NCBI RefSeq assembly: GCF_001182745.1
Contig: NZ_LN868939.1
Span: 1,674,001 to 1,738,000 of the forward strand
Source of the DNA: Nocardia farcinica
Lineage (GTDB): Bacteria; Actinomycetota; Actinomycetes; Mycobacteriales; Mycobacteriaceae
Length of the DNA: 64,000 nt
Reading direction: 5' to 3'
Part shown: piece after piece, positions 1-64,000 of the stretch
Position numbering within the stretch: position 1 is the first letter of the stretch
How the letters are laid out: each line of letters opens with the position of its first letter
Made by a program: the position numbers and the translations under genes
Notes under the pieces: generated by a model
What the model was told of the DNA's origin: nothing
Seen by the model: the letters and a program-made list of their open reading frames with translations, nothing else
Databases searched by the model: none

Positions 1-586
1 CGTCGCCCTCGCCGACCACGACCTGCGCCATCATCCCGGCCCGGCGGGCGCGGAACTCGGGGTCGGAGCCGTCCACCCAGGAGAAGACGATGTCGATGTC
101 GAAGCCGACGTCGGTGGGCTGCGGGGCGAACATCTGCGCCAGCGTCGGCCAGCTGCGGTCGAACAGCCGGACCTCGGTGAACTCCACGTCGGCCAGGTCG
201 AAGACGGTGCGGGTCAACGCGTTCGGGCGCGGGCATTCGACCGTGTCGCCGTGGTACTCCCACAGCTCCAGCTCCACGTGGTGGGCCGGGTCGCGGTCGC
301 GGCCGAGCCGGACGACGTCGGGCTGCGGCTGCGTGCAGACGAAACCGGCCGCGGCCGCGGCCGAGGTGACCCGCCGGACCATCGCGCGATGGGCGGCGTC
401 GGCGGCCAGCACCAGCCGGTGGTCGCGGTCGCGCACCAGCAGGAACGGCACCTCGGCCGCGGCGAGCTGCGCCCGCAGATAACCCAGGTCGGCGATCGTC
501 GCCTCGGAGACGGCGAGGTTGCCCGCCACCTGCCCCGCGACCGCGTCCACGGTGCCGAAATCCATTCCACCCATGCCGGTATCCAT
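1..586 (-). CDS. Stealth-family polysaccharide phosphotransferase (N-terminal part, runs off window)
   Basis: The first 195 codons are present. Residues 162-176 read FDIDIVFSWVDGSDP, which is conserved region 1 of the Stealth family, enzymes that transfer sugar-phosphate units onto capsular or cell-surface glycans (mycobacterial CpsY and human GlcNAc-1-phosphotransferase are relatives). The 160 residues before it are an alpha/beta region without a motif I recognise; such N-terminal extensions are usual in actinobacterial members. The ATG is chosen because TGGAGGC lies six bases upstream on the minus strand. CR2-CR4, which carry the other catalytic residues, would lie beyond base 1, so activity cannot be judged. 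Family sure; acceptor glycan unknown. Confidence 0.8.
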   Translation of the reverse strand, partial: MDTGMGGMDFGTVDAVAGQVAGNLAVSEATIADLGYLRAQLAAAEVPFLLVRDRDHRLVLAADAAHRAMVRRVTSAAAAAGFVCTQPQPDVVRLGRDRDPAHHVELELWEYHGDTVECPRPNALTRTVFDLADVEFTEVRLFDRSWPTLAQMFAPQPTDVGFDIDIVFSWVDGSDPEFRARRAGMMAQVVVGEGD

Positions 587-1121
587 GTCTGCCTCCACAC
601 GTTCGCTGTCCGAGAGAATTCGCCCGCACCTCGCTCTCACCGCACCGGGAGTCGGGCGACCGCCGCGGCGACGCCGATGCGTCACCGCGGTGCGGTCCGG
701 CCCGGTGCGGTGCGGAGTCAGACGTGGGGAGCGGTGCCGTAGTGCCGGAACGTCGTGATCCGCCGAACTCGGGACGAGTGGTAAACCATTTCGTTCTCAC
801 CTCACTCACGCACCGGACGCGTCACGCGTCGTCAACAGGAGAGCGCGGTTCCGAGGTGGCGACCGAGCGCGACCGTGGAACAGCACGCAGGGCCGGACAG
901 TCATCGGCCGGCGAAACGAAGAACGCCTGGTGAACAGGACGTTGCATAGGAATGATGCCCCCGTGGCGAGATTCCGTCAATCGGACCCTACCGGGGCGTA
1001 GCAGGGCGGCGCGGGCGGCCGGAGCGGGCGACGGGGACCACCGTTGCACCAGCGGGCATGTGCGCCAGCACCTTAGACTGGCAGGGGCGCGGCACAGCCC
1101 GCCGCGCACGAGATCCGCGAG
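587..1121. other. Intergenic region without a convincing gene
   Basis: This is the divergent spacer between the Stealth-type gene and the flavin split-barrel gene. Short open frames cross it, but their arginine-rich composition and lack of ribosome sites make them look spurious. A TAGACT hexamer at 1074-1079, about 43 bases before the plus-strand start, is the only -10-like element I would point to. No hairpin terminator, repeat or RNA was recognised. Confidence 0.5.
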
Positions 1122-1577
1122 GTGACGAAGTTGACAGCTGATCATCCCGAGCTCGACGTGCTACCGCAGTGGCCGCAGGAGACCATCGCCGTGCTCGTCA
1201 CGACCGACCCTGCGCCCCATGCCATCCCGGTCTCGTGGCCGGTGCGCGCGGGCGATCGCCGCATCCTGATCAGCCTGAAGTCCGACCGCGGTTCACTGGC
1301 ACGGTTGCGGGAGCGCCCGGACGTGGCGCTGCTGATCCTGGGCGGCGGCGACGTGGCGCTGTGCGCGCGCGGCACCGCGAAGGTGATCGCCGAGGAGATG
1401 CCGGGGGCGCCGGACTACGTCGCCGTCCAGATCGATGTCGCGGTGATCGACGATCACCGCCAGTCCGCGTTCGCGGTCGCGCAGGGCATCCAGCGCACCG
1501 TGCTCGACGAGTCCGAGTTGAACGCGTTGAAGGGCCGCGTGGCGACGCTGCGCGACTGGGCCGAGCACCCGAACTGA
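1122..1577 (+). CDS. Pyridoxamine 5'-phosphate oxidase-like (FMN/F420 split-barrel) family protein
   Basis: The 151-residue product has the size and composition of the flavin split-barrel fold: an N-terminal strand pair around residues 22-40 (IAVLVTTDPAPHAIPVSW), then a basic strand LISLKSDRGSLARLRERPDVALL typical of the phosphate-binding part of PNPOx-like and F420-dependent reductases, and a C-terminal helix. Members use FMN or F420 to reduce or oxidise small molecules; the substrate here cannot be told. Start is GTG at 1122, with TTG at 1131 as an alternative; no strong ribosome site precedes either. The TerD gene follows 52 bases later on the same strand. Confidence 0.7.
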   Translation: MTKLTADHPELDVLPQWPQETIAVLVTTDPAPHAIPVSWPVRAGDRRILISLKSDRGSLARLRERPDVALLILGGGDVALCARGTAKVIAEEMPGAPDYVAVQIDVAVIDDHRQSAFAVAQGIQRTVLDESELNALKGRVATLRDWAEHPN

Positions 1578-1629
1578 CCCGCACACAACGAGAGAGGCGG
1601 CGCCGCCGTGCGCCGAACGGAAGGGGATC

Positions 1630-2205
1630 ATGAGCGTCACACTCGCCAAGGGCGGCAACGTCTCGCTGTCCAAGCAGGCGCCGAACCTGACGAAGGTCGC
1701 GGTCGGACTCGGCTGGGACGTCCGTACCACCACCGGTGCGGACTACGACCTCGACGCCAGCGCGCTGGCGTGCGGGCCGAACCTGAAGGTGCTGTCCGAC
1801 CAGCACTTCGTCTTCTACAACAACCTGCGCTCGCCGGAGGGCACCATCGAGCACACCGGCGACAACCTCACCGGCGAGGGCGAGGGTGACGACGAGGTGG
1901 TCAACGTCGATCTGGCCGCCACGCCGCCGACGATCACCAACATCTTCTTCGCCGTGTCGATCCACGACGCCGACGCGCGCGGGCAGTCCTTCGGCCAGAT
2001 CCGCAACGCCTTCATCCGGGTCGTCGATCAGCAGACCGGCGCCGAGCTGGCCCGCTACGACCTGACCGAGGACGCCTCCACCGAGACCGCGATGATCTTC
2101 GGCGAGCTGTACCGGCACGGCGGCGAGTGGAAGTTCCGCGCCATCGGCCAGGGCTACGCCTCGGGCCTGGCCGGCATCGCCCGCGACTACGGGGTCAACG
2201 TCTAG
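1630..2205 (+). CDS. terD: TerD-family protein (tellurium/stress response, Ca-binding fold)
   Basis: 191 residues covering one complete TerD domain. It opens with MSVTLAKGGNVSLSK and carries DYDLDASA near residue 38, the acidic calcium-binding stretch of TerD/TerE/CABP1 proteins, and FYNNLRSP, HTGDNLTGEGEGDDE and FRAIGQGY blocks characteristic of the family. TerD proteins are cytoplasmic, bind calcium and are linked to tellurite, phage or general envelope stress; single-copy paralogues are common in actinobacteria and their exact role is unsettled. The ATG follows AAGGGG. It is convergent with the MATE exporter gene (25 bases between stops) and there is no ter operon around it. Confidence 0.9.
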   Translation: MSVTLAKGGNVSLSKQAPNLTKVAVGLGWDVRTTTGADYDLDASALACGPNLKVLSDQHFVFYNNLRSPEGTIEHTGDNLTGEGEGDDEVVNVDLAATPPTITNIFFAVSIHDADARGQSFGQIRNAFIRVVDQQTGAELARYDLTEDASTETAMIFGELYRHGGEWKFRAIGQGYASGLAGIARDYGVNV

Positions 2206-2230
2206 TCCGCCGGGTCCGTGGGCACCGCGC

Positions 2231-3625
2231 TCAGGCGGTGCCCACGGTCTGCGGCAGCGGCCGCGGCCGCGGGAGGGCCAGGCCGTCGAGCAGGACGAAA
2301 TACCGGCGCACCATGAGGATCGCCGTCGCGGCCAGGCCCGCGGTCAGCCCCCACCACACGCCCGGTGCGCCGAGGCCGACCGGCAGCGCCAGCACCAGCG
2401 CGGTGGGCAGACCGACGAGCCAATACCCGATCAGCGACAGCCGGAACCCGGCGCCGGTCTCCTCCAGCCCGCGCAGCAGCCCGGTACCGATGTTCTGGGC
2501 GGCGTCGAAGAACTGCAGGACGATGCCGATCAGCAGCAGCACCCGGGCGATGTCGAGGGTCGCCGTGTCGGCCGGGTCCAGGAACGGGCGCAGCACCAGC
2601 TGCGGCGCCAGCACGTACAGCGCACCCGTCACCGCCGCCACCACACCCGCGTAGCGCAGCGCGAGCCATGCGACGTGGCGGGCGTGCGCGTGTTCGTCGC
2701 GGGCCACGGCGTGGCTGACCAGGATCGAGGCGCCGTGCGAGAGGCCGATCGCGACCTGGAACACGATGTAGATGATCTGGTAGACGACGTTGTGCGCGGC
2801 CAGCGCCGCGGGTCCGAGGCTGCCCATGACCAGCGCGAGTACCGAGAACATCCCGGCCTCGGAGCCGTAGGTCAACGCGATCGGCGTGCCGAGACGCAGC
2901 TCGGCGAGGACCGTACGCCCGCGCACCGGCCACGGCCGGACCGACAGCATCGCCCCGAGCCGCTCGTCGTGGCGCACCATCGCCCAGAAGACACCGAAGG
3001 TGATCAGGAAGACCAGCGAGGTCGCCACGCCGACGCCGGTGAGCCCCAGTGCGGGCACACCCGCCCAGCCGTGGATGAAGGCCAGCGCGAGCACCAGGTT
3101 CAGCGCGATCGATGCCAGCGTCACCAGCAGCAGGGCCTGCGGTCGCTGCATGCCGACGGTGTACTGCCGCAGCACCTGGAACCACAGGCACGGCAGCAGG
3201 CCGGGGGCGAGCGCGACCAGCAACGGGCGCGCCTCGGCGAGCACGCTCGCGTCCTGGCCCAGCCATTGCAGGGACCAGCCGAGCCCGATCAGCACCGCAC
3301 CGCCGAGGAGTCCGGCCAGGGTGGCGACGAGGAAGCTGGCGCGCACGATCTCGCGCACCTCGCCCGCGGGCGAGTCACCTCGTTTGTCCGCGGCGCTCAC
3401 CGCGGCCGCCACCTGGTTGCCGGTGCCGGTGACCAGCCCCACGCACATCGTGCGGATCTGGTTGAACAGCACCAGTGCCAGTCCGCCCGCGGCGACCGCG
3501 CCGACCCCGAGGGTGCCCATGAGCGCGATGTTGGTGGTCGACACGGCGATCTGGGCCAGCTGGGTCAGCGCGATCGGCGTGGCCAGCGCGGCCAGCCTGC
3601 GCGTGTCCGGACCGAACGGAGTCAT
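2231..3625 (-). CDS. MATE-family efflux transporter, last gene of the iron-box operon
   Basis: 464 residues with about twelve hydrophobic segments and the two-fold MATE arrangement; the N-terminus (ALATPIALTQLAQIAVSTTN) matches the first MATE helix. MATE proteins export cationic or small organic compounds using a proton or sodium gradient. The ATG at 3625 is preferred over longer in-frame extensions because GAGGTG stands just upstream and the extension overlaps the preceding gene. It lies 40 bases after the SbnA-like gene on the same strand, so I infer that it exports the product of that pathway. It could instead be an unrelated multidrug pump. Confidence 0.88.
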   Translation of the reverse strand: MTPFGPDTRRLAALATPIALTQLAQIAVSTTNIALMGTLGVGAVAAGGLALVLFNQIRTMCVGLVTGTGNQVAAAVSAADKRGDSPAGEVREIVRASFLVATLAGLLGGAVLIGLGWSLQWLGQDASVLAEARPLLVALAPGLLPCLWFQVLRQYTVGMQRPQALLLVTLASIALNLVLALAFIHGWAGVPALGLTGVGVATSLVFLITFGVFWAMVRHDERLGAMLSVRPWPVRGRTVLAELRLGTPIALTYGSEAGMFSVLALVMGSLGPAALAAHNVVYQIIYIVFQVAIGLSHGASILVSHAVARDEHAHARHVAWLALRYAGVVAAVTGALYVLAPQLVLRPFLDPADTATLDIARVLLLIGIVLQFFDAAQNIGTGLLRGLEETGAGFRLSLIGYWLVGLPTALVLALPVGLGAPGVWWGLTAGLAATAILMVRRYFVLLDGLALPRPRPLPQTVGTA

Positions 3626-3665
3626 GGCTGCACCTCGGTGTGCGCGGGGCGATACGGCGGGGTGA

Positions 3666-4694
3666 TCATCGCGCGTGGGCCAGGGCGGGGCGGCGGGCGG
3701 CGGGTGCGTACCGGCGCAGGTGCTCGCGCACGCGGTCCTCGACGGCCGGGGCGAGCAGGTCACGCGCGCGCATCCAGTCGTCGTCGAAGACGGTGTCGAG
3801 GTACTTCTCCCCGCCGTCGCACACGATGGTGACCACCGTCGACCCGGGCGGGAACTGCTCGAGCCGCTCCAGGCCGACATACACCGAGCCGCCCGCGGAG
3901 CCGCCGAGCATGAGCCCGAGTTCGGCCGCGACGGCGCGCGCGGTGGCGAAGGCATCGGTGTCGGACACCTTCACGCCCTCGTCGAGCAGCGAGTAGTCGA
4001 CGGCGGTGCCGATGGTGGCGCCGGGCGGCGTGCCGGTGCCGGACTGCCAGTACGGGCCGCCCGGGCCGCCGAAGGCGATCGAGCCCACCGGCTCCACCCC
4101 GATCACGTGCGGCGGGCAGCCGAGCTGGCGCAGCCGGGTCGCGGTGCCGAAGAGCGAGCCGCCGGTGCCCACCGCCGACAGCAGGATGTCGACCCGCTCG
4201 ACATCTTCCAGCAATTCTTCGGCGACCGGGTAGTAGCCGACCGCGTTGGCGTCGTTGTTGTGCTGCTCGGTGAAGTACCCGCCGCATTCGGCCGCCATCG
4301 CCTCGGCCAGGTCCTCCCGTGCCGAGGTCGCCAATCCGTCGTCACCCTCGTCGGCGACGTACACCAGTTCCGCACCCATCGCTGCCATCGCGCGCAGTTT
4401 GTCCTTACAGGCGTGGTGATCGACCACCGCGGTGAAGCGATACCCACGTTCGGCGGCAACCACCGCGAGGCCGAGCCCGGTATTGCCGGACGTGGACTCG
4501 ATGATATGCCCGCCAACCTCCAGCAAACCGCGCCGCTCCGCGTCGAGCACCATTTCGCGTGCCATCCGGATCTTGGCGGCGCCGGTGGGGTTGAACTGCT
4601 CCAGCTTGAGCAGCAGGCGGGTGCCGGTGTCGGTGGTGGCGAGTTCGAACAGTGGCGTGCGGCCGATCAGATCCGTCACACGGGTGACGAGCAT
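3666..4694 (-). CDS. SbnA-like PLP synthase (diaminopropionate or related C-N bond formation)
   Basis: 342 residues of the cysteine-synthase fold. The PLP lysine is K41 in NPTGAAK, the phosphate loop is STSGNTG near 85-91, and the tail VTIVCDGGEKYLD resembles S. aureus SbnA more than CysK. SbnA condenses O-phosphoserine with glutamate to give N-(1-amino-1-carboxy-2-ethyl)glutamate, which SbnB splits to 2,3-diaminopropionate. The usual NPxGSxKDR of cysteine synthases is NPTGAAKIR here. The ATG follows GAGGAG eight bases upstream. It sits 97 bases after the decarboxylase gene, with an SbnB-like gene in the same operon, which favours an SbnA role over cysteine synthesis. Donor and acceptor substrates are inferred, not shown; an aspartate-using (EDDS-like) variant is possible. 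Confidence 0.82.
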   Translation of the reverse strand: MLVTRVTDLIGRTPLFELATTDTGTRLLLKLEQFNPTGAAKIRMAREMVLDAERRGLLEVGGHIIESTSGNTGLGLAVVAAERGYRFTAVVDHHACKDKLRAMAAMGAELVYVADEGDDGLATSAREDLAEAMAAECGGYFTEQHNNDANAVGYYPVAEELLEDVERVDILLSAVGTGGSLFGTATRLRQLGCPPHVIGVEPVGSIAFGGPGGPYWQSGTGTPPGATIGTAVDYSLLDEGVKVSDTDAFATARAVAAELGLMLGGSAGGSVYVGLERLEQFPPGSTVVTIVCDGGEKYLDTVFDDDWMRARDLLAPAVEDRVREHLRRYAPAARRPALAHAR

Positions 4695-4791
4695 GGGTGG
4701 TCTCCTCGGGTACGGGGGCGGGCCGCGGCACGGCCGTCCGGCGCGCGTACCGGGGCCCGCGTGGTGGTGTGGATGGTGGGGTGACGGCGCG

Positions 4792-6303
4792 TCAGCGGGT
4801 GTCCAGGGCCCAGCGCAGTCGGCCGCCGTCGGTCTCGTGCAGTACGACCTTCGGCGGGATCGGTAGTTCATGGAAGGCGGATTCGTTGGAATCCATCTGG
4901 TACCCGGCGGTATTCGGGTAGACGAGCAGGTCGCCGGGTTCGGCGGCGCGCGGCAGGGGGATGCGCCGCCAGCTGAGCATGTCCGACTCCAGGCAACTGG
5001 TGGCGCCCACGCAGGTGGGGGTGGGCGCACCGGGGCGGGTGGGCCACAGCAGCGGGTCGGGTAGGTATTCGCTGGCGAACCACTGCTCGGACAGGCTCAG
5101 GCTGGTGCCGTCGACGGTCAGCAGCCGGTACGGCCGCCCGTGCGCGTGGCGGGTCTTGGCGCCGCGCACGCCGAACACGGTGCAGCCCGCCCGGTCGAGC
5201 AGCGCGCGGCCCGGCTCGATCGCGAGCCGGATGCCGTTGCCGCGCAGCAACTCCGCGAGGCCACCGTGACGCAGGATCTCCGCGAGCATGGCGGCGCCGG
5301 GAACGGGGAAGTGGTAGGGGTAGTAGGAGTCGAAGCTCTTGCCCGCGTGGAACCAGGCGGGCCCGGCCGCCGCGGTGAACGCCGCCCACGCCTGCGCCGG
5401 GACGTAGTCGACACCGAAACCGCCGCCGATGGAGATGGTGTCGGCGGCGTGGCCCTCGGCGCGGGCGCGTACACACCGCTCGACCAGGACGGCCGCCAGC
5501 TCGGCGCGGGCGCTCGCCTCGTACCCGCCGAGGTGGAAGCTGAATCCGGCCAACCGGATCCGGGTGCCGGCGAGCAGGGTGAGCGCCCGGTCCAGTTCCT
5601 CGTCGGTCATGCCGAAGCGGCTGTCCGATGCCGGTGGTAGCACGCGCAGCAGCACCCGGGTGTCGAATCCTGCGGCGACCATCCGCTCGAGTTCGTCGAC
5701 GGCGTCGACGGCGACCACCGCGCCGTGCCGGGTGGCCAGCCACAGCAACTCGTCGGATTTCGCCGGTCCGGTGACCATCAGCTCCGGGCCGCGCACGCCC
5801 TGGGCCAGCGCCGCGGTCAGCTCGCCGACGCTGGCCACGTCCACGCCCGCGCCCTGTTCCGCGCACGCCCGCGCGATGCAGACGGCCTTGTTCGCCTTCT
5901 TGCCGTAGTAGACGTATCCGTCGACCCCGGCCGTGGTGAAGGCGACCTGGAACGCGGCGATGTTGGCCCGCACCCGCGCCGGGGCGAGCAGATGGAACGG
6001 CGTACCGACGGCGAAGGCGATGTCGGCCAACAGGTCCGGGTCCGCCAGCACCCGCCGCTCCCAGTCGCCCAGGTGCGCGGGCATGGGCACGGCCGCGATC
6101 GAGGCGGCGTCGTCGCCCGGCCGTTCCGGCCAGCCCGGGATCGGCAGGGGCACGGTCTCGTCGGGCAGCGCCGGTGCGGGCGCGACGTCCGCGGGCGCCT
6201 CGGCGCTATCGTCGGCCGCCCGCGGGACGTACGCGGCCGGGTCGACCTCGAACAGCACCATCTCGCCCGCGCCGGGCAGGTCCACGCCCACCTCTGTTCC
6301 CAC
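4792..6303 (-). CDS. Fold-type III PLP decarboxylase (ODC/DapDC family, SbnH-like)
   Basis: 503 residues. The alanine-racemase-type barrel starts near residue 95: the PLP lysine is in YYGKKANK, a HLGG motif follows the middle, GGGFG binds phosphate, EPGRALL is the typical C-terminal half-site, and CLESD carries the active-site Cys and Asp. This makes it an amino-acid decarboxylase of the ornithine/diaminopimelate class; SbnH, which decarboxylates citryl-diaminopropionate, belongs here. About 90 N-terminal residues, rich in Ala, Pro and Asp, precede the barrel and are unusual. GTG at 6303 is chosen because GGAGG lies seven bases upstream inside a repeated hairpin; a GTG at 6330 is possible. 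A lysA role is unlikely given the context. Confidence 0.82.
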   Translation of the reverse strand: MGTEVGVDLPGAGEMVLFEVDPAAYVPRAADDSAEAPADVAPAPALPDETVPLPIPGWPERPGDDAASIAAVPMPAHLGDWERRVLADPDLLADIAFAVGTPFHLLAPARVRANIAAFQVAFTTAGVDGYVYYGKKANKAVCIARACAEQGAGVDVASVGELTAALAQGVRGPELMVTGPAKSDELLWLATRHGAVVAVDAVDELERMVAAGFDTRVLLRVLPPASDSRFGMTDEELDRALTLLAGTRIRLAGFSFHLGGYEASARAELAAVLVERCVRARAEGHAADTISIGGGFGVDYVPAQAWAAFTAAAGPAWFHAGKSFDSYYPYHFPVPGAAMLAEILRHGGLAELLRGNGIRLAIEPGRALLDRAGCTVFGVRGAKTRHAHGRPYRLLTVDGTSLSLSEQWFASEYLPDPLLWPTRPGAPTPTCVGATSCLESDMLSWRRIPLPRAAEPGDLLVYPNTAGYQMDSNESAFHELPIPPKVVLHETDGGRLRWALDTR

Positions 6304-6347
6304 AGCGGCACCTCCGTGCCCTAATCCCACAGTGGCACCTCCGTGCC
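6298..6347 (-). repeat. 23-bp direct repeat with GGAG-loop hairpins at the SbnB/decarboxylase junction
   Basis: Two 23-bp copies (6298-6320 and 6325-6347, one mismatch) are separated by four bases that include part of the SbnB-like stop codon. On the minus strand each contains GGCACGGAGGTGCC, a five-base stem with the Shine-Dalgarno GGAG in the loop. One copy lies in the last codons of the SbnB-like gene and the other directly before the decarboxylase GTG. Confidence 0.75.
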
Positions 6348-7331
6348 GCGGCCCTCGGCGATGGCGCGTTCGGCGAGGGCGTGGGCGACGGCGATGTCGG
6401 TGAGCACCAGACCGCTGTTGTAGACGAAGATCTTCTCCTCGTCCGAGCGCCTGCCCACCGCGCGCCGGGTGAGAATGTGCGGCAGTTCGGCGTCCACGCC
6501 GCGCAGTGTGCCGTCCGGCCCGGCCATGTCGGTGCCGGTCAGCCGCATCTGCTCGGCGCTGGTGGCCACCACGCGGTCGGCCTCGACCAGGGTCGAGGGC
6601 GCCAGGCCGTAGCCGACCAGGACGACGGTGGAACCCGGTGCCAGATCGGCGGATTCGAGGGCGACCTCGGTGCCGGGGCCCGCGGTCGCCAGCACCACGT
6701 CCGCGCCCGCCGCCGCGGCACGTGGATCCTCGACGGTCTCGAGCAGCGCGTGCGGGTTGTGCTCGGCCAGGTGCCGGTGCACGGCCGCCAGCCCCTCGGC
6801 GTGCGTGCCGTAGACCATCAGCTTGCGCAGCTGCGGATTGGCCGCCAGCAGGTGCGGCAGCGCGTTACGGCCCTGGGTGCCGGTGCCGATGAGCAGCACG
6901 CTCTCCGCGCCGCGGCGCATCGTCTCGCGCACCAGCAGCGCCGACACCGCCGGGGTGCGCAGCGCGCCGACGCGCGCGCAGTCCATCATCGCGATGGGTG
7001 CGCCGGTGGTGTCGTCGTAGAGCGTGATGGTGGTGTAGTAGCGCTTGGTGCTGCGGTCGTGGCCGGGGTCGAACTTGTAGCTGGTCTTCATGGCGACCAC
7101 CCGGCGCCGGCCGTCGCGGCCCAACATGGCGTAGGCGACCGACCAGCCGTCCGGATTGGCCACGCTGAGCTTGCGCGGATTGTCCGAATCGCCCGCGGCG
7201 AAGGCGAGATACGCGTCCTCCACGGCGCGCACCACCTCGCCCGGCGTGATCGGCACGTCGGCGAGATCGCTGCGGCTGAGCACGCGCAGCGGCGTGCTCC
7301 GGTCACGAGTGTTCACGGCGTCCTCGTTCAT
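6321..7331 (-). CDS. SbnB-like ornithine cyclodeaminase/mu-crystallin family dehydrogenase
   Basis: 336 residues, the usual length for this family. The N-terminal substrate domain contains VAMKTSYKFDPGH, and a Rossmann nucleotide site LIGTGTQGRN begins near residue 147. SbnB oxidatively splits the SbnA product into L-2,3-diaminopropionate and 2-oxoglutarate with NAD+. The paired SbnA-like gene downstream makes that reaction more likely than ornithine cyclodeamination or alanine dehydrogenase. The ATG at 7331 overlaps the oxygenase stop by 29 bases; GTG at 7316 has a better ribosome site (GAGGA) and may be the true start. Tight overlap means co-translation with the oxygenase. Confidence 0.85.
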   Translation of the reverse strand: MNEDAVNTRDRSTPLRVLSRSDLADVPITPGEVVRAVEDAYLAFAAGDSDNPRKLSVANPDGWSVAYAMLGRDGRRRVVAMKTSYKFDPGHDRSTKRYYTTITLYDDTTGAPIAMMDCARVGALRTPAVSALLVRETMRRGAESVLLIGTGTQGRNALPHLLAANPQLRKLMVYGTHAEGLAAVHRHLAEHNPHALLETVEDPRAAAAGADVVLATAGPGTEVALESADLAPGSTVVLVGYGLAPSTLVEADRVVATSAEQMRLTGTDMAGPDGTLRGVDAELPHILTRRAVGRRSDEEKIFVYNSGLVLTDIAVAHALAERAIAEGRGTEVPLWD

Positions 7332-8454
7332 CAGGTGTCGTTTCCCGCTCTGCTCCCGCTCGGCCGATCCGTTTCCGGAACGGGGCGACTGTGCGCTGCC
7401 CGTACCCATTCTCGTCGGCTTCGGCGGCCCGGCGCCGTCGTTCGGGCAGGCGGATGTTCACCCGCTTGAGCCAGCGATCGGTGCCGTCGTACCGCGCGGT
7501 GAACGGTACCCGACCGTGCACCGCGACATCGTTGTCCACCAACAGCATTTCGCCGGGCGCCAGCGCCACGGTGACGCAGACCCGTTCCAGCTCCGCGCCC
7601 AGGCGGGCGTAGGCGAGCCGGAAGGCCGGGTCGGCGTCGTCGAGCGGAGTGTAGGCGGGGTCGTAGCGCAGCGTGGGAAACGATGCGGCTCCGGTGTTTT
7701 CGGCCGCGTCCCAGATGGTCGGCAGCGGTACGGCGGTGTGCCGCTCGTGCCCGTCGCCGTAGGAGACGTCCGGCAGGATCGGCAGCGTCGGTATGGTCAG
7801 CAGCGCGCGATCGGCGGGGTCGAGGTCCACCCGGCGGATCGAGGACACCGTGGTGCCGACCGCGTCGACGTTGCGCAGGCACGCGAGCATCAGCAGATTC
7901 GCGCGCTCGGGGTGGAACGCGTCCTCGGTGTGCGGGCTGAGCAGCGTGGCGCTGCTGGCCCCGGACTGTTCGAATTCGTGGCCGGGGCTCGGCACGATGT
8001 TGTTGACCAGCCTGCCGTCCTGCTGGCCGACCCAGCCGAACGGCTCGCCCGCGCACCGGGCGAGCAGCAGCACGGCCAGGTCGAGACGCAGCGACGCCGA
8101 GTGCGGATCCGCGGCGGCACTGCGCGCCGCCGCGCGCCAATTCGCCGGTGTGGGGCCCAATTCCGCGTCGGTGAGCGGTAGGCGGCGCAGCACCGCGGCG
8201 CCCGCGTCGCCCTCGGGCGGGCGCACGGCGTGGCGTACCGCGTCGGGCAGTTCGCCCGCGCGCGCGTCGATCAGCTCGAGCAGCGCCGGGTCGGTCAGGG
8301 TCGTGGTGTGCCGTGCCGGGCCGGGCAGGCGCGCCAGTGTGGTAGATATCTCGTCGGCCAGCTCGCGCACGGCCCGCGCGGCGGCCGCGGGGAGTTCACG
8401 GTGTTCGATGTCCAGTGGGTGAAGCGTCTTACGTTCCGGGAGAACGCTTTTCAC
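7303..8454 (-). CDS. Clavaminate synthase-like Fe(II)/2-oxoglutarate oxygenase (AsnO/VioC type)
   Basis: 383 residues. H175 and E177 in SPHTEDAFHP form the HxE iron pair of the AsnO/VioC subgroup, the distal histidine is in DNDVAVHGR, and the 2-oxoglutarate-binding arginine is probably in DRWLKRVNIR. Preceding residues (NNIVPSPGHE) also match the subgroup, whose members hydroxylate the beta carbon of free amino acids such as Asn or Arg. Start is GTG at 8454, with AAGGGA seven bases upstream; longer starts would put the iron box inside the gene. It is first in the operon. I infer it beta-hydroxylates an amino-acid building block, perhaps to make an iron-binding hydroxy acid; the substrate is unknown. 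Confidence 0.85.
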   Translation of the reverse strand: MKSVLPERKTLHPLDIEHRELPAAAARAVRELADEISTTLARLPGPARHTTTLTDPALLELIDARAGELPDAVRHAVRPPEGDAGAAVLRRLPLTDAELGPTPANWRAAARSAAADPHSASLRLDLAVLLLARCAGEPFGWVGQQDGRLVNNIVPSPGHEFEQSGASSATLLSPHTEDAFHPERANLLMLACLRNVDAVGTTVSSIRRVDLDPADRALLTIPTLPILPDVSYGDGHERHTAVPLPTIWDAAENTGAASFPTLRYDPAYTPLDDADPAFRLAYARLGAELERVCVTVALAPGEMLLVDNDVAVHGRVPFTARYDGTDRWLKRVNIRLPERRRRAAEADENGYGQRTVAPFRKRIGRAGAERETTPDERGRREHS

Positions 8455-8510
8455 CAGGGATTCCCTTCTTCGCATCGGATCGAAAAGCGGTGGGGGCGAA
8501 TCGAACTGCG

Positions 8511-8550
8511 AAGCTATCCGGTCCTGCCGACTTAAGCAAGCCTTACCTAA
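8511..8550 (-). promoter_or_regulatory. IdeR/DmdR iron box over a promoter for the five-gene operon
   Basis: On the minus strand, 8550-8532 reads TTAGGTAAGGCTTGCTTAA, matching 15 of 19 positions of the actinobacterial iron-box consensus TTAGGTTAGGCTAACCTAA. Inside it TTGCTT (8539-8534) and, 17 bases on, TAGCTT (8516-8511) make a plausible -35/-10 pair, so iron-loaded repressor would cover the -35. The predicted start of transcription is about 50 bases before the GTG of the oxygenase gene. Expected behaviour is repression with iron and induction without it. Confidence 0.75.
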
Positions 8551-8700
8551 GCGAGTCGGGGAAAAATAGCCGAATCGCATGACAGGCTAGAGCTTCCGTG
8601 GCCGGTGAGAGCGCTTTTCGGGGGCGCAGGCGCGGGTCGCGTCGGCGGCGCGGCGCCGTCAAGCCGGGTTACGCGGCGGCGTCTGGATGATGGAGTGGTG

Positions 8701-9423
8701 TTGTCGAAGAGAACCGGCGTCCTGGCCGCCGCGCTGGTGACCCTGGTCGTCGCCGGGTGCGGTCTCGGACAGGACCTGCCACCCATTCCCGAGGGCATCC
8801 CGCCCGGCCCCGGGGCCCCGTTGCCCGTCATCGACGTGGACGCGCCCGGCCGCGCCGCCCTGCAACTGCGCGACTGGGCCGAAACACAGTCCGGCACGCT
8901 CGGCATCCCCACCGTCGCACTCGAGGCCTACGGCTACGCGGCCGCGGTGATGGCGCGCTCCCGGCCCGGCTGCGGCATCGCCTGGACCACGCTGGCGGGC
9001 ATCGCCAGTGTGGAGAGCAAGCACGGCACCCACCGCGAGTCCGATCTGCACGCCGACGGCGTGGTGCGCCCGCCCATCATCGGCGTGGCGCTGGACGGCT
9101 CGCCGGGCGTGGCGGTCATCCGCGACACCGACGGCGGCGCGCTCGACGGCGACCCCGAGCACGACCGCGCGGTCGGACCGCTGCAGTTCATTCCCGAGAC
9201 CTGGCAGCGCTGGGGTGTCGACGCCAACGGCGACGGGGTGCTCGACCCGCAGAGCATCGACGACGCCGCGCTCACCGCCGCCCGGTACCTGTGCGCCAGC
9301 GGCGGCGACCTCACCTCCCGGGAGGGCTGGCAGCAGGCGCTGCTCACCTACAACCAGTCGACCAGCTATCTCCACACCGTCCGGCACCGCGCGGCCGCCT
9401 ACAGCGTGGGCCGGCGGGTGTGA
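8701..9423 (+). CDS. lpqU: Lipoprotein lytic transglycosylase (LpqU-like)
   Basis: About 240 residues. A short lipoprotein signal ends in the lipobox VAGC, so the mature protein is membrane-anchored on the outside. The rest holds a transglycosylase-type domain: GIASVESKHG carries the catalytic Glu, and AVGPLQFIPETWQRWG and LLTYNQS are the usual lysozyme-like blocks. It cleaves peptidoglycan glycan strands. TTG at 8701 is preferred (GGAG five bases upstream, lipid signal begins at once); GTG at 8698 is equally possible. Its place just before enolase matches lpqU (Rv1022) of M. tuberculosis. It diverges from the iron-box operon, so the box could also affect it. Confidence 0.82.
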   Translation: MSKRTGVLAAALVTLVVAGCGLGQDLPPIPEGIPPGPGAPLPVIDVDAPGRAALQLRDWAETQSGTLGIPTVALEAYGYAAAVMARSRPGCGIAWTTLAGIASVESKHGTHRESDLHADGVVRPPIIGVALDGSPGVAVIRDTDGGALDGDPEHDRAVGPLQFIPETWQRWGVDANGDGVLDPQSIDDAALTAARYLCASGGDLTSREGWQQALLTYNQSTSYLHTVRHRAAAYSVGRRV

Positions 9424-10821
<1,398 letters not shown>

Positions 10822-10854
10822 GGCTCGTGTTCGAAGGGTGAGGCGAGGAGATCC

Positions 10855-11526
10855 ATGACGGAGCGACGCGCGCGCGGTACCAGTCCGGCAGGACGCGGTG
10901 ACCGCCGCACGTCGCGCGCGGCCCGGTCGCGACCGCGGGCGGGCGCCGACGCGGAAGCGGCCGCCCGGCCCGCCGCGGCCCGCCCGCGCAGGCGGGTCGA
11001 GTCCGGGGACAAGAAGCGCGCCGAACCCCGCAAGATCGCGGTCCGCCGCGGCGAGGCCAAGGACAAGACCGAGCGCACCGTGCTCGGCCTGTCCACCGGC
11101 AAGGCCGTCATCCTCGCGGTGGTGATCTGCGCGCTCGCGCTCACCCTGTCGGTGCCGATGCGCACCTACTTCAGTCAGCGTGCCGAGGCGGCGCAGCTGG
11201 CTCAGGAGCGTCGCGAGCTCGAGGCCGATCTGGCCCGGCTGCGCGATCGCCGTGCCCAGCAGGAGGACCCGGCGTTCATCCGGTCCGAGGCCAAGGACCG
11301 GCTGCGGTTGGTGATGCCCGGCGAGACGCCCTACATCGTGCAGGTGCCCGGCATCGAGGCACCACCACGCCCGTCCGGCCCGACCCAGTCCAGGACCCCG
11401 GATCCCTGGTACACCGACCTGTGGCGCACCATCGCCCAGCCGCCGCCCGCCGAACCGGCCACCCCGCCGTCCGCCGTCCCCACGCCCACCGCACCGCCCC
11501 AGCCCGCACCGGAAGGACCACGGTGA
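10855..11526 (+). CDS. Septum-formation initiator (DivIC/FtsB-like) membrane protein
   Basis: 223 residues: a basic cytoplasmic arm of about 80 residues rich in Arg and Ala, one membrane helix at about 81-101 (AVILAVVICALALTLSVP), then an extracellular leucine-zipper-like coiled coil (RAEAAQLAQERRELEADLARLRDR) and a proline-rich tail. This is the FtsB/DivIC plan, a protein that bridges FtsQ and FtsL in the divisome; Rv1024 is the tuberculosis counterpart at the same position. The ATG follows GAGGAG. Its stop overlaps the DUF501 start in GTGA, so the two are translationally coupled. Confidence 0.88.
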   Translation: MTERRARGTSPAGRGDRRTSRAARSRPRAGADAEAAARPAAARPRRRVESGDKKRAEPRKIAVRRGEAKDKTERTVLGLSTGKAVILAVVICALALTLSVPMRTYFSQRAEAAQLAQERRELEADLARLRDRRAQQEDPAFIRSEAKDRLRLVMPGETPYIVQVPGIEAPPRPSGPTQSRTPDPWYTDLWRTIAQPPPAEPATPPSAVPTPTAPPQPAPEGPR

Positions 11527-12050
11527 GCGCACCGACCGACCGTGATCTCGAGATCGTCGCCGAACAACTCGGCCGCACCCCGCGCGGCGTGCTCGCCATC
11601 GCCTACCGCACGCCCGACGGCGTGCCCGCGGTGGTGAAGACCGCGCCGCGACTGCCCGACGGCACCCCGTTCCCGACGCTGTACTACCTCACCGACCCGC
11701 GCCTGACCGCCGAGGCGAGCAGGCAGGAGTCGGCCGGGGTGATGCGGGAGATGACCGAACGGCTGGCCCGGGATCCGGAGCTGGCCGCCGCCTACCGGGC
11801 CGCACACGAGAGCTACCTGGCCGAGCGCGACGCGATCGAACCGCTCGGCACCGATTTCACCGGCGGCGGGATGCCCGAGCGGGTGAAATGCCTGCACGTG
11901 CTCATCGCGCATTCGCTGGCCAAGGGGCCCGGGGTGAACCCGCTCGGTGACGAGGCCGTCGCGCTGGCCGCCGAGCACGGGTTGCGCGGCACCGTCGTTC
12001 CGGCCGACTGGCCGACCTACGAGCCGAAAGGCGGAGCAGCACATGAGTGA
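11523..12050 (+). CDS. DUF501 family protein
   Basis: 175 residues, one DUF501 domain. The opening DRDLEIVAEQLGRTPRG, the central TLYYLTDPRL, and the C-terminal VKCLHVLIAHSLAKGPGVNP with a Cys and His typical of the family are all present. The function of DUF501 is not established. The GTG overlaps the previous stop by four bases, and the next gene (ppx) starts eight bases before its stop, so three genes form one tightly packed operon. The same trio occurs at Rv1024-Rv1026. Confidence 0.9.
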   Translation: MSAPTDRDLEIVAEQLGRTPRGVLAIAYRTPDGVPAVVKTAPRLPDGTPFPTLYYLTDPRLTAEASRQESAGVMREMTERLARDPELAAAYRAAHESYLAERDAIEPLGTDFTGGGMPERVKCLHVLIAHSLAKGPGVNPLGDEAVALAAEHGLRGTVVPADWPTYEPKGGAAHE

Positions 12051-12990
12051 TCGGGTCGCCGCGGTCGACTGCGGCACCAACTCCATCCGGTTGCTGATCG
12101 CCGACGTGCGACCCGACGGACGGCTGGCCGACGTACACCGCGAGATGCGGATCGTGCGCCTGGGCCAGGGCGTCGACGCCACCGGCGCGCTGCACCCCGA
12201 CGCCATCGAACGCACCAGGGCGGCGCTGGCCGACTACGTCGACATCATGCGCGAGACGGGTGTCGCGCGGGTCCGCATGGTCGCCACCTCCGCGACCCGC
12301 GACGCCGCCAACCGCGCCGACTTCTTCGCGATGGCGCGCGCCGAACTGGGCCGGGCGGTCCCCGGCGCCGAAGCCGAGGTCATCAGCGGTGACGAGGAAG
12401 CCCGCCTGTCGTTCACCGGCGCGGTGGGCGAGCTGAGCGGCAGCGCCGGGCCGTTCGTCGTGGTCGATCTCGGCGGCGGTTCGACCGAGCTGGTCTTCGG
12501 TGACGCGAACGGCGTCGAGGCCGCGTTCTCCGCCGACATCGGCTGCGTGCGGATCACCGAACGTTGCCTGCACGACGACCCGCCCACCCGAGAGCAGATC
12601 GCCGAAGCCAGGCAGTTCGCCGCCGAGCGACTCGCCGAGGCGTTCGTCCGCGTCCCGGTCAGCCGCGCGCACACCTGGGTCGGGGTCGCGGGCACCATGA
12701 CCACGCTGGCCGCGGTCGCGCTCGACCTGCCCGAGTACGACCCCGCCCGCATCCACCTCACCGCGCTGCCGCTGGACCGGGTGCGCGCCGCCTGCGACCG
12801 GCTCATCGCGATGACCCACGACGAACGCGCCGCGCTGGGGCCCATGCATCCGGGCCGGGTGGACGTCATCGGCGGCGGCGCGGTGATCACCGAGCTGCTC
12901 GCCGAGGAGCTGTCCCGCCGGGCCGGCATCACCGAACTGGTCGTCAGCGAGCACGACATCCTCGACGGTATCGCCCTGTCCATCGCCTGA
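12043..12990 (+). CDS. ppx: Ppx/GppA-family exopolyphosphatase
   Basis: 315 residues with the actin-like ATPase fold: phosphate 1 loop DCGTNSIRLLIADV at the N-terminus, SATRDA near 85, the acidic EAEVISGDEEARLSF stretch, and phosphate 2 loop VDLGGGSTELVFG near 140. Such enzymes hydrolyse inorganic polyphosphate or pppGpp. At this length it is the short two-domain type without the C-terminal HD domain, like Rv1026. The ATG lies inside the end of the DUF501 gene (ATGAGTGA). Confidence 0.93.
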   Translation: MSDRVAAVDCGTNSIRLLIADVRPDGRLADVHREMRIVRLGQGVDATGALHPDAIERTRAALADYVDIMRETGVARVRMVATSATRDAANRADFFAMARAELGRAVPGAEAEVISGDEEARLSFTGAVGELSGSAGPFVVVDLGGGSTELVFGDANGVEAAFSADIGCVRITERCLHDDPPTREQIAEARQFAAERLAEAFVRVPVSRAHTWVGVAGTMTTLAAVALDLPEYDPARIHLTALPLDRVRAACDRLIAMTHDERAALGPMHPGRVDVIGGGAVITELLAEELSRRAGITELVVSEHDILDGIALSIA

Positions 12991-13048
12991 TCCGCCGCCG
13001 GAACGCCGGCGTTCGTTTCGGTCGAGATGATCGAGGTATTCCCGCCTC

Positions 13049-13705
13049 GTGCGACTCCTCCGAGCCCCGGGCGTCTACCGTCCGCAAACCGACACCCGGC
13101 TGCTGGCCGAGGCGGCCACCGCGGCCACCCTGCCGCAGCGGCCGCGCGTCCTCGATTCGTGCACCGGGACCGGGGCGCTGGCCATCGCCGCCGCCGAGGC
13201 GGGCGCCGAGTCCGTCACCGCGGTCGACCTGTCCCGCCGCGCCGTCGCCACCGCCTGGTTGAACAGCCGCCTGCGCGGGCTCCCCATCGAACTGCTGCGC
13301 GGTGATTTCGCGGCCGTGCTGGGGGAGCGGACCTTCGATGTGGTGCTGGCCAACCCGCCGTACGTGCCGTGCGCGGACCCGCACCCCGCCCGCGGCGCCG
13401 ACCGCGCCTGGGACGCCGGCCACGACGGCCGCGCGGTGCTGGACCGGCTCTGTGACCACCTGCCGCGGCTACTCGCCCCGCGTGGCGTCGCGTTGATCGT
13501 GCACTCCGAGCTGTGCGGCGAGGAGACGTCGCTGCGGCGGCTGCGTGACAACGGCTTGAAGGCCTCCACCGTCGCCCGCCACATCATCCCGTTCGGGCCG
13601 GTGCTGCGCGAGCGCGCCGCCTGGCTCGAATCGGTCGGGCTGATCGCGCCCGGCCAACGTCACGAGGAACTGGTGGTCATCCGTGCCGACCGCATCGAAC
13701 GCTGA
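13049..13705 (+). CDS. HemK2/MTQ2-like class I methyltransferase
   Basis: 218 residues. The N-terminus RAPGVYRPQTDTRLLAEA resembles the substrate-entry loop of HemK2 proteins, the SAM site is LDSCTGTGALAIAA, and LANPPYVP is the catalytic NPPY that methylates a glutamine or lysine amide. Family members modify release factors or other proteins; lacking the long N-terminal domain of PrmC, this one is nearer to the short HemK2/MTQ2 type. Start is GTG at 13049. The CDGSH gene starts within or just after its end, so the two are co-transcribed. Confidence 0.82.
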   Translation: MRLLRAPGVYRPQTDTRLLAEAATAATLPQRPRVLDSCTGTGALAIAAAEAGAESVTAVDLSRRAVATAWLNSRLRGLPIELLRGDFAAVLGERTFDVVLANPPYVPCADPHPARGADRAWDAGHDGRAVLDRLCDHLPRLLAPRGVALIVHSELCGEETSLRRLRDNGLKASTVARHIIPFGPVLRERAAWLESVGLIAPGQRHEELVVIRADRIER

Positions 13706-13742
13706 CGCACACACCGAAAACGACCGTGCCGGGACCGGATCG

Positions 13743-13967
13743 GTGACGGATCGCCGGGTGGTCCGCGCGGAACCGGAGCGGCGGCGCATCACCTACACCG
13801 ACGACGGCCCCGCGCTGGTGGAAGGACCGGTCGAACTGGTCTCGCCCGCGGGCGAGGTGATCACCTGCGACCGCTTCCTGGTCGCCCTGTGCATGTGCCG
13901 TCGCAGCAAGACCTATCCGCTGTGCGACACCAGCCACCGCAAACGGGTACGGCCGGCGCCGGAGTGA
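13743..13967 (+). CDS. CDGSH-type [2Fe-2S] protein (mitoNEET family)
   Basis: 74 residues from GTG at 13743; a GTG at 13683 would overlap the previous gene and add 20 residues. CMCRRSKTYPLCDTSH gives the C-x-C-x2-S-x3-P-x-C-D-x-S-H signature whose three cysteines and one histidine hold a labile [2Fe-2S] cluster. Such small proteins are thought to carry or sense iron-sulfur clusters; none is assigned a firm role in actinobacteria. It follows the methyltransferase closely and is succeeded by the 77-bp tandem repeats. Confidence 0.85.
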   Translation: MTDRRVVRAEPERRRITYTDDGPALVEGPVELVSPAGEVITCDRFLVALCMCRRSKTYPLCDTSHRKRVRPAPE

Positions 13968-13969
13968 AC

Positions 13970-14173
13970 CGGCCTGCGTGGTGACGCTGCGCTGCCGCCT
14001 CCGGCCGCTGACCCGCTCAGGCTGTGTTGGATTTGCCTGAGCGGGGCGGCCTGCGTGGTGACGCTGCGCTACCGCCTCCGGCCGCTGACCGCTCAGGCTG
14101 TGTTGGATTTCGCCTGAGCGGGGCGGCCTGCGTGGTGACGCGCGCTACCGCCTCCGGCCGCTGACCGCTCAGG
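13970..14173. repeat. 77-bp tandem repeat, 2.7 copies, each full copy with a hairpin
   Basis: Units at 13970-14046 and 14047-14123 are 77 bp each and nearly identical; a third, 14124-14173, is cut short. Each full unit ends in a dyad: CCCGCTCAGGC (14012-14022) with GCCTGAGCGGG (14035-14045), and CCGCTCAGGC (14089-14098) with GCCTGAGCGG (14112-14121). The third unit lacks the loop and runs straight into the stop codon of the minus-strand gene. The array probably works as a multiplied bidirectional terminator between converging genes. Confidence 0.9.
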
Positions 14174-15176
14174 CGGGGACCGGCAGTTCCTTGCGGAGCG
14201 AACTGCGGCCTGCCGTCCAGTTGTCGAGTACCTGGGTGGCGAAGCGATCTTCGAGCAGGTTCGTCACCTGGATGCCGAAGACCACCGATTCGGTGAGCGC
14301 GGGTTCCTCGCGGACCAGCGAGCCGATCACGTCGCGGCGCATCACCTGTTCGTGCACGGCGTCGGCTTCGACGTGCTCGGCGTAGAACCGCACGCAGGCC
14401 GGGTCGGCGTCGAAGGCGTCCAAGGCCTCCACCATCCGCCGCGATCCGGGCGGGGAAGTGATCTCCACGTCGGCGAAATGGCCCACCAGCGCGCCGCGCA
14501 GCTGCCGGTGCAGTCCGAACAGCGACATCATGTTCACGATCGCCAGCATCGGCGCCGGCACGTGCTCCAGGTAGTGCAGGTAGCCGTCGTCGAGTCCGGC
14601 GCCCGCCATCAGGTCGGCGTAGAGCCGGGCGTGCACGCGGTCGCCGTGGCCGCCGCCGTACTCGTCGAACTCCACCGCGACCAGCGAGGCCTTGGCCTGC
14701 CCCCGCAGCCGCGGGATCGCCCACACATAGGGATCGGCTTCCTTGTGGTGATAGATCGAGCGGTGCACGAAGTACTCCTGCACCTGCCACCACCGGCCCT
14801 CGTCGCGCAGATAGCGGCTCACCCCGGCCCCGTCGATCGGCTCGACCAGCAGCTGCTCGAGTTCGCCGTCGAGGTCCGCGCCGCCGGGCACGTCCGCCCG
14901 CAGCGCCGCCAGGTAGGGCCGTTCCAATCCGGCGCGGAAGCCGAGCAGACCCGGGTCCCATTCCCAGCCGGGATGCACGCCGTCGAAGCCGTAATAGTGC
15001 AGCTCGTAGCAGGTGTGCAGGGCCAGGTGCAGGTCCTCGCCGTAGGGATCGACGGAGTCGCCCACCCGCGGTAGGGCCGAGCCCGGTTCGCCGCGCAACG
15101 CGTCGACGACGGCGGCCGACAGCTCCCCGCGCGGTTCCGGCAACCTGGACAGCCCCGTCTTCCCGATCTCGATCAT
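14169..15176 (-). CDS. Iron-containing redox enzyme family protein (heme-oxygenase-like diiron fold)
   Basis: 335 residues, the usual length. HTCYELHYYGFDG, VQEYFVHRSIYHHKEADPY, VAVEFDEYGGG and FYAEHVEADAVHEQ give the spaced Glu and His ligands of the heme-oxygenase-like diiron (HDO) fold. Proteins of this fold oxidise small amines, fatty acids or amino-acid-derived groups, but this branch has no assigned substrate. Its 3' end lies within the third copy of the 77-bp repeat, and the SRPBCC gene is 58 bases upstream on the same strand. Confidence 0.8.
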   Translation of the reverse strand: MIEIGKTGLSRLPEPRGELSAAVVDALRGEPGSALPRVGDSVDPYGEDLHLALHTCYELHYYGFDGVHPGWEWDPGLLGFRAGLERPYLAALRADVPGGADLDGELEQLLVEPIDGAGVSRYLRDEGRWWQVQEYFVHRSIYHHKEADPYVWAIPRLRGQAKASLVAVEFDEYGGGHGDRVHARLYADLMAGAGLDDGYLHYLEHVPAPMLAIVNMMSLFGLHRQLRGALVGHFADVEITSPPGSRRMVEALDAFDADPACVRFYAEHVEADAVHEQVMRRDVIGSLVREEPALTESVVFGIQVTNLLEDRFATQVLDNWTAGRSSLRKELPVPA

Positions 15177-15234
15177 GACCGGCGAATACCCCGGCCGGCG
15201 CGGGTCTACCCGGTTGTGTCGGCGTTCACCCCGG

Positions 15235-15684
15235 TCAATCGCGGGTGCGTGCCCGTCCGACGATCAGATGGCACAGCCGCGCCAGCGACTCCTGGTTGCG
15301 CGGTTTGATGGCGGCGTGCTGCAGCGAGTTCGGCAGCAGCGTGCCCGGCCCGCGCATGGCGTGTTCGCGCATGACGATGCGGGTGGTCTCGGGCCCGGTC
15401 GCGGTCAGCTCCAGGATGATGTGCGCCGAGCCGACCGGCCACAGCCGGGCCTCGAGTTCGAGGCGCCGCGGCGGCTCGGCGGCCCGCACCATGGTGACGT
15501 CCTTGGCGGTGAACGGCCACGGTCCGACACTGTGGTGGATGCGGGAGCCCACCGCGGGCCAGTCCGGATCCACGTCCCGGATGTGGGAGGCGCCGACCAC
15601 CCACCCGGCATACAGCCAGCCGTCGCTGAGCACCGCGAAGGCGCGCTCGATGTCGGCGGGCACGATGATCTCCGCGTCGCTCAT
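15235..15684 (-). CDS. SRPBCC-family (polyketide cyclase/START-like) protein
   Basis: 149 residues. The start IIVPADIERAFAVLSDGWLYAGWVVG, followed by RDVDPDWPAVGSRIHHSVGPW and repeated beta strands (RLELEARLWP, HIILELTATGPETTRIVM), is the START/Bet v1-like ligand-binding cup. Actinobacteria hold many such proteins; most bind hydrophobic ligands and lack a known role. The ATG at 15684 has AAGGGACAGG upstream, better than the longer frame. It is divergent from the peptide transporter, with 131 bases between starts. Confidence 0.78.
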   Translation of the reverse strand: MSDAEIIVPADIERAFAVLSDGWLYAGWVVGASHIRDVDPDWPAVGSRIHHSVGPWPFTAKDVTMVRAAEPPRRLELEARLWPVGSAHIILELTATGPETTRIVMREHAMRGPGTLLPNSLQHAAIKPRNQESLARLCHLIVGRARTRD

Positions 15685-15815
15685 GGCCTGTCCCTTCGTC
15701 CCGTTCTCGCCCCCGACTTTCCCCGCCTGCGCGGACCGAAACCCGCGCCGGTGGGCGGCCGACGAATCCGGCGAGTTGTTCGCCACGCGGTAGCGGAATG
15801 TGTCAAGGTCTGCTC

Positions 15816-17282
15816 ATGTCGCACGTCGTGGAATCCGATCCACCGATCCCGGGCCGGACGCTGTTCGGCCATCCGATCGGGCTGACCAACCTGTTCGGTG
15901 TGGAGCTGTGGGAACGGTTCTCCTTCTACGGCATGCTCACGATCCTCGGGTACTACCTCTACTACTCGGTGACCGAGGGCGGGCTCGGGCTCGCGCAGGA
16001 GACCGGCGTCGGCATCGTCGGCGCCTACGGCGGTCTGGTCTACCTGTCCACCGTGCTCGGCGGCTGGGTCGCCGACCGGCTGCTCGGCATGGAGCGCACC
16101 GTGTTCTACGGCGGCGTCGTGGTGGTCGCCGGGCATCTCGCGCTGGCCGTGCTGCCCGGACTGACCGGCGTCGGCGTCGGCTTGACGCTGGTCGCACTGG
16201 GCAGCGGCGCCCTCAAGGCCAACGCCTCATCCCTGCTCGGCACCCTCTATCCCGCCGACGACGCCCGCATCGACGGCGGCTTCACCCTCTTCTACCTCGG
16301 TATCAACCTCGGCGCCTTCACCGGCCCGCTGCTCACCGGCGTGTTGCAGACCCACTGGGGCTTCCATTTCGGTTTCGGCGCGGCCGCCGTCGGCATGACC
16401 CTCGGCCTGGCCCAGTACGTGATCTTCCGGCGCAACCTCGGCACCGCGGGCAAGACCGTGCCCAACCCGCTGCCGCGCCGCGCCTACGCCCCGATCCTGG
16501 CGGCGGTGGCGACCGCGGCCGCGGTGGTCGCGCTCACCTGGGCGGTCGGCTGGGTCACCCTCGACAACCTGCCGGAGGTGACCACCGGCGTCATCGTGGT
16601 CGCCTCGGCCGCCTACTTCCTGGTCATGCTCACCAGCGCGAAGGTCACCCCGATCGAGCGCAGCCGGGTGCGCGCGTTCCTGCCGCTGTTCCTCGCCAAC
16701 GCGGTGTTCTGGAGCCTGTTCCAGCAGATCTTCACGGTGCTGGCCGTCTACTCCGACGAGCGGATGAACTGGAGCATCTTCGGCTGGACCGCGCCCAGCA
16801 ACTGGATCGGCTCGGTGGAACCGGTGTGGATCATCGTGCTCTCGCCGTTGTTCGCGCTGCTGTGGACGCGGCTGGGCAATCGAGCGCCCTCCACCCCGCG
16901 CAAGTTCGCGCTCGGGGTGATCGGCATGGGCGCCTCGTTCCTGCTGTTCATGCCGCTGGCCGGGTTCTCCGACGGCGGAGTTCCGGCCGTGCTCGTGCTG
17001 CTGGTACTGGCCGGTTTCGCGATCTCCGAGCTGCTGCTGTCCCCGATCGGACTGGCCGTCACCACCCAGCTGGCGCCCGAGGCGTTCCGCGCCCAGATGA
17101 TGGCGTTGTATTTCTTCTCCGTGGGTATTGGTACGTCTATGTCCGGTGTCCTCGCTCGTTTCTACGATCCGCAGCACGAGGCGGTCTATTTCGGCGTCAC
17201 CGGTGCCGTCGCTATTGTGATCGGCCTGATCGTTGCGGCCCTCGGTCCGTGGATCAGCCGTTACATGGCCGGCGTCCATTAG
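15816..17282 (+). CDS. POT/PTR-family proton-coupled peptide transporter
   Basis: 488 residues with about twelve to fourteen membrane helices. The first helix ends in FGVELWERFSFYG, the ExxERFxYYG proton-coupling motif of POT transporters, and TLFYLGINLGAFTGPL is the second family signature. It imports di- and tripeptides with protons. ATG at 15816 preceded by AAGG; an upstream GTG at 15798 is less likely. The APC permease starts 16 bases after its stop, so a two-gene uptake operon for peptides and amino acids is likely. Confidence 0.9.
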   Translation: MSHVVESDPPIPGRTLFGHPIGLTNLFGVELWERFSFYGMLTILGYYLYYSVTEGGLGLAQETGVGIVGAYGGLVYLSTVLGGWVADRLLGMERTVFYGGVVVVAGHLALAVLPGLTGVGVGLTLVALGSGALKANASSLLGTLYPADDARIDGGFTLFYLGINLGAFTGPLLTGVLQTHWGFHFGFGAAAVGMTLGLAQYVIFRRNLGTAGKTVPNPLPRRAYAPILAAVATAAAVVALTWAVGWVTLDNLPEVTTGVIVVASAAYFLVMLTSAKVTPIERSRVRAFLPLFLANAVFWSLFQQIFTVLAVYSDERMNWSIFGWTAPSNWIGSVEPVWIIVLSPLFALLWTRLGNRAPSTPRKFALGVIGMGASFLLFMPLAGFSDGGVPAVLVLLVLAGFAISELLLSPIGLAVTTQLAPEAFRAQMMALYFFSVGIGTSMSGVLARFYDPQHEAVYFGVTGAVAIVIGLIVAALGPWISRYMAGVH

Positions 17283-17298
17283 CAGAAGGAGTGACCAG

Positions 17299-18786
17299 AT
17301 GGCGATCTCGAGTCCGCGCCGCCGTAGCAGCCTGCTACGCACCAAGTCGGTCGAGCAATCGATCCGCGACACCGACGAACCCGATTCCAAGCTGCGCAAG
17401 GACCTGACCGCCTGGGATCTGACGATCTTCGGTGTCGCGGTCGTCGTCGGCGCCGGCATCTTCACCCTCACCGCGCGCACCGCGGGCAACGTCGCGGGCC
17501 CCTCGGTCTCGCTGGCCTTCGTCTTCGCCGCCATCGCCTGCGGTCTCACCGCGCTCTGCTACGCCGAGTTCGCCTCCACCGTGCCGGTCGCGGGCAGCGC
17601 CTACACCTTCTCCTACGCCACCTTCGGCGAGCTGGCCGCCTGGATCATCGGCTGGGACCTGTTCCTGGAATTCGCCCTCGCGGTATCGGTGGTGTCCAAG
17701 GGCTGGTCGCAGTACCTCGGCGAGGTACTGAACATCACCCCGATCGTCGACCTCGGCGGGCTCGACTTCGACTGGGGCGCGGTGCTTCTCATCGCCGTGC
17801 TGTGTGTGCTGCTGGCGATGGGCACCAAGCTCTCCTCACGCGTCTCGGCCATCGCGGTCGCGATCAAGCTCGCGGTGATCGCGCTGGTGATCGCCGTCGG
17901 CCTCGCCTACTTCGACACCGACAACCTCTCGCCCTACATCCCGCCGTCGGAGGCAGGTCAGGGCGGCGAGGGCATCCACCAGTCGCTGTTCTCCTACCTG
18001 ACCGGTGCCGGCAACAGCACCTTCGGCTGGTACGGCCTGCTCGCCGCCGCCAGCCTGGTGTTCTTCGCGTTCATCGGCTTCGACGTGGTCGCCACCACCG
18101 CCGAGGAGACCAAGAACCCGCAGCGCAACGTGCCCCGCGGCATCCTCGGCTCGCTGGCCGTGGTGACCGTGCTCTACGTCGCCGTCTCCCTGGTGCTCAC
18201 CGGCATGGTCTCCTACACCGAACTCTCCGGCGAGAACGCCACCCTGGCCACCGCCTTCGGCCTGCACGGCGTCACCTGGGCGGAGAAGATCATCGCCGTC
18301 GGCGCCCTGGCCGGCCTCACCACCGTGGTCATGGTGCTCTACCTCGGCCAGACCCGCGTGCTGTTCGCCATGTCCCGCGACGGCCTGCTCCCGCGCCCGC
18401 TCGCCCACACCGGCCGCCACGGCACCCCGGTGCGGCTCACCATCATCGTCGGCGTCGCCTGCGCCGTGCTCGCCGGATTCGTCGACATGGGCGCGCTCGA
18501 GGAAATGGTGAACATCGGCACCCTGTTCGCGTTCGTCCTCGTCGCCATCGGCGTCATCATCCTGCGCCGCACCCGCCCCGACCTGCCCCGTGGCTTCCGC
18601 GTCCCGCTGGTCCCGCTCGTCCCCATCCTGGCCGTCCTCGCCTGCCTGTGGCTGATGGTCAACCTCACCGTCGAAACCTGGATCCGCTTCATCATCTGGA
18701 TGGCGCTGGGCCTGATCATCTACTTCGCCTACAGCCGCCGGAACTCGTTGCTCGGCAAGGAGGAAGTCAGCCTCCGCAAGGAGTGA
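17299..18786 (+). CDS. APC-superfamily cationic amino-acid permease
   Basis: 495 residues, about twelve to fourteen helices. The cytoplasmic N-terminus carries SIRDTDEPDSKLRKDLTAWDL and the first helix FGVAVVVGAGIFTLTA, the GxG unwound substrate site of APC transporters; FIGFDVVATTAEETKNPQRNVP is the hallmark of the cationic (CAT) branch. It probably imports basic amino acids. The ATG has a strong AGAAGGAG site. The last gene of its operon, followed by a hairpin terminator and then the tRNA gene. Confidence 0.9.
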   Translation: MAISSPRRRSSLLRTKSVEQSIRDTDEPDSKLRKDLTAWDLTIFGVAVVVGAGIFTLTARTAGNVAGPSVSLAFVFAAIACGLTALCYAEFASTVPVAGSAYTFSYATFGELAAWIIGWDLFLEFALAVSVVSKGWSQYLGEVLNITPIVDLGGLDFDWGAVLLIAVLCVLLAMGTKLSSRVSAIAVAIKLAVIALVIAVGLAYFDTDNLSPYIPPSEAGQGGEGIHQSLFSYLTGAGNSTFGWYGLLAAASLVFFAFIGFDVVATTAEETKNPQRNVPRGILGSLAVVTVLYVAVSLVLTGMVSYTELSGENATLATAFGLHGVTWAEKIIAVGALAGLTTVVMVLYLGQTRVLFAMSRDGLLPRPLAHTGRHGTPVRLTIIVGVACAVLAGFVDMGALEEMVNIGTLFAFVLVAIGVIILRRTRPDLPRGFRVPLVPLVPILAVLACLWLMVNLTVETWIRFIIWMALGLIIYFAYSRRNSLLGKEEVSLRKE

Positions 18787-18800
18787 ACGCGCCGCCCCGC

Positions 18801-18833
18801 GCGGGTGGTGCGGACCGTTCCCGCACCACCCGC
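18801..18833 (+). terminator. Hairpin terminator after the APC permease
   Basis: A 13-bp perfect stem (GCGGGTGGTGCGG with CCGCACCACCCGC) and a seven-base loop, 15 bases after the permease stop. No T-run follows, as is normal for high-GC actinobacteria. Confidence 0.75.
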
Positions 18834-18887
18834 CCCGCGCCCGCCGGATTCCGGTACAGCCGTACGACTCGGTAGTCTGACCCGAAC

Positions 18888-18961
18888 GCCCCTATAGCCC
18901 AATTGGCAGAGGCAGCGGACTTAAAATCCGTTCAGTCTGGGTTCGAGTCCCAGTGGGGGCA
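18888..18961 (+). tRNA. tRNA-Leu(UAA)-like, 74 nt with short variable loop
   Basis: Acceptor GCCCCTA pairs with TGGGGGC (one G-U), the anticodon arm GCGGA-CTTAAAA-TCCGT gives anticodon UAA, the T arm is CTGGG-TTCGAGT-CCCAG, and the discriminator is A without an encoded CCA. TAGTCT ten bases upstream could be its -10. Only five bases lie between anticodon and T stems, whereas bacterial tRNA-Leu normally has a long variable arm. The D stem is weak (three pairs). It is the likely attachment site of the adjacent element. Confidence 0.85.
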
Positions 18962-18987
18962 CAGAAGAGTCCAGCTCACAGGGGTTT

Positions 18988-19269
18988 TCAGGCCACTGCC
19001 GCAACGGCCGTGACAGCCACGTTGTCACGAGTTGTCACAACTCGGCTGAAAGTCTGCGCCGCTGTGACCAGGGCTTCGTCCTGGCTGTGTGCATACGTGT
19101 TCTGTGTCGACGCCGCCGAGGCGTGCCCCAGCCATGCGGCAATGACCGCAATAGGGACGCCCGAAGGTGCGTGACCGTCGCGCACGTATGACGACTGTCG
19201 TGCAACCTCGCGCGGGGGATGGCGAGCGTATCCAACATCTTCCCCCAGCGGAACGAAATCTTGCTGGGC
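18988..19269 (-). pseudogene. Decayed tyrosine recombinase (integrase) C-terminus, frameshifted
   Basis: Reading the minus strand, one frame gives RLHDSRHTCATVTHLR, the box II Arg-His-x-x-Arg part of a phage integrase; about 19160-19175 the frame changes and continues GVPIAVIAAWLGHASAAST and NTYAHSQDEALVTAAQTF, the LGH and active-site Tyr part. The two halves fit together in one protein only with a frame jump, and no catalytic N-terminus exists, so this is a remnant. It lies 26 bases from the tRNA, the classic position of a site-specific integrase. Confidence 0.8.
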
Positions 19270-19476
19270 TTAAGACCGGTCGAACTCCCCGCCCCTCGCA
19301 CCTCGGAGGAACGCCTCCCACTCGCTCGGAGTGAAGACCAAGGCCGGTCCGGCAGTGTTCTTGGAGTCCCGCACGCCGACCATTCCCCCGTCCAGGTGCG
19401 CGACCTCTACACAGTCGTTGCCGCCGCCGCTGTAGCTCGACTTGAACCACTTGGCATTGGACAGGTCTACCGTCAC
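19270..19476 (-). CDS. DUF397 domain protein, without its usual HTH partner
   Basis: 68 residues, GTG start. NAKWFKSSYSGGGNDCVEVAHL, VGVRDSKN and FTPSEWEAFLRGARGGEFD are the full DUF397 domain of actinomycetes. These small proteins normally lie directly after an XRE/DUF5753 regulator and may act as its partner or antitoxin-like companion. Here no helix-turn-helix gene precedes it; 270 bases of apparently non-coding sequence do. It abuts the integrase remnant, so it may be what is left of a larger element. Confidence 0.85.
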   Translation of the reverse strand: MTVDLSNAKWFKSSYSGGGNDCVEVAHLDGGMVGVRDSKNTAGPALVFTPSEWEAFLRGARGGEFDRS

Positions 19477-19746
19477 TGCCCGAAGTCCCTTGCAACAACC
19501 GAAACCGTTAGGGGCTCTAAGTTGACCGCGAGTTTCCTTGCTGAACTAACTAGCACTCTTCGCCTGCGAGTCGCGAGCGCATCCAGAGTCCGGCAGGGGT
19601 GCACCTCAAACTGGCACTCGGGCCGCCAGCATACTCCCAGCCGCAGTCACACGACTGGAGTTACCCCTTCTTGTACGATCTGTGCCAGTTTCGAGGGAGA
19701 TCGGCAGCGCCGATCTCGCTGCCGGAAGAGGCAACAGGGGGGACCT

Positions 19747-20043
19747 ATGACATTCAAAGTCGATCCGGATGCGCTACGGACGTGGGCTAAATGGCTGGAT
19801 GGGTTGTCCGGCGACATCGAGCAGATGGCCGAAGACGTCACCCTCGGGTACAGCGCCTCGTTCCCCGGCACCGAGTTGAGTGCGACCCTCACCGACACCC
19901 GGGACGTCATCAAGAGTGCACTGACCAGCCTCGCGTCCCGCCAGAAAGAGATGTCGGCGATAGCCCGAGGCGCTGGCGATAAGTATGACATCACCGATGT
20001 CGACTTCGCGACCCAGCTGCAAGCCATGGGCGGCTTGCAGTGA
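19747..20043 (+). CDS. WXG100-like small secreted protein with YxxxD export signal
   Basis: 98 residues, all-helical. The first half predicts a helix (DPDALRTWAKWLDGLSGDIE), a turn near residues 36-42 where the WXG motif normally stands (here SASFPG without Trp), and a second helix. Near the end YDITD matches YxxxD/E, the type VII secretion signal. ATG with a GGGGGG stretch upstream. It overlaps the next gene by four bases (GTGA), so I infer a secreted partner or chaperone of the larger WXG protein, as in EsxB-type pairs. No ESX machinery is encoded in this window. Confidence 0.72.
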   Translation: MTFKVDPDALRTWAKWLDGLSGDIEQMAEDVTLGYSASFPGTELSATLTDTRDVIKSALTSLASRQKEMSAIARGAGDKYDITDVDFATQLQAMGGLQ

Positions 20044-21968
20044 CCGAGCGCGCACTCCGCATCTCCGAGGTCAACGGATGGAAGCCCGAAGATCTGGGTC
20101 TGGACGCGTCAGCGTTGGGCAGGCTGGTCACGAAGCTCGACGGCCTGTTGCAGTCGATGCTGACCGAGCATGACGATCTGGCCGAAACATGGAACGGTGC
20201 CGGTGCCTCCGCCGCCGCTACCCGCGTGGTCAACGAGCAGACGACTGGCAGCCACATCTCCGGCAAGATCGACACCATCAAGGCACTGCTGACCTCCGGT
20301 CAGACCGAACTCAGGGACGCGAGAGACTTCGTGCTAGCGAAGCGGAAGAACTTCGTGGACTGGGGTTTCGAGGTCGACGACCGCGGCATCGTCTCGGCAA
20401 CTGAGAAGGTCAAGCAGATCAGCGCGGCGGGCGGCGACCGCGCCGACGTCATGGCTGCCGGTCTGGCGGTGATGGCCGAAGCGGGACGCTACACGGTGGA
20501 AATGCTGGGTGCATTGCAGCACGCGCAACGCGTCGCGAAGGGTGTCCAATCCAAGATCGCGGCCGCCAAGGCCGAGCTGGCCACGCTGGTGAGCCAGCAA
20601 GCACCAACGAAGGCCGTACGTGATCTAGGACTGGTACCCGGGCAGACAACTGGCATGACACTGCCGCCGGGACTGCTACCCGACGGCGTCGATCCAGTCG
20701 CTTCCATGGTGAAACTTGAGAACGGCATCCCCGTCACCTTGACCGACAAGGACGGCAAGACCACCACTATCACACCAAATCCGGACGGCACCCTGACAAT
20801 TGCCCAGTCGGTAACAGGGCCGGATGGCTCGACGACCACCACAGCAAGCACCAACGGGGGACCGTCGACCACGACCGTTTCCACGCCACGCGCCGACGGC
20901 TCGGGAATTATCGATACCACAGTCACGGGTCCCGACGGCAAACAGCGGCGGCTTCAGACGGTACAGAACGGCGGCGGCAAATCGACTACATATGCCGTCA
21001 ACGACGACGGGTCACGGGGCGCAAAGATATCGGACTCTTACCCCCAGAACGGTGGCGTAACGACCGATATGTACGGGGAGAACGGTGCGGTAGAGCGTCA
21101 GTGGCAACGACAAGACGGATTCCGGGCGTTCGAGCAGTATGTTCAGGGATCAGATGGTCAGCCCCACCTCGTGGGAACATCGAACTCAGCAGGAATGCAG
21201 TCGGCCCTGAACCAGAACGGCACGATCACCACAACGTATCCAGATGGGCGAACAGCTGAGACTGTGCAACTGACCGATGGTCGGATAGTAACGAAGTTTC
21301 AAGACGGATCAGTGTTGCAATATGACCCGAATTCCGCAGCACCCGAGGCGCCGAAGCAATCTATCTGGGACAACGTCAAATCTTGGTCGGGAACCCAGTG
21401 GAATGGTCTCGTTGATTCTACCCAGGGAACATTCCAGTCGCATCCTCTAGCCACTGGGATCGGCACTGGAGCCACTGCTACCAATGTGTGGGCAACGCAG
21501 GGTGGCGAATCAATGGCGAATTCCGCAGCGAGAGCGGCAGGCGAATCCGCAGTCAATCAAATCCGAGTATCCCAGATGCTGGACGCCGGGACGCCCGGCG
21601 CAGGGAAGGCCTTCGTTGGAGCAATGGACTCGGCCACTGACGCCTCCTCGAAATACAACATGGCCAACATTATGAAATCCGACGCGAAACTTGCCGGCTG
21701 GCCGGCGCTGGTTGGTGTCAATGCTTACGTGAATTGGGACGACTGGGCCCACCACGGCAAACCGGGAGATGAGGCAATTGCCAACGCGGTCGGAGGAATC
21801 GCCGGAGGTTGGGCTGGTGCAGCGGTCGGTGCTCAGTTCGGTGCTTGGGCATGTGCGCCAGTGCTGCCACCGTTCGGGTCAGCCTTCTGCGCAGGCGTCG
21901 GCGCTGCGGCGGGTGGGCTCGGCGCAGGAGCGGCAGGAGCTTATTTTGCGGAACAACCTTTCAAGTGA
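20040..21968 (+). CDS. Large WXG-domain putative type VII effector with glycine-zipper C-terminus
   Basis: 642 residues, GTG start coupled to the previous stop. Residues 1-200 are helical, with WNG at 51-53 in the WXG position. Residues 215-440 consist of short strands with DG turns (DKDGKTTTITPNPDG, TGPDGSTTT, TYPDGRTAE, QDGSVLQYDPN), like the stalk repeats of polymorphic toxins. The C-terminal 90 residues are hydrophobic and glycine-rich (AVGGIAGGWAGAAVGAQFGAW, AGVGAAAGGLGAGAAGAYF), a glycine zipper that could insert into membranes. No nuclease or other enzyme motif is visible. With a membrane protein downstream it resembles a membrane-acting toxin with its immunity protein; this is inference. 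Base composition is visibly lower in GC than the flanking genes. Confidence 0.65.
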   Translation: MTERALRISEVNGWKPEDLGLDASALGRLVTKLDGLLQSMLTEHDDLAETWNGAGASAAATRVVNEQTTGSHISGKIDTIKALLTSGQTELRDARDFVLAKRKNFVDWGFEVDDRGIVSATEKVKQISAAGGDRADVMAAGLAVMAEAGRYTVEMLGALQHAQRVAKGVQSKIAAAKAELATLVSQQAPTKAVRDLGLVPGQTTGMTLPPGLLPDGVDPVASMVKLENGIPVTLTDKDGKTTTITPNPDGTLTIAQSVTGPDGSTTTTASTNGGPSTTTVSTPRADGSGIIDTTVTGPDGKQRRLQTVQNGGGKSTTYAVNDDGSRGAKISDSYPQNGGVTTDMYGENGAVERQWQRQDGFRAFEQYVQGSDGQPHLVGTSNSAGMQSALNQNGTITTTYPDGRTAETVQLTDGRIVTKFQDGSVLQYDPNSAAPEAPKQSIWDNVKSWSGTQWNGLVDSTQGTFQSHPLATGIGTGATATNVWATQGGESMANSAARAAGESAVNQIRVSQMLDAGTPGAGKAFVGAMDSATDASSKYNMANIMKSDAKLAGWPALVGVNAYVNWDDWAHHGKPGDEAIANAVGGIAGGWAGAAVGAQFGAWACAPVLPPFGSAFCAGVGAAAGGLGAGAAGAYFAEQPFK

Positions 21969-21994
21969 GAACCTTAAAGACCGGAGGCTCAGGA

Positions 21995-22885
21995 TTGCCT
22001 GAAAGTAAAATGAAGTTCGAGGCTCCGCTACTTCCTTGGCCTGCGGAATGGAAGACCAAGAAACCTCAAGCAATAGCACTATTGGGTGTGCTGTTATTCG
22101 GTGCAGCGTCCATCGTTTTCATTCCGTTTTCAATCGAGGCCGCTGCGAACGGGGACACCTTTCGCATCCTCTACGGCATTGCCGGGGTATTCATGTGTCT
22201 AACCTTTGTGGCAATCGGTATGCCACGCGTATGGGTTCGCCGCAAAGGTCTTCCACGAGCAATGGTGGTGGGCGAAACAGTGAAGGGTAACCGAGGGCTA
22301 CGTCTACTCTACCTTTCTTCATGGAAGATTGTTCTATTTCTGTGGCTGATTGCCTGCGTCGCGTTTCTCGGCCTTCGTGGGTTGTCGTTTCTCTTCTCGA
22401 TGAACGATGACGCTGATAGCGCAGGTCGTCAATCTATCAACCTAGGCGGCTTCGCTATCGCGCTGGTTGCGGCAGTAGTCGCCGTTTTCTTGCTGCTCCT
22501 CACCTTTTTGGGACGTGGCCCTCGACGCGGATGGATCACCCTTGACGACGTGGGTATATCGCAAGTCGCGGGCAATACCTCGAGGGCGATTTCATGGGAG
22601 TCTATTGGGGGCATTTCAGCGCATCTGATCAATAACTCTCACGCAGTGCGAATAACGCCAGCTATCGGTGCGAAATTTCAGGTCGCTACCGGCCGCAGTC
22701 TGCTCGGTCGATGGCAGCAAGGCTTTCTTGAACAAGCGATGGATGTTCCGGTCTGGGTGCTCGGGATGGATCCTGCCTTGTTTCTTCACCTGACCCGCTT
22801 CTACTGGCAGCATCCTGAAGCCCGGCACGAACTCGGCACCGATGCCACAGTCGACCGCATACGACGTGGCGACCTGTTGGACTGA
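21995..22885 (+). CDS. Four-helix membrane protein, candidate immunity/accessory partner
   Basis: 296 residues with no family I recognise. Four membrane helices are clear (starting near IALLGVLLFGAAS, YGIAGVFMCLTFVAIG, WKIVLFLWLIACVAFLG and IALVAAVVAVFLLLLTFL), followed by a soluble C-terminal part of about 120 residues with WITLDDVGISQVAG, similar to PH-like membrane-associated domains. TTG at 21995 is chosen for GGAGG seven bases upstream; GTG at 21965 overlaps the effector stop and ATG at 22010 is also possible. It is the last gene of the cassette and shares its lower GC content. Position suggests protection against, or membrane targeting of, the effector. Confidence 0.65.
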   Translation: MPESKMKFEAPLLPWPAEWKTKKPQAIALLGVLLFGAASIVFIPFSIEAAANGDTFRILYGIAGVFMCLTFVAIGMPRVWVRRKGLPRAMVVGETVKGNRGLRLLYLSSWKIVLFLWLIACVAFLGLRGLSFLFSMNDDADSAGRQSINLGGFAIALVAAVVAVFLLLLTFLGRGPRRGWITLDDVGISQVAGNTSRAISWESIGGISAHLINNSHAVRITPAIGAKFQVATGRSLLGRWQQGFLEQAMDVPVWVLGMDPALFLHLTRFYWQHPEARHELGTDATVDRIRRGDLLD

Positions 22886-23153
22886 CCGAATGAGCTGTAC
22901 CGGCAGTTCGATTCGAGGTGTGGCCAACTTTCCTGGCCTCCAGATTTTGGTCCTGACAGACCGGAAGCTCCCGGACTCCGTTGGTTGCTGTTCGGCCTGG
23001 GTCTGGGCGTCCCCGATTGTCTCGGCGACATAGAGAGCGCGGCAGGTTTGAGAGCGTTCCGGTTACGCGTACCAAAGCGGGTTCTTTCAATCTTTCACGG
23101 TTTGAAAGAGGTCCGCTTGGGGGCACGTTTGTTCGCAAGAATGCGTCCCCAGG

Positions 23154-23594
23154 TTATTGCGTTGTGGTGTCCGGCTTCAGGAGCACCAAGGGGATCTCGC
23201 GGGCGGTCTTGCGCTGATATCCCTCGTAGAACTTCGCGGCGGCGACGACTCTCGGCCAGAGTTCGGCGCGTTCCTCCGGGGTCGCGATGTGGGCAGTCAT
23301 CTTCTTCGTCGGGCCCTGCTGGACCGAGACCTCGACGGAGGGGTTGTCACGCAGGTTGAGGAACCAGGCGGGGTGGGTGGGGTCGCCGCCGCGGGAGGCG
23401 ACGACGACCACGGTGTCGCCGTCGACGATGGGGGCGGTGAGCAGGACGCTGTGTTTGCGGCCGGTCTTGCGGCCGATCGTCGTGAGTTCGAGGGTCGGCA
23501 TGCCGGCCATGCTCCGGCCGATCCGGCCGCCGGAAATGGCCAGTAGTCCGCGGTGAACGGTGTTCTGCAGTTTGAGGGCGCGATCGCTCGGCAT
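23154..23594 (-). CDS. Deazaflavin (F420)-dependent nitroreductase family protein (Ddn-like)
   Basis: 146 residues of the Ddn split-barrel family. MPTLELTTIGRKTGRKHSVLL carries the phosphate and F420-binding stretch, and HPAWFLNLRDNPSVEV is the second family block. Such enzymes reduce quinones, nitro compounds or fatty substrates with F420H2. ATG at 23594; a longer open frame upstream belongs to a different gene. A second family member lies at 40203 in this window. The 268 bases between it and the membrane protein hold nothing I can identify. Confidence 0.85.
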   Translation of the reverse strand: MPSDRALKLQNTVHRGLLAISGGRIGRSMAGMPTLELTTIGRKTGRKHSVLLTAPIVDGDTVVVVASRGGDPTHPAWFLNLRDNPSVEVSVQQGPTKKMTAHIATPEERAELWPRVVAAAKFYEGYQRKTAREIPLVLLKPDTTTQ

Positions 23595-23659
23595 GCACCG
23601 ATCTTTCCGCAGCGGACCTCTCCCGTCGAGGGGAACACGAGTGGGAGGACGCCCCCTGG

Positions 23660-23992
23660 TCAGAGGTTGTCGGGCAGGCGGCCGCTCGACCAGCGGGCGA
23701 ATGTCCGCGGGGGCAGACGGTGATGACGTCGGCGATGGCGACCAGCTCACGGGGCACCACCGCATCGAAGTGTTCGAGACCCGGGACGAACACGGCCTCG
23801 ACTCGGAGGCGGTGCACGACGGCGACGAGGTCCGCCGTCGGATTTACTGAGCCAGGGCCGAGCACGATGGTTTTGCGCAGGTTGTAGCCGAGGCGCAGCG
23901 CGGTGCCGCGCAGGGCGTTCTCATGCCATTGCTGACGAACACCGGAGATGTCGCGGCGCAGGTAGGCGATGGCGGGCGGCTTGCCGAACAAA
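23660..23992 (-). pseudogene. Small actinobacterial recombinase-like protein, single frameshift near the 3' end
   Basis: From TTG at 23992 (GGGGAG upstream) the frame reads PPAIAYLRRDISGVRQQWHE, RLGYNLRKTIVLGPGS, VEAVFVPGLEHFD and LVAIADVITVCP, a conserved small protein of actinomycetes that resembles a resolvase-type N-terminal domain. After ITVCPR the expected ending TFARWSSGRLPDNL and a stop appear only in the next frame (stop at 23660-23662), so one base has been lost near 23700-23705. Either a recent inactivation or a sequencing error. It diverges from the XRE regulator gene, 135 bases away. Confidence 0.7.
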
Positions 23993-24127
23993 GTTGTCTC
24001 CCCTCGAAGGCGGTCGGGTCGGCTTTCAGCCTCTGCTACCGAAACGACTGCCACGACGACGAATCCGGCGTCGATTCGCACGCATTGAGGGCGACATTTC
24101 GGCGTCGAAACGGCTACTGTTGCCCGC

Positions 24128-24919
24128 ATGGGTGCCACGCCGAACACCGCGCTGCGAGCGGCTAGGAATGCGCGTCTCATGAGCCAGGACGACCTGGCCC
24201 GGGCTTTGCGCGCGGCGGGGTGTCCCAGTGCCACAAAGCGTCTCGTGCAGCGGTGGGAGGCGGGGCACACCGTGCATCCGCGTCCGGCGCACGCGCGAGC
24301 CCTGGAGCGGGTGATGGGATTGCCGATCGAGACGCTCGGTTTCGGTGCGGTGATGGCGGGGCGTGACCTGTCCGGAGCACAGGACGGCAGCCACGAGGTG
24401 GATTCGGCGATCGGGGAAGTCGCGGCCGAGCAACGCGCGACGAGCGCCACCCGATCGCGCCTGCCCGGAAATTATGCGGGCGTGTGGCTTTCGCGGTACG
24501 AATACTACTCGAGCGGGCGTGACGCGACGTTCACGGCGGCACACCATGTGGTCGTCCTGCAGCACGACGATCGCCTCACCGTTCGCAGCCTCCCGGGATC
24601 GGCACGCTCGGCGATGGAGATGGACCTGACCGTCGACGGCCATGTCGCGACGGGCACGTGGAGTGAGCGCACGGCCTCCGACGGGTACTACGGCGGGGCT
24701 CGGTATCACGGGGCGATCCAGCTGTTGATCGAGTTGACCGGCAGGCGGATGGCGGGGAAGTGGGTCGGATTCGGGAAGGACTTCGAGATCAATTCCGGGC
24801 CGTGGGAGTTGGTGTTGCGGAATCCGTCCACCGCGAAGTCGGTGATCGATGCCTATAACCGTGCGCCGGAACAGGATTGGTCGGTGTCAGGTCGCGGCGA
24901 CGAGTCCTCCGGCGAGTAG
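24128..24919 (+). CDS. XRE-family transcriptional regulator with C-terminal sensor domain
   Basis: 263 residues. Residues 5-65 are a Cro/cI helix-turn-helix: RAARNARLMSQDDLARALR, then RLVQRWEAGHTVHPRPAHARALE. The C-terminal 150 residues (GNYAGVWLSRYEYYSSGR, MDLTVDGHVATGTWSERT, GRRMAGKWVGFGKDFEI) form a beta-rich domain seen with such regulators that I cannot name. It probably controls its own gene and the divergent frameshifted gene. The last 33 bases overlap the converging membrane-protein gene. Confidence 0.8.
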   Translation: MGATPNTALRAARNARLMSQDDLARALRAAGCPSATKRLVQRWEAGHTVHPRPAHARALERVMGLPIETLGFGAVMAGRDLSGAQDGSHEVDSAIGEVAAEQRATSATRSRLPGNYAGVWLSRYEYYSSGRDATFTAAHHVVVLQHDDRLTVRSLPGSARSAMEMDLTVDGHVATGTWSERTASDGYYGGARYHGAIQLLIELTGRRMAGKWVGFGKDFEINSGPWELVLRNPSTAKSVIDAYNRAPEQDWSVSGRGDESSGE

Positions 24920-25258
24920 CAGCAGCACCGTCGCCGCGAGGTCGATGCGGGCGACGCGGCGGGTGCGGGGTCCGAGGGTTCCGCGGTCGCGGGCGGCGAA
25001 GGCGAGGAAGGACAGCATGCTGAGGAAGCCGGCGAGGATCATCGCCGGTCGCACGGCGGGGGTGAACGCCGCGTACATCAGGCCGGCGCCGACCAGCGCG
25101 AGCAGGACGGCGCGGTGCCGGAGCAGCAGTGCGAGGTCGGGATCGGTGGCGGCGGTGCCGTAGAGGTCGCGGGCGCGGCGCGGAGACAGGGCGACGATGC
25201 CGGGGGCGAGGTGGATCGCGCCCACGACGAGCAGCAGGGCCGAGGTGAGGAGGTACAC
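24887..25258 (-). CDS. Small four-helix integral membrane protein
   Basis: 123 residues from GTG at 25258 (GGAAGGA about ten bases upstream); an ATG at 25297 would add a charged stretch without a ribosome site. Four membrane helices are plain: LLTSALLLVVGAIHLAPGIV, LLALVGAGLMYAAF, MILAGFLSMLSFLAFA and IDLAATVLLLLAGGLV. Homologous actinobacterial proteins are often mislabelled phosphopantetheine adenylyltransferase; nothing here supports that. Function unknown. It converges on, and overlaps, the XRE gene. Confidence 0.75.
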   Translation of the reverse strand: MYLLTSALLLVVGAIHLAPGIVALSPRRARDLYGTAATDPDLALLLRHRAVLLALVGAGLMYAAFTPAVRPAMILAGFLSMLSFLAFAARDRGTLGPRTRRVARIDLAATVLLLLAGGLVAAT

Positions 25259-25398
25259 GTCCGGGGCGTCCTTCCGGTTGATGGTTGATCGCGGCATGGC
25301 GGGGCGAACGGTGCGCCTGCGCCGAGTCCGGGAGCGGCGGGTGTTCCCGGTGCTGTGAGCATCACGGCGCACGGCAGGCCCCGCTTCCGGAAACGTGC

Positions 25399-25454
25399 GC
25401 TCACGAAACCCCGCTCACGGAACCCCGCTCACGGAACCCCGCTCACGAAACCCT
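25399..25454 (+). repeat. Four tandem copies of a 14-bp repeat
   Basis: GCTCACGAAACCCC, GCTCACGGAACCCC twice, and GCTCACGAAACCCT run without gaps for 56 bp, ending 48 bases before the hydrolase GTG. They lie in the divergent promoter region between the small membrane protein and the serine hydrolase. Confidence 0.9.
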
Positions 25455-25502
25455 CAGCCGACTCCGCCGGTGCGCACATCCGCCCTCGCTAGGCTGGCGC
25501 AG

Positions 25503-26750
25503 GTGAATGCTCCCGCCTTGATCTCGGTCGCCGCGGATCTCGACTCGGTGACCTGTTTCGGACCCGAGGACGACCCCGCCGATGCCGGGCTCACCCACGC
25601 CGACGTGGCCGCGGTGTGGGCCGCGGTGCAGGACTGGTACCGGATGGGCACCACGCCCGCCATCCAGATCTGCCTGCGCCGACAGGGCAGGGTGGTGCTG
25701 AATCGGGCGATCGGGCACGGCTGGGGGAACGCGCCGAAGGACGGGCCCGACGCCGAGAAAGTCCTGATCACCACGGACATGCCGTTCTGCGGGTTCTCCA
25801 CGGCCAAGGGGGTGGCAGCGGCGGTGATGGCGATGCTCATGGAGCAGGGCGCCTTCGCCCCCGGCGACCGGGTGGCCGACTACCTGCCGGGGTTCGCCGC
25901 GAACGGCAAGGAGCGGATCACCATCGCGGATGTGCTCTCGCATTCGGCAGGCATCCCGTTCGTCACCCCGCCCTATCGGGGCTCGGAGCTGGTGGTGGAC
26001 GAGGAGCTGGCGTTGCGGGCGCTGGCCGATCTGAAGCCGAGTTGGCCGCCGGGCCGTTTCCGGGTGTACCACGCGTTCACCGGTGGACTGATCCAGCGGG
26101 CGCTGGTGCGCGCGGCGACGGGCAAGCGGATGCGTGACCACCTCGCCGAGCGGGTGTTGACGCCGTTGGGCTTCCGCTGGAACAACTTCGGGGTGGCGGC
26201 GCAGGACGTCGACCGGGTGGTGCCGAGCGTGAAGACCGGCCCGCCCGCGTCGAAGGTGTCGGTGTATCTGGCGCGGCGGGCGCTGGGCGGACGGATGGAC
26301 GGCGCGGTGTCGGCGCAGGCGCTGCGGGACTTCCTCACCGCGGAGCTGCCCTCGGGCAATCTGGTCACCACGGCCGCCGAACTGTCCCGCTTCTACGAAA
26401 TGCTCGCGCGCGGCGGGGAATTGGACGGTGTCCGGGTGATGCGGCCGGAGACCGTGCGCGCGGCGGTGCGGCCCGCGCCGTGGCTGCCGGGGGTGGCCGG
26501 GCGGGTGAGCCGCGCGGGCTACGAGCTCGGTGGGCGGCGGTCGAAGTTCGGTGCGCACACCGAAGCGCATTTCGGGCGCAGCGGGCTCACCACCCAGTAC
26601 GGCTGGGCCGATCCCGCGCGTGGGCTGGCCGGGGCGGTCCTGACCAGCGGCAAGGCCAGGACCGACGGGGATCGGCCGTGGCGGCTGGTCGCGCGGATCT
26701 CCGGGCGGTTCGGCCGGATCGACCCGGCCGAGCGGGTGTTCGACCTGTGA
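25503..26750 (+). CDS. Beta-lactamase-fold serine hydrolase (EstB/class C type), cytoplasmic
   Basis: 415 residues. FCGFSTAKGVAA contains the catalytic S-x-x-K (STAK), RVYHAFTGGLIQRA supplies the Tyr motif region, and the C-terminal HFGRSGLTTQYGWADP region replaces the usual KTG with an HxG-like block. It is in the class C beta-lactamase/esterase EstB family, whose members are mostly esterases or peptidases on small substrates. No signal peptide is present from GTG at 25503. It ends three bases before a converging gene of the same fold. Confidence 0.82.
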   Translation: MNAPALISVAADLDSVTCFGPEDDPADAGLTHADVAAVWAAVQDWYRMGTTPAIQICLRRQGRVVLNRAIGHGWGNAPKDGPDAEKVLITTDMPFCGFSTAKGVAAAVMAMLMEQGAFAPGDRVADYLPGFAANGKERITIADVLSHSAGIPFVTPPYRGSELVVDEELALRALADLKPSWPPGRFRVYHAFTGGLIQRALVRAATGKRMRDHLAERVLTPLGFRWNNFGVAAQDVDRVVPSVKTGPPASKVSVYLARRALGGRMDGAVSAQALRDFLTAELPSGNLVTTAAELSRFYEMLARGGELDGVRVMRPETVRAAVRPAPWLPGVAGRVSRAGYELGGRRSKFGAHTEAHFGRSGLTTQYGWADPARGLAGAVLTSGKARTDGDRPWRLVARISGRFGRIDPAERVFDL

Positions 26751-26753
26751 AGC

Positions 26754-28064
26754 TCAGTCGCCCGGGCGCGGGGTGAAGCAGCCGAGGATGATGCAGCCGC
26801 TCGGCCAGTCGGAGAACGGCGGCGGCAGCGGTTTGCCCAGGCACACCACCGGGTCACAGCCGGGGTAGGCGTAGGGCCCGAGGCCGAGTGCGGCGAAGGT
26901 GGCGGTCGGGTCGGACATGCGCGGGTCGGACAGGCTCACGTCCGGCTGTGGCACGTACGGGCCGGGGTCGGGCAGCACCGGGTCGCGGAACGCGGCCCCG
27001 ATGGCGCGCAGCACGTCGTGCGGGTAGCTGACCGCGCTGCCGGGGACGGTGACGCCGGTCCAGCTCACGACGAGGTCCAGGCTGGGGACGATGTAGTTGT
27101 CCTGGCGCAGCATGCCCGACATCTTCACCGCGTCGGCCGGCAGCCCGGCGAACTCCGAACCGCAGCCGGGGCCGTTGACCACGAACAGGAAGCCCCAGCA
27201 CTTCATCGCGGGTGAGGGCTCGCTCGCGCGTGCCAGGTACGCGGCGGACACGACCTGGCGGTCACCCCAGCGGCCCCGGTCGGCGACCAGCAGGCCGAGC
27301 TTGGCGAAATCGTCGGGGGCGAGAACCAGGTGGGCGTGGCCGTAGGTGTTGCCGCTGCGGTCGCGGGCCCAGTGGTAGTCGGCGCGGTCGATGCCGAGCG
27401 GGTCGAACAGGGTGCGCTGGGCGTAGTCCTGCAGGTCCTCGCCGACGGCCTGCGCGACGACGTAGGCGAGCAGGTCGACCCCGCGCTGGCTGTAGCCGTA
27501 CTTGGTGCCCTGCGGTGCCTCGATGGGAGTGCCCAGTGCCTGTGCGACGACGTTGGCGTCCAGGCCGGTGACACCGGTGACGCCTTCGGCGATGATCGCG
27601 ACGTCGATACCGGAGGACTCGGTGAGCAGATTGCGCACCAGGATGGCCCGGTGCGCCTCGTCGCCGAGTCCGGCGGGCAGGTACTCGCCGATCGGGGCGT
27701 CGAGGTCCAGCTTGCCCTCGTCGGCGGCGATGCCCGCCACCAGCGACACCACGCTCTTGGTGGCACTCCACAGATTCCACGGCAATGCGCCGGTGCGCTC
27801 GTTGGCCGGGCCGGTGACCACCAGGCAGCCGTTGCGGAAGATCTTGAAGTTCAAGCGCGTCGGGTTGGCCACCAGCTCGCTCACCTTCTGCAGGGCAGCC
27901 GGGTCGAGGCCGACCTCCTCCGGGGTGGCGGTCTCGAACTGCCTGCCCTGCGGCGGCGCGCAGTGCTTCCACTCCGCCGCCTGCGCGGTGCCCCCGAAAG
28001 TACCGGCTACCGCGCACAGCAAAAGTGTGATCCACAGTGTCGCAACGTATTTGGCTGGTTTCAA
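26754..28064 (-). CDS. Secreted beta-lactamase-fold serine hydrolase
   Basis: 436 residues from TTG at 28064, which has GAGGGGCGGG upstream; ATG at 28103 would add 13 residues. A signal peptide (YVATLWITLLLCAVAGTF, cleavage likely after AQA) leads into the domain. WNLWSATKSVVSLV holds the S-x-x-K motif, YGYSQRGVDLLAYV the YxS motif. The C-terminal 80 residues are Pro/Gly-rich with paired cysteines (YPGCDPVVCLG, GCIILGCF), so disulfides are likely outside the cell. Substrate unknown. It converges on the other hydrolase. Confidence 0.82.
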   Translation of the reverse strand: MKPAKYVATLWITLLLCAVAGTFGGTAQAAEWKHCAPPQGRQFETATPEEVGLDPAALQKVSELVANPTRLNFKIFRNGCLVVTGPANERTGALPWNLWSATKSVVSLVAGIAADEGKLDLDAPIGEYLPAGLGDEAHRAILVRNLLTESSGIDVAIIAEGVTGVTGLDANVVAQALGTPIEAPQGTKYGYSQRGVDLLAYVVAQAVGEDLQDYAQRTLFDPLGIDRADYHWARDRSGNTYGHAHLVLAPDDFAKLGLLVADRGRWGDRQVVSAAYLARASEPSPAMKCWGFLFVVNGPGCGSEFAGLPADAVKMSGMLRQDNYIVPSLDLVVSWTGVTVPGSAVSYPHDVLRAIGAAFRDPVLPDPGPYVPQPDVSLSDPRMSDPTATFAALGLGPYAYPGCDPVVCLGKPLPPPFSDWPSGCIILGCFTPRPGD

Positions 28065-28122
28065 GGCGCCCGCCCCTCGGCTCGATCGACTTGCCAAGCA
28101 CATCGGGGCGAGGCCGGGAACG

Positions 28123-29340
28123 TTACGAAACGGCGGCGGTGCGGTCGCGGTAGTTGCGCGTCACCACGGCCAGGCAGCAGGCGGCCAGCGCGGCCAGTCC
28201 GAGATACATCACCGGATAGCCGAGACCGGTGGCGTCGTGCAGGAACGACAGCAGCGCGGGCAGGCCGAACCCGAGGTAGCTGACCGAGTAGAAGACGGCG
28301 GTGAGCCCGGCCAGGTCGTCCGGCCGGGCCAGGCGCTCGACCTCCTGTAGCCCCGCGACCAGCGCGATGCCGTAACCCGAGCCCAGCACGACAGCGGTGA
28401 GCAGCGCCGCCCACAGCGTCAGCGCGCCCACGGCGTACGCGGCCAGCACCATGCCGCCGGTGACCAGCGTCAGGCCCACCACGGCGGCCCGCGCCGTGCC
28501 GGGCCGGTCGATGCGGCGCGCGACGGACTGGATGGCGAAACCGCAGCCGAGGGTGACCACGGTGACCAGGGCCGAGAACGCGATCGGCGCGCCGGGCAGA
28601 CGGGCGGCCATCAGCGTCGGCAGCAAGGCGTAGGCGGTGGCGCCGCAGGCGAACAGCCACAGCGCGGTGGGCAGCGCGACGCGCACGAAGCGGTGATGAC
28701 CGGCGGCGGGGATCTTCAGGTCGTCGCGCAGCCGGCCCGGATGCTGCTGCCGCGGCACGGTTTCCGGCGCCGAGATCAGCCACCCGGTCGCCGCCAGGCA
28801 CAGGGCGACGTTGATCAGGTAGGGCAACGTATGCGGCAGCGGGCCCCACTGGGCGAGCACGCCCGCCACCCCGGCGCCGAGGGCGAAACCGCCGGTCAGG
28901 CTCATCGCCGAGCGGCGGGGACCGGTGCCGGGCGGGGAGAGTTCCTTGAGCCAGCTGCCGCCGACCGCCATCGCCAGGCCGAGCGCGACGCCGGAGAGCA
29001 CCCGGCCCGCCGCCAGCAGCGGCACCAGATCGGCGCCCGAGGCCAGCAACAGCGAGCCGAGCGCGGCGATCAGCGGTGCGGGCAGCAGCAGCGCGCGCCT
29101 GCCGTAGCGGTCCGAGAGCGGGCCGCCGATCAGCAGCGCGGGCACGATGCCGAGCACGTAGTAGAACAGCAGCAGGTCGACGGCGGTGGTGTTCAAGCCG
29201 TCGGCCTTGTAGAGCACCAGCAGCGGGGTGAACTCGTTGCCGCCCCAGGCGATGGCGAAGACGGCGGCGGCCACGCCCCACCAGGCCCGGGTGTGCGGTT
29301 GGGGCCGGGCGACCGGCTCGGTGAGCACGGCGGTGGTCAT
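28123..29340 (-). CDS. MFS transporter, coupled to a GntR regulator
   Basis: 405 residues, twelve helices. The loop GGPLSDRYGRRALLLPAP is the MFS A motif between helices 2 and 3. The substrate cannot be assigned. The ATG at 29340 overlaps the GntR stop (TGATG); GTG at 29343 is also possible. Because the regulator gene is upstream and coupled, it most likely controls this exporter or importer in response to the transported compound. Confidence 0.86.
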   Translation of the reverse strand: MTTAVLTEPVARPQPHTRAWWGVAAAVFAIAWGGNEFTPLLVLYKADGLNTTAVDLLLFYYVLGIVPALLIGGPLSDRYGRRALLLPAPLIAALGSLLLASGADLVPLLAAGRVLSGVALGLAMAVGGSWLKELSPPGTGPRRSAMSLTGGFALGAGVAGVLAQWGPLPHTLPYLINVALCLAATGWLISAPETVPRQQHPGRLRDDLKIPAAGHHRFVRVALPTALWLFACGATAYALLPTLMAARLPGAPIAFSALVTVVTLGCGFAIQSVARRIDRPGTARAAVVGLTLVTGGMVLAAYAVGALTLWAALLTAVVLGSGYGIALVAGLQEVERLARPDDLAGLTAVFYSVSYLGFGLPALLSFLHDATGLGYPVMYLGLAALAACCLAVVTRNYRDRTAAVS

Positions 29341-29981
29341 CACAGACCCCGCATTTCCAGCTGGTGCACCCCGGACAGGTGCTCGACCAGGGCGGCGGCG
29401 AACCCGTCGACGTCGCCGGCGGTGAGGAGTTCGGCCAGCCGGGCGTGCTGGTCGATGATCTGCGCGCTGTCGAGCGGTCCGCGGCGCAATGCCAGGCTGT
29501 TCATCCGGCGCTGCCGCTCGCGCAGCGAATCGTAGAAGCCGGTGAGCAGCGGGTTGCCCGCCGCGACGACGTATCCGCGGTGGAAGTCGGTGTCGGCCAG
29601 TGCCAGGCCCTCGAGATCGCCGTCGCGCGCGAGGTCGCGTTGGCGCTCGATGTTCGCCCGCAGCGCGTCGGCCAGGCCGCCCGGCCGGGCTGCCGCGACG
29701 GACCGTGCGGCGGCGGTTTCCACCACGTAGCGGGCGTGCACGACGTGCTCGGCCTCGTCCGGGGGCACCGGCACGACCAGCGCGCCGCGCTTGGGGTAGA
29801 GCTTCATCCAGCCCTCGGTCTCGAGGCGCAGGAAGGCCTCGCGCACCGGGGTGCGCGACGTACCGAGTTCGGCGGCGATCTCGCCCTCGCTGATCAGCTC
29901 TCCGCCGGTCAGTCCGCCGCTGAGGATGCGCTCCTTGACCGCGCGGTAGGCGTGCTCCGCCGATGAATACGTCTTAGACAC
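29340..29981 (-). CDS. GntR-family (FCD/FadR type) regulator, likely leaderless
   Basis: 213 residues. AYRAVKERILSGGLTGGELISEGEIAAELGTSRTPVREAFLRLETEGW is not quoted in full by blocks: the winged helix occupies residues 8-70 (key piece ELGTSRTPVREAFLRLE), and FCD metal/ligand helices follow (ADTDFHRGYV, with Asp and His; DQHARLAELL). Start is GTG at 29981: TAAGAT (29994-29989) lies seven bases upstream, so transcription probably begins at the start codon itself. An operator palindrome covers both. Confidence 0.86.
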   Translation of the reverse strand: MSKTYSSAEHAYRAVKERILSGGLTGGELISEGEIAAELGTSRTPVREAFLRLETEGWMKLYPKRGALVVPVPPDEAEHVVHARYVVETAAARSVAAARPGGLADALRANIERQRDLARDGDLEGLALADTDFHRGYVVAAGNPLLTGFYDSLRERQRRMNSLALRRGPLDSAQIIDQHARLAELLTAGDVDGFAAALVEHLSGVHQLEMRGL

Positions 29982-29992
29982 AAGTTGTATCT
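29976..29992 (-). promoter_or_regulatory. GntR operator palindrome over the -10 and start codon
   Basis: AGACACAAGTTGTATCT on the plus strand is a near-perfect 17-bp dyad (arms AGACACAA and TTGTATCT, seven of eight matched around a central G). It overlaps the TAAGAT -10 hexamer and the GTG of the GntR gene, the position expected for autorepression of the regulator-transporter operon. Confidence 0.7.
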
Positions 29993-30074
29993 TAGCGGTG
30001 CGCCTGCGGCTGCCTCCTGTGGGATCGACCACCCGCGCCAGCGGAACGCGCGGGTCGGAACGCGCGGTGGTGGG

Positions 30075-30302
30075 TCAGAACATCGAGACGATGAGGGCGA
30101 CGGCGACCGCGACGAACACCGCCACCAGCAGGACCATCACCGCGACCGCGGCGACACCGGTGGGTGGGAAGTGCTTGCTCGTCCGCGGTTCCGGTGCGGA
30201 CAGTCCCGATGTCTGCGGGGTGTCCGGTGGAGTGTCGCCGGGCCGGACACCGCCGCCGGGTTCGAGGTCCGGGGTGCGGGCGGGATCGGGATCCATCGAC
30301 AT
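30075..30302 (-). CDS. Small single-helix protein (DUF6480-like)
   Basis: 75 residues: a Pro-, Asp- and Thr-rich N-terminal 45 residues containing PDPARTPDLEPGGGV and TSKHFPPTGVA, then one C-terminal helix (VAVMVLLVAVFVAVAVALIV). The pattern recalls DUF6480 proteins of actinomycetes, which have no known role. The ATG has GGGGAG seven bases upstream, inside the end of the preceding 38-codon gene, so the two are co-translated. Confidence 0.72.
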   Translation of the reverse strand: MSMDPDPARTPDLEPGGGVRPGDTPPDTPQTSGLSAPEPRTSKHFPPTGVAAVAVMVLLVAVFVAVAVALIVSMF

Positions 30303-30306
30303 CGCG

Positions 30307-30423
30307 CTACTCCCCGTCGTTGCCGGGGGTCTCCGGCTCGTTCGGCCGCTGCCCCTTGGCTTTGCGAGACAGGATCACCGCACCGACCAGCACGGCGATT
30401 CCGATGATCACGAGTATCTCCAT
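30307..30423 (-). CDS. 38-residue single-helix micro-membrane protein
   Basis: ATG at 30423 to TAG at 30307: MEILVIIGIAVLVGAVILS, then a charged tail KAKGQRPNEPETPGNDGE. One membrane helix and a short polar tail. The ribosome site for the next gene (GGGGAG) overlaps its last codons, so it is probably translated in a two-gene operon with the DUF6480-like gene. No family recognised; the clean helix-plus-tail plan and coupling argue that it is real. Confidence 0.6.
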   Translation of the reverse strand: MEILVIIGIAVLVGAVILSRKAKGQRPNEPETPGNDGE

Positions 30424-30617
30424 GCCGGGTGCGTACCCGTGATCGGCGCCGCCAATCAGTGGTCCGGCGTTGTGTGATGTCCCCGCCTCGGCGCGAGTTC
30501 ACTGGTGATTGTCCGATTGATGGGGCGAGCCGTTGCCGGGCGACCCCGCGCCGTTCACGATCGAAGCACACGATGAGTGTGGTACAGATCACCAATCGAT
30601 CCGAGCGAGGGGCGACG

Positions 30618-31079
30618 ATGGCGGCGCGGCACAGTTTTCTGACCTACCGGGAGACCTACGGGTTCCCGGTCACACTGACCGGGCGTCAGGTGGTGCTACA
30701 GGTCGGCACCGTCGGGGTGGTGACCATGCCCGAACCGGTCGGCAGTGTCGTGCAGAACCTGCTGCAGCCCGCCCAGCTGGCCGGGCCGGTGTTCGCCGAC
30801 CCGAAGGCGGGCCGCTGGGTGTTCCTCGTCGACGGCGTGCCCGGCATCTCGCCCGCCCAGCAGGTGATCCTCGGCGAGGTGGGGGTGCGGATCCCGGCGC
30901 GGGCGGAGGAGATCGCACTGCCGCTGCTCAGCGAATCGGGCACCGGTCCGGGCGACGAACGGCGTTGGCTGTGGCCGCCGGGCTACGAGTTGCCGCAGCC
31001 GGGGGCGTTCCTGGCCGAGGTGCTCGGCGCGGCGCGGCGGTTCGATCTGCGCGAGCGGGTGCGCGCGCTGAGCTGGTGA
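30618..31079 (+). CDS. Hypothetical protein (conserved in actinomycetes)
   Basis: 153 residues from the ATG at 30618, which has GAGGGG five bases upstream; ATG at 30573 is possible. The pattern FLTYRETYGFPVTLTGRQVVL, TVGVVTMPEPVGSVVQNLL and FADPKAGRWVFLVD recurs in small actinobacterial proteins I know only as hypotheticals, some labelled primase/polymerase-like; I see no catalytic motif. It has no signal or helix. It converges on a lipoprotein gene six bases downstream. Confidence 0.6.
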   Translation: MAARHSFLTYRETYGFPVTLTGRQVVLQVGTVGVVTMPEPVGSVVQNLLQPAQLAGPVFADPKAGRWVFLVDGVPGISPAQQVILGEVGVRIPARAEEIALPLLSESGTGPGDERRWLWPPGYELPQPGAFLAEVLGAARRFDLRERVRALSW

Positions 31080-31085
31080 GCCCGG

Positions 31086-31619
31086 TCAGTAGGCGCGGCA
31101 GGCGTCGCGCGCGCCGTCCTTGGTGGCGTTGAACTTGTCGATCGCGGCGTTGAGGGTGTCCACGTCGGCGCGGCGTTCGAGCGTGTCGGCCAGGGCGTTG
31201 GTGTCGTCGCGGTAGGCGCGCAGCGGCTCGGCGACCGCGGCGGGCACGTCCCGGGTGAGCTTCTGGTCGACGCTGCGGGCGCCGTCGCGCAGGGCCCGCA
31301 CGGCCGCGTCCGCCTTGGGTTCGGCGTCGGGAGCGTTGTTGTTGCCCGCGTCGATGTAGGCGTTGAAGGTGTCGACCGAGGTGTCGTTGGCGGCGGCGAA
31401 GGCGTCACAGGCCGCGCCCGCCGCGCGCTCGACGGCGGCCGCCCGCGAGGACGACGCGGCCGCGGAGGAGGCGGCCACCTCGGAGGCGTAGGCGGCCAGC
31501 TCGGTCTGGTCGACCTGGGCCCGGCCTGCGATCTGTTGCGAGCAGGCGCCGATGAGCAGCAGACCGCTCGCGGTGGCCGCGACCGCCGCGATCAGGCCGG
31601 TGCGTTCGAGTCGTCGCAT
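31086..31619 (-). CDS. Lipoprotein, helical, unknown function
   Basis: 177 residues. A signal sequence with lipobox IGAC anchors it outside. The mature part is alanine-rich and helical (AAYASEVAASSAAASSSRAAAVE, two Cys at the ends: GAACDAF and RDACRAY, which could pair). The start QQIAGRAQVDQTELA resembles small mycobacterial lipoproteins of the Lpq group. No enzymatic motif. The upstream AMIN-type lipoprotein lies 144 bases away on the same strand. Confidence 0.75.
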   Translation of the reverse strand: MRRLERTGLIAAVAATASGLLLIGACSQQIAGRAQVDQTELAAYASEVAASSAAASSSRAAAVERAAGAACDAFAAANDTSVDTFNAYIDAGNNNAPDAEPKADAAVRALRDGARSVDQKLTRDVPAAVAEPLRAYRDDTNALADTLERRADVDTLNAAIDKFNATKDGARDACRAY

Positions 31620-31763
31620 GTCCTTCTCGCCCTTCCGTTCGTTCCGTCCGGCCGGGAGGAAACAGGTGGGGCGCCGGACCTTCCGACGTTACTCGGTGTC
31701 GTGCCGACCGGCAGGCCGGGCAGGGGCTTCGTTGATCAACCGATATCGGGGTTCGTGCCCCGC

Positions 31764-32339
31764 TCAGGAGGAGGCGATGTCGATGACCAGCCGGGTGGGG
31801 CCGCTCAACGCGCTCACCGAGAAGGCGGGGCGGTCGCCGTCGACACCGATGAAGGACTGGGTGACGCCCTCGAACACCAACGGCGTGGCGACGGCGATGC
31901 CCGGCACGTCCGGGTCGGTGGCCGGATCGGGGCCCGCGTAGGGGGAGACGCCGCTGTCGAACGGGTAGGCCGAGCCGGTGATGCGCACCTCGAGCACCGA
32001 CCGACCGGGGATGTCGAGTTCGCGTCCGCTGCCGTCCTGTACGGCGCGATCGGTGTACTCGACGGTCCAGCCGGGCGTGCCCTTGCCGCCGAGGTCGAAC
32101 ACGATGCGGTCGAAGCCGGGCTGACGGCCGATCCGGATGCCCGCGACGGTGAGCGCCGCGTCCGGCGAGGCGGTGCCGCGCTTGGGCTGGGCGTCGACGG
32201 GTGCGGGCGCGGGTGCCTCGGCCAGGGCGCCCGCCACCGTCGTCGTGGTGGTGCGGGGCGTGGCGGCCGGTCCGGTGTCGTCGCAGCCCACGAGTACCGC
32301 CGCCGCCACCGCCACCAGCACTGCCAGTCTGTTGCGCAT
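31764..32339 (-). CDS. Lipoprotein with an AMIN-like beta domain
   Basis: 191 residues. Lipobox VLVGC after a short signal, a Thr/Pro/Ala-rich linker, then a beta domain with VAGIRIGRQPGFDRIVFDLGG, TVEYTDRAVQ and LEVRITGSAYPFDSG, features of the AMIN-like domain found in actinobacterial lipoproteins thought to bind the cell wall. No catalytic part. ATG at 32339. It diverges from the methyltransferase gene with 71 bases between starts. Confidence 0.78.
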   Translation of the reverse strand: MRNRLAVLVAVAAAVLVGCDDTGPAATPRTTTTTVAGALAEAPAPAPVDAQPKRGTASPDAALTVAGIRIGRQPGFDRIVFDLGGKGTPGWTVEYTDRAVQDGSGRELDIPGRSVLEVRITGSAYPFDSGVSPYAGPDPATDPDVPGIAVATPLVFEGVTQSFIGVDGDRPAFSVSALSGPTRLVIDIASS

Positions 32340-32410
32340 GAGGCTGATGTTAATCGCCCGCGGCGGGGGTGGTCGTGATCGCCGTGGCAACGATCTAGCA
32401 CACTTGAGCC

Positions 32411-33562
32411 GTGCACGATGTGGAGGACGTACTCGGTCGCCTGCGGCGGTATCCGGACGTGGAGGCGGTCAACCTCTATGCCGTCGACGCCGCCGACCGG
32501 CTGATCCTCGACGTGGCCGCCGACGCCATCGAGGCAGCGGGCAGTGGGCGTGTCGCGGTGATCGGCGACAGCTACGGCGCGCTCACGCTCGGCGCGATCG
32601 CCCGCCACGACCTGCGCAAGGTGCGCGTGCACCAGGACCTGCTCACCGGTGAGCTGGCCCTGGCCAACAACGCGCGCGCGGTGGGCCTGACCGACCGCTA
32701 CGTGCCCCAGCCGCTCACCGAGGCACTGCTCGCCGACGCGACCGTGGTGCTGCTGCGGCTGCCCCGGGCGCTGGCCGGACTGTCCGAGGTGGCCGACGCC
32801 ATCGCCCGGTACGCCGACCCCGCCGTCCAGGTGATCGCCGGTGGCCGGGACAAGTACCTGACCAAGACCATGAACGACGTGCTCGGCGAGTCGTTCGCCG
32901 AGGTCAGGGCCAGCCGGGGCAGGCAGAAGTCGCGGACGCTGCTGGCCTCGGGACCCAAACCGGTGGGGGCGCCGCCGTTCCCGGTCCGGGAGCGGCTCGA
33001 CGAGATCGATCTGGAGGTGGTCGCGCACGGCGCGGCCTTCTCCGGTCCGCGACTCGACATCGGCACCCGCTTCCTGCTCGAACATCTCAAGCTCATGAAG
33101 CCCGACGCCCGCGATGCCATCGATCTGGGCTGCGGCACCGGCATCCTCGCGGTCGCGCTGGCGAAGGCACGGCCGGGCCTGCGCGTGGTCGGCACCGACC
33201 AGTCCGCCGCCGCGGTCGCCTCCGCGGAGGCCACCGCCGCCGCCAACGCCGTCGCCGACCGGGTGCGGGTGGTCCGGGACGACGCGATGTCCTCGGCCCC
33301 GGACAACAGCGCCGATCTGGTGCTGTGCAACCCGCCCTTCCACGTCGGCGCGGCGGTGCACACCGGGGCCGCGATCAAGATGTTCGCGGAGACGGGTCGC
33401 GTTCTGCGGCCGGGTGGGGAATTGTGGACGGTGTACAACTCACACCTCGACTACCGGGGTGTGGTGGAGCGGATGGTCGGCCGGACCGACGTGGTCGGGC
33501 GCAACCGGAAGTTCACGGTGACTCGGTCGGTGCGTGGGCTGCACGACGTCCGGCAACGGTAG
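32411..33562 (+). CDS. RsmC/RlmG-like rRNA guanine-N2 methyltransferase
   Basis: 383 residues with two Rossmann domains, the RsmC/RlmG plan. The C-terminal one has the SAM site AIDLGCGTGILAVALAKA, an acidic second strand VVGTDQS and the catalytic LCNPPFHVG; the N-terminal one is a degenerate copy (VAVIGDSYGALTLGA). These enzymes methylate guanine in rRNA. Whether this is G1207 of 16S or G1835 of 23S RNA cannot be told. GTG start. Confidence 0.85.
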   Translation: MHDVEDVLGRLRRYPDVEAVNLYAVDAADRLILDVAADAIEAAGSGRVAVIGDSYGALTLGAIARHDLRKVRVHQDLLTGELALANNARAVGLTDRYVPQPLTEALLADATVVLLRLPRALAGLSEVADAIARYADPAVQVIAGGRDKYLTKTMNDVLGESFAEVRASRGRQKSRTLLASGPKPVGAPPFPVRERLDEIDLEVVAHGAAFSGPRLDIGTRFLLEHLKLMKPDARDAIDLGCGTGILAVALAKARPGLRVVGTDQSAAAVASAEATAAANAVADRVRVVRDDAMSSAPDNSADLVLCNPPFHVGAAVHTGAAIKMFAETGRVLRPGGELWTVYNSHLDYRGVVERMVGRTDVVGRNRKFTVTRSVRGLHDVRQR

Positions 33563-33690
33563 AGTCCGAAATGTCCGCCTCGTGGTTCCTGTGGGAACTC
33601 GGCGGCGGAGCCGCACGTTGAACAGAACAAGTTGGAGCTCGAGCGCCAGCTCGATCAGACAGCCGCAACGACTCCAGAAAGGCACTCACG

Positions 33691-34566
33691 GTGCGCACAT
33701 CCAGCAATCCGATATTCAAGAACCTCCCGAAGCAAGAGGGCGGTGGCTACGCCAACTTCGGATCGGGCGTGGCGGGTGCCGGACAGTTCGGGCAGCAGTT
33801 CGGTCACCAGTACCCCAACCAGTACGGCCAGTACCAGCAGCAGCCGTACCAGCAGCCCGCGCCGCCCACCACCACCCGGGCGATGACCATCGACGACGTG
33901 GTCACCAAGACCGGCATCACGCTGGGTGTGCTGGCGATCTCGGCGATCGTCGCCTACGCGCTCACCTCGGCCAACACCGGCCTCGCCCCGCTGTTCGTGA
34001 TCGTCGGCGGCCTGGTCGGCCTGGTGCTGGTGCTGGTGGCGACCTTCGCCAACAAGATGGACAACCCGGTCATCGTGCTGTCCTACGCGGTCGCCGAGGG
34101 GCTGTTCCTCGGTGCGCTGTCGTTCATGTTCACCGATGTCAGCTTCGGCGGTGTCGGTGGCAGCGGCCTGATCGCCCAGGCGGTGCTGGGCACCTTCGGT
34201 GTGTTCGCCGGCATGCTCGTGGTCTACAAGACCGGTGCCATCCGCGTGACGCCGCGCTTCACCCGCATGATCGTCGGCGCCACCATCGGCGTCGTGGTGC
34301 TGATGCTGGGCAACCTGATCGCGAGCTTCTTCACCGACGGCGGCTTCGGCCTGCGTGACGGCGGCGCGCTCGCCATCGTGTTCAGCCTGGTCTGCATCGC
34401 CATCGCCGCGTTCAGCTTCCTGCTCGACTTCGACGCCGCCGACCAGCTGATCCGCGCGCAGGCGCCGGAGAAGGCGGCCTGGGGCGTGGCGCTCGGCCTG
34501 ACCGTCACCCTGGTGTGGCTGTACGTCGAGATCCTGCGACTGCTGAGCTACTTCCAGAACGACTAG
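33691..34566 (+). CDS. Bax inhibitor-1/YccA-like membrane protein
   Basis: 291 residues. A 70-residue cytoplasmic arm rich in Gln, Tyr and Gly (FGQQFGHQYPNQYGQYQQQ) precedes seven membrane helices with DFDAADQLIRAQAPEKAAWG near the end, a conserved acidic loop of this family, thought to be a calcium/proton leak channel or protease regulator (YccA). GTG start. It ends in front of a strong hairpin terminator shared with the converging thiolase. Confidence 0.85.
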   Translation: MRTSSNPIFKNLPKQEGGGYANFGSGVAGAGQFGQQFGHQYPNQYGQYQQQPYQQPAPPTTTRAMTIDDVVTKTGITLGVLAISAIVAYALTSANTGLAPLFVIVGGLVGLVLVLVATFANKMDNPVIVLSYAVAEGLFLGALSFMFTDVSFGGVGGSGLIAQAVLGTFGVFAGMLVVYKTGAIRVTPRFTRMIVGATIGVVVLMLGNLIASFFTDGGFGLRDGGALAIVFSLVCIAIAAFSFLLDFDAADQLIRAQAPEKAAWGVALGLTVTLVWLYVEILRLLSYFQND

Positions 34567-34594
34567 TCCGCGGCGCCGCGGGCGCGACGACAGA

Positions 34595-34624
34595 GGGCGG
34601 CCACCGGAGTTCCGGTGGCCGCCC
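34595..34624. terminator. Bidirectional hairpin terminator
   Basis: GGGCGGCCACCGGA and TCCGGTGGCCGCCC pair in a 14-bp perfect stem with a two-base centre, between the converging Bax-inhibitor and thiolase genes (29 and 23 bases from their stops). Confidence 0.85.
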
Positions 34625-34646
34625 TTCGTCGTAACCGGGGGAGCGC

Positions 34647-35867
34647 TCAGCTCAGGCGCTCGAGCACCATCGCCATGCCCTGGCCGCCGCCGACGCACAT
34701 CGTCTCGACGCCGAACTGCTTGTCGTAGGTCTGCAGGTTGTTGATCAGCGTCGCGGTGATGCGGGCGCCGGTCATGCCGAACGGGTGGCCGAGCGCGATC
34801 GCGCCGCCGGAGACGTTGAGCTTGTCCTCGTCGATCTTCAGCTCGCGGGCCGAGCCGAGCACCTGCACCGCGAAGGCCTCGTTGATCTCGAACAGGTCGA
34901 TGTCGTCGACGCTCATGTTCGCCAGCGCCAGCGCGTTCTTGACCGACTCGATCGGGCCGAGGCCCATGATCTCCGGCGACAGGCCGGACACGCCGGTGGA
35001 CACGATGCGGGCCAGCGGGGTCAGGCCCAGCTCCTTGGCGCGCACGTCGCTCATGATCACCAGCGCTGCCGCACCGTCGTTGAGCGGGCAGCAGTTGCCC
35101 GCGGTGACGGTGCCGTCCGGCCGGAAGACCGGCTTGAGCTGGGAGACGGCCTCGTAGGTGACGCCGGCGCGCGGCCCGTCGTCCTTGCTGACGACCGTGC
35201 CGTCGGGCAGCGTGACCGGGGTGATCTCGCGCTCGAAGAAGCCGTTGTTGATGGCCTCCTCCGCGCGGTTCTGCGAACGCACGCCCCAGCGGTCCTGGTC
35301 CTCGCGGGTGATGCCGGTGAAGCTGGCGACGTTCTCGGCGGTCTGGCCCATCGCGATGTAGACGTCGGGCAGCAGGCCGTCCTCGCGCGGGTCGTGCCAG
35401 ATGCCCGCGCCGCCCTCGGCGGCCTTGGCCGTGCGCGCCTGCGCGTCGGCGAAGATCGGGTTCTGGGTGTTCGGCCAGCTGTCGGCCGAGCCGTGCACGT
35501 AGCGCGACACCGTCTCCACGCCCGCGGAGATGAAGGCGTGTCCCTCGCCTGCCTTGATGGCGTGGAAGGCCATCCTGGTCGACTGCAGGGACGAGGCACA
35601 GTAGCGGTGCACGGTGGTGCCGGGCAGGGTGTCGTAGCCGAGCATGACCGCGACGTTGCGGGCGATGTTGAAGCCCTGCTCACCCGCGGGCGAGCCGCAG
35701 CCGAGGATCAGGTCGTCGATCTGGGTGGGGTCGAGCGCGGGAACCTTGTCCAGTGCGGCGCGCACGATCTGGGTGGCCAGATCGTCGGGACGCATGTCGA
35801 CCAGCGAGCCCTTGCGGGCACGACCGATGGGAGAGCGTGCGGTCGAAACGATAACTGCCTCTGGCAT
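34647..35867 (-). CDS. fadA: Acetyl-CoA C-acyltransferase (thiolase)
   Basis: 406 residues. The nucleophile Cys is in VHRYCASSLQST, the GHP motif in GGAIALGHPFGMTGAR and the second Cys in CVGGGQGMAMVLE. It cleaves 3-ketoacyl-CoA in beta-oxidation or condenses acetyl-CoA. ATG with AAAGGAG upstream. In M. tuberculosis FadA3 (Rv1074c) stands beside an SGNH protein and cbs just as here, so this is the likely orthologue. Confidence 0.93.
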   Translation of the reverse strand: MPEAVIVSTARSPIGRARKGSLVDMRPDDLATQIVRAALDKVPALDPTQIDDLILGCGSPAGEQGFNIARNVAVMLGYDTLPGTTVHRYCASSLQSTRMAFHAIKAGEGHAFISAGVETVSRYVHGSADSWPNTQNPIFADAQARTAKAAEGGAGIWHDPREDGLLPDVYIAMGQTAENVASFTGITREDQDRWGVRSQNRAEEAINNGFFEREITPVTLPDGTVVSKDDGPRAGVTYEAVSQLKPVFRPDGTVTAGNCCPLNDGAAALVIMSDVRAKELGLTPLARIVSTGVSGLSPEIMGLGPIESVKNALALANMSVDDIDLFEINEAFAVQVLGSARELKIDEDKLNVSGGAIALGHPFGMTGARITATLINNLQTYDKQFGVETMCVGGGQGMAMVLERLS

Positions 35868-35910
35868 GAGGGCTCCTTTGGTCTTACTGCTCAGTTTGTT
35901 ACCGGCTCCA

Positions 35911-36891
35911 CTATGTGTACCGAACGGGCCCGGCGGAGGGAATGTCGGCCCGGCCGTTCGGCGACGCCGCCGGCACACCGGATTTCTGCGCGATGAGCGC
36001 CCGCAACCGGGCGGCGAGCCCGCGCAGGGTCGGCCCTGGTCCGTGGTCGGTGTCGACCCCGCGACCCTCGAGCGCCATGAGCAGGGTGGGCAGGATGCGC
36101 GCGGCCGCCAGCTGATAGCCGTCGGCCGAGGGGTGGAAGCCGTCGGCGGAGAACATCCGGTCCGGGGCGTGCAGGAACTCCGGGCCCAGATCCGACAGCG
36201 GCACCGGATGGCCGCCCGCGGCAGTGGTGGCGGCGAACTGTGCCTTGGCCAGGCGGGCGCTCCAGTTGTGCACGATGGTGCGCAGCGGCTGCGGGATCGC
36301 CGACACGGTGCCCAGGTCCGGGCAGGTGCCGACCACCACCACGCTGCCCGCCCGGTGCAGCCGGGCCACCGCGGCGCCGAGCCGGCGCGCGGAGGCGCTG
36401 ATGGAGTGCTTCTTGGTGATGTCGTTGGCGCCGATGAACACCACGGCGGCGTCCGGCGGCGGTCCCGCCACGAACATGGCGTCCACCTGGCCGGCCAGGC
36501 CCTTGGAGGTGGCGCCGGAAATGGCCTTGGTGCTCAACCGGATTCGCTGTCCGGTGGCCTCGGCCAGGGCGCGGGCGATGCGCACGCCCGGCACGCCCTC
36601 GGCGGTCAGGCAGCCCACCCCGGCGGCGGTCGAGTCACCGAAGATCATCAGGTGCAGGTCGAACTGCCCGCCGGTGCGCCACGGCTCGGGCTCGACGCAC
36701 CCCGCGGTGTAGATGCCGTCCGCCTCCGGCGGTTTCGAGGTGTCCCGGCCGATCACGCCGCGGGCGATACCCGCCTGCGCCATCAGCATCCGGTACGCCA
36801 GCCAGGAGGCGGTGCCCGCCCCGGAGCCGGCCAGCAACGTCGCGGCACCCGTCACCGCGGCGGTACGCCTGTTGATCCGAGGTGCTCCCAC
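35911..36891 (-). CDS. SGNH/GDSL hydrolase, membrane-anchored
   Basis: 326 residues. An N-terminal hydrophobic stretch (AAVTGAATLLAGSGAGTASWL) is a signal or anchor. The SGNH blocks are complete: IFGDSTAAG (catalytic Ser), the Gly block SGATSKG, IGANDIT (Asn) and DGFHPSADGY (Asp/His). It is an esterase or deacetylase acting outside the membrane, substrate unknown. It corresponds by place to Rv1075c. GTG start; 43 bases before the thiolase ATG on the same strand. Confidence 0.85.
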   Translation of the reverse strand: MGAPRINRRTAAVTGAATLLAGSGAGTASWLAYRMLMAQAGIARGVIGRDTSKPPEADGIYTAGCVEPEPWRTGGQFDLHLMIFGDSTAAGVGCLTAEGVPGVRIARALAEATGQRIRLSTKAISGATSKGLAGQVDAMFVAGPPPDAAVVFIGANDITKKHSISASARRLGAAVARLHRAGSVVVVGTCPDLGTVSAIPQPLRTIVHNWSARLAKAQFAATTAAGGHPVPLSDLGPEFLHAPDRMFSADGFHPSADGYQLAAARILPTLLMALEGRGVDTDHGPGPTLRGLAARLRALIAQKSGVPAASPNGRADIPSAGPVRYT

Positions 36892-36943
36892 GCCGCCCGA
36901 TTTTACGGGCCGAAGGTGGCCGCGGCGGGGCCGCGAACGCCGG

Positions 36944-37405
36944 TCAGGCGGGAACGACGAACAGCCCCTTCGCCGGGATGCTCGGCGCGTCGGTGGTCAC
37001 GGTGACCTCCACCCGGCCGGGCCCGGTGTCCTGGAACAGCGCGTACTGGATGCTGCCGTAGATGCCGGTGACGACGATGTTGTCGAAGGCGCCCGTCGCG
37101 CCGGTGTCGAGATTGCGCCACGCCGCCGTGGCCCGGACCTCGCACAGCGGGGCGAACGGGTACCTGCCGGGCCCGATGCCGCCGACCGGGGTCGCGCGCA
37201 TGTTGAGCACCGCCCGCCCCGGCCACCGCGGATCGGTGTCGGCCCAGGTCTGGACGCTGGTCCAGCACAGCCCGCCGCGCGCCATCGTCGGCACGTCGGG
37301 GAACGGAATGGTCTCGGCCTCGGCCTGCGCGCCCGATCCGAGCACCACGGTCGCCGCGGCACCGGCGAGCACGGCGGCGATCCGGGCCCTGTGGGTCTGC
37401 CTCAT
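36944..37405 (-). CDS. Secreted protein of unknown function
   Basis: 153 residues with a clear signal peptide (RIAAVLAGAAATVVLGSGAQA) and a beta-rich mature domain of about 125 residues (NMRATPVGGIGPGRYPF, FDNIVVTGIYGSIQYALF, RVEVTVTTDAPS). Two cysteines (GLCW, LCEVRA) may pair. No family I can name. It lies upstream of the SGNH gene on the same strand and diverges from cbs. Confidence 0.7.
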   Translation of the reverse strand: MRQTHRARIAAVLAGAAATVVLGSGAQAEAETIPFPDVPTMARGGLCWTSVQTWADTDPRWPGRAVLNMRATPVGGIGPGRYPFAPLCEVRATAAWRNLDTGATGAFDNIVVTGIYGSIQYALFQDTGPGRVEVTVTTDAPSIPAKGLFVVPA

Positions 37406-37533
37406 GGTTGCCGATCCTAGAACGGGTACGCCGGCACGCGCCCGGCCTCCGGCGCGCCGCCGCGGGGTGTCGTGCCGACCCGCTGAGGCGACGTGCGCGA
37501 ACTCACAGCGGGGCCTTCTGCAACGATGGGGCT

Positions 37534-38922
37534 ATGCGCATCGCGGATCACGTCGTGGACCTCATCGGCAACACGCCCCTGGTCCGGCTCAACAATGTCG
37601 TCGGCCCGAACGCGGGCCTGGTCGCCGCCAAGATCGAGTACCTCAATCCCGGCGGCAGCTCGAAGGACCGGATCGCGGTGAAGATGATCGACGCCGCGGA
37701 GAAGTCCGGCCAGCTGAAGCCGGGCGGCACCATTGTCGAGCCGACCTCCGGCAACACCGGCGTGGGTCTCGCGCTGGTGGCGCAGCAGCGCGGCTACAAG
37801 TGCGTGTTCGTCTGCCCGGACAAGGTCTCCGAGGACAAGCGCAACGTGCTGCGCGCCTACGGCGCCGAGGTCGTGGTCTGCCCGACCGCGGTCCCGCCGG
37901 ATCACCCGGACAGCTACTACAGCGTCTCCGATCGGCTCGTCCGCGAGATCGACGGTGCGTGGAAGCCCGACCAGTACTCCAACCCGGGCGGCCCGGAGAG
38001 CCACTACGAGACCACCGGCCCGGAGATCTGGCACGACACCGACGGCCGGGTGACCCACTTCGTCGCGGGCGTCGGCACCGGCGGCACCATCACCGGCGCG
38101 GGCCGCTACCTCAAGGAGGTCTCCGGCGGGAAGGTGCGCGTCATCGGCGCCGACCCGGAGGGCTCGGTCTACTCCGGCGGCAGCGGCAGGCCCTACCTGG
38201 TGGAGGGCGTCGGCGAGGACTTCTGGCCCTCCGCCTACGACCCGGCCGTGCCGGACGAGATCATCGCCGTCTCCGACGCCGACTCCTTCGAGATGACCCG
38301 CAGGCTGGCCCGGGAGGAGGGCCTGCTGGTCGGCGGCTCCTGCGGCATGGCCGTGGTGGCCGCGATCGAGGTCGCGCGGCGGGATCCGGACGCCGTGGTG
38401 GTCGTGCTGCTGCCCGACGGCGGCCGCGGCTACCTGTCGAAGATCTTCAACGACCAGTGGATGAGCTCCTACGGCTTCCTGCGCACCCGCCTGGACGGCA
38501 GCCCCGAGCCGCTGGTGGGTGACGTGCTGCGCGGTAAGTCCGGCGAGCTGCCCGACCTGGTGCACACCCACCCGTCGGAGACGTTGCGCGACGCGATCGA
38601 GATCCTGCGCGAATACGGCGTCTCGCAGATGCCGGTGGTCGGTGCCGAGCCGCCGGTGATGGCGGGCGAGGTGCAGGGCAGCGTCACCGAGCGCGACCTG
38701 CTCTCGGCGGTGTTCGAGGGCCGCGCGCATCTCACCGATTCGGTGGCCCAGCACATGAGCCCGTCGTTCCCGCTGATCGGTTCCGGCGAGCCGATCTCGG
38801 CGGCGACCAAGGCGCTGTCGGACACCGACGCGCTGATGGTGGTCGAGGACGGCAAGCCGGTCGGCGTCATCACCCGGCACGATCTGCTCGGTTTCCTCAG
38901 CACCGGCAGCGTCGGCCACTGA
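37534..38922 (+). CDS. cbs: Cystathionine beta-synthase
   Basis: 462 residues. PLP domain 1-310 with the lysine in NPGGSSKDR, TSGNTG phosphate site and GVGTGGTITGAGRYLKE; then two CBS domains (about 340-395 and 405-460, the last ending PVGVITRHDLLGFL) that bind adenosyl ligands and tune activity. It makes cystathionine from serine and homocysteine. Together with MetB nearby it gives transsulfuration toward cysteine and mycothiol. Matches Rv1077. No heme-binding N-terminus. Confidence 0.95.
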   Translation: MRIADHVVDLIGNTPLVRLNNVVGPNAGLVAAKIEYLNPGGSSKDRIAVKMIDAAEKSGQLKPGGTIVEPTSGNTGVGLALVAQQRGYKCVFVCPDKVSEDKRNVLRAYGAEVVVCPTAVPPDHPDSYYSVSDRLVREIDGAWKPDQYSNPGGPESHYETTGPEIWHDTDGRVTHFVAGVGTGGTITGAGRYLKEVSGGKVRVIGADPEGSVYSGGSGRPYLVEGVGEDFWPSAYDPAVPDEIIAVSDADSFEMTRRLAREEGLLVGGSCGMAVVAAIEVARRDPDAVVVVLLPDGGRGYLSKIFNDQWMSSYGFLRTRLDGSPEPLVGDVLRGKSGELPDLVHTHPSETLRDAIEILREYGVSQMPVVGAEPPVMAGEVQGSVTERDLLSAVFEGRAHLTDSVAQHMSPSFPLIGSGEPISAATKALSDTDALMVVEDGKPVGVITRHDLLGFLSTGSVGH

Positions 38923-39096
38923 GGCTCGACGGCCCTTTCCATTCCGGACGGTGAATTCCGCGCGGAAATACTACTACTGATTTCGGCTAATTGTTCGCAA
39001 TCCGAGGGTTAGCCCAGCATCAGTCGGGTACAACCCGCCGTAGGAATCGCCTCGGCAAACTGCCCTGGCGCGGACCGGATAGCGAAGGGAAGGGCC

Positions 39097-40104
39097 GTGA
39101 ACACCTCCAGTTTGGCTATCGATTTCCAGCAGGGGCTATCGGACGCGTGGAGTTCGGTGGCGACGTTCGTCCCCAAGCTGGTCGGCTTCCTGGTCATCCT
39201 CCTGGTGGGTTGGATCATCGCGAAAGCCGTGGCGACCATCGTGAACAAAGTGCTCGAACGGGTCGGTTTCGACCGGCTGGTCGAGCGCGGCGGCGTCAAG
39301 ACGATGCTCGACAAGAGCAAATACGATGCCTCCGACCTGCTGGCGAAGCTCGCCTACTACGCGATCCTGCTGATCGCGCTGCAGCTGGGCTTCGGCGTCT
39401 TCGGCCCGAACCCGATCAGCACCATGCTCAACGGCATCGTCGCCTGGCTGCCGAGGGCCGCGGTCGCGATCGTCATCATCGTGGTCGCGGGCGCGATCGC
39501 CCATGCCGTGCGCGAGATGGTCACCAACATGCTCGGTGGCCTGTCCTACGGCTCGCTGCTGGGCAAGCTGGCCGCGGTGTTCATCTGGGGCGTCGGCATC
39601 ATCGCCGCGCTGAACCAGATCGGCGTCGCCACCTCGGTCACCACCCCGATCCTGGTCACCGTGCTCGCCACCATCGGCGGCATCCTGATCGTCGGCGTCG
39701 GCGGCGGTCTCATCCGGCCGATGCAGCAGCGGTGGGAGAACTGGCTCAACGGCCTCGAGCAGGACATGCCCGCGATGCGCGGCCAGGCGCAGGCCTACCA
39801 GCGCGGCCGCGAGGACATCGCGCGCGAGCAGGAGTACGTCGACCAGCAGGCCGCCCGCAACCAGGAGCAGTGGCAGGAGGCCACGTCGGGTGCGGGTTAC
39901 CCGCAGACCGGCGGCTACCAGCAGCAGCAGGGCGGCTACCCGCAGCAGGGCGGCGGCTACCCCCAGGGTGGCGGCTACCCGCAGGGCACCGAGTACCCGC
40001 AGGGCGGCGCCCAGGGCGGTTACCAGCAGGGCTACGGCCAGGGCGGTGAGTATCCGCAGGGCGGTGGCTACACCCGGTACGGCGACGAAGGCGATCGCCG
40101 CTAG
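39097..40104 (+). CDS. Mechanosensitive-channel-like (CmpX/TM-helix) protein with Gln/Gly/Tyr-rich tail
   Basis: 335 residues. The first 220 have five hydrophobic helices, starting VPKLVGFLVILLVGWIIAKA, a pattern of the conserved TM-helix domain seen in MscS-type and CmpX proteins. It lacks the MscS beta domain. The last 75 residues are low-complexity repeats around YPQGGG and YQQQQGG, probably disordered and cytoplasmic. GTG start. In M. tuberculosis this place between cbs and metB is held by proline-rich antigen Pra (Rv1078), which also has a low-complexity Pro/Gly/Gln arm, so some correspondence is conceivable. Confidence 0.72.
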   Translation: MNTSSLAIDFQQGLSDAWSSVATFVPKLVGFLVILLVGWIIAKAVATIVNKVLERVGFDRLVERGGVKTMLDKSKYDASDLLAKLAYYAILLIALQLGFGVFGPNPISTMLNGIVAWLPRAAVAIVIIVVAGAIAHAVREMVTNMLGGLSYGSLLGKLAAVFIWGVGIIAALNQIGVATSVTTPILVTVLATIGGILIVGVGGGLIRPMQQRWENWLNGLEQDMPAMRGQAQAYQRGREDIAREQEYVDQQAARNQEQWQEATSGAGYPQTGGYQQQQGGYPQQGGGYPQGGGYPQGTEYPQGGAQGGYQQGYGQGGEYPQGGGYTRYGDEGDRR

Positions 40105-40124
40105 GGCACCTCGACATCGAAACC

Positions 40125-40154
40125 ACGTCCGCCGCGAAACTTCGCGGCGGACGT
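40125..40154 (+). terminator. Hairpin terminator
   Basis: ACGTCCGCCGCGAA pairs with TTCGCGGCGGACGT, a perfect 14-bp stem with a two-base turn, 20 bases after the channel-like gene. Confidence 0.8.
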
Positions 40155-40202
40155 TGTCGATTGCGGCCGGAAAGTGACCGGTATGCCGCGCAGACTCGAC
40201 TC

Positions 40203-40724
40203 ATGAGCGAATCCGAAGCGACCACCGGTCAGCACGACATCACCGACTACGACGATCCCGACGCGCCGTGGAACCAGGCGTGGGACGAGGACGCCGGCAT
40301 CGCGGGCTGGAACGACGATGTGATCAAGGAGTTCCGGGAGAACTCCGGCAAGGTGGGCGGTGCCTACGCGGGTGGGGATCTCATCCTGCTCACCACCACG
40401 GGAGCGAAGAGCGGCAAACGGCACACGACGCCGTTGGGGCCGCTGTACCGGGGCGAGACCATGTACGTGAGCTCGTTCGTCGAGGACAAGTACCCGGACT
40501 GGTGGCACAACATCAAGGCGAATCCGCAGGTCACCGTCGAGCTCCGGGACAAGACCTACCGGGCGACCGGCAGGGTGCTCGAAGGCGCGGAGTACGACGA
40601 GTTCGCGGCCTGGGTGCTGGCCGAAAACCCCCTGCTGGCGGACTTCCAGTCCAAGATCGACCGGCCCATGCCGCTGGTCGTGCTGACCCTCGACGGCGAG
40701 ATCGACGCCGCGCCGGCGGAGTAG
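40203..40724 (+). CDS. Deazaflavin (F420)-dependent nitroreductase family protein
   Basis: 173 residues. After an acidic N-terminal arm the Ddn-type domain shows LILLTTTGAKSGKRHTTPL, the F420 phosphate-binding block, and YPDWWHNIKANPQVTVEL. Reductant F420H2 is expected; substrate unknown. It is longer than the copy at 23154 by the N-terminal DIxxYDDPDAPWNQ arm, typical of the Mycobacterium nitroreductase subfamily. ATG at 40203. Confidence 0.85.
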   Translation: MSESEATTGQHDITDYDDPDAPWNQAWDEDAGIAGWNDDVIKEFRENSGKVGGAYAGGDLILLTTTGAKSGKRHTTPLGPLYRGETMYVSSFVEDKYPDWWHNIKANPQVTVELRDKTYRATGRVLEGAEYDEFAAWVLAENPLLADFQSKIDRPMPLVVLTLDGEIDAAPAE

Positions 40725-40829
40725 CCCCGCGACCCGATCGGCCAGCTGTGCGGTCGCGGTCGGGCTGTCGAGCCGTGCGCACGGCCGTCGGCCGGCTGTC
40801 GGGCTACTCGCGGGCAGAGTGCCCGGTTC

Positions 40830-41213
40830 TCACCGAGCGGCGGGGCGGGCGTGCAGGCAGATGCTCGCCAGGCGCAGTTGCAGCCAGTCCGCGTCGAGCC
40901 AGGCGGCGGGGTCGGCCGGGGCTTCACCGGTCATCGGGGTGGCGCCGGAGAGCACGGTGGCGACGGTGGCACCGCAGTGGTCGAGCAGGCCGCGGGCGTA
41001 CCCGGCGAGCAGGACCGGCACGGGTACGCGGTGGGCGTCGTCCACCCCGAATTCGAGGATGTCGCGGACGGCCGCGGCGTGCTGATCCAGTGCCGCCGAA
41101 ACGGCCGGGTACGCCGCCGCGGCGGCCAGTGCCGGAGCCCCGTGCGAGCGGTGCAGGCGGTTCAACATGCGGCGCGCCGACACTTCGAGCAACGCGGGGC
41201 CTAGCAGAAACAC
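40830..41213 (-). CDS. DUF6401-like protein
   Basis: 127 residues, all-helical. EVSARRMLNRLH, LDQHAAAVRDIL, VLLAGYARGLLDHC and the Trp-rich LDADWLQLRLASIC agree with the small actinobacterial DUF6401 family, sometimes called natural-product-biosynthesis proteins without evidence. GTG start at 41213. Function unknown. It stands alone between the F420 protein and the acyl-CoA dehydrogenase. Confidence 0.6.
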   Translation of the reverse strand: MFLLGPALLEVSARRMLNRLHRSHGAPALAAAAAYPAVSAALDQHAAAVRDILEFGVDDAHRVPVPVLLAGYARGLLDHCGATVATVLSGATPMTGEAPADPAAWLDADWLQLRLASICLHARPAAR

Positions 41214-41319
41214 TTGGACATGCTAGCAATCGGCGCGCATTTATCGAACTGTGATATTTCACCGATTGCGCTCGCGGTGGTCTCCGGCTAGCCGGCACAC
41301 CCGATGTCGAAAGAGTTTG

Positions 41320-42501
41320 TCAGCGAAAGGCATTCGCGTCGGTCAGGGCGCGGCCGAGCACCAGCTGGTGCACCTCCGAGGTCCCTTCGTAGGTGAGCAC
41401 CGACTCCAGGTTGTTGGCATGGCGCAGCACCGGATAGTCGAGGGTGATGCCGTTGGCCCCCAGGACGGTGCGGCATTCACGGGCGATGGCGATCGCCGTC
41501 CTGGTGCTGTTGAGCTTGCCCGCGCTGATCTGCTCGGCGGTGATCCGGCCCGCGTCCTTGGCCCGGCCCAGGTGCAGCGCGAGCAGCATGCCCTTGCCGT
41601 ACTCCAGCGCCATGTCGGCGATCTTGGCCTGGGTGAGCTGGTAGGCGGCCAGCGGCTTGTCGAACACCTCACGGGAGCGGGCGTAATCGATGGTGGCGGC
41701 CAGGCAGTCGGCGGCCGCGCCCAGCGCGCCGAACACGATGCCGAAGCGGGCTTCGCTCAGGCACGCCAGCGGCGCGGCCAGCCCGTTCGACCCGGGCAGC
41801 ACCGCGTCGGCGGGCAGGCGCACCTCGTCCAGATCCAGTTCGGCGGTGATCGAGGCGCGCAGCGACAGCTTGCGGCGCATTTCCCGGGCGGTGAAGCCCG
41901 GTGTATCGGTGGGCACCAGGAATCCGCGCACCACCGGCTTGGCGTCCCCACCCTCGACGGCGTAGGCCCAGACCACCGCCACATCGGCGACCGAGCCGTT
42001 GGTGATCCACATCTTCGAGCCGTTCAGCACCCAGTCCGAGCCGTCGCGCACCGCCCTGGTGCGCATGCCGCCCGGGTTGGAGCCGAAATCGGGTTCGGTG
42101 AGGCCGAAACAGCCCAGCGCCTCGCCCGCGGCCATCGACGGCAGCCACCGCTGCTTCTGCTCCTCCGAGCCGAACTTGTGGATCGCCGACATGGCCAGCG
42201 AGCCCTGCACCGAGACCATGCTGCGCAGGCCGGAATCCACCGCTTCCAGCTCGTGGCAGGCCAGCCCGTAGGCCGTCGCCGACAGGCCGGGGCAGCCGTA
42301 ACCCTCGAGGTGCATGCCGAGCAGGCCGAGCTCACCGAGCGCGGGCGCGATTTCGCGCGCCGGGAAGGTCCCGGCCTCGAACCAGTCGGCCACGTGCGGG
42401 CGCAGCCGCTGCGCGGCGAACGCCGCCACGGTCTTCCTGATCTCGCGTTCCTCGTCGTCGAGCAGGCTGTCGATCGCGAAGAGTTCCTCCACCGTCACCA
42501 T
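41320..42501 (-). CDS. gcdH: Glutaryl-CoA dehydrogenase-type acyl-CoA dehydrogenase
   Basis: 393 residues. N-terminal helical domain, FAD-binding FGLTEPDFGSNPGG and WITNGSVADV, catalytic Glu in VLTYEGTSEVHQLVLGRALT. The YEGT plus C-terminal LGRALTDANAF pattern points to the glutaryl-CoA branch, which oxidises and decarboxylates glutaryl-CoA to crotonyl-CoA in lysine and tryptophan breakdown. It diverges from metB, with 63 bases between starts. Confidence 0.88.
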   Translation of the reverse strand: MVTVEELFAIDSLLDDEEREIRKTVAAFAAQRLRPHVADWFEAGTFPAREIAPALGELGLLGMHLEGYGCPGLSATAYGLACHELEAVDSGLRSMVSVQGSLAMSAIHKFGSEEQKQRWLPSMAAGEALGCFGLTEPDFGSNPGGMRTRAVRDGSDWVLNGSKMWITNGSVADVAVVWAYAVEGGDAKPVVRGFLVPTDTPGFTAREMRRKLSLRASITAELDLDEVRLPADAVLPGSNGLAAPLACLSEARFGIVFGALGAAADCLAATIDYARSREVFDKPLAAYQLTQAKIADMALEYGKGMLLALHLGRAKDAGRITAEQISAGKLNSTRTAIAIARECRTVLGANGITLDYPVLRHANNLESVLTYEGTSEVHQLVLGRALTDANAFR

Positions 42502-42564
42502 GCCCCGAGCCTAGAGTGGCCCCTCCGCCGTCGGGCGCCGATGGCCGCCCTCTAGGCTGGTCGC

Positions 42565-43710
42565 ATGAGCGAGCTGGGATTCTCCACCAGGGCCGTGCAC
42601 GCCGGATTCGATCCCGATCCCCAGACCGGCGCGGTGAACGTGCCGATCTACGCGAGCTCGACGTTCGCCCAGGACGGTGTCGGCGGCCTGCGCGGCGGCT
42701 TCGAGTACGCCCGGACCGGCAACCCGACCCGCAGCGCCCTGGAGGCCAACCTGGCCGCCCTCGAATCGGGCGCGCACGGCCGGGCCTTCGCCTCCGGCAT
42801 GGCCGCCACCGACTGCGTGCTGCGCGCCACCCTGCGCCCCGGCGACCACATCGTCATCCCCGACGACGCCTACGGCGGCACCTTCCGGCTGATCGACAAG
42901 GTCTTCAGCCAGTGGGGCATCGAGCACACCCCGGCCCACGTCTTCGACACCGACGCCATGCGCGCGGCCATCCGCCCCAACACCAAGCTGGTGTGGGTGG
43001 AGACGCCGACCAATCCGCTGCTGAGCATCGGCGACATCCCGGCCCTCGCCGAGATCGCGCACGCCGCGGGCGCGAAGCTGGTGGTGGACAACACCTTCGC
43101 TACCCCGTATCTGCAGCAGCCGCTGGTGCTCGGCGCCGACGTGGTCGTGCACTCGACCACCAAGTACCTGGGCGGGCACTCCGACGTGGTGGGCGGCGCG
43201 CTGATCACCAACGATCCGGAGCTGGACGCGGCCTTCGCCTTCCTGCAGAACGGCGCGGGCGCGGTGCCCGGCCCGTTCGACGCCTACCTCACCATGCGCG
43301 GCACCAAGACACTGGCCGTGCGGATGGAGCGGCACTGCGACAACGCCGAGGCCATCGCCGGTTTCCTGGCGAAGCACCCGGCGGTATCCAAGGTGATCTA
43401 CCCGGGCCTGCCGGAGCATCCCGGCCACGCCGTCGCCGACAAGCAGATGCGTCGTTTCGGCGGCATGATCTCGGTCCGGTTGCACGGCGGCCGGGACGCG
43501 GCACTGGACTTCTGCTCGCGGACGAAGATCTTCACCCTCGCCGAATCGCTGGGCGGGGTCGAGTCGCTGATCGAACACCCCGGCGCGATGACGCACGCCT
43601 CCACCGCGGGCTCCCAGCTCGAAGTGCCCGCGGACCTGGTGCGGCTGTCGGTCGGCATCGAGGACGCCGCGGATCTGCTCGCCGACGTCGAGCAGGCGCT
43701 GGCGAAGTAG
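42565..43710 (+). CDS. metB: Cystathionine gamma-synthase
   Basis: 381 residues. Cys/Met metabolism PLP enzyme: the lysine is in VVHSTTKYLGGHSDVVGG, with YARTGNPTR, FASGMAA and VDNTFATPYLQQP. It joins O-succinylhomoserine (or acetyl ester) with cysteine, or in actinobacteria may cleave cystathionine. Rv1079 is the tuberculosis orthologue and lies near cbs and greA as here. ATG at 42565. Confidence 0.93.
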   Translation: MSELGFSTRAVHAGFDPDPQTGAVNVPIYASSTFAQDGVGGLRGGFEYARTGNPTRSALEANLAALESGAHGRAFASGMAATDCVLRATLRPGDHIVIPDDAYGGTFRLIDKVFSQWGIEHTPAHVFDTDAMRAAIRPNTKLVWVETPTNPLLSIGDIPALAEIAHAAGAKLVVDNTFATPYLQQPLVLGADVVVHSTTKYLGGHSDVVGGALITNDPELDAAFAFLQNGAGAVPGPFDAYLTMRGTKTLAVRMERHCDNAEAIAGFLAKHPAVSKVIYPGLPEHPGHAVADKQMRRFGGMISVRLHGGRDAALDFCSRTKIFTLAESLGGVESLIEHPGAMTHASTAGSQLEVPADLVRLSVGIEDAADLLADVEQALAK

Positions 43711-43728
43711 GGGACCACGGAGATGACG

Positions 43729-43762
43729 AAGCGGCCGCACTCGACACCGAGTGCGGCCGCTT
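43729..43762. terminator. Bidirectional hairpin terminator
   Basis: AAGCGGCCGCACTCG pairs with CGAGTGCGGCCGCTT (15 bp, loop ACAC) between the converging metB and greA genes. Confidence 0.85.
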
Positions 43763-43794
43763 GCGTACGGGCCGGGTTCGGGGGCTGTGACGGA

Positions 43795-44289
43795 TCAGCC
43801 GTGGTAGGGCTCCGCGCTGACCAGGGTCACCTTCATGGTGTTGCCGTTGGGCAGCGTGTATTCGCGCGTCTCGCCGACCTTCGCATCGATCAGGGCACCG
43901 CCGAGCGGGGAGTTGGGCGAATAGGTCTCGAGGTCCGAGTGGCCGAGGCCCTCCTCGCGGGTGGCGATGAGGAACGTCTCGGTGTCGTTCTCGTCACCGT
44001 CGTAGTAGACCTTCACGACCGAGCCGGGGAGCGCGACGCCGGACTTGGTCGGCGCGACGCCGACCTTGGCGTTGTTCAGCAGCTCCTGCAGCTGACGAAT
44101 GCGGGCTTCCTGCTGGCCCTGCTCCTCGCGCGCGGCGTGGTATCCGCCGTTCTCCTTGAGGTCGCCTTCTTCGCGACGCTCGTTGATCTCCGCGGCGATG
44201 ACCGGACGGTTGGCGATGAGCGCGTCGAGTTCGCTCTTGAGCCTGTCGTGCGACTCCTGGGTCAGCCAGGTCACATTCGTCTCGGTCAT
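43795..44289 (-). CDS. greA: Transcription elongation factor GreA
   Basis: 164 residues. N-terminal coiled coil ([19 protein letters not shown], then [23 protein letters not shown] with the acidic tip D and E that enter the polymerase channel) and C-terminal FKBP-like domain with [17 protein letters not shown]. It rescues backtracked RNA polymerase. ATG at 44289, GGGAGTG upstream. Rv1080c is the orthologue. Confidence 0.95.
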
Positions 44290-44602
44290 CTCGATCACTC
44301 CCTCGTAGTTGTTCCCGGCGCGCCGGGATTCCCTGATAACCGGGGCATTACCCACCCGAAGGTGGACATGCACCAGCAGGCGGCTGGAGCAATACCCGGG
44401 GGTGGTCCTTCCTACCCCGCCAGGCCCGGTCTCGGATGAACCCGTGAACCCGTGACCGCGTTGCGCCGGCCGCCAATGCAGCAAACACGGCTCCGAGGCA
44501 CGGAACCGTGTATCACGCTATTTTAGCATGAATCGAAAATATGCAGGTAGGAAGTTATTTTTGCCCGGTCGGTCGGCGATTTCGCGGGTCCGCGGCGCCG
44601 GT
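44290..44602 (-). promoter_or_regulatory. greA: AT-rich promoter and long structured leader of greA
   Basis: 313 bases without a gene. On the minus strand TGCTAAAAT (44528-44520) is an extended -10, set in the only strongly AT-rich tract of the region (44520-44570). Transcription from about 44512 gives a leader near 220 nt. Just inside it 44511-44485 forms an 11-bp hairpin (one G-U). A second palindrome, CCCGGCGCGCCGGG, lies at 44314-44327, some 25 bases before the start codon. Confidence 0.55.
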
Positions 44603-45043
44603 TCAGCCGACCCGGAGATAGGCCGGAACGTCCTCGCTGCAGCCGTAGACCGTGCCCGACGCGGCCCGGGTCGAGGTGCGGATGGTGGTGGTGAGTTCCA
44701 GCGTGCCGTGCTCGGAGCCGGGGACGAGCACCTCGCGCCTGCCCACCTCGGCGGTGTCGCGGTCCATCGCGCGCACGAAGCACACCACCGCGCGGTCCGG
44801 GTGCGCGCGCGTCAGCTTGAACCGCAGCGAGACCGTGGAGTCGTCGACGACGGTGTAGCCGAGCTGTTCGGCCTGGATCTCGTCCGGGCCGTACTTCTGG
44901 AAGCCCAGGTAGGCGACGACGAGACCGGCGGCGAGCACCACCGATGCCAGGACGGGGGCCAGCCACCGGCGCGGGCCGCGCGGGCGGGTGCCGTAGCGAT
45001 CGGCGGGACGCGCGGTGACGCTGGTCGGCACCGGATCGCTCAT
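44603..45043 (-). CDS. DUF4307 single-helix membrane protein
   Basis: 146 residues: a basic cytoplasmic arm ([12 protein letters not shown]), one helix ([18 protein letters not shown]) and an extracellular beta domain of about 100 residues with [20 protein letters not shown] and [12 protein letters not shown]. This is DUF4307, Rv1081c in M. tuberculosis; function unknown. It diverges from mca with a 103-base spacer. Confidence 0.88.
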
Positions 45044-45146
45044 GACGGCTCGCTCCCGGGGGGTAGGTCGGAACAACGGAGACTCGAATGGAACTATAGG
45101 TAACGAAGACCAGACACCCGCGACCGAGAGCGATGGTGAACGAGAC

Positions 45147-46031
45147 GTGAGTGGCCTTCGCCTCATGGCGGTGCACGCCCACCCGGACGACGAATCGAGC
45201 AAGGGTGCCGCGACGACCGCCCGATACGCCGACGAGGGCCACGAGGTCCTGGTCGTGACGTTGACCGGCGGCGAACGCGGCAGCATCCTCAACCCGGCGA
45301 TGGACACCCCGGGTGTGCTCGAGCGGATCCACGAGATCCGCCGCGAAGAGATGGCCGCGGCCGCCCGCGCGCTCGGCGTGCGCCACACCTGGCTCGGCTT
45401 CGTCGACTCCGGCCTGCCCGAGGGCGACCCGTTGCCCCCGCTGCCGGAGGGCTGCTTCGCGCTGGTCCCGCTGGAGGAGGCCACCGAGGCGCTGGTGCGC
45501 GTCGTGCGCGAGTTCAAGCCGCACGTGATGACCACCTACGACGAGACCGGCGGCTACCCGCATCCGGACCACATCCGCTGCCACGAGGTGTCGGTCGCGG
45601 CGTTCGAGGCCGCGGGCGATCCGGAGCGGTTCCCGGACGCCGGTGAGCCGTGGACGCCGCTCAAGCTCTACTACGACCACGGCTTCAGCAGGCGCCGCCT
45701 CGAGGTGTTCGCCGAGGAGTACGAGCGGCTCGGGCAGCAGTTCCCGCTGCAGGGCTGGCTGGACCGGATCAAGGAACGGGCGGGTGACCGCGGCGACATC
45801 ATGGGCCGGGTGACCACCCAGATCGAGTGCGGCAAGTACTTCCCGCAGCGCGACGACGCCCTGCGGGCGCACGCCACCCAGATCGATCCCAACGGCGCGT
45901 TCTTCGCCATCCCGTTGGAGATGCAGCAGCGGCTGTGGCCGACCGAGGAGTTCGAGCTGGCCAAGACCCGGGTGCGCACCTCCATCCCGGAGACCGACCT
46001 GTTCGCCGGTATCGAGGACGCGCAGCGGTGA
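45147..46031 (+). CDS. mca: Mycothiol S-conjugate amidase
   Basis: 294 residues. [15 protein letters not shown] carries the zinc ligands (HPDDE) and [13 protein letters not shown] the third. Mca cleaves mycothiol adducts of toxic electrophiles, releasing a mercapturic acid for export; the paralogue MshB is shorter and acts in synthesis. The length and the neighbours (GreA, DUF4307 and the small membrane protein, as Rv1080c-Rv1083) favour Mca. Start GTG at 45147. Confirms a mycothiol-using actinobacterium. Confidence 0.93.
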
Positions 46032-46315
46032 TTCTCGAGCTTCTCGCGCAGACACCGGGCACGCCGACCGGGCCCGAGTTCGGTAAGGCGTCGCCGCTGG
46101 GGCTGGCCATCGTGCTGCTCCTGCTGGTGGGCACCTTCCTGCTGGTGCGGTCGATGAACCGGCACCTGAAGAATCTGCCGCCCACCTTCGAACCCGAGCA
46201 TCCCGAGCCGGATCAGGCCGCCGACGAGGGCACCGACCCCGGAGCGGTGCGCCTGGAGGACACCGCCGAACCCGACACCGGCACCGATCGCTCGCCGAAG
46301 CCCGACCGCGGCTGA
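46028..46315 (+). CDS. Small single-helix membrane protein downstream of mca
   Basis: 95 residues, GTG overlapping the mca stop by four bases. One helix ([19 protein letters not shown]), a basic flank ([12 protein letters not shown]) and a long acidic Pro/Asp/Glu tail. It matches Rv1083 in place and plan. Function unknown; co-translated with mca. Confidence 0.82.
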
Positions 46316-46327
46316 TTCCCCTGCTGA

Positions 46328-46347
46328 CGGCGCACAACGGTGCGCCG
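46328..46347 (+). terminator. Hairpin terminator after the mca operon
   Basis: CGGCGCAC and GTGCGCCG pair in an 8-bp stem with loop AACG, twelve bases after the stop. Confidence 0.55.
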
Positions 46348-46496
46348 CAAGCCTTTTCGACCCGCCACCACGCTCGTCGCGGCACCTGTCGCCGGTCGCC
46401 CGCCCGTGGTTAGATGCTGCCACTCGAACGGGCGGGCCCGCTCGACCGGCGCCGCCGCTCGACCGCCGCCGCCCTCCCCACGACCGAAGGACGCCC

Positions 46497-47060
46497 ATGG
46501 ACACTGTGCTCGGCCGGATCGATTCCGCTCTGGACACCACCGCCGCGATCGTCGCCGCGGTGGACGACGACCGGCTCACCGCACCGACACCGTGCGCCGA
46601 CTGGGACGTGCGCACGGTGCTGAACCATCTCGTCGGCGGTATGCACACCTTCGCGGCGAAGCTGAGCGACAACGACTCCGGTGCGGGCACCGCGCAGGGC
46701 TGGCTGGGTTCGGACCCGCAGGCCGCCTATGCCGCGGCGGCGGAGATCGATCGCGCGGCCTGGCGCCGCCCCGACGTGCCGACCGCCACCCTGCACCTAC
46801 CGATCGGCCCGGCGCCCGCGCCCGCGGCGGCGCTGGTGCACCTCACCGAACTCGTGGTGCACGGCCTCGACGTCGCGGTGGCGGTGGACCGGGTGGACCT
46901 CGTCGACGAGGCGATGTGCGCGCACCTGCTGGAGACGATGCTGGCCTACCACGGCATCGACCCCTACCGGGCGCTGGGCGCTTTCGGTGCGGAGCTGCCG
47001 GTCGAGGACGACGCGCCCGCGCACCGCAAGCTGCTCGCCTACACCGGCCGGAAGTGGTGA
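46497..47060 (+). CDS. TIGR03086 family metal-binding protein (DinB/mycothiol-isomerase fold)
   Basis: 187 residues. PTPCADWDVRTVLNHLVGGM is the N-terminal signature, with the His that, together with HLTELVVHGLDVAVAV, forms the three-histidine metal site of the DinB/maleylpyruvate-isomerase fold. Some family members use mycothiol as cofactor; the reaction here is unknown. ATG at 46497. Position behind mca hints at a thiol-related role but is weak evidence. Confidence 0.85.
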   Translation: MDTVLGRIDSALDTTAAIVAAVDDDRLTAPTPCADWDVRTVLNHLVGGMHTFAAKLSDNDSGAGTAQGWLGSDPQAAYAAAAEIDRAAWRRPDVPTATLHLPIGPAPAPAAALVHLTELVVHGLDVAVAVDRVDLVDEAMCAHLLETMLAYHGIDPYRALGAFGAELPVEDDAPAHRKLLAYTGRKW

Positions 47061-47180
47061 CCGGCCGGCGCACCCGGTAGCAGGCGGCCCGGGGGACCGG
47101 CACGGCGGCCGCGTGGATCGGCGGTCGCCGGGCACTCTGTGTCCTGACCCGTTTCCGCGCGGGTGTGGAAGGCTGGAACC

Positions 47181-49226
<2,046 letters not shown>

Positions 49227-49260
49227 GTGCGCCCGTCGGCGCCGGCGCGGGAGCCCGCCG

Positions 49261-50892
49261 TCAGGGCGGCCCGTCGGGCTGCTCGTGCTGCGGGGTGGCG
49301 GCGCGGATCTCGGTCATCCCGCTCATCGGCAGGCGCCGTGAGCCGTGGCCGGTACCCGACTCCGCGCCGTCGCCCGTGGTCTTCCACCGGTCCTCGCAAG
49401 GCGACGGCCGGGCGGGCGTCTCGATGTCGGTCCAGGTCGCGGTGGGCACCGGCATGCCGCGCAGCAGGATGTGCCGGTAGGCGGTCCACTTCACCCGTTC
49501 GTGCGGGGCGGCGGCCTCGATCAGCGCGCGGCTGACCAGGATTCGCCGTGGCACCCGCTTGGCCTCGGCGGTCAGGCGCGCCGCCTCGTTCACCGCGTCT
49601 CCGATCACGGTGTACTCGAGCCGGGTGTCGGTGCCCACGTCACCGGCGAACACCTGCCCGCGGGCCACGCCGATACCGATGTCGAGTTCGCCGATCGCGG
49701 TCACCTCGTCCCGGATCCGCCGGGCCGCCCGCAGCGCGGGAGTGGCGTTGTCGCGCAGCGCGATCGGCGCGCCGAAGATGCACAGCGCCGCGTCGCCCTC
49801 GAACTTGTTGACCAGGCCGTTGTTGTCCTCGGTCGCGGCCACCACGATCGAGAGCAGCCGGTTGAGCTTGGCGACGAACTCCTGCGGCGCCAGCTCCGTC
49901 GACAGCGCCACCGACCCGGTCACATCCACGAACAGCGCGGAGACCACCCGCACGTCCCCGGTGAGGTCCAGCCCGCCCGCCAGCGCGCGTTCGGCCACCT
50001 CGGCGCCGACATGCCTTCCGAAGACGTCGCGCATCCGGTCGCGCTCGCGCAGGTTGGCGGCCAGCTCGTTCACCGAGTGCTCCAACCGGCCCACCTCGCT
50101 GGCACTGCCGACCGGCACCCGCACGTCGGTCTCGCCCTTGCTGATGCGGTCGAGCGCGAGCCGCAGCGTCCGCATCGGCGTGGCGACCGAGCGCGCCAGG
50201 AAGGTGGTGGCCAGCGCGCCCACGGCGATGCCGACACCGGAGAGGTAGATCGCGGTGCGGATGCGGTCGGGCGCGCCGGCGGCCGGGTCGGCCAGCACCA
50301 CGATCAGCATGACCAGCGGCATGGCCCCGGAGACCGCCCAGGTGACCACCACCCGCACCAGCACCGAGGAACTCCAGTGCATGGTCGCGCCGAGCACCCG
50401 CGCCACCACCGGGATGGTCGGGCGGATCAGCCGGTCCACGATGAGGAAGGTCACGGCGGCGGATTCGAAGGCGCCCAGGGTGAACAGCGCCGCCGTCACC
50501 GCCGTGTTGTTGTGCGGGGTGAACTGGGAGAACATCGAGGTCGCGATGATCACGCCGGGGATCCACAGCGCCAGTGCCCTGGCCGTGATCGCGATCGGCA
50601 GCCGCAGGACCTTGCGAGCCTCCTCCGGGGTGGGTTTGCGCGCCTCGTTGAGCCAGCGGAAGTAGACGTTGCGGTCGCGGACGGCCAGGCCGACGCCGAT
50701 GAGCAGACCGATGATCGGGTAGACGGCGACCATCGTCAGGGTGTGCCGCCAGTCGGGGCCGAGCCTGCCGAGGAAGCCGCTGAGCCACAGCTGCGTGACG
50801 ATGACCGCGAGGCCGGTCATGTTCGCGGTGATGACCACTGCGGCCAGCCCCCACCGGGCCTTGAGCGCCCAGACGACGAGCTTGGCGATCAC
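49261..50892 (-). CDS. Membrane-bound class III adenylate cyclase with HAMP domain
   Basis: 543 residues. Six membrane helices up to about residue 220, a HAMP linker (ARSVATPMRTLRLALDRISKG), then the cyclase domain: metal Asp residues in FVDVTGSVALS and KFEGDAALCIFG, adenine-selecting Lys (NKF) and Asp, and catalytic Asn/Arg in EYTVIGDAVNEAARL. All catalytic residues are present, so it should make cyclic AMP on the inner face, like Rv1318c-Rv1320c of M. tuberculosis. GTG at 50892. It lies 92 bases after the hemolysin III gene on the same strand. Confidence 0.88.
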   Translation of the reverse strand: MIAKLVVWALKARWGLAAVVITANMTGLAVIVTQLWLSGFLGRLGPDWRHTLTMVAVYPIIGLLIGVGLAVRDRNVYFRWLNEARKPTPEEARKVLRLPIAITARALALWIPGVIIATSMFSQFTPHNNTAVTAALFTLGAFESAAVTFLIVDRLIRPTIPVVARVLGATMHWSSSVLVRVVVTWAVSGAMPLVMLIVVLADPAAGAPDRIRTAIYLSGVGIAVGALATTFLARSVATPMRTLRLALDRISKGETDVRVPVGSASEVGRLEHSVNELAANLRERDRMRDVFGRHVGAEVAERALAGGLDLTGDVRVVSALFVDVTGSVALSTELAPQEFVAKLNRLLSIVVAATEDNNGLVNKFEGDAALCIFGAPIALRDNATPALRAARRIRDEVTAIGELDIGIGVARGQVFAGDVGTDTRLEYTVIGDAVNEAARLTAEAKRVPRRILVSRALIEAAAPHERVKWTAYRHILLRGMPVPTATWTDIETPARPSPCEDRWKTTGDGAESGTGHGSRRLPMSGMTEIRAATPQHEQPDGPP

Positions 50893-50984
50893 GACCGGAG
50901 CACACCTGCTCGGGTCGTTCGCCGTCGACGCGGCGTGCGGGACACGGGGGACACGACTCAGCAGCTTAATCGCCGCGCACCCCG

Positions 50985-51692
50985 CTAGCCCAGGACGACG
51001 AGCCAGATCGCCACGTAGTGGCACAGCGCGGCCAGCACTGTCGCGGCGTGGAAGAACTCGTGGTGGCCGAACACCTCCGGCCACGGGTTCGGCCACTTGG
51101 TGGCGTAGAGGATCGCGCCACCGCTGTACATCAGGCCGCCGGCGAGCAGCAGGAGCAGCGGCACCCAGCCGACGGCGCCGTGCAGCTGCCCGGCGACGGG
51201 CACGATGGCCCAGCCGAGCAGCAGGTACAGCGGCACCCCCACCCAGCGCGGCGCGGTCGGCCACAGCAGCTTGAGCGCCACCCCGGCCAGCGCGCCCGCC
51301 CACACCACCGCGAGCAGCACCTGACCGGTGCGCCCGGGCAGGCCGAGCAGCGCGAACGGGGTGTAACTTCCGGCGATGAACAGGAAGATCATCGAATGAT
51401 CGGCGCGTTTCATGCGGATCCGGGTGCGCGGGGTGCGCCAGGTGACGCGGTGGTAGACCGCGCTGATGCCGAACAGTCCGCACACGGTCACGCCGTAGAT
51501 CAGCGTGGACCACCCGGCGGTGGCGGAGACGGTGGCCGCGGTGGCCACCAGCACTGCCACAGCGACCGCGGCGACGGCGAGTGCCCAGGTGTGGATCCAC
51601 CCGCGCATCCGCGGTTTCACCAGCGCGTCGAGCGCCTCGGCCGGTGAGGCCGCCTCGAGGGCGGCGTCGGCGGCCCCGGTTGCTTCGGACAC
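50985..51692 (-). CDS. Hemolysin III/PAQR-family membrane protein
   Basis: 235 residues, seven helices. SAVYHRVTWRTPR, RADHSMIFLFIAGSYTPF and EVFGHHEFFHAATV hold the conserved Ser, Asp and His residues of the PAQR/HlyIII metal site, thought to hydrolyse lipid amides. The hemolysin name is historical. GTG with AGGAGG upstream. Rv1085c is the orthologue. A perfect palindrome lies 28 bases before the start codon. Confidence 0.9.
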   Translation of the reverse strand: MSEATGAADAALEAASPAEALDALVKPRMRGWIHTWALAVAAVAVAVLVATAATVSATAGWSTLIYGVTVCGLFGISAVYHRVTWRTPRTRIRMKRADHSMIFLFIAGSYTPFALLGLPGRTGQVLLAVVWAGALAGVALKLLWPTAPRWVGVPLYLLLGWAIVPVAGQLHGAVGWVPLLLLLAGGLMYSGGAILYATKWPNPWPEVFGHHEFFHAATVLAALCHYVAIWLVVLG

Positions 51693-51719
51693 GGACGTAC
51701 CTCCTGGAGACCGGTGAGT

Positions 51720-51739
51720 AACCTACGGTACCGTAGGTT
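51720..51739. promoter_or_regulatory. Perfect 20-bp palindrome, likely repressor operator
   Basis: AACCTACGGT is followed directly by its complement ACCGTAGGTT. It stands 28 bases upstream of the hemolysin III gene and about 78 bases upstream of the Z-prenyl synthase gene. Size and symmetry are those of a TetR-family operator; no regulator gene adjoins it. Confidence 0.75.
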
Positions 51740-51816
51740 TGGGCGGGTAACCACTCCTCCACGGGGTAACGCAGTCGCTGCCGGTTTCACAGTGACGAGG
51801 CGTACTGTTGGTCGCC

Positions 51817-52596
51817 GTGGAGTTTCGGAACCGGGTGCGTGGCCTGCCGTACCGCATCTACGAGGCCCGGCTGGTCAAGCAGCTGGCCGGCAGACAACAT
51901 CCCCGCCATGTGGCGGTGATGTGCGACGGTAACCGACGCTGGGCCCGGGAGAACGGTTTCACCGACGTCAGCCACGGGCACCGGGTGGGTGCGCTGAAGA
52001 TCGCCGAACTGGTCGAATGGTGCTCGCAGGCGGGCATCGAGATGGTCACCGTCTACCTGCTCTCGACGGAGAACCTGCAGCGCGACCCGGAGGAGCTCGA
52101 GACCCTCTTCGAGGTCATCACCGACGTGGTCGAGGAACTGTCCGCGCCCGAGCGCGACTGGAGCGTGCGCATCGTCGGCTCGCTCGACGGCTTCCCCGAA
52201 CTGATCGCCAAACGCATGCGCACCGCCGCCGAGCAGACCGAGGGCAGGCGCGGCGTGCACGTCAACGTGGCGGTCGGCTACGGCGGGCGCCAGGAGATCG
52301 CCGACGCGGTGCGCTCGCTGGTGCGCCAGGAGATCGCGGCCGGGGAGACCGGCGAGGACCTGGTGCAGTCGATCACCGTCAACGCCATCGGCCAGCACCT
52401 GTACACCTCCGGCCAGCCCGACCCGGACCTGGTCATCCGCACCTCCGGCGAGCAGCGGCTCTCGGGTTTCCTGCTGTGGCAGAGCGCCTACTCCGAGATC
52501 TGGTTCACCGAGGTGTACTGGCCGGAGTTCCGGCGCGTGGACTTCCTGCGCGCCCTGCGCGACTACGCGGCACGGCACCGGCGATTCGGCGTGTGA
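51817..52596 (+). CDS. Short-chain (2Z) prenyl diphosphate synthase
   Basis: 259 residues. VAVMCDGNRRWARENG carries the catalytic Asp and phosphate-binding residues of cis-prenyltransferases; FSTEN-like LLSTENLQRD, and RTSGEQRLSGFLLWQ, ARHRRFGV complete the family pattern. It corresponds to Rv1086, which makes Z,E-farnesyl diphosphate, the precursor for decaprenyl phosphate and cell-wall arabinogalactan. GTG at 51817, or TTG at 51808; TACTGT at 51803-51808 would suit a leaderless message from the GTG. Confidence 0.9.
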   Translation: MEFRNRVRGLPYRIYEARLVKQLAGRQHPRHVAVMCDGNRRWARENGFTDVSHGHRVGALKIAELVEWCSQAGIEMVTVYLLSTENLQRDPEELETLFEVITDVVEELSAPERDWSVRIVGSLDGFPELIAKRMRTAAEQTEGRRGVHVNVAVGYGGRQEIADAVRSLVRQEIAAGETGEDLVQSITVNAIGQHLYTSGQPDPDLVIRTSGEQRLSGFLLWQSAYSEIWFTEVYWPEFRRVDFLRALRDYAARHRRFGV

Positions 52597-52629
52597 GGCA
52601 GCGCCTTCCGCGCCGCGGCCGGGCGGCGG

Positions 52630-53562
52630 TCAGAGCTTGCGCAGGCGCAACCGGTTGATGCTGTGGTCGGCGTCCTTGCGCAGCACCAGCGTCGCGCGCG
52701 GGCGGGTCGGCAGGATGTTCTCCACCAGATTCGGCCGGTTGGTCGAGTTCCAGATCTCCTGCGCGGCGAGCGTGGCCTGCTCGTCGGTCAGGCTCGCATA
52801 GTGGTGGAAGTGCGCGTCGGGATCGGCGAACGCGGTCTTGCGCAGCGCGAGAAAGCGTTGCACATACCACTTCTCGATGTCTTCGATACGCGCGTCGACA
52901 TAGATGGAGAAGTCGAACAGATCCGAGACCATCAACCGCGGACCGGTCTGCAGCACATTGAGTCCCTCGACGATGAGAATGTCGGGCTGGCGGACACAGT
53001 GCAGCTTGCCCGGCACGATGTCGTAGGAGATGTGCGAATAGACCGGTGCGCACACCTCCTCGGCGCCGGATTTCACCTCGGTGACGAACCGCAGCAGTTT
53101 GCGGCGGTCGTAGCTCTCCGGGAATCCTTTGCGGTGCATGATGCCGCGGCGGGTGAGTTCGGCGGTGGGATAGAGGAATCCATCCGTTGTGACCAAATCC
53201 ACACGCGGATGGTGCTCCCAGCGCGCGAGCAGGGCTTGCAGCACGCGCGCGGTGGTCGATTTGCCGACCGCCACACTGCCCGCCACGCCGATCACGAAGG
53301 GCACCTGCCGATCCGGGTGTTTCTCCCCGAGGAAGGTGGCGGTGGCCGCGAACAGGCGCTGCCGCGCGGCGACCTGGAGGTGGATCAGTCGAGCGAGAGG
53401 GAGGTAGACCTCGGCGACCTCCTCGAGGTCGATCTGTTCGCCGAGACCGCGCAGGCCGATCAGCTCTTCCTCGGTGAGCACCAGGGGAGTCGATTTGCGC
53501 AGTGTTCGCCACTGCTTGCGATCGAATTCCACATAGGGGCTCGGCTCGCTCATTCGTGCCAC
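52630..53562 (-). CDS. coaA: Pantothenate kinase, type I
   Basis: 310 residues. The P-loop is [13 protein letters not shown], with [17 protein letters not shown] and the ending [19 protein letters not shown], which is nearly the same in mycobacterial CoaA (Rv1092c). It phosphorylates pantothenate, the first step of CoA synthesis. GTG at 53562 makes the N-terminus ([12 protein letters not shown]) align with the mycobacterial one; ATG at 53553 is the alternative. Confidence 0.96.
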
Positions 53563-53753
53563 TTACCCGACGCTCCGTTTCGGCAAACACGCACACATGC
53601 CGGGTCGGCACTGTGACATCCGGACCAGCTCTCGCCGCATGATCGGATTGTCCTCCCGGGTATCGGGACGGGAAACAGGGGGTACCGCTACCGGTTGGTA
53701 ACCGCTGGTACACCGGCGGACAGGGCGGTGCCGCGCGCAGTAGGGTCGCGGAC

Positions 53754-54965
53754 ATGGATGCGCATCCGCTCGTGACCGAATATCTGCGCCTCGGCCTGGC
53801 CTTCGACCGGCTCGAGGAAGGCTTCGTCGACGCCTACACCGGTGACCCCGCGCTGCGCCGCGAGGTGGCGAACGCGCCCGCGCCGCAGCCGCGCGAGCTG
53901 GCCCGCCGCGCCGCCGAATTGCGCGCCGCCCTACCGGATTCCGGCCTGCCCGCCGAGCGGGTCGAATTCCTCGACGCGCATCTGCGCGCGCTGGAATGCT
54001 CGGGACGGAAATTCGCCGGCGACGACATCGGATTCGTCGACGAGGTGCGCGCCTATTTCGACGTCGAGATCGCCCCCGGCAACGTCGAGGACTACCTGGA
54101 CGCGCACCGCCGCATGGACGAGGTGCTGGCCGGGGACGGCATGCTGGCCGAACGCATCGCCGCCCACCGCCGCGCCGACGAGATTCCCCCGGAACGGCTT
54201 TCGGCCTGCGTGGAGGCGTTCTCCAGCGCGCTGCGGGAGAAGGTGCGCGAGCGCTACCCGCTGCCCGACCACGAGCACGTCACCTACGAGGTGGTGGGGG
54301 ACAAGCCCTGGTCCGGCTTCAACTACTACCTGGGCAACTTCCACTCCCGGGTCGCGATCAACTCCGATCTCAAACAGCACATGGCGAACCTGCCGCATCT
54401 GATCGCGCACGAGTCCTACCCCGGCCATCACACCGAGCACTGCCGCAAGGAGGCCGGGCTGGTGGCGGCCGGACAGGCCGAGCAGACGCTGTTCCTGGTC
54501 AACACCCCGCAGTGCCTGATGGCCGAGGGCCTGGCCGACCTGGCGCTGCGCTCGATCGTGGGCCCGGGCTGGGGCCGGTGGGCGCAGGAGATCTACGCGG
54601 ATCTGGGGTTGCGCTTCGACGGGGAGCGGGCCGAGCGGCTGGCGCAGGCCTCGGCGCAGCTGCTGTCGGTGCGCCAGGACGCCGCGCTGCTGCTGCACGA
54701 CCGGCGCCGGGACGAACGCGAAGTCGCGGAGTTCCTGCAGCGCTGGAGCCTGGTGACGCCCGACCGCGCGCGCCAGCAGCTGCGCTTCCTGTCCTCGCCG
54801 CTGTGGCGGGCATACATCAGCACCTACGTCGAGGGCTACCGACTGCTCGGCGACTGGCTCGACCGCGCGGGCGACCCGGCCGAACGCGGCGAGCGGTTCC
54901 GCAGGCTGCTCGACGAGCCGCTCACGCCCGCCGCGGTGCGGCGGGAACTGAGCGCCTCGGTCTGA
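53754..54965 (+). CDS. Metallopeptidase-like DUF885 family protein
   Basis: 403 residues, mainly helical. LPHLIAHESYPGHHTEH contains an HExxPGHH zinc motif typical of DUF885 proteins, distant M32/M3-like carboxypeptidases. The downstream LMAEGLADLAL supplies the third ligand (Glu). It has no signal peptide. Substrate unknown. ATG at 53754; divergent from coaA with 191 bases between starts. Confidence 0.8.
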   Translation: MDAHPLVTEYLRLGLAFDRLEEGFVDAYTGDPALRREVANAPAPQPRELARRAAELRAALPDSGLPAERVEFLDAHLRALECSGRKFAGDDIGFVDEVRAYFDVEIAPGNVEDYLDAHRRMDEVLAGDGMLAERIAAHRRADEIPPERLSACVEAFSSALREKVRERYPLPDHEHVTYEVVGDKPWSGFNYYLGNFHSRVAINSDLKQHMANLPHLIAHESYPGHHTEHCRKEAGLVAAGQAEQTLFLVNTPQCLMAEGLADLALRSIVGPGWGRWAQEIYADLGLRFDGERAERLAQASAQLLSVRQDAALLLHDRRRDEREVAEFLQRWSLVTPDRARQQLRFLSSPLWRAYISTYVEGYRLLGDWLDRAGDPAERGERFRRLLDEPLTPAAVRRELSASV

Positions 54966-54989
54966 GGTCGTGGTCGGGGGTCCGGCGAC

Positions 54990-55100
54990 CTACTGGATGA
55001 CAACGCAGCCCTCGCCGGACGACAGGCCGCACAGCAGCAGGGACAGCTGCCGTAGCAGCGCTTCGACGGGGTTGTTCGGCACGGAGACCGGGTGCAGCAT
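54990..55100 (-). CDS. 36-residue candidate small protein
   Basis: ATG at 55100 preceded by AGAGGCGAC, stop at 54990. The product starts HPVSVPNNPVEALLRQL, then LSLLLCGLSSGEGC and ends VVIQ, with two Cys. It is short enough to be chance, but it has a good ribosome site and a composition unlike the arginine-rich noise frames. It lies between the DUF885 stop and the thioesterase stop, on the thioesterase strand. Confidence 0.4.
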   Translation of the reverse strand: MLHPVSVPNNPVEALLRQLSLLLCGLSSGEGCVVIQ

Positions 55101-55166
55101 GTCGCCTCTTCTCGCTGGGGAGTCGGTCACCCGGTCAACCGTGGCGGGCGGGCCCGGTGTTACCGG

Positions 55167-55613
55167 TCAGCGGAAGATGACGCAGGTCGTGGTGCCGTGC
55201 GCGACCAGCCTGCAGTCCTCGTCGACGACCCGTCCTTCGGCGGTGGCGGTGGTGCGGCCCACGTGGATGGTGGTGCCGGTGGCGGTGAGCCGGCGACCGT
55301 CGGTCGGGGCCGCCCGGATGTAGTTGATCTTGAGTTCGAGAGTCGTGTAGCCCACCCCGGCCTCGAGGGTGGTGTGCACCGCGCAGCCCATCACCGAGTC
55401 CAGCAGGGTGGCGCAGATCCCGCCGTGGGTGGTGCCGAGCGGGTTGGCGAAGTCCTGGCGGGTCCGCACCGCGAAGACCACGCGGCCGTGTTCGATCTCG
55501 TCGACCTCCATGCCGAGCAGGTCGCCGATGAACGGCGGGCGGTCCGGCATGGTCATGGCCGTGCGCAGCAGGTCAAGGCCGGACAGGCCGGCGAGATCGA
55601 CGGAGGAAGTCAT
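55167..55613 (-). CDS. PaaI-type hotdog thioesterase
   Basis: 148 residues. GTTHGGICATLLDSVMGCAV is the hotdog helix with the PaaI/YdiI active-site region (HGG, Asp). It hydrolyses acyl- or aryl-CoA thioesters. ATG at 55613. It diverges from a TetR gene over a symmetric operator, so its expression is probably controlled by that regulator and by an acyl-CoA-like ligand. Confidence 0.86.
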   Translation of the reverse strand: MTSSVDLAGLSGLDLLRTAMTMPDRPPFIGDLLGMEVDEIEHGRVVFAVRTRQDFANPLGTTHGGICATLLDSVMGCAVHTTLEAGVGYTTLELKINYIRAAPTDGRRLTATGTTIHVGRTTATAEGRVVDEDCRLVAHGTTTCVIFR

Positions 55614-55631
55614 GGCAGTCACGTCCTTTCG

Positions 55632-55685
55632 GTGAACCGATCGGTCCACATCTGCGATGATTGCAACATGGACCGATCGGTTCAC
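55632..55685. promoter_or_regulatory. TetR operator: two 17-bp arms around ACCGATCGGT palindromes
   Basis: GTGAACCGATCGGTCCA (55632-55648) and its exact complement TGGACCGATCGGTTCAC (55669-55685) are separated by 20 bases. Each arm has its own ten-base palindrome ACCGATCGGT, so two repressor dimers could bind, one facing each divergent gene. It fills the space between the thioesterase and TetR starts. Confidence 0.85.
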
Positions 55686-55718
55686 GCAAGCGCCCGGCAC
55701 GGCGGAGGAGGACGGCGG

Positions 55719-56294
55719 ATGACCGTGGGACCGCGCGACCGACTGATCGAAGGCACCATCGCCCTGGTACGCGAGCAGGGCGTGCAGGGCGCCGGACTCG
55801 CCGCCCTGCTCGAACGCACCGGCACCTCGCGCAACTCCCTCTACCAGCACTTCCCGGCGGGCAAGAGCGAACTGGTCGAGGTGTCCACCCGGGTCGCCGC
55901 CGGGCGCCTGTCCGCCTACCTGGAGCGGGTGACGGCGACCGGGACGCCCGCCGACTGGGTGACCGCACTGGTGGCCTGGGGCAAGCGGCTGCTGGAGTCC
56001 AGCGAGTTCACCGCGGGCTGCCCGGTGGTCGGCGCGGCACTGGCCGAATCCGAGCCCGGCGTGCAGGCCGCCGCCGCCGACGCCTTCGCCGACTGGACCC
56101 GCAAGCTCGCCGCCGCGCTGGCCGGCACCGGCATCCCCGCGGACCGGGCGCGGTCGCTGGCGGGGTTCGCCTTCAGCTCGGTCGAGGGCGCGATCGTGCT
56201 GGCCAGGGCGAGCAAGTCGATCCGCCCGCTCGACGAGGTGGCGGAGAATCTGCGCGTGCTGCTGGCCGCGGAGACGGCGGGGCCGGGCCGGTAA
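55719..56294 (+). CDS. TetR-family regulator
   Basis: 191 residues from ATG at 55719, with GGAGGAGGACGG upstream; an ATG at 55669 lies inside the operator and is less likely. HTH: IALVREQGVQGAGLAALLERTGTSRNSLYQHFPAGKSEL is given only as key piece TGTSRNSLYQHFP. The C-terminal part has TAGCPVVGAALAES, the TetR_C subgroup of LmrA/YxaF repressors. It probably represses itself and the thioesterase. Confidence 0.87.
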   Translation: MTVGPRDRLIEGTIALVREQGVQGAGLAALLERTGTSRNSLYQHFPAGKSELVEVSTRVAAGRLSAYLERVTATGTPADWVTALVAWGKRLLESSEFTAGCPVVGAALAESEPGVQAAAADAFADWTRKLAAALAGTGIPADRARSLAGFAFSSVEGAIVLARASKSIRPLDEVAENLRVLLAAETAGPGR

Positions 56295-56337
56295 CCCCGT
56301 GCGCCGCACGCCACCGGCGCCCCCATAGACTGAGGCC

Positions 56338-57633
56338 GTGACGCAGACGACCGCCTCTGTCAATACCCAGTCTCTCGGTGAGCTCGATCCCGAGCTCGCG
56401 GCCGCGATGGCAGGCGAACTCGCCCGCGAGCGCGACACTCTCGAGATGATCGCCTCGGAGAACTTCGTGCCGCGCGCGGTGCTGCAGGCCCAGGGCAGCG
56501 TGCTGACCAACAAGTACGCCGAGGGTTACCCGGGGCGTCGCTACTACGGCGGTTGCGAGAACGTCGACGTCGTCGAGAACCTGGCCCGCGAGCGCGCCAA
56601 GGAACTGTTCGGCGCCGAATTCGCCAACGTACAGCCGCATTCCGGCGCGCAGGCCAACGCGGCGGTGCTGATGTCGCTGATGGATCCCGGCGACCGGCTG
56701 CTCGGCCTCGACCTCGCGCACGGCGGCCACCTCACCCACGGCATGCGGCTGAACTTCTCCGGCAAGCTCTACGAGGTGCACTCCTACGGGGTGAGCAAGG
56801 AAGACCACCGCGTCGACATGGACGAGGTGCGCACGATCGCGCTCGGCGCCAAGCCGAAGGTGATCGTCGCGGGCTGGTCGGCCTACCCCCGTCACCAGGA
56901 CTTCGCCGCCTTCCGCGCGATCGCCGACGAGGTGGGTGCCTACCTGTGGGTGGACATGGCGCACTTCGCCGGTCTCGTCGCCGCGGGCCTGCACCCCTCG
57001 CCGGTGCCCTACGCCGATGTCGTCTCCTCCACCGTGCACAAGACCCTCGGCGGTCCCCGCTCCGGCCTGATCCTGGCCAAGCAGGAGTTCGCCAAGAAGA
57101 TCAACAGCGCGGTCTTCCCCGGCCAGCAGGGCGGTCCGCTCATGCACGCGATCGCGGCCAAGGCGGTGGCCTTCAAGATCGCGGGCACCGAGGAGTTCCG
57201 CGACCGCCAGCAGCGCACCCTGTCGGGCGCGAAGATCCTGGCCGAGCGACTCACCGGCGCCGACGTCGCCGACAAGGGCATCAGCGTGCTCACCGGCGGC
57301 ACCGACGTGCACCTGGTGCTGGTCGATCTGCGCAACTCCCAGCTCGACGGTCAGCAGGGCGAGGACCTGCTGCACGAGATCGGCATCACCGTCAACCGCA
57401 ACGCCGTGCCGTTCGACCCCCGGCCGCCGATGGTCACCTCCGGTCTGCGGATCGGCACCGCCGCCCTGGCCACCCGCGGCTTCGGCGACGCCGAGTTCAC
57501 CGAGGTCGCCGACATCATCGCCACCGCGCTGGCGGGCGGCTCCGATGCGGAGACGCTGCGCGGTCGGGTGCGCGCGCTGGCCCAGCGCGTGCCGCTCTAC
57601 CAGGGCCTGGAGGATTGGCACCTGCTCGGCTGA
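56338..57633 (+). CDS. glyA: Serine hydroxymethyltransferase
   Basis: 431 residues, complete. PLP lysine in [25 protein letters not shown] and [15 protein letters not shown] near the start, ending in the usual small domain. It interconverts serine and glycine and charges tetrahydrofolate. GTG at 56338. Rv1093 is the orthologue, between coaA and desA2. Confidence 0.97.
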
Positions 57634-57700
57634 GCACGCACCGACGACCGCCGTCGGAGGCGCGGCAGTGCCGCCGCCCCGCTCGGGCAGCTCGACAACG

Positions 57701-57751
57701 CGAACGGCCGGGTCCGCACCCCTCGTCCGAGGGAGGTGACCCGGCCGTTCG
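57701..57751. terminator. Two-tier hairpin terminator between glyA and the desaturase gene
   Basis: CGAACGGCCGGGTC (57701-57714) pairs with GACCCGGCCGTTCG (57738-57751), 14 bp; the loop holds a smaller hairpin CCCTCG/CGAGGG. Placed between converging genes. Confidence 0.8.
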
Positions 57752-57769
57752 TCGTCGGTGGAAGGCCCG

Positions 57770-58636
57770 TCAGGAGGCGAGGACCCGCAGGTGCTCGAGT
57801 TCGGCGCGAGCCTGCTCGCCCGCATCGCCGAGATCCGTGCGCCCGAAGACGTTCCAGGTGCGCAGCAGCGGCGCGAACACCTTCTCGTTCTCGGCCGCGC
57901 GGTCGTAGATGCCCGCCTCGGCCAGCACCGCGTCACTGGACCGGCCGTCGGGCAGGTCGACCCGCGGCACCTCGAACGCCGCGACCCGGTCGGCGACCGC
58001 CCGCATGGTCTGATCGGGGACGAGTGCGAAGGCCGCCGAGACCAGTTCGGCGAAGAACACCGACTGCAGCTCGTCGTCGGCGGCGATGCGCTCGGCGATC
58101 GCGGTGACCATCGGGTTCTCGTCCATCGCGGCGATCGTGTGGTGCCGCACCGCCGAGGCCTTCTCCTCGAACGCCGCGTTGGCCAGCACGTCGAGCAGGT
58201 GCAGCGGCGGACGGCGGAAGCCCGCGGTCATGTGCGCCATCCGGGCACGTTCCAGATCGACCGGGTCCACCGCCCTGGTCACCATCAGGTAGTTGCGGAT
58301 GAGTATCTCGTGCCGGTTCTCCTCGGCGGTCCAGCGGCCCACCCAGCGCCACCACGGGCCCTTGCGCAGGTACTTGCCGAGTTCGCGATGGTAGGAGGGT
58401 AGGTTGTCGGCGATCAGCACGCTCACCGTGAGCGCGAGCGCGGTGACCTCGCCCAGCGAGGACTGGGCCGGATCCCAGTCCTCACCGCCGAGGAACGCGA
58501 AATTCCGTCCGTCGTCCCAGGGCACGTAGTCGTGCGGCTGCCACTCGTCGGCGGCGGCGACATGACGATGCAGATTCAGTTCCACCTCGTCGGCGAGCGA
58601 ATCCAACAACTCGCGATCGGTCAAGAGTGTTTGCAC
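57770..58636 (-). CDS. desA2: Acyl-ACP desaturase-like protein (DesA2 type), second iron motif altered
   Basis: 288 residues of the ferritin-like acyl-ACP desaturase family. The first diiron motif is intact (WTAEENRHEILI), but where the second DExRH should stand the sequence reads IAADDELQSVF, lacking the His. The same family in M. tuberculosis (DesA2, Rv1094) is also reported to be unusual at the metal site. It may bind one metal or act as a partner of an active desaturase. GTG at 58636. Follows glyA in converging orientation as in Rv1093-Rv1094. Confidence 0.85.
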   Translation of the reverse strand: MQTLLTDRELLDSLADEVELNLHRHVAAADEWQPHDYVPWDDGRNFAFLGGEDWDPAQSSLGEVTALALTVSVLIADNLPSYHRELGKYLRKGPWWRWVGRWTAEENRHEILIRNYLMVTRAVDPVDLERARMAHMTAGFRRPPLHLLDVLANAAFEEKASAVRHHTIAAMDENPMVTAIAERIAADDELQSVFFAELVSAAFALVPDQTMRAVADRVAAFEVPRVDLPDGRSSDAVLAEAGIYDRAAENEKVFAPLLRTWNVFGRTDLGDAGEQARAELEHLRVLAS

Positions 58637-58696
58637 ACCGACAACCTAGCCGCTGCGGGAAAACCCGTGGGGCGGACGGTCGACAAACAGTGAAAA

Positions 58697-58727
58697 GCCC
58701 GGGCCGCGCCGCAGCGCGCGCCCGGGC
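58697..58727 (-). terminator. Terminator of the LGFP lipoprotein gene
   Basis: A palindromic GCCCGGGC pair encloses a GCGC-rich centre; on the minus strand the hairpin ends in CTTTTCA, one of few T-runs after a gene here. Confidence 0.7.
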
Positions 58728-58743
58728 GTTTCGTGACCGGTCA

Positions 58744-59355
58744 CTACCGTATGGTGACGTTGGTCTGCCCGTTCACCCAGGTGATGGTGCCGCCGGTGAA
58801 GGTGCTCTGCTTGCCGCCGGGGATGTCGGTCTCGTCGGAGGTGGGGTAGCCGAGTTCGCCGTTCGCGCCGCCGTTGGCCTCCCACGCCTTGCGGATCTCG
58901 CCCCACACGATGTGCGGCTCACCTTCGGCGGGCTCGTAGATGGTGCCGCCGACGAAGTCCTGGTACTTCCCGCCGTTGGGGCCGGCCTCCTCGGCCTGCA
59001 ACGGTGCGCCCAGCGGGCTGCTCGGCCCGCCCACCGCCATGTACTTGTCGTAGATGTCGCCCGAGACGGTGACCTCGGTGCCGTCGGGCGTGGCCATCCT
59101 GGTCTGCTCACCCGCCTCGGAGTCCTCGCCGCCCGGGGAGGTCGTGGCGCCCGCGGTGCCGGTGGTCGTGCCACCCTCGGCCCCGGTGGTCGTCTCGTCC
59201 GCGCCCGCGGTGGTGGTCATGGTCGCCATCGGACCGGTGGTGGCGGTGGCCGCCGCGTTGTCGTTGTCGCTGTCGTCGGTGCAGCCCGCCACGATGAGCG
59301 TGCCTGCCGCCAATGCCGCGATGAATCCAGCCGAACGTCGAGCGTGGTGGTGCAT
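58744..59355 (-). CDS. LGFP-repeat lipoprotein
   Basis: 203 residues. Lipobox IVAGC after the signal, a Thr/Gly/Ala-rich spacer (residues 30-80), then LGFP repeats SPLGAPLQAEEAG and GELGYPTSDETD with GG-TIYEP and GGTITW strands. LGFP repeats are found in mycolyltransferase-linked and other cell-wall proteins of Corynebacteriales and probably bind the arabinogalactan. ATG at 59355. Confidence 0.88.
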   Translation of the reverse strand: MHHHARRSAGFIAALAAGTLIVAGCTDDSDNDNAAATATTGPMATMTTTAGADETTTGAEGGTTTGTAGATTSPGGEDSEAGEQTRMATPDGTEVTVSGDIYDKYMAVGGPSSPLGAPLQAEEAGPNGGKYQDFVGGTIYEPAEGEPHIVWGEIRKAWEANGGANGELGYPTSDETDIPGGKQSTFTGGTITWVNGQTNVTIR

Positions 59356-59537
59356 TCCATCCCCTCTCGTGTTGCTACGCGCGGCGTCCCTGCCGACGCC
59401 GCGCGTAGCCTAGGCCGAAACTCGGCAACGATCCGGCGAATCACGCTGTGACACGCCGAATCCGTACCGAACAGGTAACTCGGCGGATATTACCCGTCCG
59501 AATATGGAATGAAACACACTCTGGAAGTTTGCCCGTT

Positions 59538-60947
59538 TCAGGCGTTCGGCCCGTATTCCTCGAGCATTTCCGTGACCAGCGCCGCGATCGGCGACCGCTC
59601 GCTGCGGGTGAGCGTGATGTGCGCGAAAAGCGGGTGCCCCTTGAGCTTTTCGATCACCGCGGCGACACCGTCGTGCCTGCCGACCCGCAGGTTGTCGCGC
59701 TGGGCGACGTCGTGGGTGAGCACCACCCGCGAGCCCGACCCCAGCCGGCTCAGCACCGTGAGCAGCACGTTGCGCTCCAGCGACTGCGCCTCGTCGACGA
59801 TCACGAACGAGTCGTGCAGCGAGCGGCCGCGGATGTGGGTCAGCGGCAACACTTCCAGCATGTCGCGGCTGAGCACCTCCTCCATCACCTCGGGGGAGGC
59901 CAGGCCGTCGAGGGTGTCGAACACCGCCTGCGCCCACGGGCCCATCTTCTCGCTCTCGCTGCCGGGCAGATAGCCCAGCTCCTGCCCGCCCACCGCGTAG
60001 AGCGGCCGGAAGACGACCACCTTGCGCTGGGTGCGCCGCTCCAGCACCGCCTCCAGCCCCGCGGTGAGCGCGAGCGCGGACTTGCCGGTGCCCGCCTTGC
60101 CGCCGAGGGACACGATGCCGACGCTCTCGTCCAACAGCAGATCGAGCGCGATGCGCTGCTCGGCGGAACGGCCGTGCAACCCGAAGGCTTCGCGTTCGCG
60201 CACCAGCTGCACCCGCTTGTCCGGCGTCACCCGGCCGAGCGCGCTCGAACTGCCGCCGAGCAGCCGAATCCCGGTGTGGCAGGGCAGTTCCCGGGCCGCG
60301 TCCAGGTCGATGACGGACTCGGCGTAGAGCTGGTCGATCTGGCTCGACGCCACATCCAGCTCCACCATGCCCGACCAGCCGGAGGTCACCACGTCCTGGG
60401 CGTGGTACCCGTCGGCGTGCAGGCCGACCGCGCCGGCCTTGACGCGCAGCGGAATGTCCTTGGACACCATGACGACCCGGCGTCCCTCCGCGGCCAGGTT
60501 CAGCGCGCAGGCCAGGATGCGGGAGTCGTTGGTCTCGGTGCGGAAGCCGACCGGAAGGACCGACGGATCGGTGTGATTGAGTTCCACCTGCAACGTTCCG
60601 CCCTCGGTCCCGATCGGCACCTGCTGGTCGAGGCGACCGTGCAGCAGACGCAGATCGTCCAGGTTGCGCAAGGCTTCCCGGGCGAACCAGCCCAGTTCGT
60701 GGTGATGCCGTTTGCCTTCGAGCTCGCTGATCACGACGAGCGGGAGCACCACGTGGTGTTCGCCGAACCGGGTGAAGGCCCACGGGTCGGAGAGCAGGAC
60801 CGAGGTGTCGATGACGAAGGTCTTGGCGGATGCCTGGGAGTGCGAGGAGCGGGCCCCCTTGGAGTCGGACGAGACAGCGGCGGTCTTCCCGGTGCCGGTG
60901 GAATGGGAGGTCGCCGAGGAGGCGGAAACGGAGCGTGCAGCAGTCAC
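59538..60947 (-). CDS. phoH2: PhoH2-type PIN-PhoH RNA helicase/ribonuclease
   Basis: 469 residues. The N-terminal PIN domain ([33 protein letters not shown] acids) is a metal-dependent RNase; the C-terminal PhoH ATPase has Walker [14 protein letters not shown] and Walker [10 protein letters not shown]. PhoH2 (Rv1095) unwinds and cuts RNA, and in mycobacteria works with a small partner PhoAT encoded upstream. GTG with AAAGGAG. No clear PhoAT is visible, though a short frame lies upstream. Confidence 0.93.
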
Positions 60948-61263
60948 GGTGGGCTCCTTTTGCGTTCGCCCGGCACCCGCGCGAACGATCTCGCTGGACC
61001 GGTCCGTCCTGATGGCGCGATGTCAGTCGCGGCCACGAGGGCCGGGTGCCGGCCCCCTCGAACTGAGTAGCTCAGTCACGGTCAGGACCTCCCGTACGAA
61101 CCACACCGACGCGGTCCGCACCACCGACGCTACAGGCCGGTGCCCGGTGCGCGCTCGGCGATCGGGTAGGCGTGTCGGTGAAGTTCCCGTTAACACGCAG
61201 CTCATCGGGGCTGTGCCGAAGAACTCGCGGCGGCGGTCGGCGGCGCCGGTTAGAGTCGCGGAC
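60948..61263. other. Divergent spacer upstream of phoH2
   Basis: 316 bases. A minus-strand frame of 60-80 codons ends at 61023 and could be a small PhoAT-like partner (TASVWFVREVLTVTELLSS is its only protein-like stretch); otherwise I see no gene or hairpin. Confidence 0.4.
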
Positions 61264-61536
61264 ATGGCCGGTTACGAGGACCTCGAGAAGCTGTCGTCGA
61301 AGGAACTGCACGACCGAGCGGTCAAGACGGCCGTGCGGCACGGCGACGTCAAATACCTGTGGGATCTGCTCACCCGCATCCCCGCCGCCGAGGCCGCCGC
61401 GGGCAATGTCGGCGAGAGCGAGGCCGACATCAAATACGTGCTGCCGTTGATCGACGACTACATCCACGCCGGTGACGGCGCGGTGGCCGACCAACTGCGC
61501 CCCTTCTACATCCAGTACCTGGCCGAGCACTCCTGA
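61264..61536 (+). CDS. Small conserved protein of unknown function
   Basis: 90 residues, acidic, helical and soluble. It starts AGYEDLEKLSSKELHDRAVK and contains HGDVKYLWDLLTRIPAAEAA and VLPLIDDYIHAGDGAVADQ. The helix-turn-helix-like spacing is not a DNA-binding motif I recognise. Well-formed start and codon use make it real. It is convergent with the epoxide-hydrolase-like gene. Confidence 0.75.
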   Translation: MAGYEDLEKLSSKELHDRAVKTAVRHGDVKYLWDLLTRIPAAEAAAGNVGESEADIKYVLPLIDDYIHAGDGAVADQLRPFYIQYLAEHS

Positions 61537-61569
61537 CCCGACAGCGCCGAGCACCCCCGGCGCGACCCC

Positions 61570-61989
61570 TCAGCGTCCCGGCAGCAGCGCGCGGACCAGG
61601 CCCACGGCCGTGCCGCGCAGGACGTTCTCCCAGCTGAAGTGGTCGTGCCACAGCACGATTCGGCCGTCGCGCAGTTCGAAGGTGCCCATCACCCAGAACG
61701 CGATCCGCACCGGCCCGAACCGGAGGATGTCGGTGCGATCGGTGAGCACCACGTCCCCGTCGGCGGCGATGTGGTGCATCTCGGCCGCGAACCCGACCCA
61801 GGGCCGGTTCAGCCCGCGCAACACCGCGTGCGCCCGCGCCCCCCGCAGATCCGGCAACGAGGTGTTCTTCCACACCACCTGCGGATCCAGCAGCTCCAGC
61901 GCCTCACCCACCGCGCCCAGCTCCATCGCCGCGAAGAACTCGCGCACCGTGGTGACCGCGTCCTGCCGCAGTTCGACTTCTTCGGACAT
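61570..61989 (-). CDS. Limonene-1,2-epoxide hydrolase/SnoaL-like protein
   Basis: 139 residues, NTF2-like cone. The LEH catalytic set is mostly kept: an Arg-x-Asp in LTDRTDIL, Asp in LWHDHFSW, and Asn in VVWKNTSL, but the Tyr usually two residues before that Asn is Trp. Relatives in M. tuberculosis (EphG) hydrate epoxides. ATG at 61989. Substrate unknown; the Tyr change may alter activity. Confidence 0.7.
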   Translation of the reverse strand: MSEEVELRQDAVTTVREFFAAMELGAVGEALELLDPQVVWKNTSLPDLRGARAHAVLRGLNRPWVGFAAEMHHIAADGDVVLTDRTDILRFGPVRIAFWVMGTFELRDGRIVLWHDHFSWENVLRGTAVGLVRALLPGR

Positions 61990-62108
61990 GCTTCGACTGT
62001 AGGCCCCCGACGCGGTGTTCCGGCAGGTTCCGCCGCCGGAAAATCCGCGGGAACCGTCGGGCGGCATGTCGCGTCTATATCGATCAACTGCGACGCGAGG
62101 GGGACGCG

Positions 62109-64000
62109 ATGGGCACGGCAGGTTTCGCGGGGGCGGAGAACCCGCACAGTTTCACCCACGCTCGGATCAGGACGGCGGCCGGCCAGCTACGGCCCGCGGA
62201 GGTGGCGCACGCGGCCGACACCTGGTCCGGGGTGGCAGCGCTGGTCGCCACGGCGGCGGACCGACTCGCCGGGGTCGCGCGCCGGGTGTTCACGGATCAC
62301 TGGGAGGGCGCCGCCGCGGCGGCCGCGCGCCGGTGGGTGCACGACTATCTCGCCCGGCTCGACGCACTGGTCACAGCGGTGGGGGCGCAGTCGGAGGCGG
62401 TCCGGGCCGCGTCCGAGGCAGCCGCCCGCTTCCGCGCGGCGATACCCGAGGTCGGTGGCGACAGCGCAGACGCGCGGGAGCGTCAGCGTGCGGAGGAACA
62501 GGCGCGGATCGACATGGGGGAGTTGTATGTGCGGGCGTACGCGGAGATCGCGAGGTCGTTTCCGGAACTGCCGATGACCGACTCCGGCGAGGCGCGGGGA
62601 GCTGGCGCTTCCACAGCGGGCGCGGCGGCGGTCATCGACGGCGGCATCGAGGTCGGGGCGGTGCCGGATCCGGTCGCGTTGCCGGGGGAGGTGACGGATC
62701 GGGTCGCCGCGGCGGACGTGGTGGCGGATCGCGTCGCCACGGTGTGGCCGGATCGGACGGCCGCCGGTCCGATGCCGGGTGGCGGTGAGCCGGCGGGGGA
62801 GCCGACCGACACAAACCCTGCGACCGCGATCGACGCCCCGCCCCACCCGGGTGGGGCCGCCGACGGCTCGCCCGCTCCCGTGTGGCCCCACGACCGCGCG
62901 GCTGTCGTCGACGCGGCCTGGCCCGGAACTTCGCCGGGCGCCGTCGCGGCCATCGGTGGCCTCGGCCAACACCACGACGGGATGCACGGGCGGTCGCCCC
63001 ACAGTCCCGGTGTCGACGTGCCGAGCGCCGGACGCACCGCGGGAACGTCGACGGTCGAGACCGTGACGGCGGGTACACCCGCCGCGACGGCACTGCCGAT
63101 AGCCGAACCGGCGACCGGAGCCGTGCCCGCGCCGCAGCCCGGCCAGACCCCGCCACAGGGAGCGATCCCGGTCGCGGGAGTGAATCCGGCGTCGACAACC
63201 GGGGCATCGGCACTCGTACCACCGAGCGACGGCGGATCACTCCGTCCCCTGACGGGATCGGGTCTACCCGCCGGATCGCCGTCGACCGGCGGTCCGGGAC
63301 GCCCTGCGGCGGCGGAACGCCCGCCGACACCGCCCCTCGCCATTCCCGCGAATTCCCCCGCGCCCGCGGCTTCCCCCGTACCGGTGGGTTCTGGTGTGCC
63401 GGTGGGTTCCGGTGTGCCTGCGAGTTCCGCCGTCCCCGCTGGTTCAGGTTCAGCCGCCTCCGAGAATTCCGGCGTCACGCCGACGACACCCCGCACCACG
63501 GATACGCCATCGCCTCCCGGCATGTCCGTTCCGTCCCACCCTGCCACCGGGCAGGACGCCCGTCAGCCCGCCAACCCGCCCCGCCCTGCTGCCGCCGACC
63601 ACCCGACCCACACCGGCGTCCTCACCTCGTTCCCGCCGCCCGTGCACGGGTCCCGGCCGGACCGCCGCCTACCCGACTACCTGCGCACCGCCGACCACGG
63701 GGCCGAACTTCTGGGCAAGCCGAGGAAGGCGTTGCCCCCGGCGCTCGGCGCCGACGACGCACCACCGCCGCCCGCCCGCCCCGCCGCACCCCGCCCTGTC
63801 CGGCGGCCCCGACCCGTACCGGCGACGTCGGCCTCACCCTCCCACCGGTCCGCCGCCACCGCCCGCACCCTGCCACCGAGGCCCACCGCAGCCGCCAAGG
63901 GAAGGAACTACTCGGGGAACCGCCCGCGACGGTTCCGCCGGTCCTCGGCGCCGAAACCGCTGAAGGCCGGTAACGCTCATCGACGGGGCACTCGTCTGCT
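62109..64000 (+). CDS. WXG/PPE-like protein with long Pro/Ala-rich region (runs to window end; possible frameshift)
   Basis: Open from ATG at 62109 (GAGGGGGAC upstream) to the end of the window. Residues 1-160 are helical and contain an HWEG turn in the WXG position, as in type VII substrates of Nocardia; the next 380 residues are Pro, Ala, Gly, Ser and Thr-rich with repeats such as VPVGSG. Near 63690 the frame has DYLRTADHGAELLGKPRKAL, a motif of the C-termini of such proteins. After that it becomes arginine-rich, and a second copy of the motif (GKELLGEPPATVPPVLGAE) appears in another frame ending at 63973. Either a real extension or a frameshift; the end is uncertain. Confidence 0.7.
   Translation, partial: MGTAGFAGAENPHSFTHARIRTAAGQLRPAEVAHAADTWSGVAALVATAADRLAGVARRVFTDHWEGAAAAAARRWVHDYLARLDALVTAVGAQSEAVRAASEAAARFRAAIPEVGGDSADARERQRAEEQARIDMGELYVRAYAEIARSFPELPMTDSGEARGAGASTAGAAAVIDGGIEVGAVPDPVALPGEVTDRVAAADVVADRVATVWPDRTAAGPMPGGGEPAGEPTDTNPATAIDAPPHPGGAADGSPAPVWPHDRAAVVDAAWPGTSPGAVAAIGGLGQHHDGMHGRSPHSPGVDVPSAGRTAGTSTVETVTAGTPAATALPIAEPATGAVPAPQPGQTPPQGAIPVAGVNPASTTGASALVPPSDGGSLRPLTGSGLPAGSPSTGGPGRPAAAERPPTPPLAIPANSPAPAASPVPVGSGVPVGSGVPASSAVPAGSGSAASENSGVTPTTPRTTDTPSPPGMSVPSHPATGQDARQPANPPRPAAADHPTHTGVLTSFPPPVHGSRPDRRLPDYLRTADHGAELLGKPRKALPPALGADDAPPPPARPAAPRPVRRPRPVPATSASPSHRSAATARTLPPRPTAAAKGRNYSGNRPRRFRRSSAPKPLKAGNAHRRGTRL

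Follow-up and report, generated by a model that had tools for sequence, protein, structure and literature searches.

A five-gene operon in a 64,000-nucleotide stretch of the Nocardia farcinica genome (the window) is, with a probability of about 0.9, an aminopolycarboxylate siderophore operon of the EDHA type. EDHA is ethylenediaminesuccinic acid hydroxyarginine, listed as MIBiG BGC0002567 in PMC11888242. The assignment is made at the sequence level, from the gene set, the gene order, an upstream iron box and conservation; by extension, the species would produce EDHA itself. Because it belongs to an already described family, the operon is ordinary for the genus and not a new pathway: it is the form that a published siderophore cluster takes almost throughout Nocardia.

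All five open reading frames were recovered on the minus strand between positions 2231 and 8475. In the order of transcription, they encode a VioC-like Fe(II)/2-oxoglutarate amino acid hydroxylase (7303..8475; 390 aa; TauD), an SbnB-like enzyme of the ornithine cyclodeaminase family (6321..7331; 336 aa; PF02423), a fold-III PLP decarboxylase (4792..6330; 512 aa as called; PF02784), an SbnA-like PLP enzyme (3666..4694; 342 aa; PF00291) and a MATE-family exporter (2231..3625; 464 aa; PF01554, with TIGR00797 above its cut-off). Coordinates refer to the likely starts, that of the decarboxylase being uncertain. The first gene overlaps the second and the second overlaps the third, and the remaining two intergenic gaps are 97 and 40 bases. 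The sequence-only reading had described five overlapping or closely spaced minus-strand genes, which is what we find, and its gene identities (AsnO/VioC-like oxygenase, SbnB, fold-III decarboxylase, SbnA and MATE) fit the profile matches to the TauD/VioC-GntD group, OCD/SbnB, the Orn/DAP decarboxylase group, PALP/SbnA and MatE. None of the first four genes reached an NCBIfam equivalog cut-off: the oxygenase scored 240 bits against GntD and 200 bits against VioC, the SbnB-like enzyme 101 bits against TIGR03944 (SbnB) and the SbnA-like enzyme 224 bits against TIGR03945 (SbnA). The KKANK motif of the decarboxylase is invariant in five aligned sequences, and relatives of this enzyme are encoded in 404 stretches retrieved by a search of genome contigs.

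Streptomyces scabiei 87.22 and Streptomyces sp. MA5143a both carry this five-gene set, with identical order and strand. In S. scabiei, an iron box also lies upstream of the oxygenase gene, and the proteins are 53, 58, 54, 68 and 54% identical to those of the window, in transcription order. The S. scabiei locus (L054:2799-13836) spans 11.0 kb and holds nine ORFs, namely the five operon genes and four divergent ABC-importer genes. The organism, the length, the number of ORFs and the genes present led us to equate it with the published EDHA cluster of that strain, given in PMC8914351 as 11 kb and SCAB_5231-5311. MA5143a served as the EDHA reference in PMC10702961. The same two papers report, respectively, that antiSMASH missed the S. 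scabiei copy because the cluster type was poorly characterised and that antiSMASH 7 did detect clusters of EDHA type. The window and S. scabiei clusters differ in two respects: the window cluster lacks the divergent four-gene importer with its SBP_bac_5 protein, and its decarboxylase carries an N-terminal extension of ~70 aa (start uncertain). Spohn et al. 2018 is reportedly the original EDHA paper; the product and iron response of the published cluster are taken here from its title and from papers that cite it.

The predicted operator is an IdeR/DmdR-type iron box at 8532..8550, which reads TTAGGTAAGGCTTGCTTAA on the minus strand. It matches TTAGGTTAGGCTAACCTAA at 15 of 19 positions, as the sequence-only reading had claimed, and is the sole site in the window with at least 14. 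Against TWAGGTWAGSCTWACCTWA, the IUPAC iron-box consensus, the match rises to 17/19. No second site within 3 mismatches of this consensus was found in the window, nor did any of 100 shuffled windows contain one. The 6.46 Mb genome holds 11 such sites (a reversed control pattern gave 2), and 8532-8550 is one of only two with 2 mismatches. Counting the window's own, 30 Nocardia loci were compared, and 28 have a 16-17/19 box, placed 74-96 bases upstream of the oxygenase match. A chance occurrence was rejected on the genome rank, the shuffles and this recurrence. More broadly, 80 titled loci were fetched, of which 72 carry all five genes in order (six of the other eight are cut by contig ends). 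Of these 72 complete loci, 66 have a box of at least 15/19 in the 700 bases upstream of the oxygenase match and six do not, and control stretches inside the decarboxylase gene never scored above 12/19.

Of 98 Nocardia genomes searched, 97 gave an oxygenase match (E up to 1e-20) and all 98 gave matches to both the SbnA-like enzyme and the MATE protein (E up to 1e-80); the three genes occur together in 92. The EDHA-type cluster of the genome G440, probably N. brasiliensis, has the five genes in the same order at 69-92% identity to those of the window and, likewise, an iron box of 17/19; it possesses the divergent importer that is missing beside the window's operon. PMC10702961 names Nocardia brasiliensis as a bearer of the EDHA cluster, citing Spohn 2018, and in the survey of PMC11888242, Nocardia accounts for 328 of 1,450 EDHA-family windows. 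The literature passages and listings consulted contain no report of EDHA from Nocardia, and those from PMC11479980 make no mention of EDHA. The SbnB-like, decarboxylase, SbnA-like and MATE core also occurs in Nocardia clusters without the oxygenase; one in G440 has a Zur-like box, and one in the genome G474 has an iron box and lies beside a FecCD importer.

The pathway is proposed as follows. Iron-loaded IdeR/DmdR would repress transcription at 8532-8550, and low iron would release the operon. The VioC-like oxygenase would yield 3-hydroxyarginine. The SbnA-like enzyme may then exchange the phosphate of O-phosphoserine for an amino acid, either hydroxyarginine or aspartate, attached through its amine, giving an N-linked diaminopropionate, from which the decarboxylase, needing a free amine, would remove the diaminopropionate carboxyl and leave an aminoethyl arm. 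Working in the reductive sense, the SbnB-like enzyme would couple the amine of this arm with a keto acid, for instance oxaloacetate, so that hydroxyarginine and succinate become linked by an ethylenediamine bridge, and the MATE protein would export the product. The order and partners of the three middle steps are our proposal from SbnA/SbnB chemistry and PLP logic.

Which amino acid is hydroxylated bears on a rival, in which an operon of the EDHA family makes a different hydroxylated aminopolycarboxylate, for example one built from an amino acid other than arginine or a keto acid other than oxaloacetate. The oxygenase is ~53% identical to that of S. scabiei and among NCBIfam models it scores best with GntD, which describes an enduracididine hydroxylase, so hydroxylation may fall on a different residue; moreover, three aligned Nocardia oxygenases have an N-terminal segment absent from the S. 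scabiei frame. However, most of the window enzyme's best PDB relatives carry the name arginine hydroxylase, and Nocardia and Streptomyces have many core residues in common without change. H182, E184 and H320, presumably the metal ligands by homology to VioC, are invariant in five aligned sequences, the window's included. We consider a different product unlikely and the oxygenase a probable L-arginine beta-hydroxylase. At the level of sequence, the operon has these traits of the EDHA cluster: the five genes joined in a single operon in the order described, an oxygenase of the arginine-hydroxylase type with an intact metal site, and an iron-type operator upstream.

Other known systems fit less well. 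The EDDS cluster of Amycolatopsis japonicum is built with related enzymes, and its product is an aminopolycarboxylate, the class proposed here. The oxygenase-less Nocardia cores, one of which has the Zur-like box, speak for an EDDS-type zinc chelator, but it is very improbable for the window, which has an iron-type box, and the oxygenase is present in 97 of the 98 Nocardia genomes. EDDS is under zinc-dependent regulation according to the title of Spohn 2016, as cited in PMC9248904. Zinc control was rejected: a scan of the window for the Zur consensus, allowing up to 3 mismatches, found no site, although only 0.07 would be expected by chance. The SbnA/SbnB-like pair is shared with the staphyloferrin B (sbn) cluster, a pathway that needs NIS synthetases. 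The SbnA and SbnB model scores here fall under the equivalog cut-offs. The genome gave no IucA/IucC match at E up to 0.001 (the family was found in 2 of 14 named genomes as a control), and a NIS siderophore was rejected on this result.

The sequence-only reading had proposed an iron-regulated, exported amino-polycarboxylate, which agrees with the gene set, the iron box and the EDHA match. It had also called the set no pathway it knew, and had said that a description of the same five genes as a known named cluster would count against it. Its view of a minimal iron-regulated pathway of a new kind, without relation to any described cluster, might be suggested by the immediate neighbours searched (an SLT-domain gene and enolase on one side, TerD on the other), which include no importer or synthetase. 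We rejected it as scarcely credible, because every gene of the operon has its counterpart in the published EDHA cluster of S. scabiei 87.22 and in MA5143a, and the suggestion of novelty fails with it.

The sequence-only reading had also remarked that NRPS, NIS synthetase and receptor were lacking from the window. The operon itself has no NRPS gene, and no IucA/IucC gene was found in the genome. The four-gene ABC importer of the published cluster is indeed absent beside the operon, but it belongs to that cluster and adjoins the genes in many Nocardia. Among the 98 genomes, the solute-binding protein is adjacent in 46, elsewhere in 22 (once 4 kb away) and without a strong match in 30, including the window's genome, whose best match is 32-34% identical. 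We treat the importer as accessory because its presence varies within the family. Re-uptake in the window species would need another importer.

These results close a novel-looking lead: the operon is a Nocardia form of a siderophore cluster already in the literature. We tentatively suggest, as a possibility we would not yet favour, that the SbnB-like, decarboxylase, SbnA-like and MATE core forms a portable chelator module, placed in Nocardia under one or another metal switch: with an arginine hydroxylase and iron box in the window, without the hydroxylase but with a zinc-type box in G440, and without it but with an iron box and FecCD importer in G474. The window would then represent importer-less export of the EDHA type, with recovery, if any, by a different importer that has an iron box, for instance the FecCD system at C1:1.58 Mb of the same genome. 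The uneven occurrence of the importer, and the paralogues that lack the oxygenase and have other metal boxes, pose small, testable questions about how the core is re-used for iron and for zinc.

The oxygenase, SbnB-like, decarboxylase, SbnA-like and MATE genes form a tight five-gene unit on the minus strand (2231–8475), and the families named for all five in the sequence-only reading agree with their profile matches. In Streptomyces scabiei 87.22 (locus L054) we found the same five genes in identical order with an iron box in front; also ahead of them are four divergently oriented genes, which encode two permeases, a double ATPase and a solute-binding protein of family 5. These nine ORFs cover 11.0 kb. 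Extracts from PMC8914351 place the cluster for the iron-binding molecule EDHA (ethylenediaminesuccinic acid hydroxyarginine) in 11 kb from scab_5231 to scab_5311. With tags stepping by ten this range would hold nine, and we infer that the published cluster and the L054 genes are one locus. The EDHA reference in extracts from PMC10702961, Streptomyces sp. MA5143a (L058), has an arrangement identical to that of S. scabiei. The same extracts number the EDHA genes at four (AesA–D), term the product iron responsive and list N. brasiliensis as a bearer of the cluster, citing Spohn 2018; text excerpted from PMC11888242 gives a total of 1,450 windows for the EDHA family, with 328 from Nocardia. The window operon belongs to this cluster family, which is published and has been described from Nocardia before. 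The operon recognized by the sequence-only reading is real and was well described, but its novelty gives way to membership of the EDHA-type family.

The iron box at 8532–8550 is the sole site of such quality within the window, and the 6.46 Mb genome has just one other site with two mismatches. Across that genome 11 sites fall within three mismatches of the iron-box pattern, versus 2 for the reversed pattern. Among 30 Nocardia loci (the top-scoring oxygenase matches in the Nocardia genome search, window included), 28 carry a 16–17/19 box 74–96 bases upstream of the oxygenase match, and the remaining two a 15/19 site at a different distance; the top score in 600 single-base shuffles was 15, seen once. 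The window scan found no Zur-like site (0.07 expected).

The top NCBIfam model for the oxygenase was GntD, with VioC second, and the nearest chains among solved proteins are mostly named arginine hydroxylases. H182, E184 and H320 are invariant in the alignment, which agrees with a VioC-family metal site. The SbnA and SbnB models match with scores below their equivalog cut-offs, hence the terms SbnA-like and SbnB-like. Once the oxygenase had made 3-hydroxyarginine, the SbnA-like enzyme would act before the decarboxylase and the SbnB-like enzyme, an order proposed from the chemistry of SbnA and SbnB and from the requirement of PLP decarboxylases for an unblocked amine. The decarboxylase (4792–6330) has an N-terminal extension rich in proline and alanine, either genuine or due to a mis-called start; some relatives are given as 600–800 aa long. 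The organisms named for its relatives (best 120 of 1,446) are Nocardia.

Across 98 Nocardia genomes, the SbnA-like and MATE genes were each present in all 98 and the oxygenase in 97, with no oxygenase match found in genome G407. The three are grouped in 92, and in five of the six ungrouped genomes they are split between contigs. A phylum-wide draw of 396 genomes yielded a close decarboxylase (E up to 1e-60) in 6, the window's own counted.

Decarboxylase relatives are encoded in 404 genome_contigs stretches; our locus sample, the best 80, favours Streptomyces, since the first row of the query was Streptomyces-like. The five genes are complete and ordered in 72 of the 80 loci, and six of the eight incomplete loci hit contig ends. 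A divergent solute-binding protein is present in 66 of the 72 complete loci. An iron box of at least 15/19 lies no more than 700 bases upstream of the oxygenase match in 66 of 72, with none found in L097, L098, L116, L122, L126 and L129; control stretches of 700 bases inside the decarboxylase gene never scored above 12. Of the other two incomplete loci, Streptosporangium (L124) gave no MATE match and Burkholderia sp. MS389 (L123) no oxygenase match. The oxygenases of three other Burkholderiales loci (L122, L126, L129) are only 29–31% identical. Given the missing or distant oxygenase, an EDHA product at these four Burkholderiales loci is perhaps less certain than is assumed by a paper with Burkholderia anthinoferrum genomes of its own. 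The four-gene core was found in all four.

No importer was found next to the window cluster, whose neighbours there are instead genes for enolase and an SLT-domain protein; the genome's top solute-binding-protein match, away from the cluster, is 32–34% identical. At E up to 1e-30 the protein had a match in 76 of 98 Nocardia genomes, eight of which, including the window's, reach only 28–37% identity. By strong matches (at least 540 bits and 54% identity), 46 genomes have the protein adjacent to the cluster and 22 have it elsewhere, leaving 30 in which it was not found; the 22 include one just 4 kb off (G446), and in draft genomes some may be neighbours separated by a contig break. The window genome has a candidate siderophore importer in an iron-boxed FecCD/ABC system at C1:1.58 Mb, where two iron boxes accompany genes for a FecCD permease and an ABC ATPase (G000:C1:1583481–1584323, L150). 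Further iron boxes, at C1:3.50 Mb, are close to polyketide and lysine/ornithine-monooxygenase genes. Either locus could belong to another siderophore, for example nocobactin.

A second SbnA-like and MATE pair is present in 18 of the 98 Nocardia genomes, none found within 8 kb of an oxygenase place. In G440, probably N. brasiliensis, a second cluster of SbnB, decarboxylase, SbnA and MATE genes without the oxygenase (L145:2487–12313, G440:C1) is preceded by ABC-importer genes with a 13/15 Zur-like box (0.02 expected in the locus). As a zinc-type signal this box is suggestive only, because among the 12 loci scanned L122 also scores 13/15, and L126 and L129 12/15. Another oxygenase-less SbnB-decarboxylase-SbnA-MATE operon, in G474 (L146:9287–17702, G474:C3), has a 17/19 iron box and divergent Peripla_BP_2 and FecCD importer genes. 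The G440 cluster may be EDDS-like and the G474 cluster an EDHA-related variant without hydroxyarginine. In G150, from the same family as the window's genome, the locus L047:5086–10167 combines SbnB, decarboxylase and MATE genes with an SbnA-like gene of only distant similarity (35%); neither a VioC-like oxygenase match nor an iron box of at least 16/19 was found there, and it is a further variant of the core.
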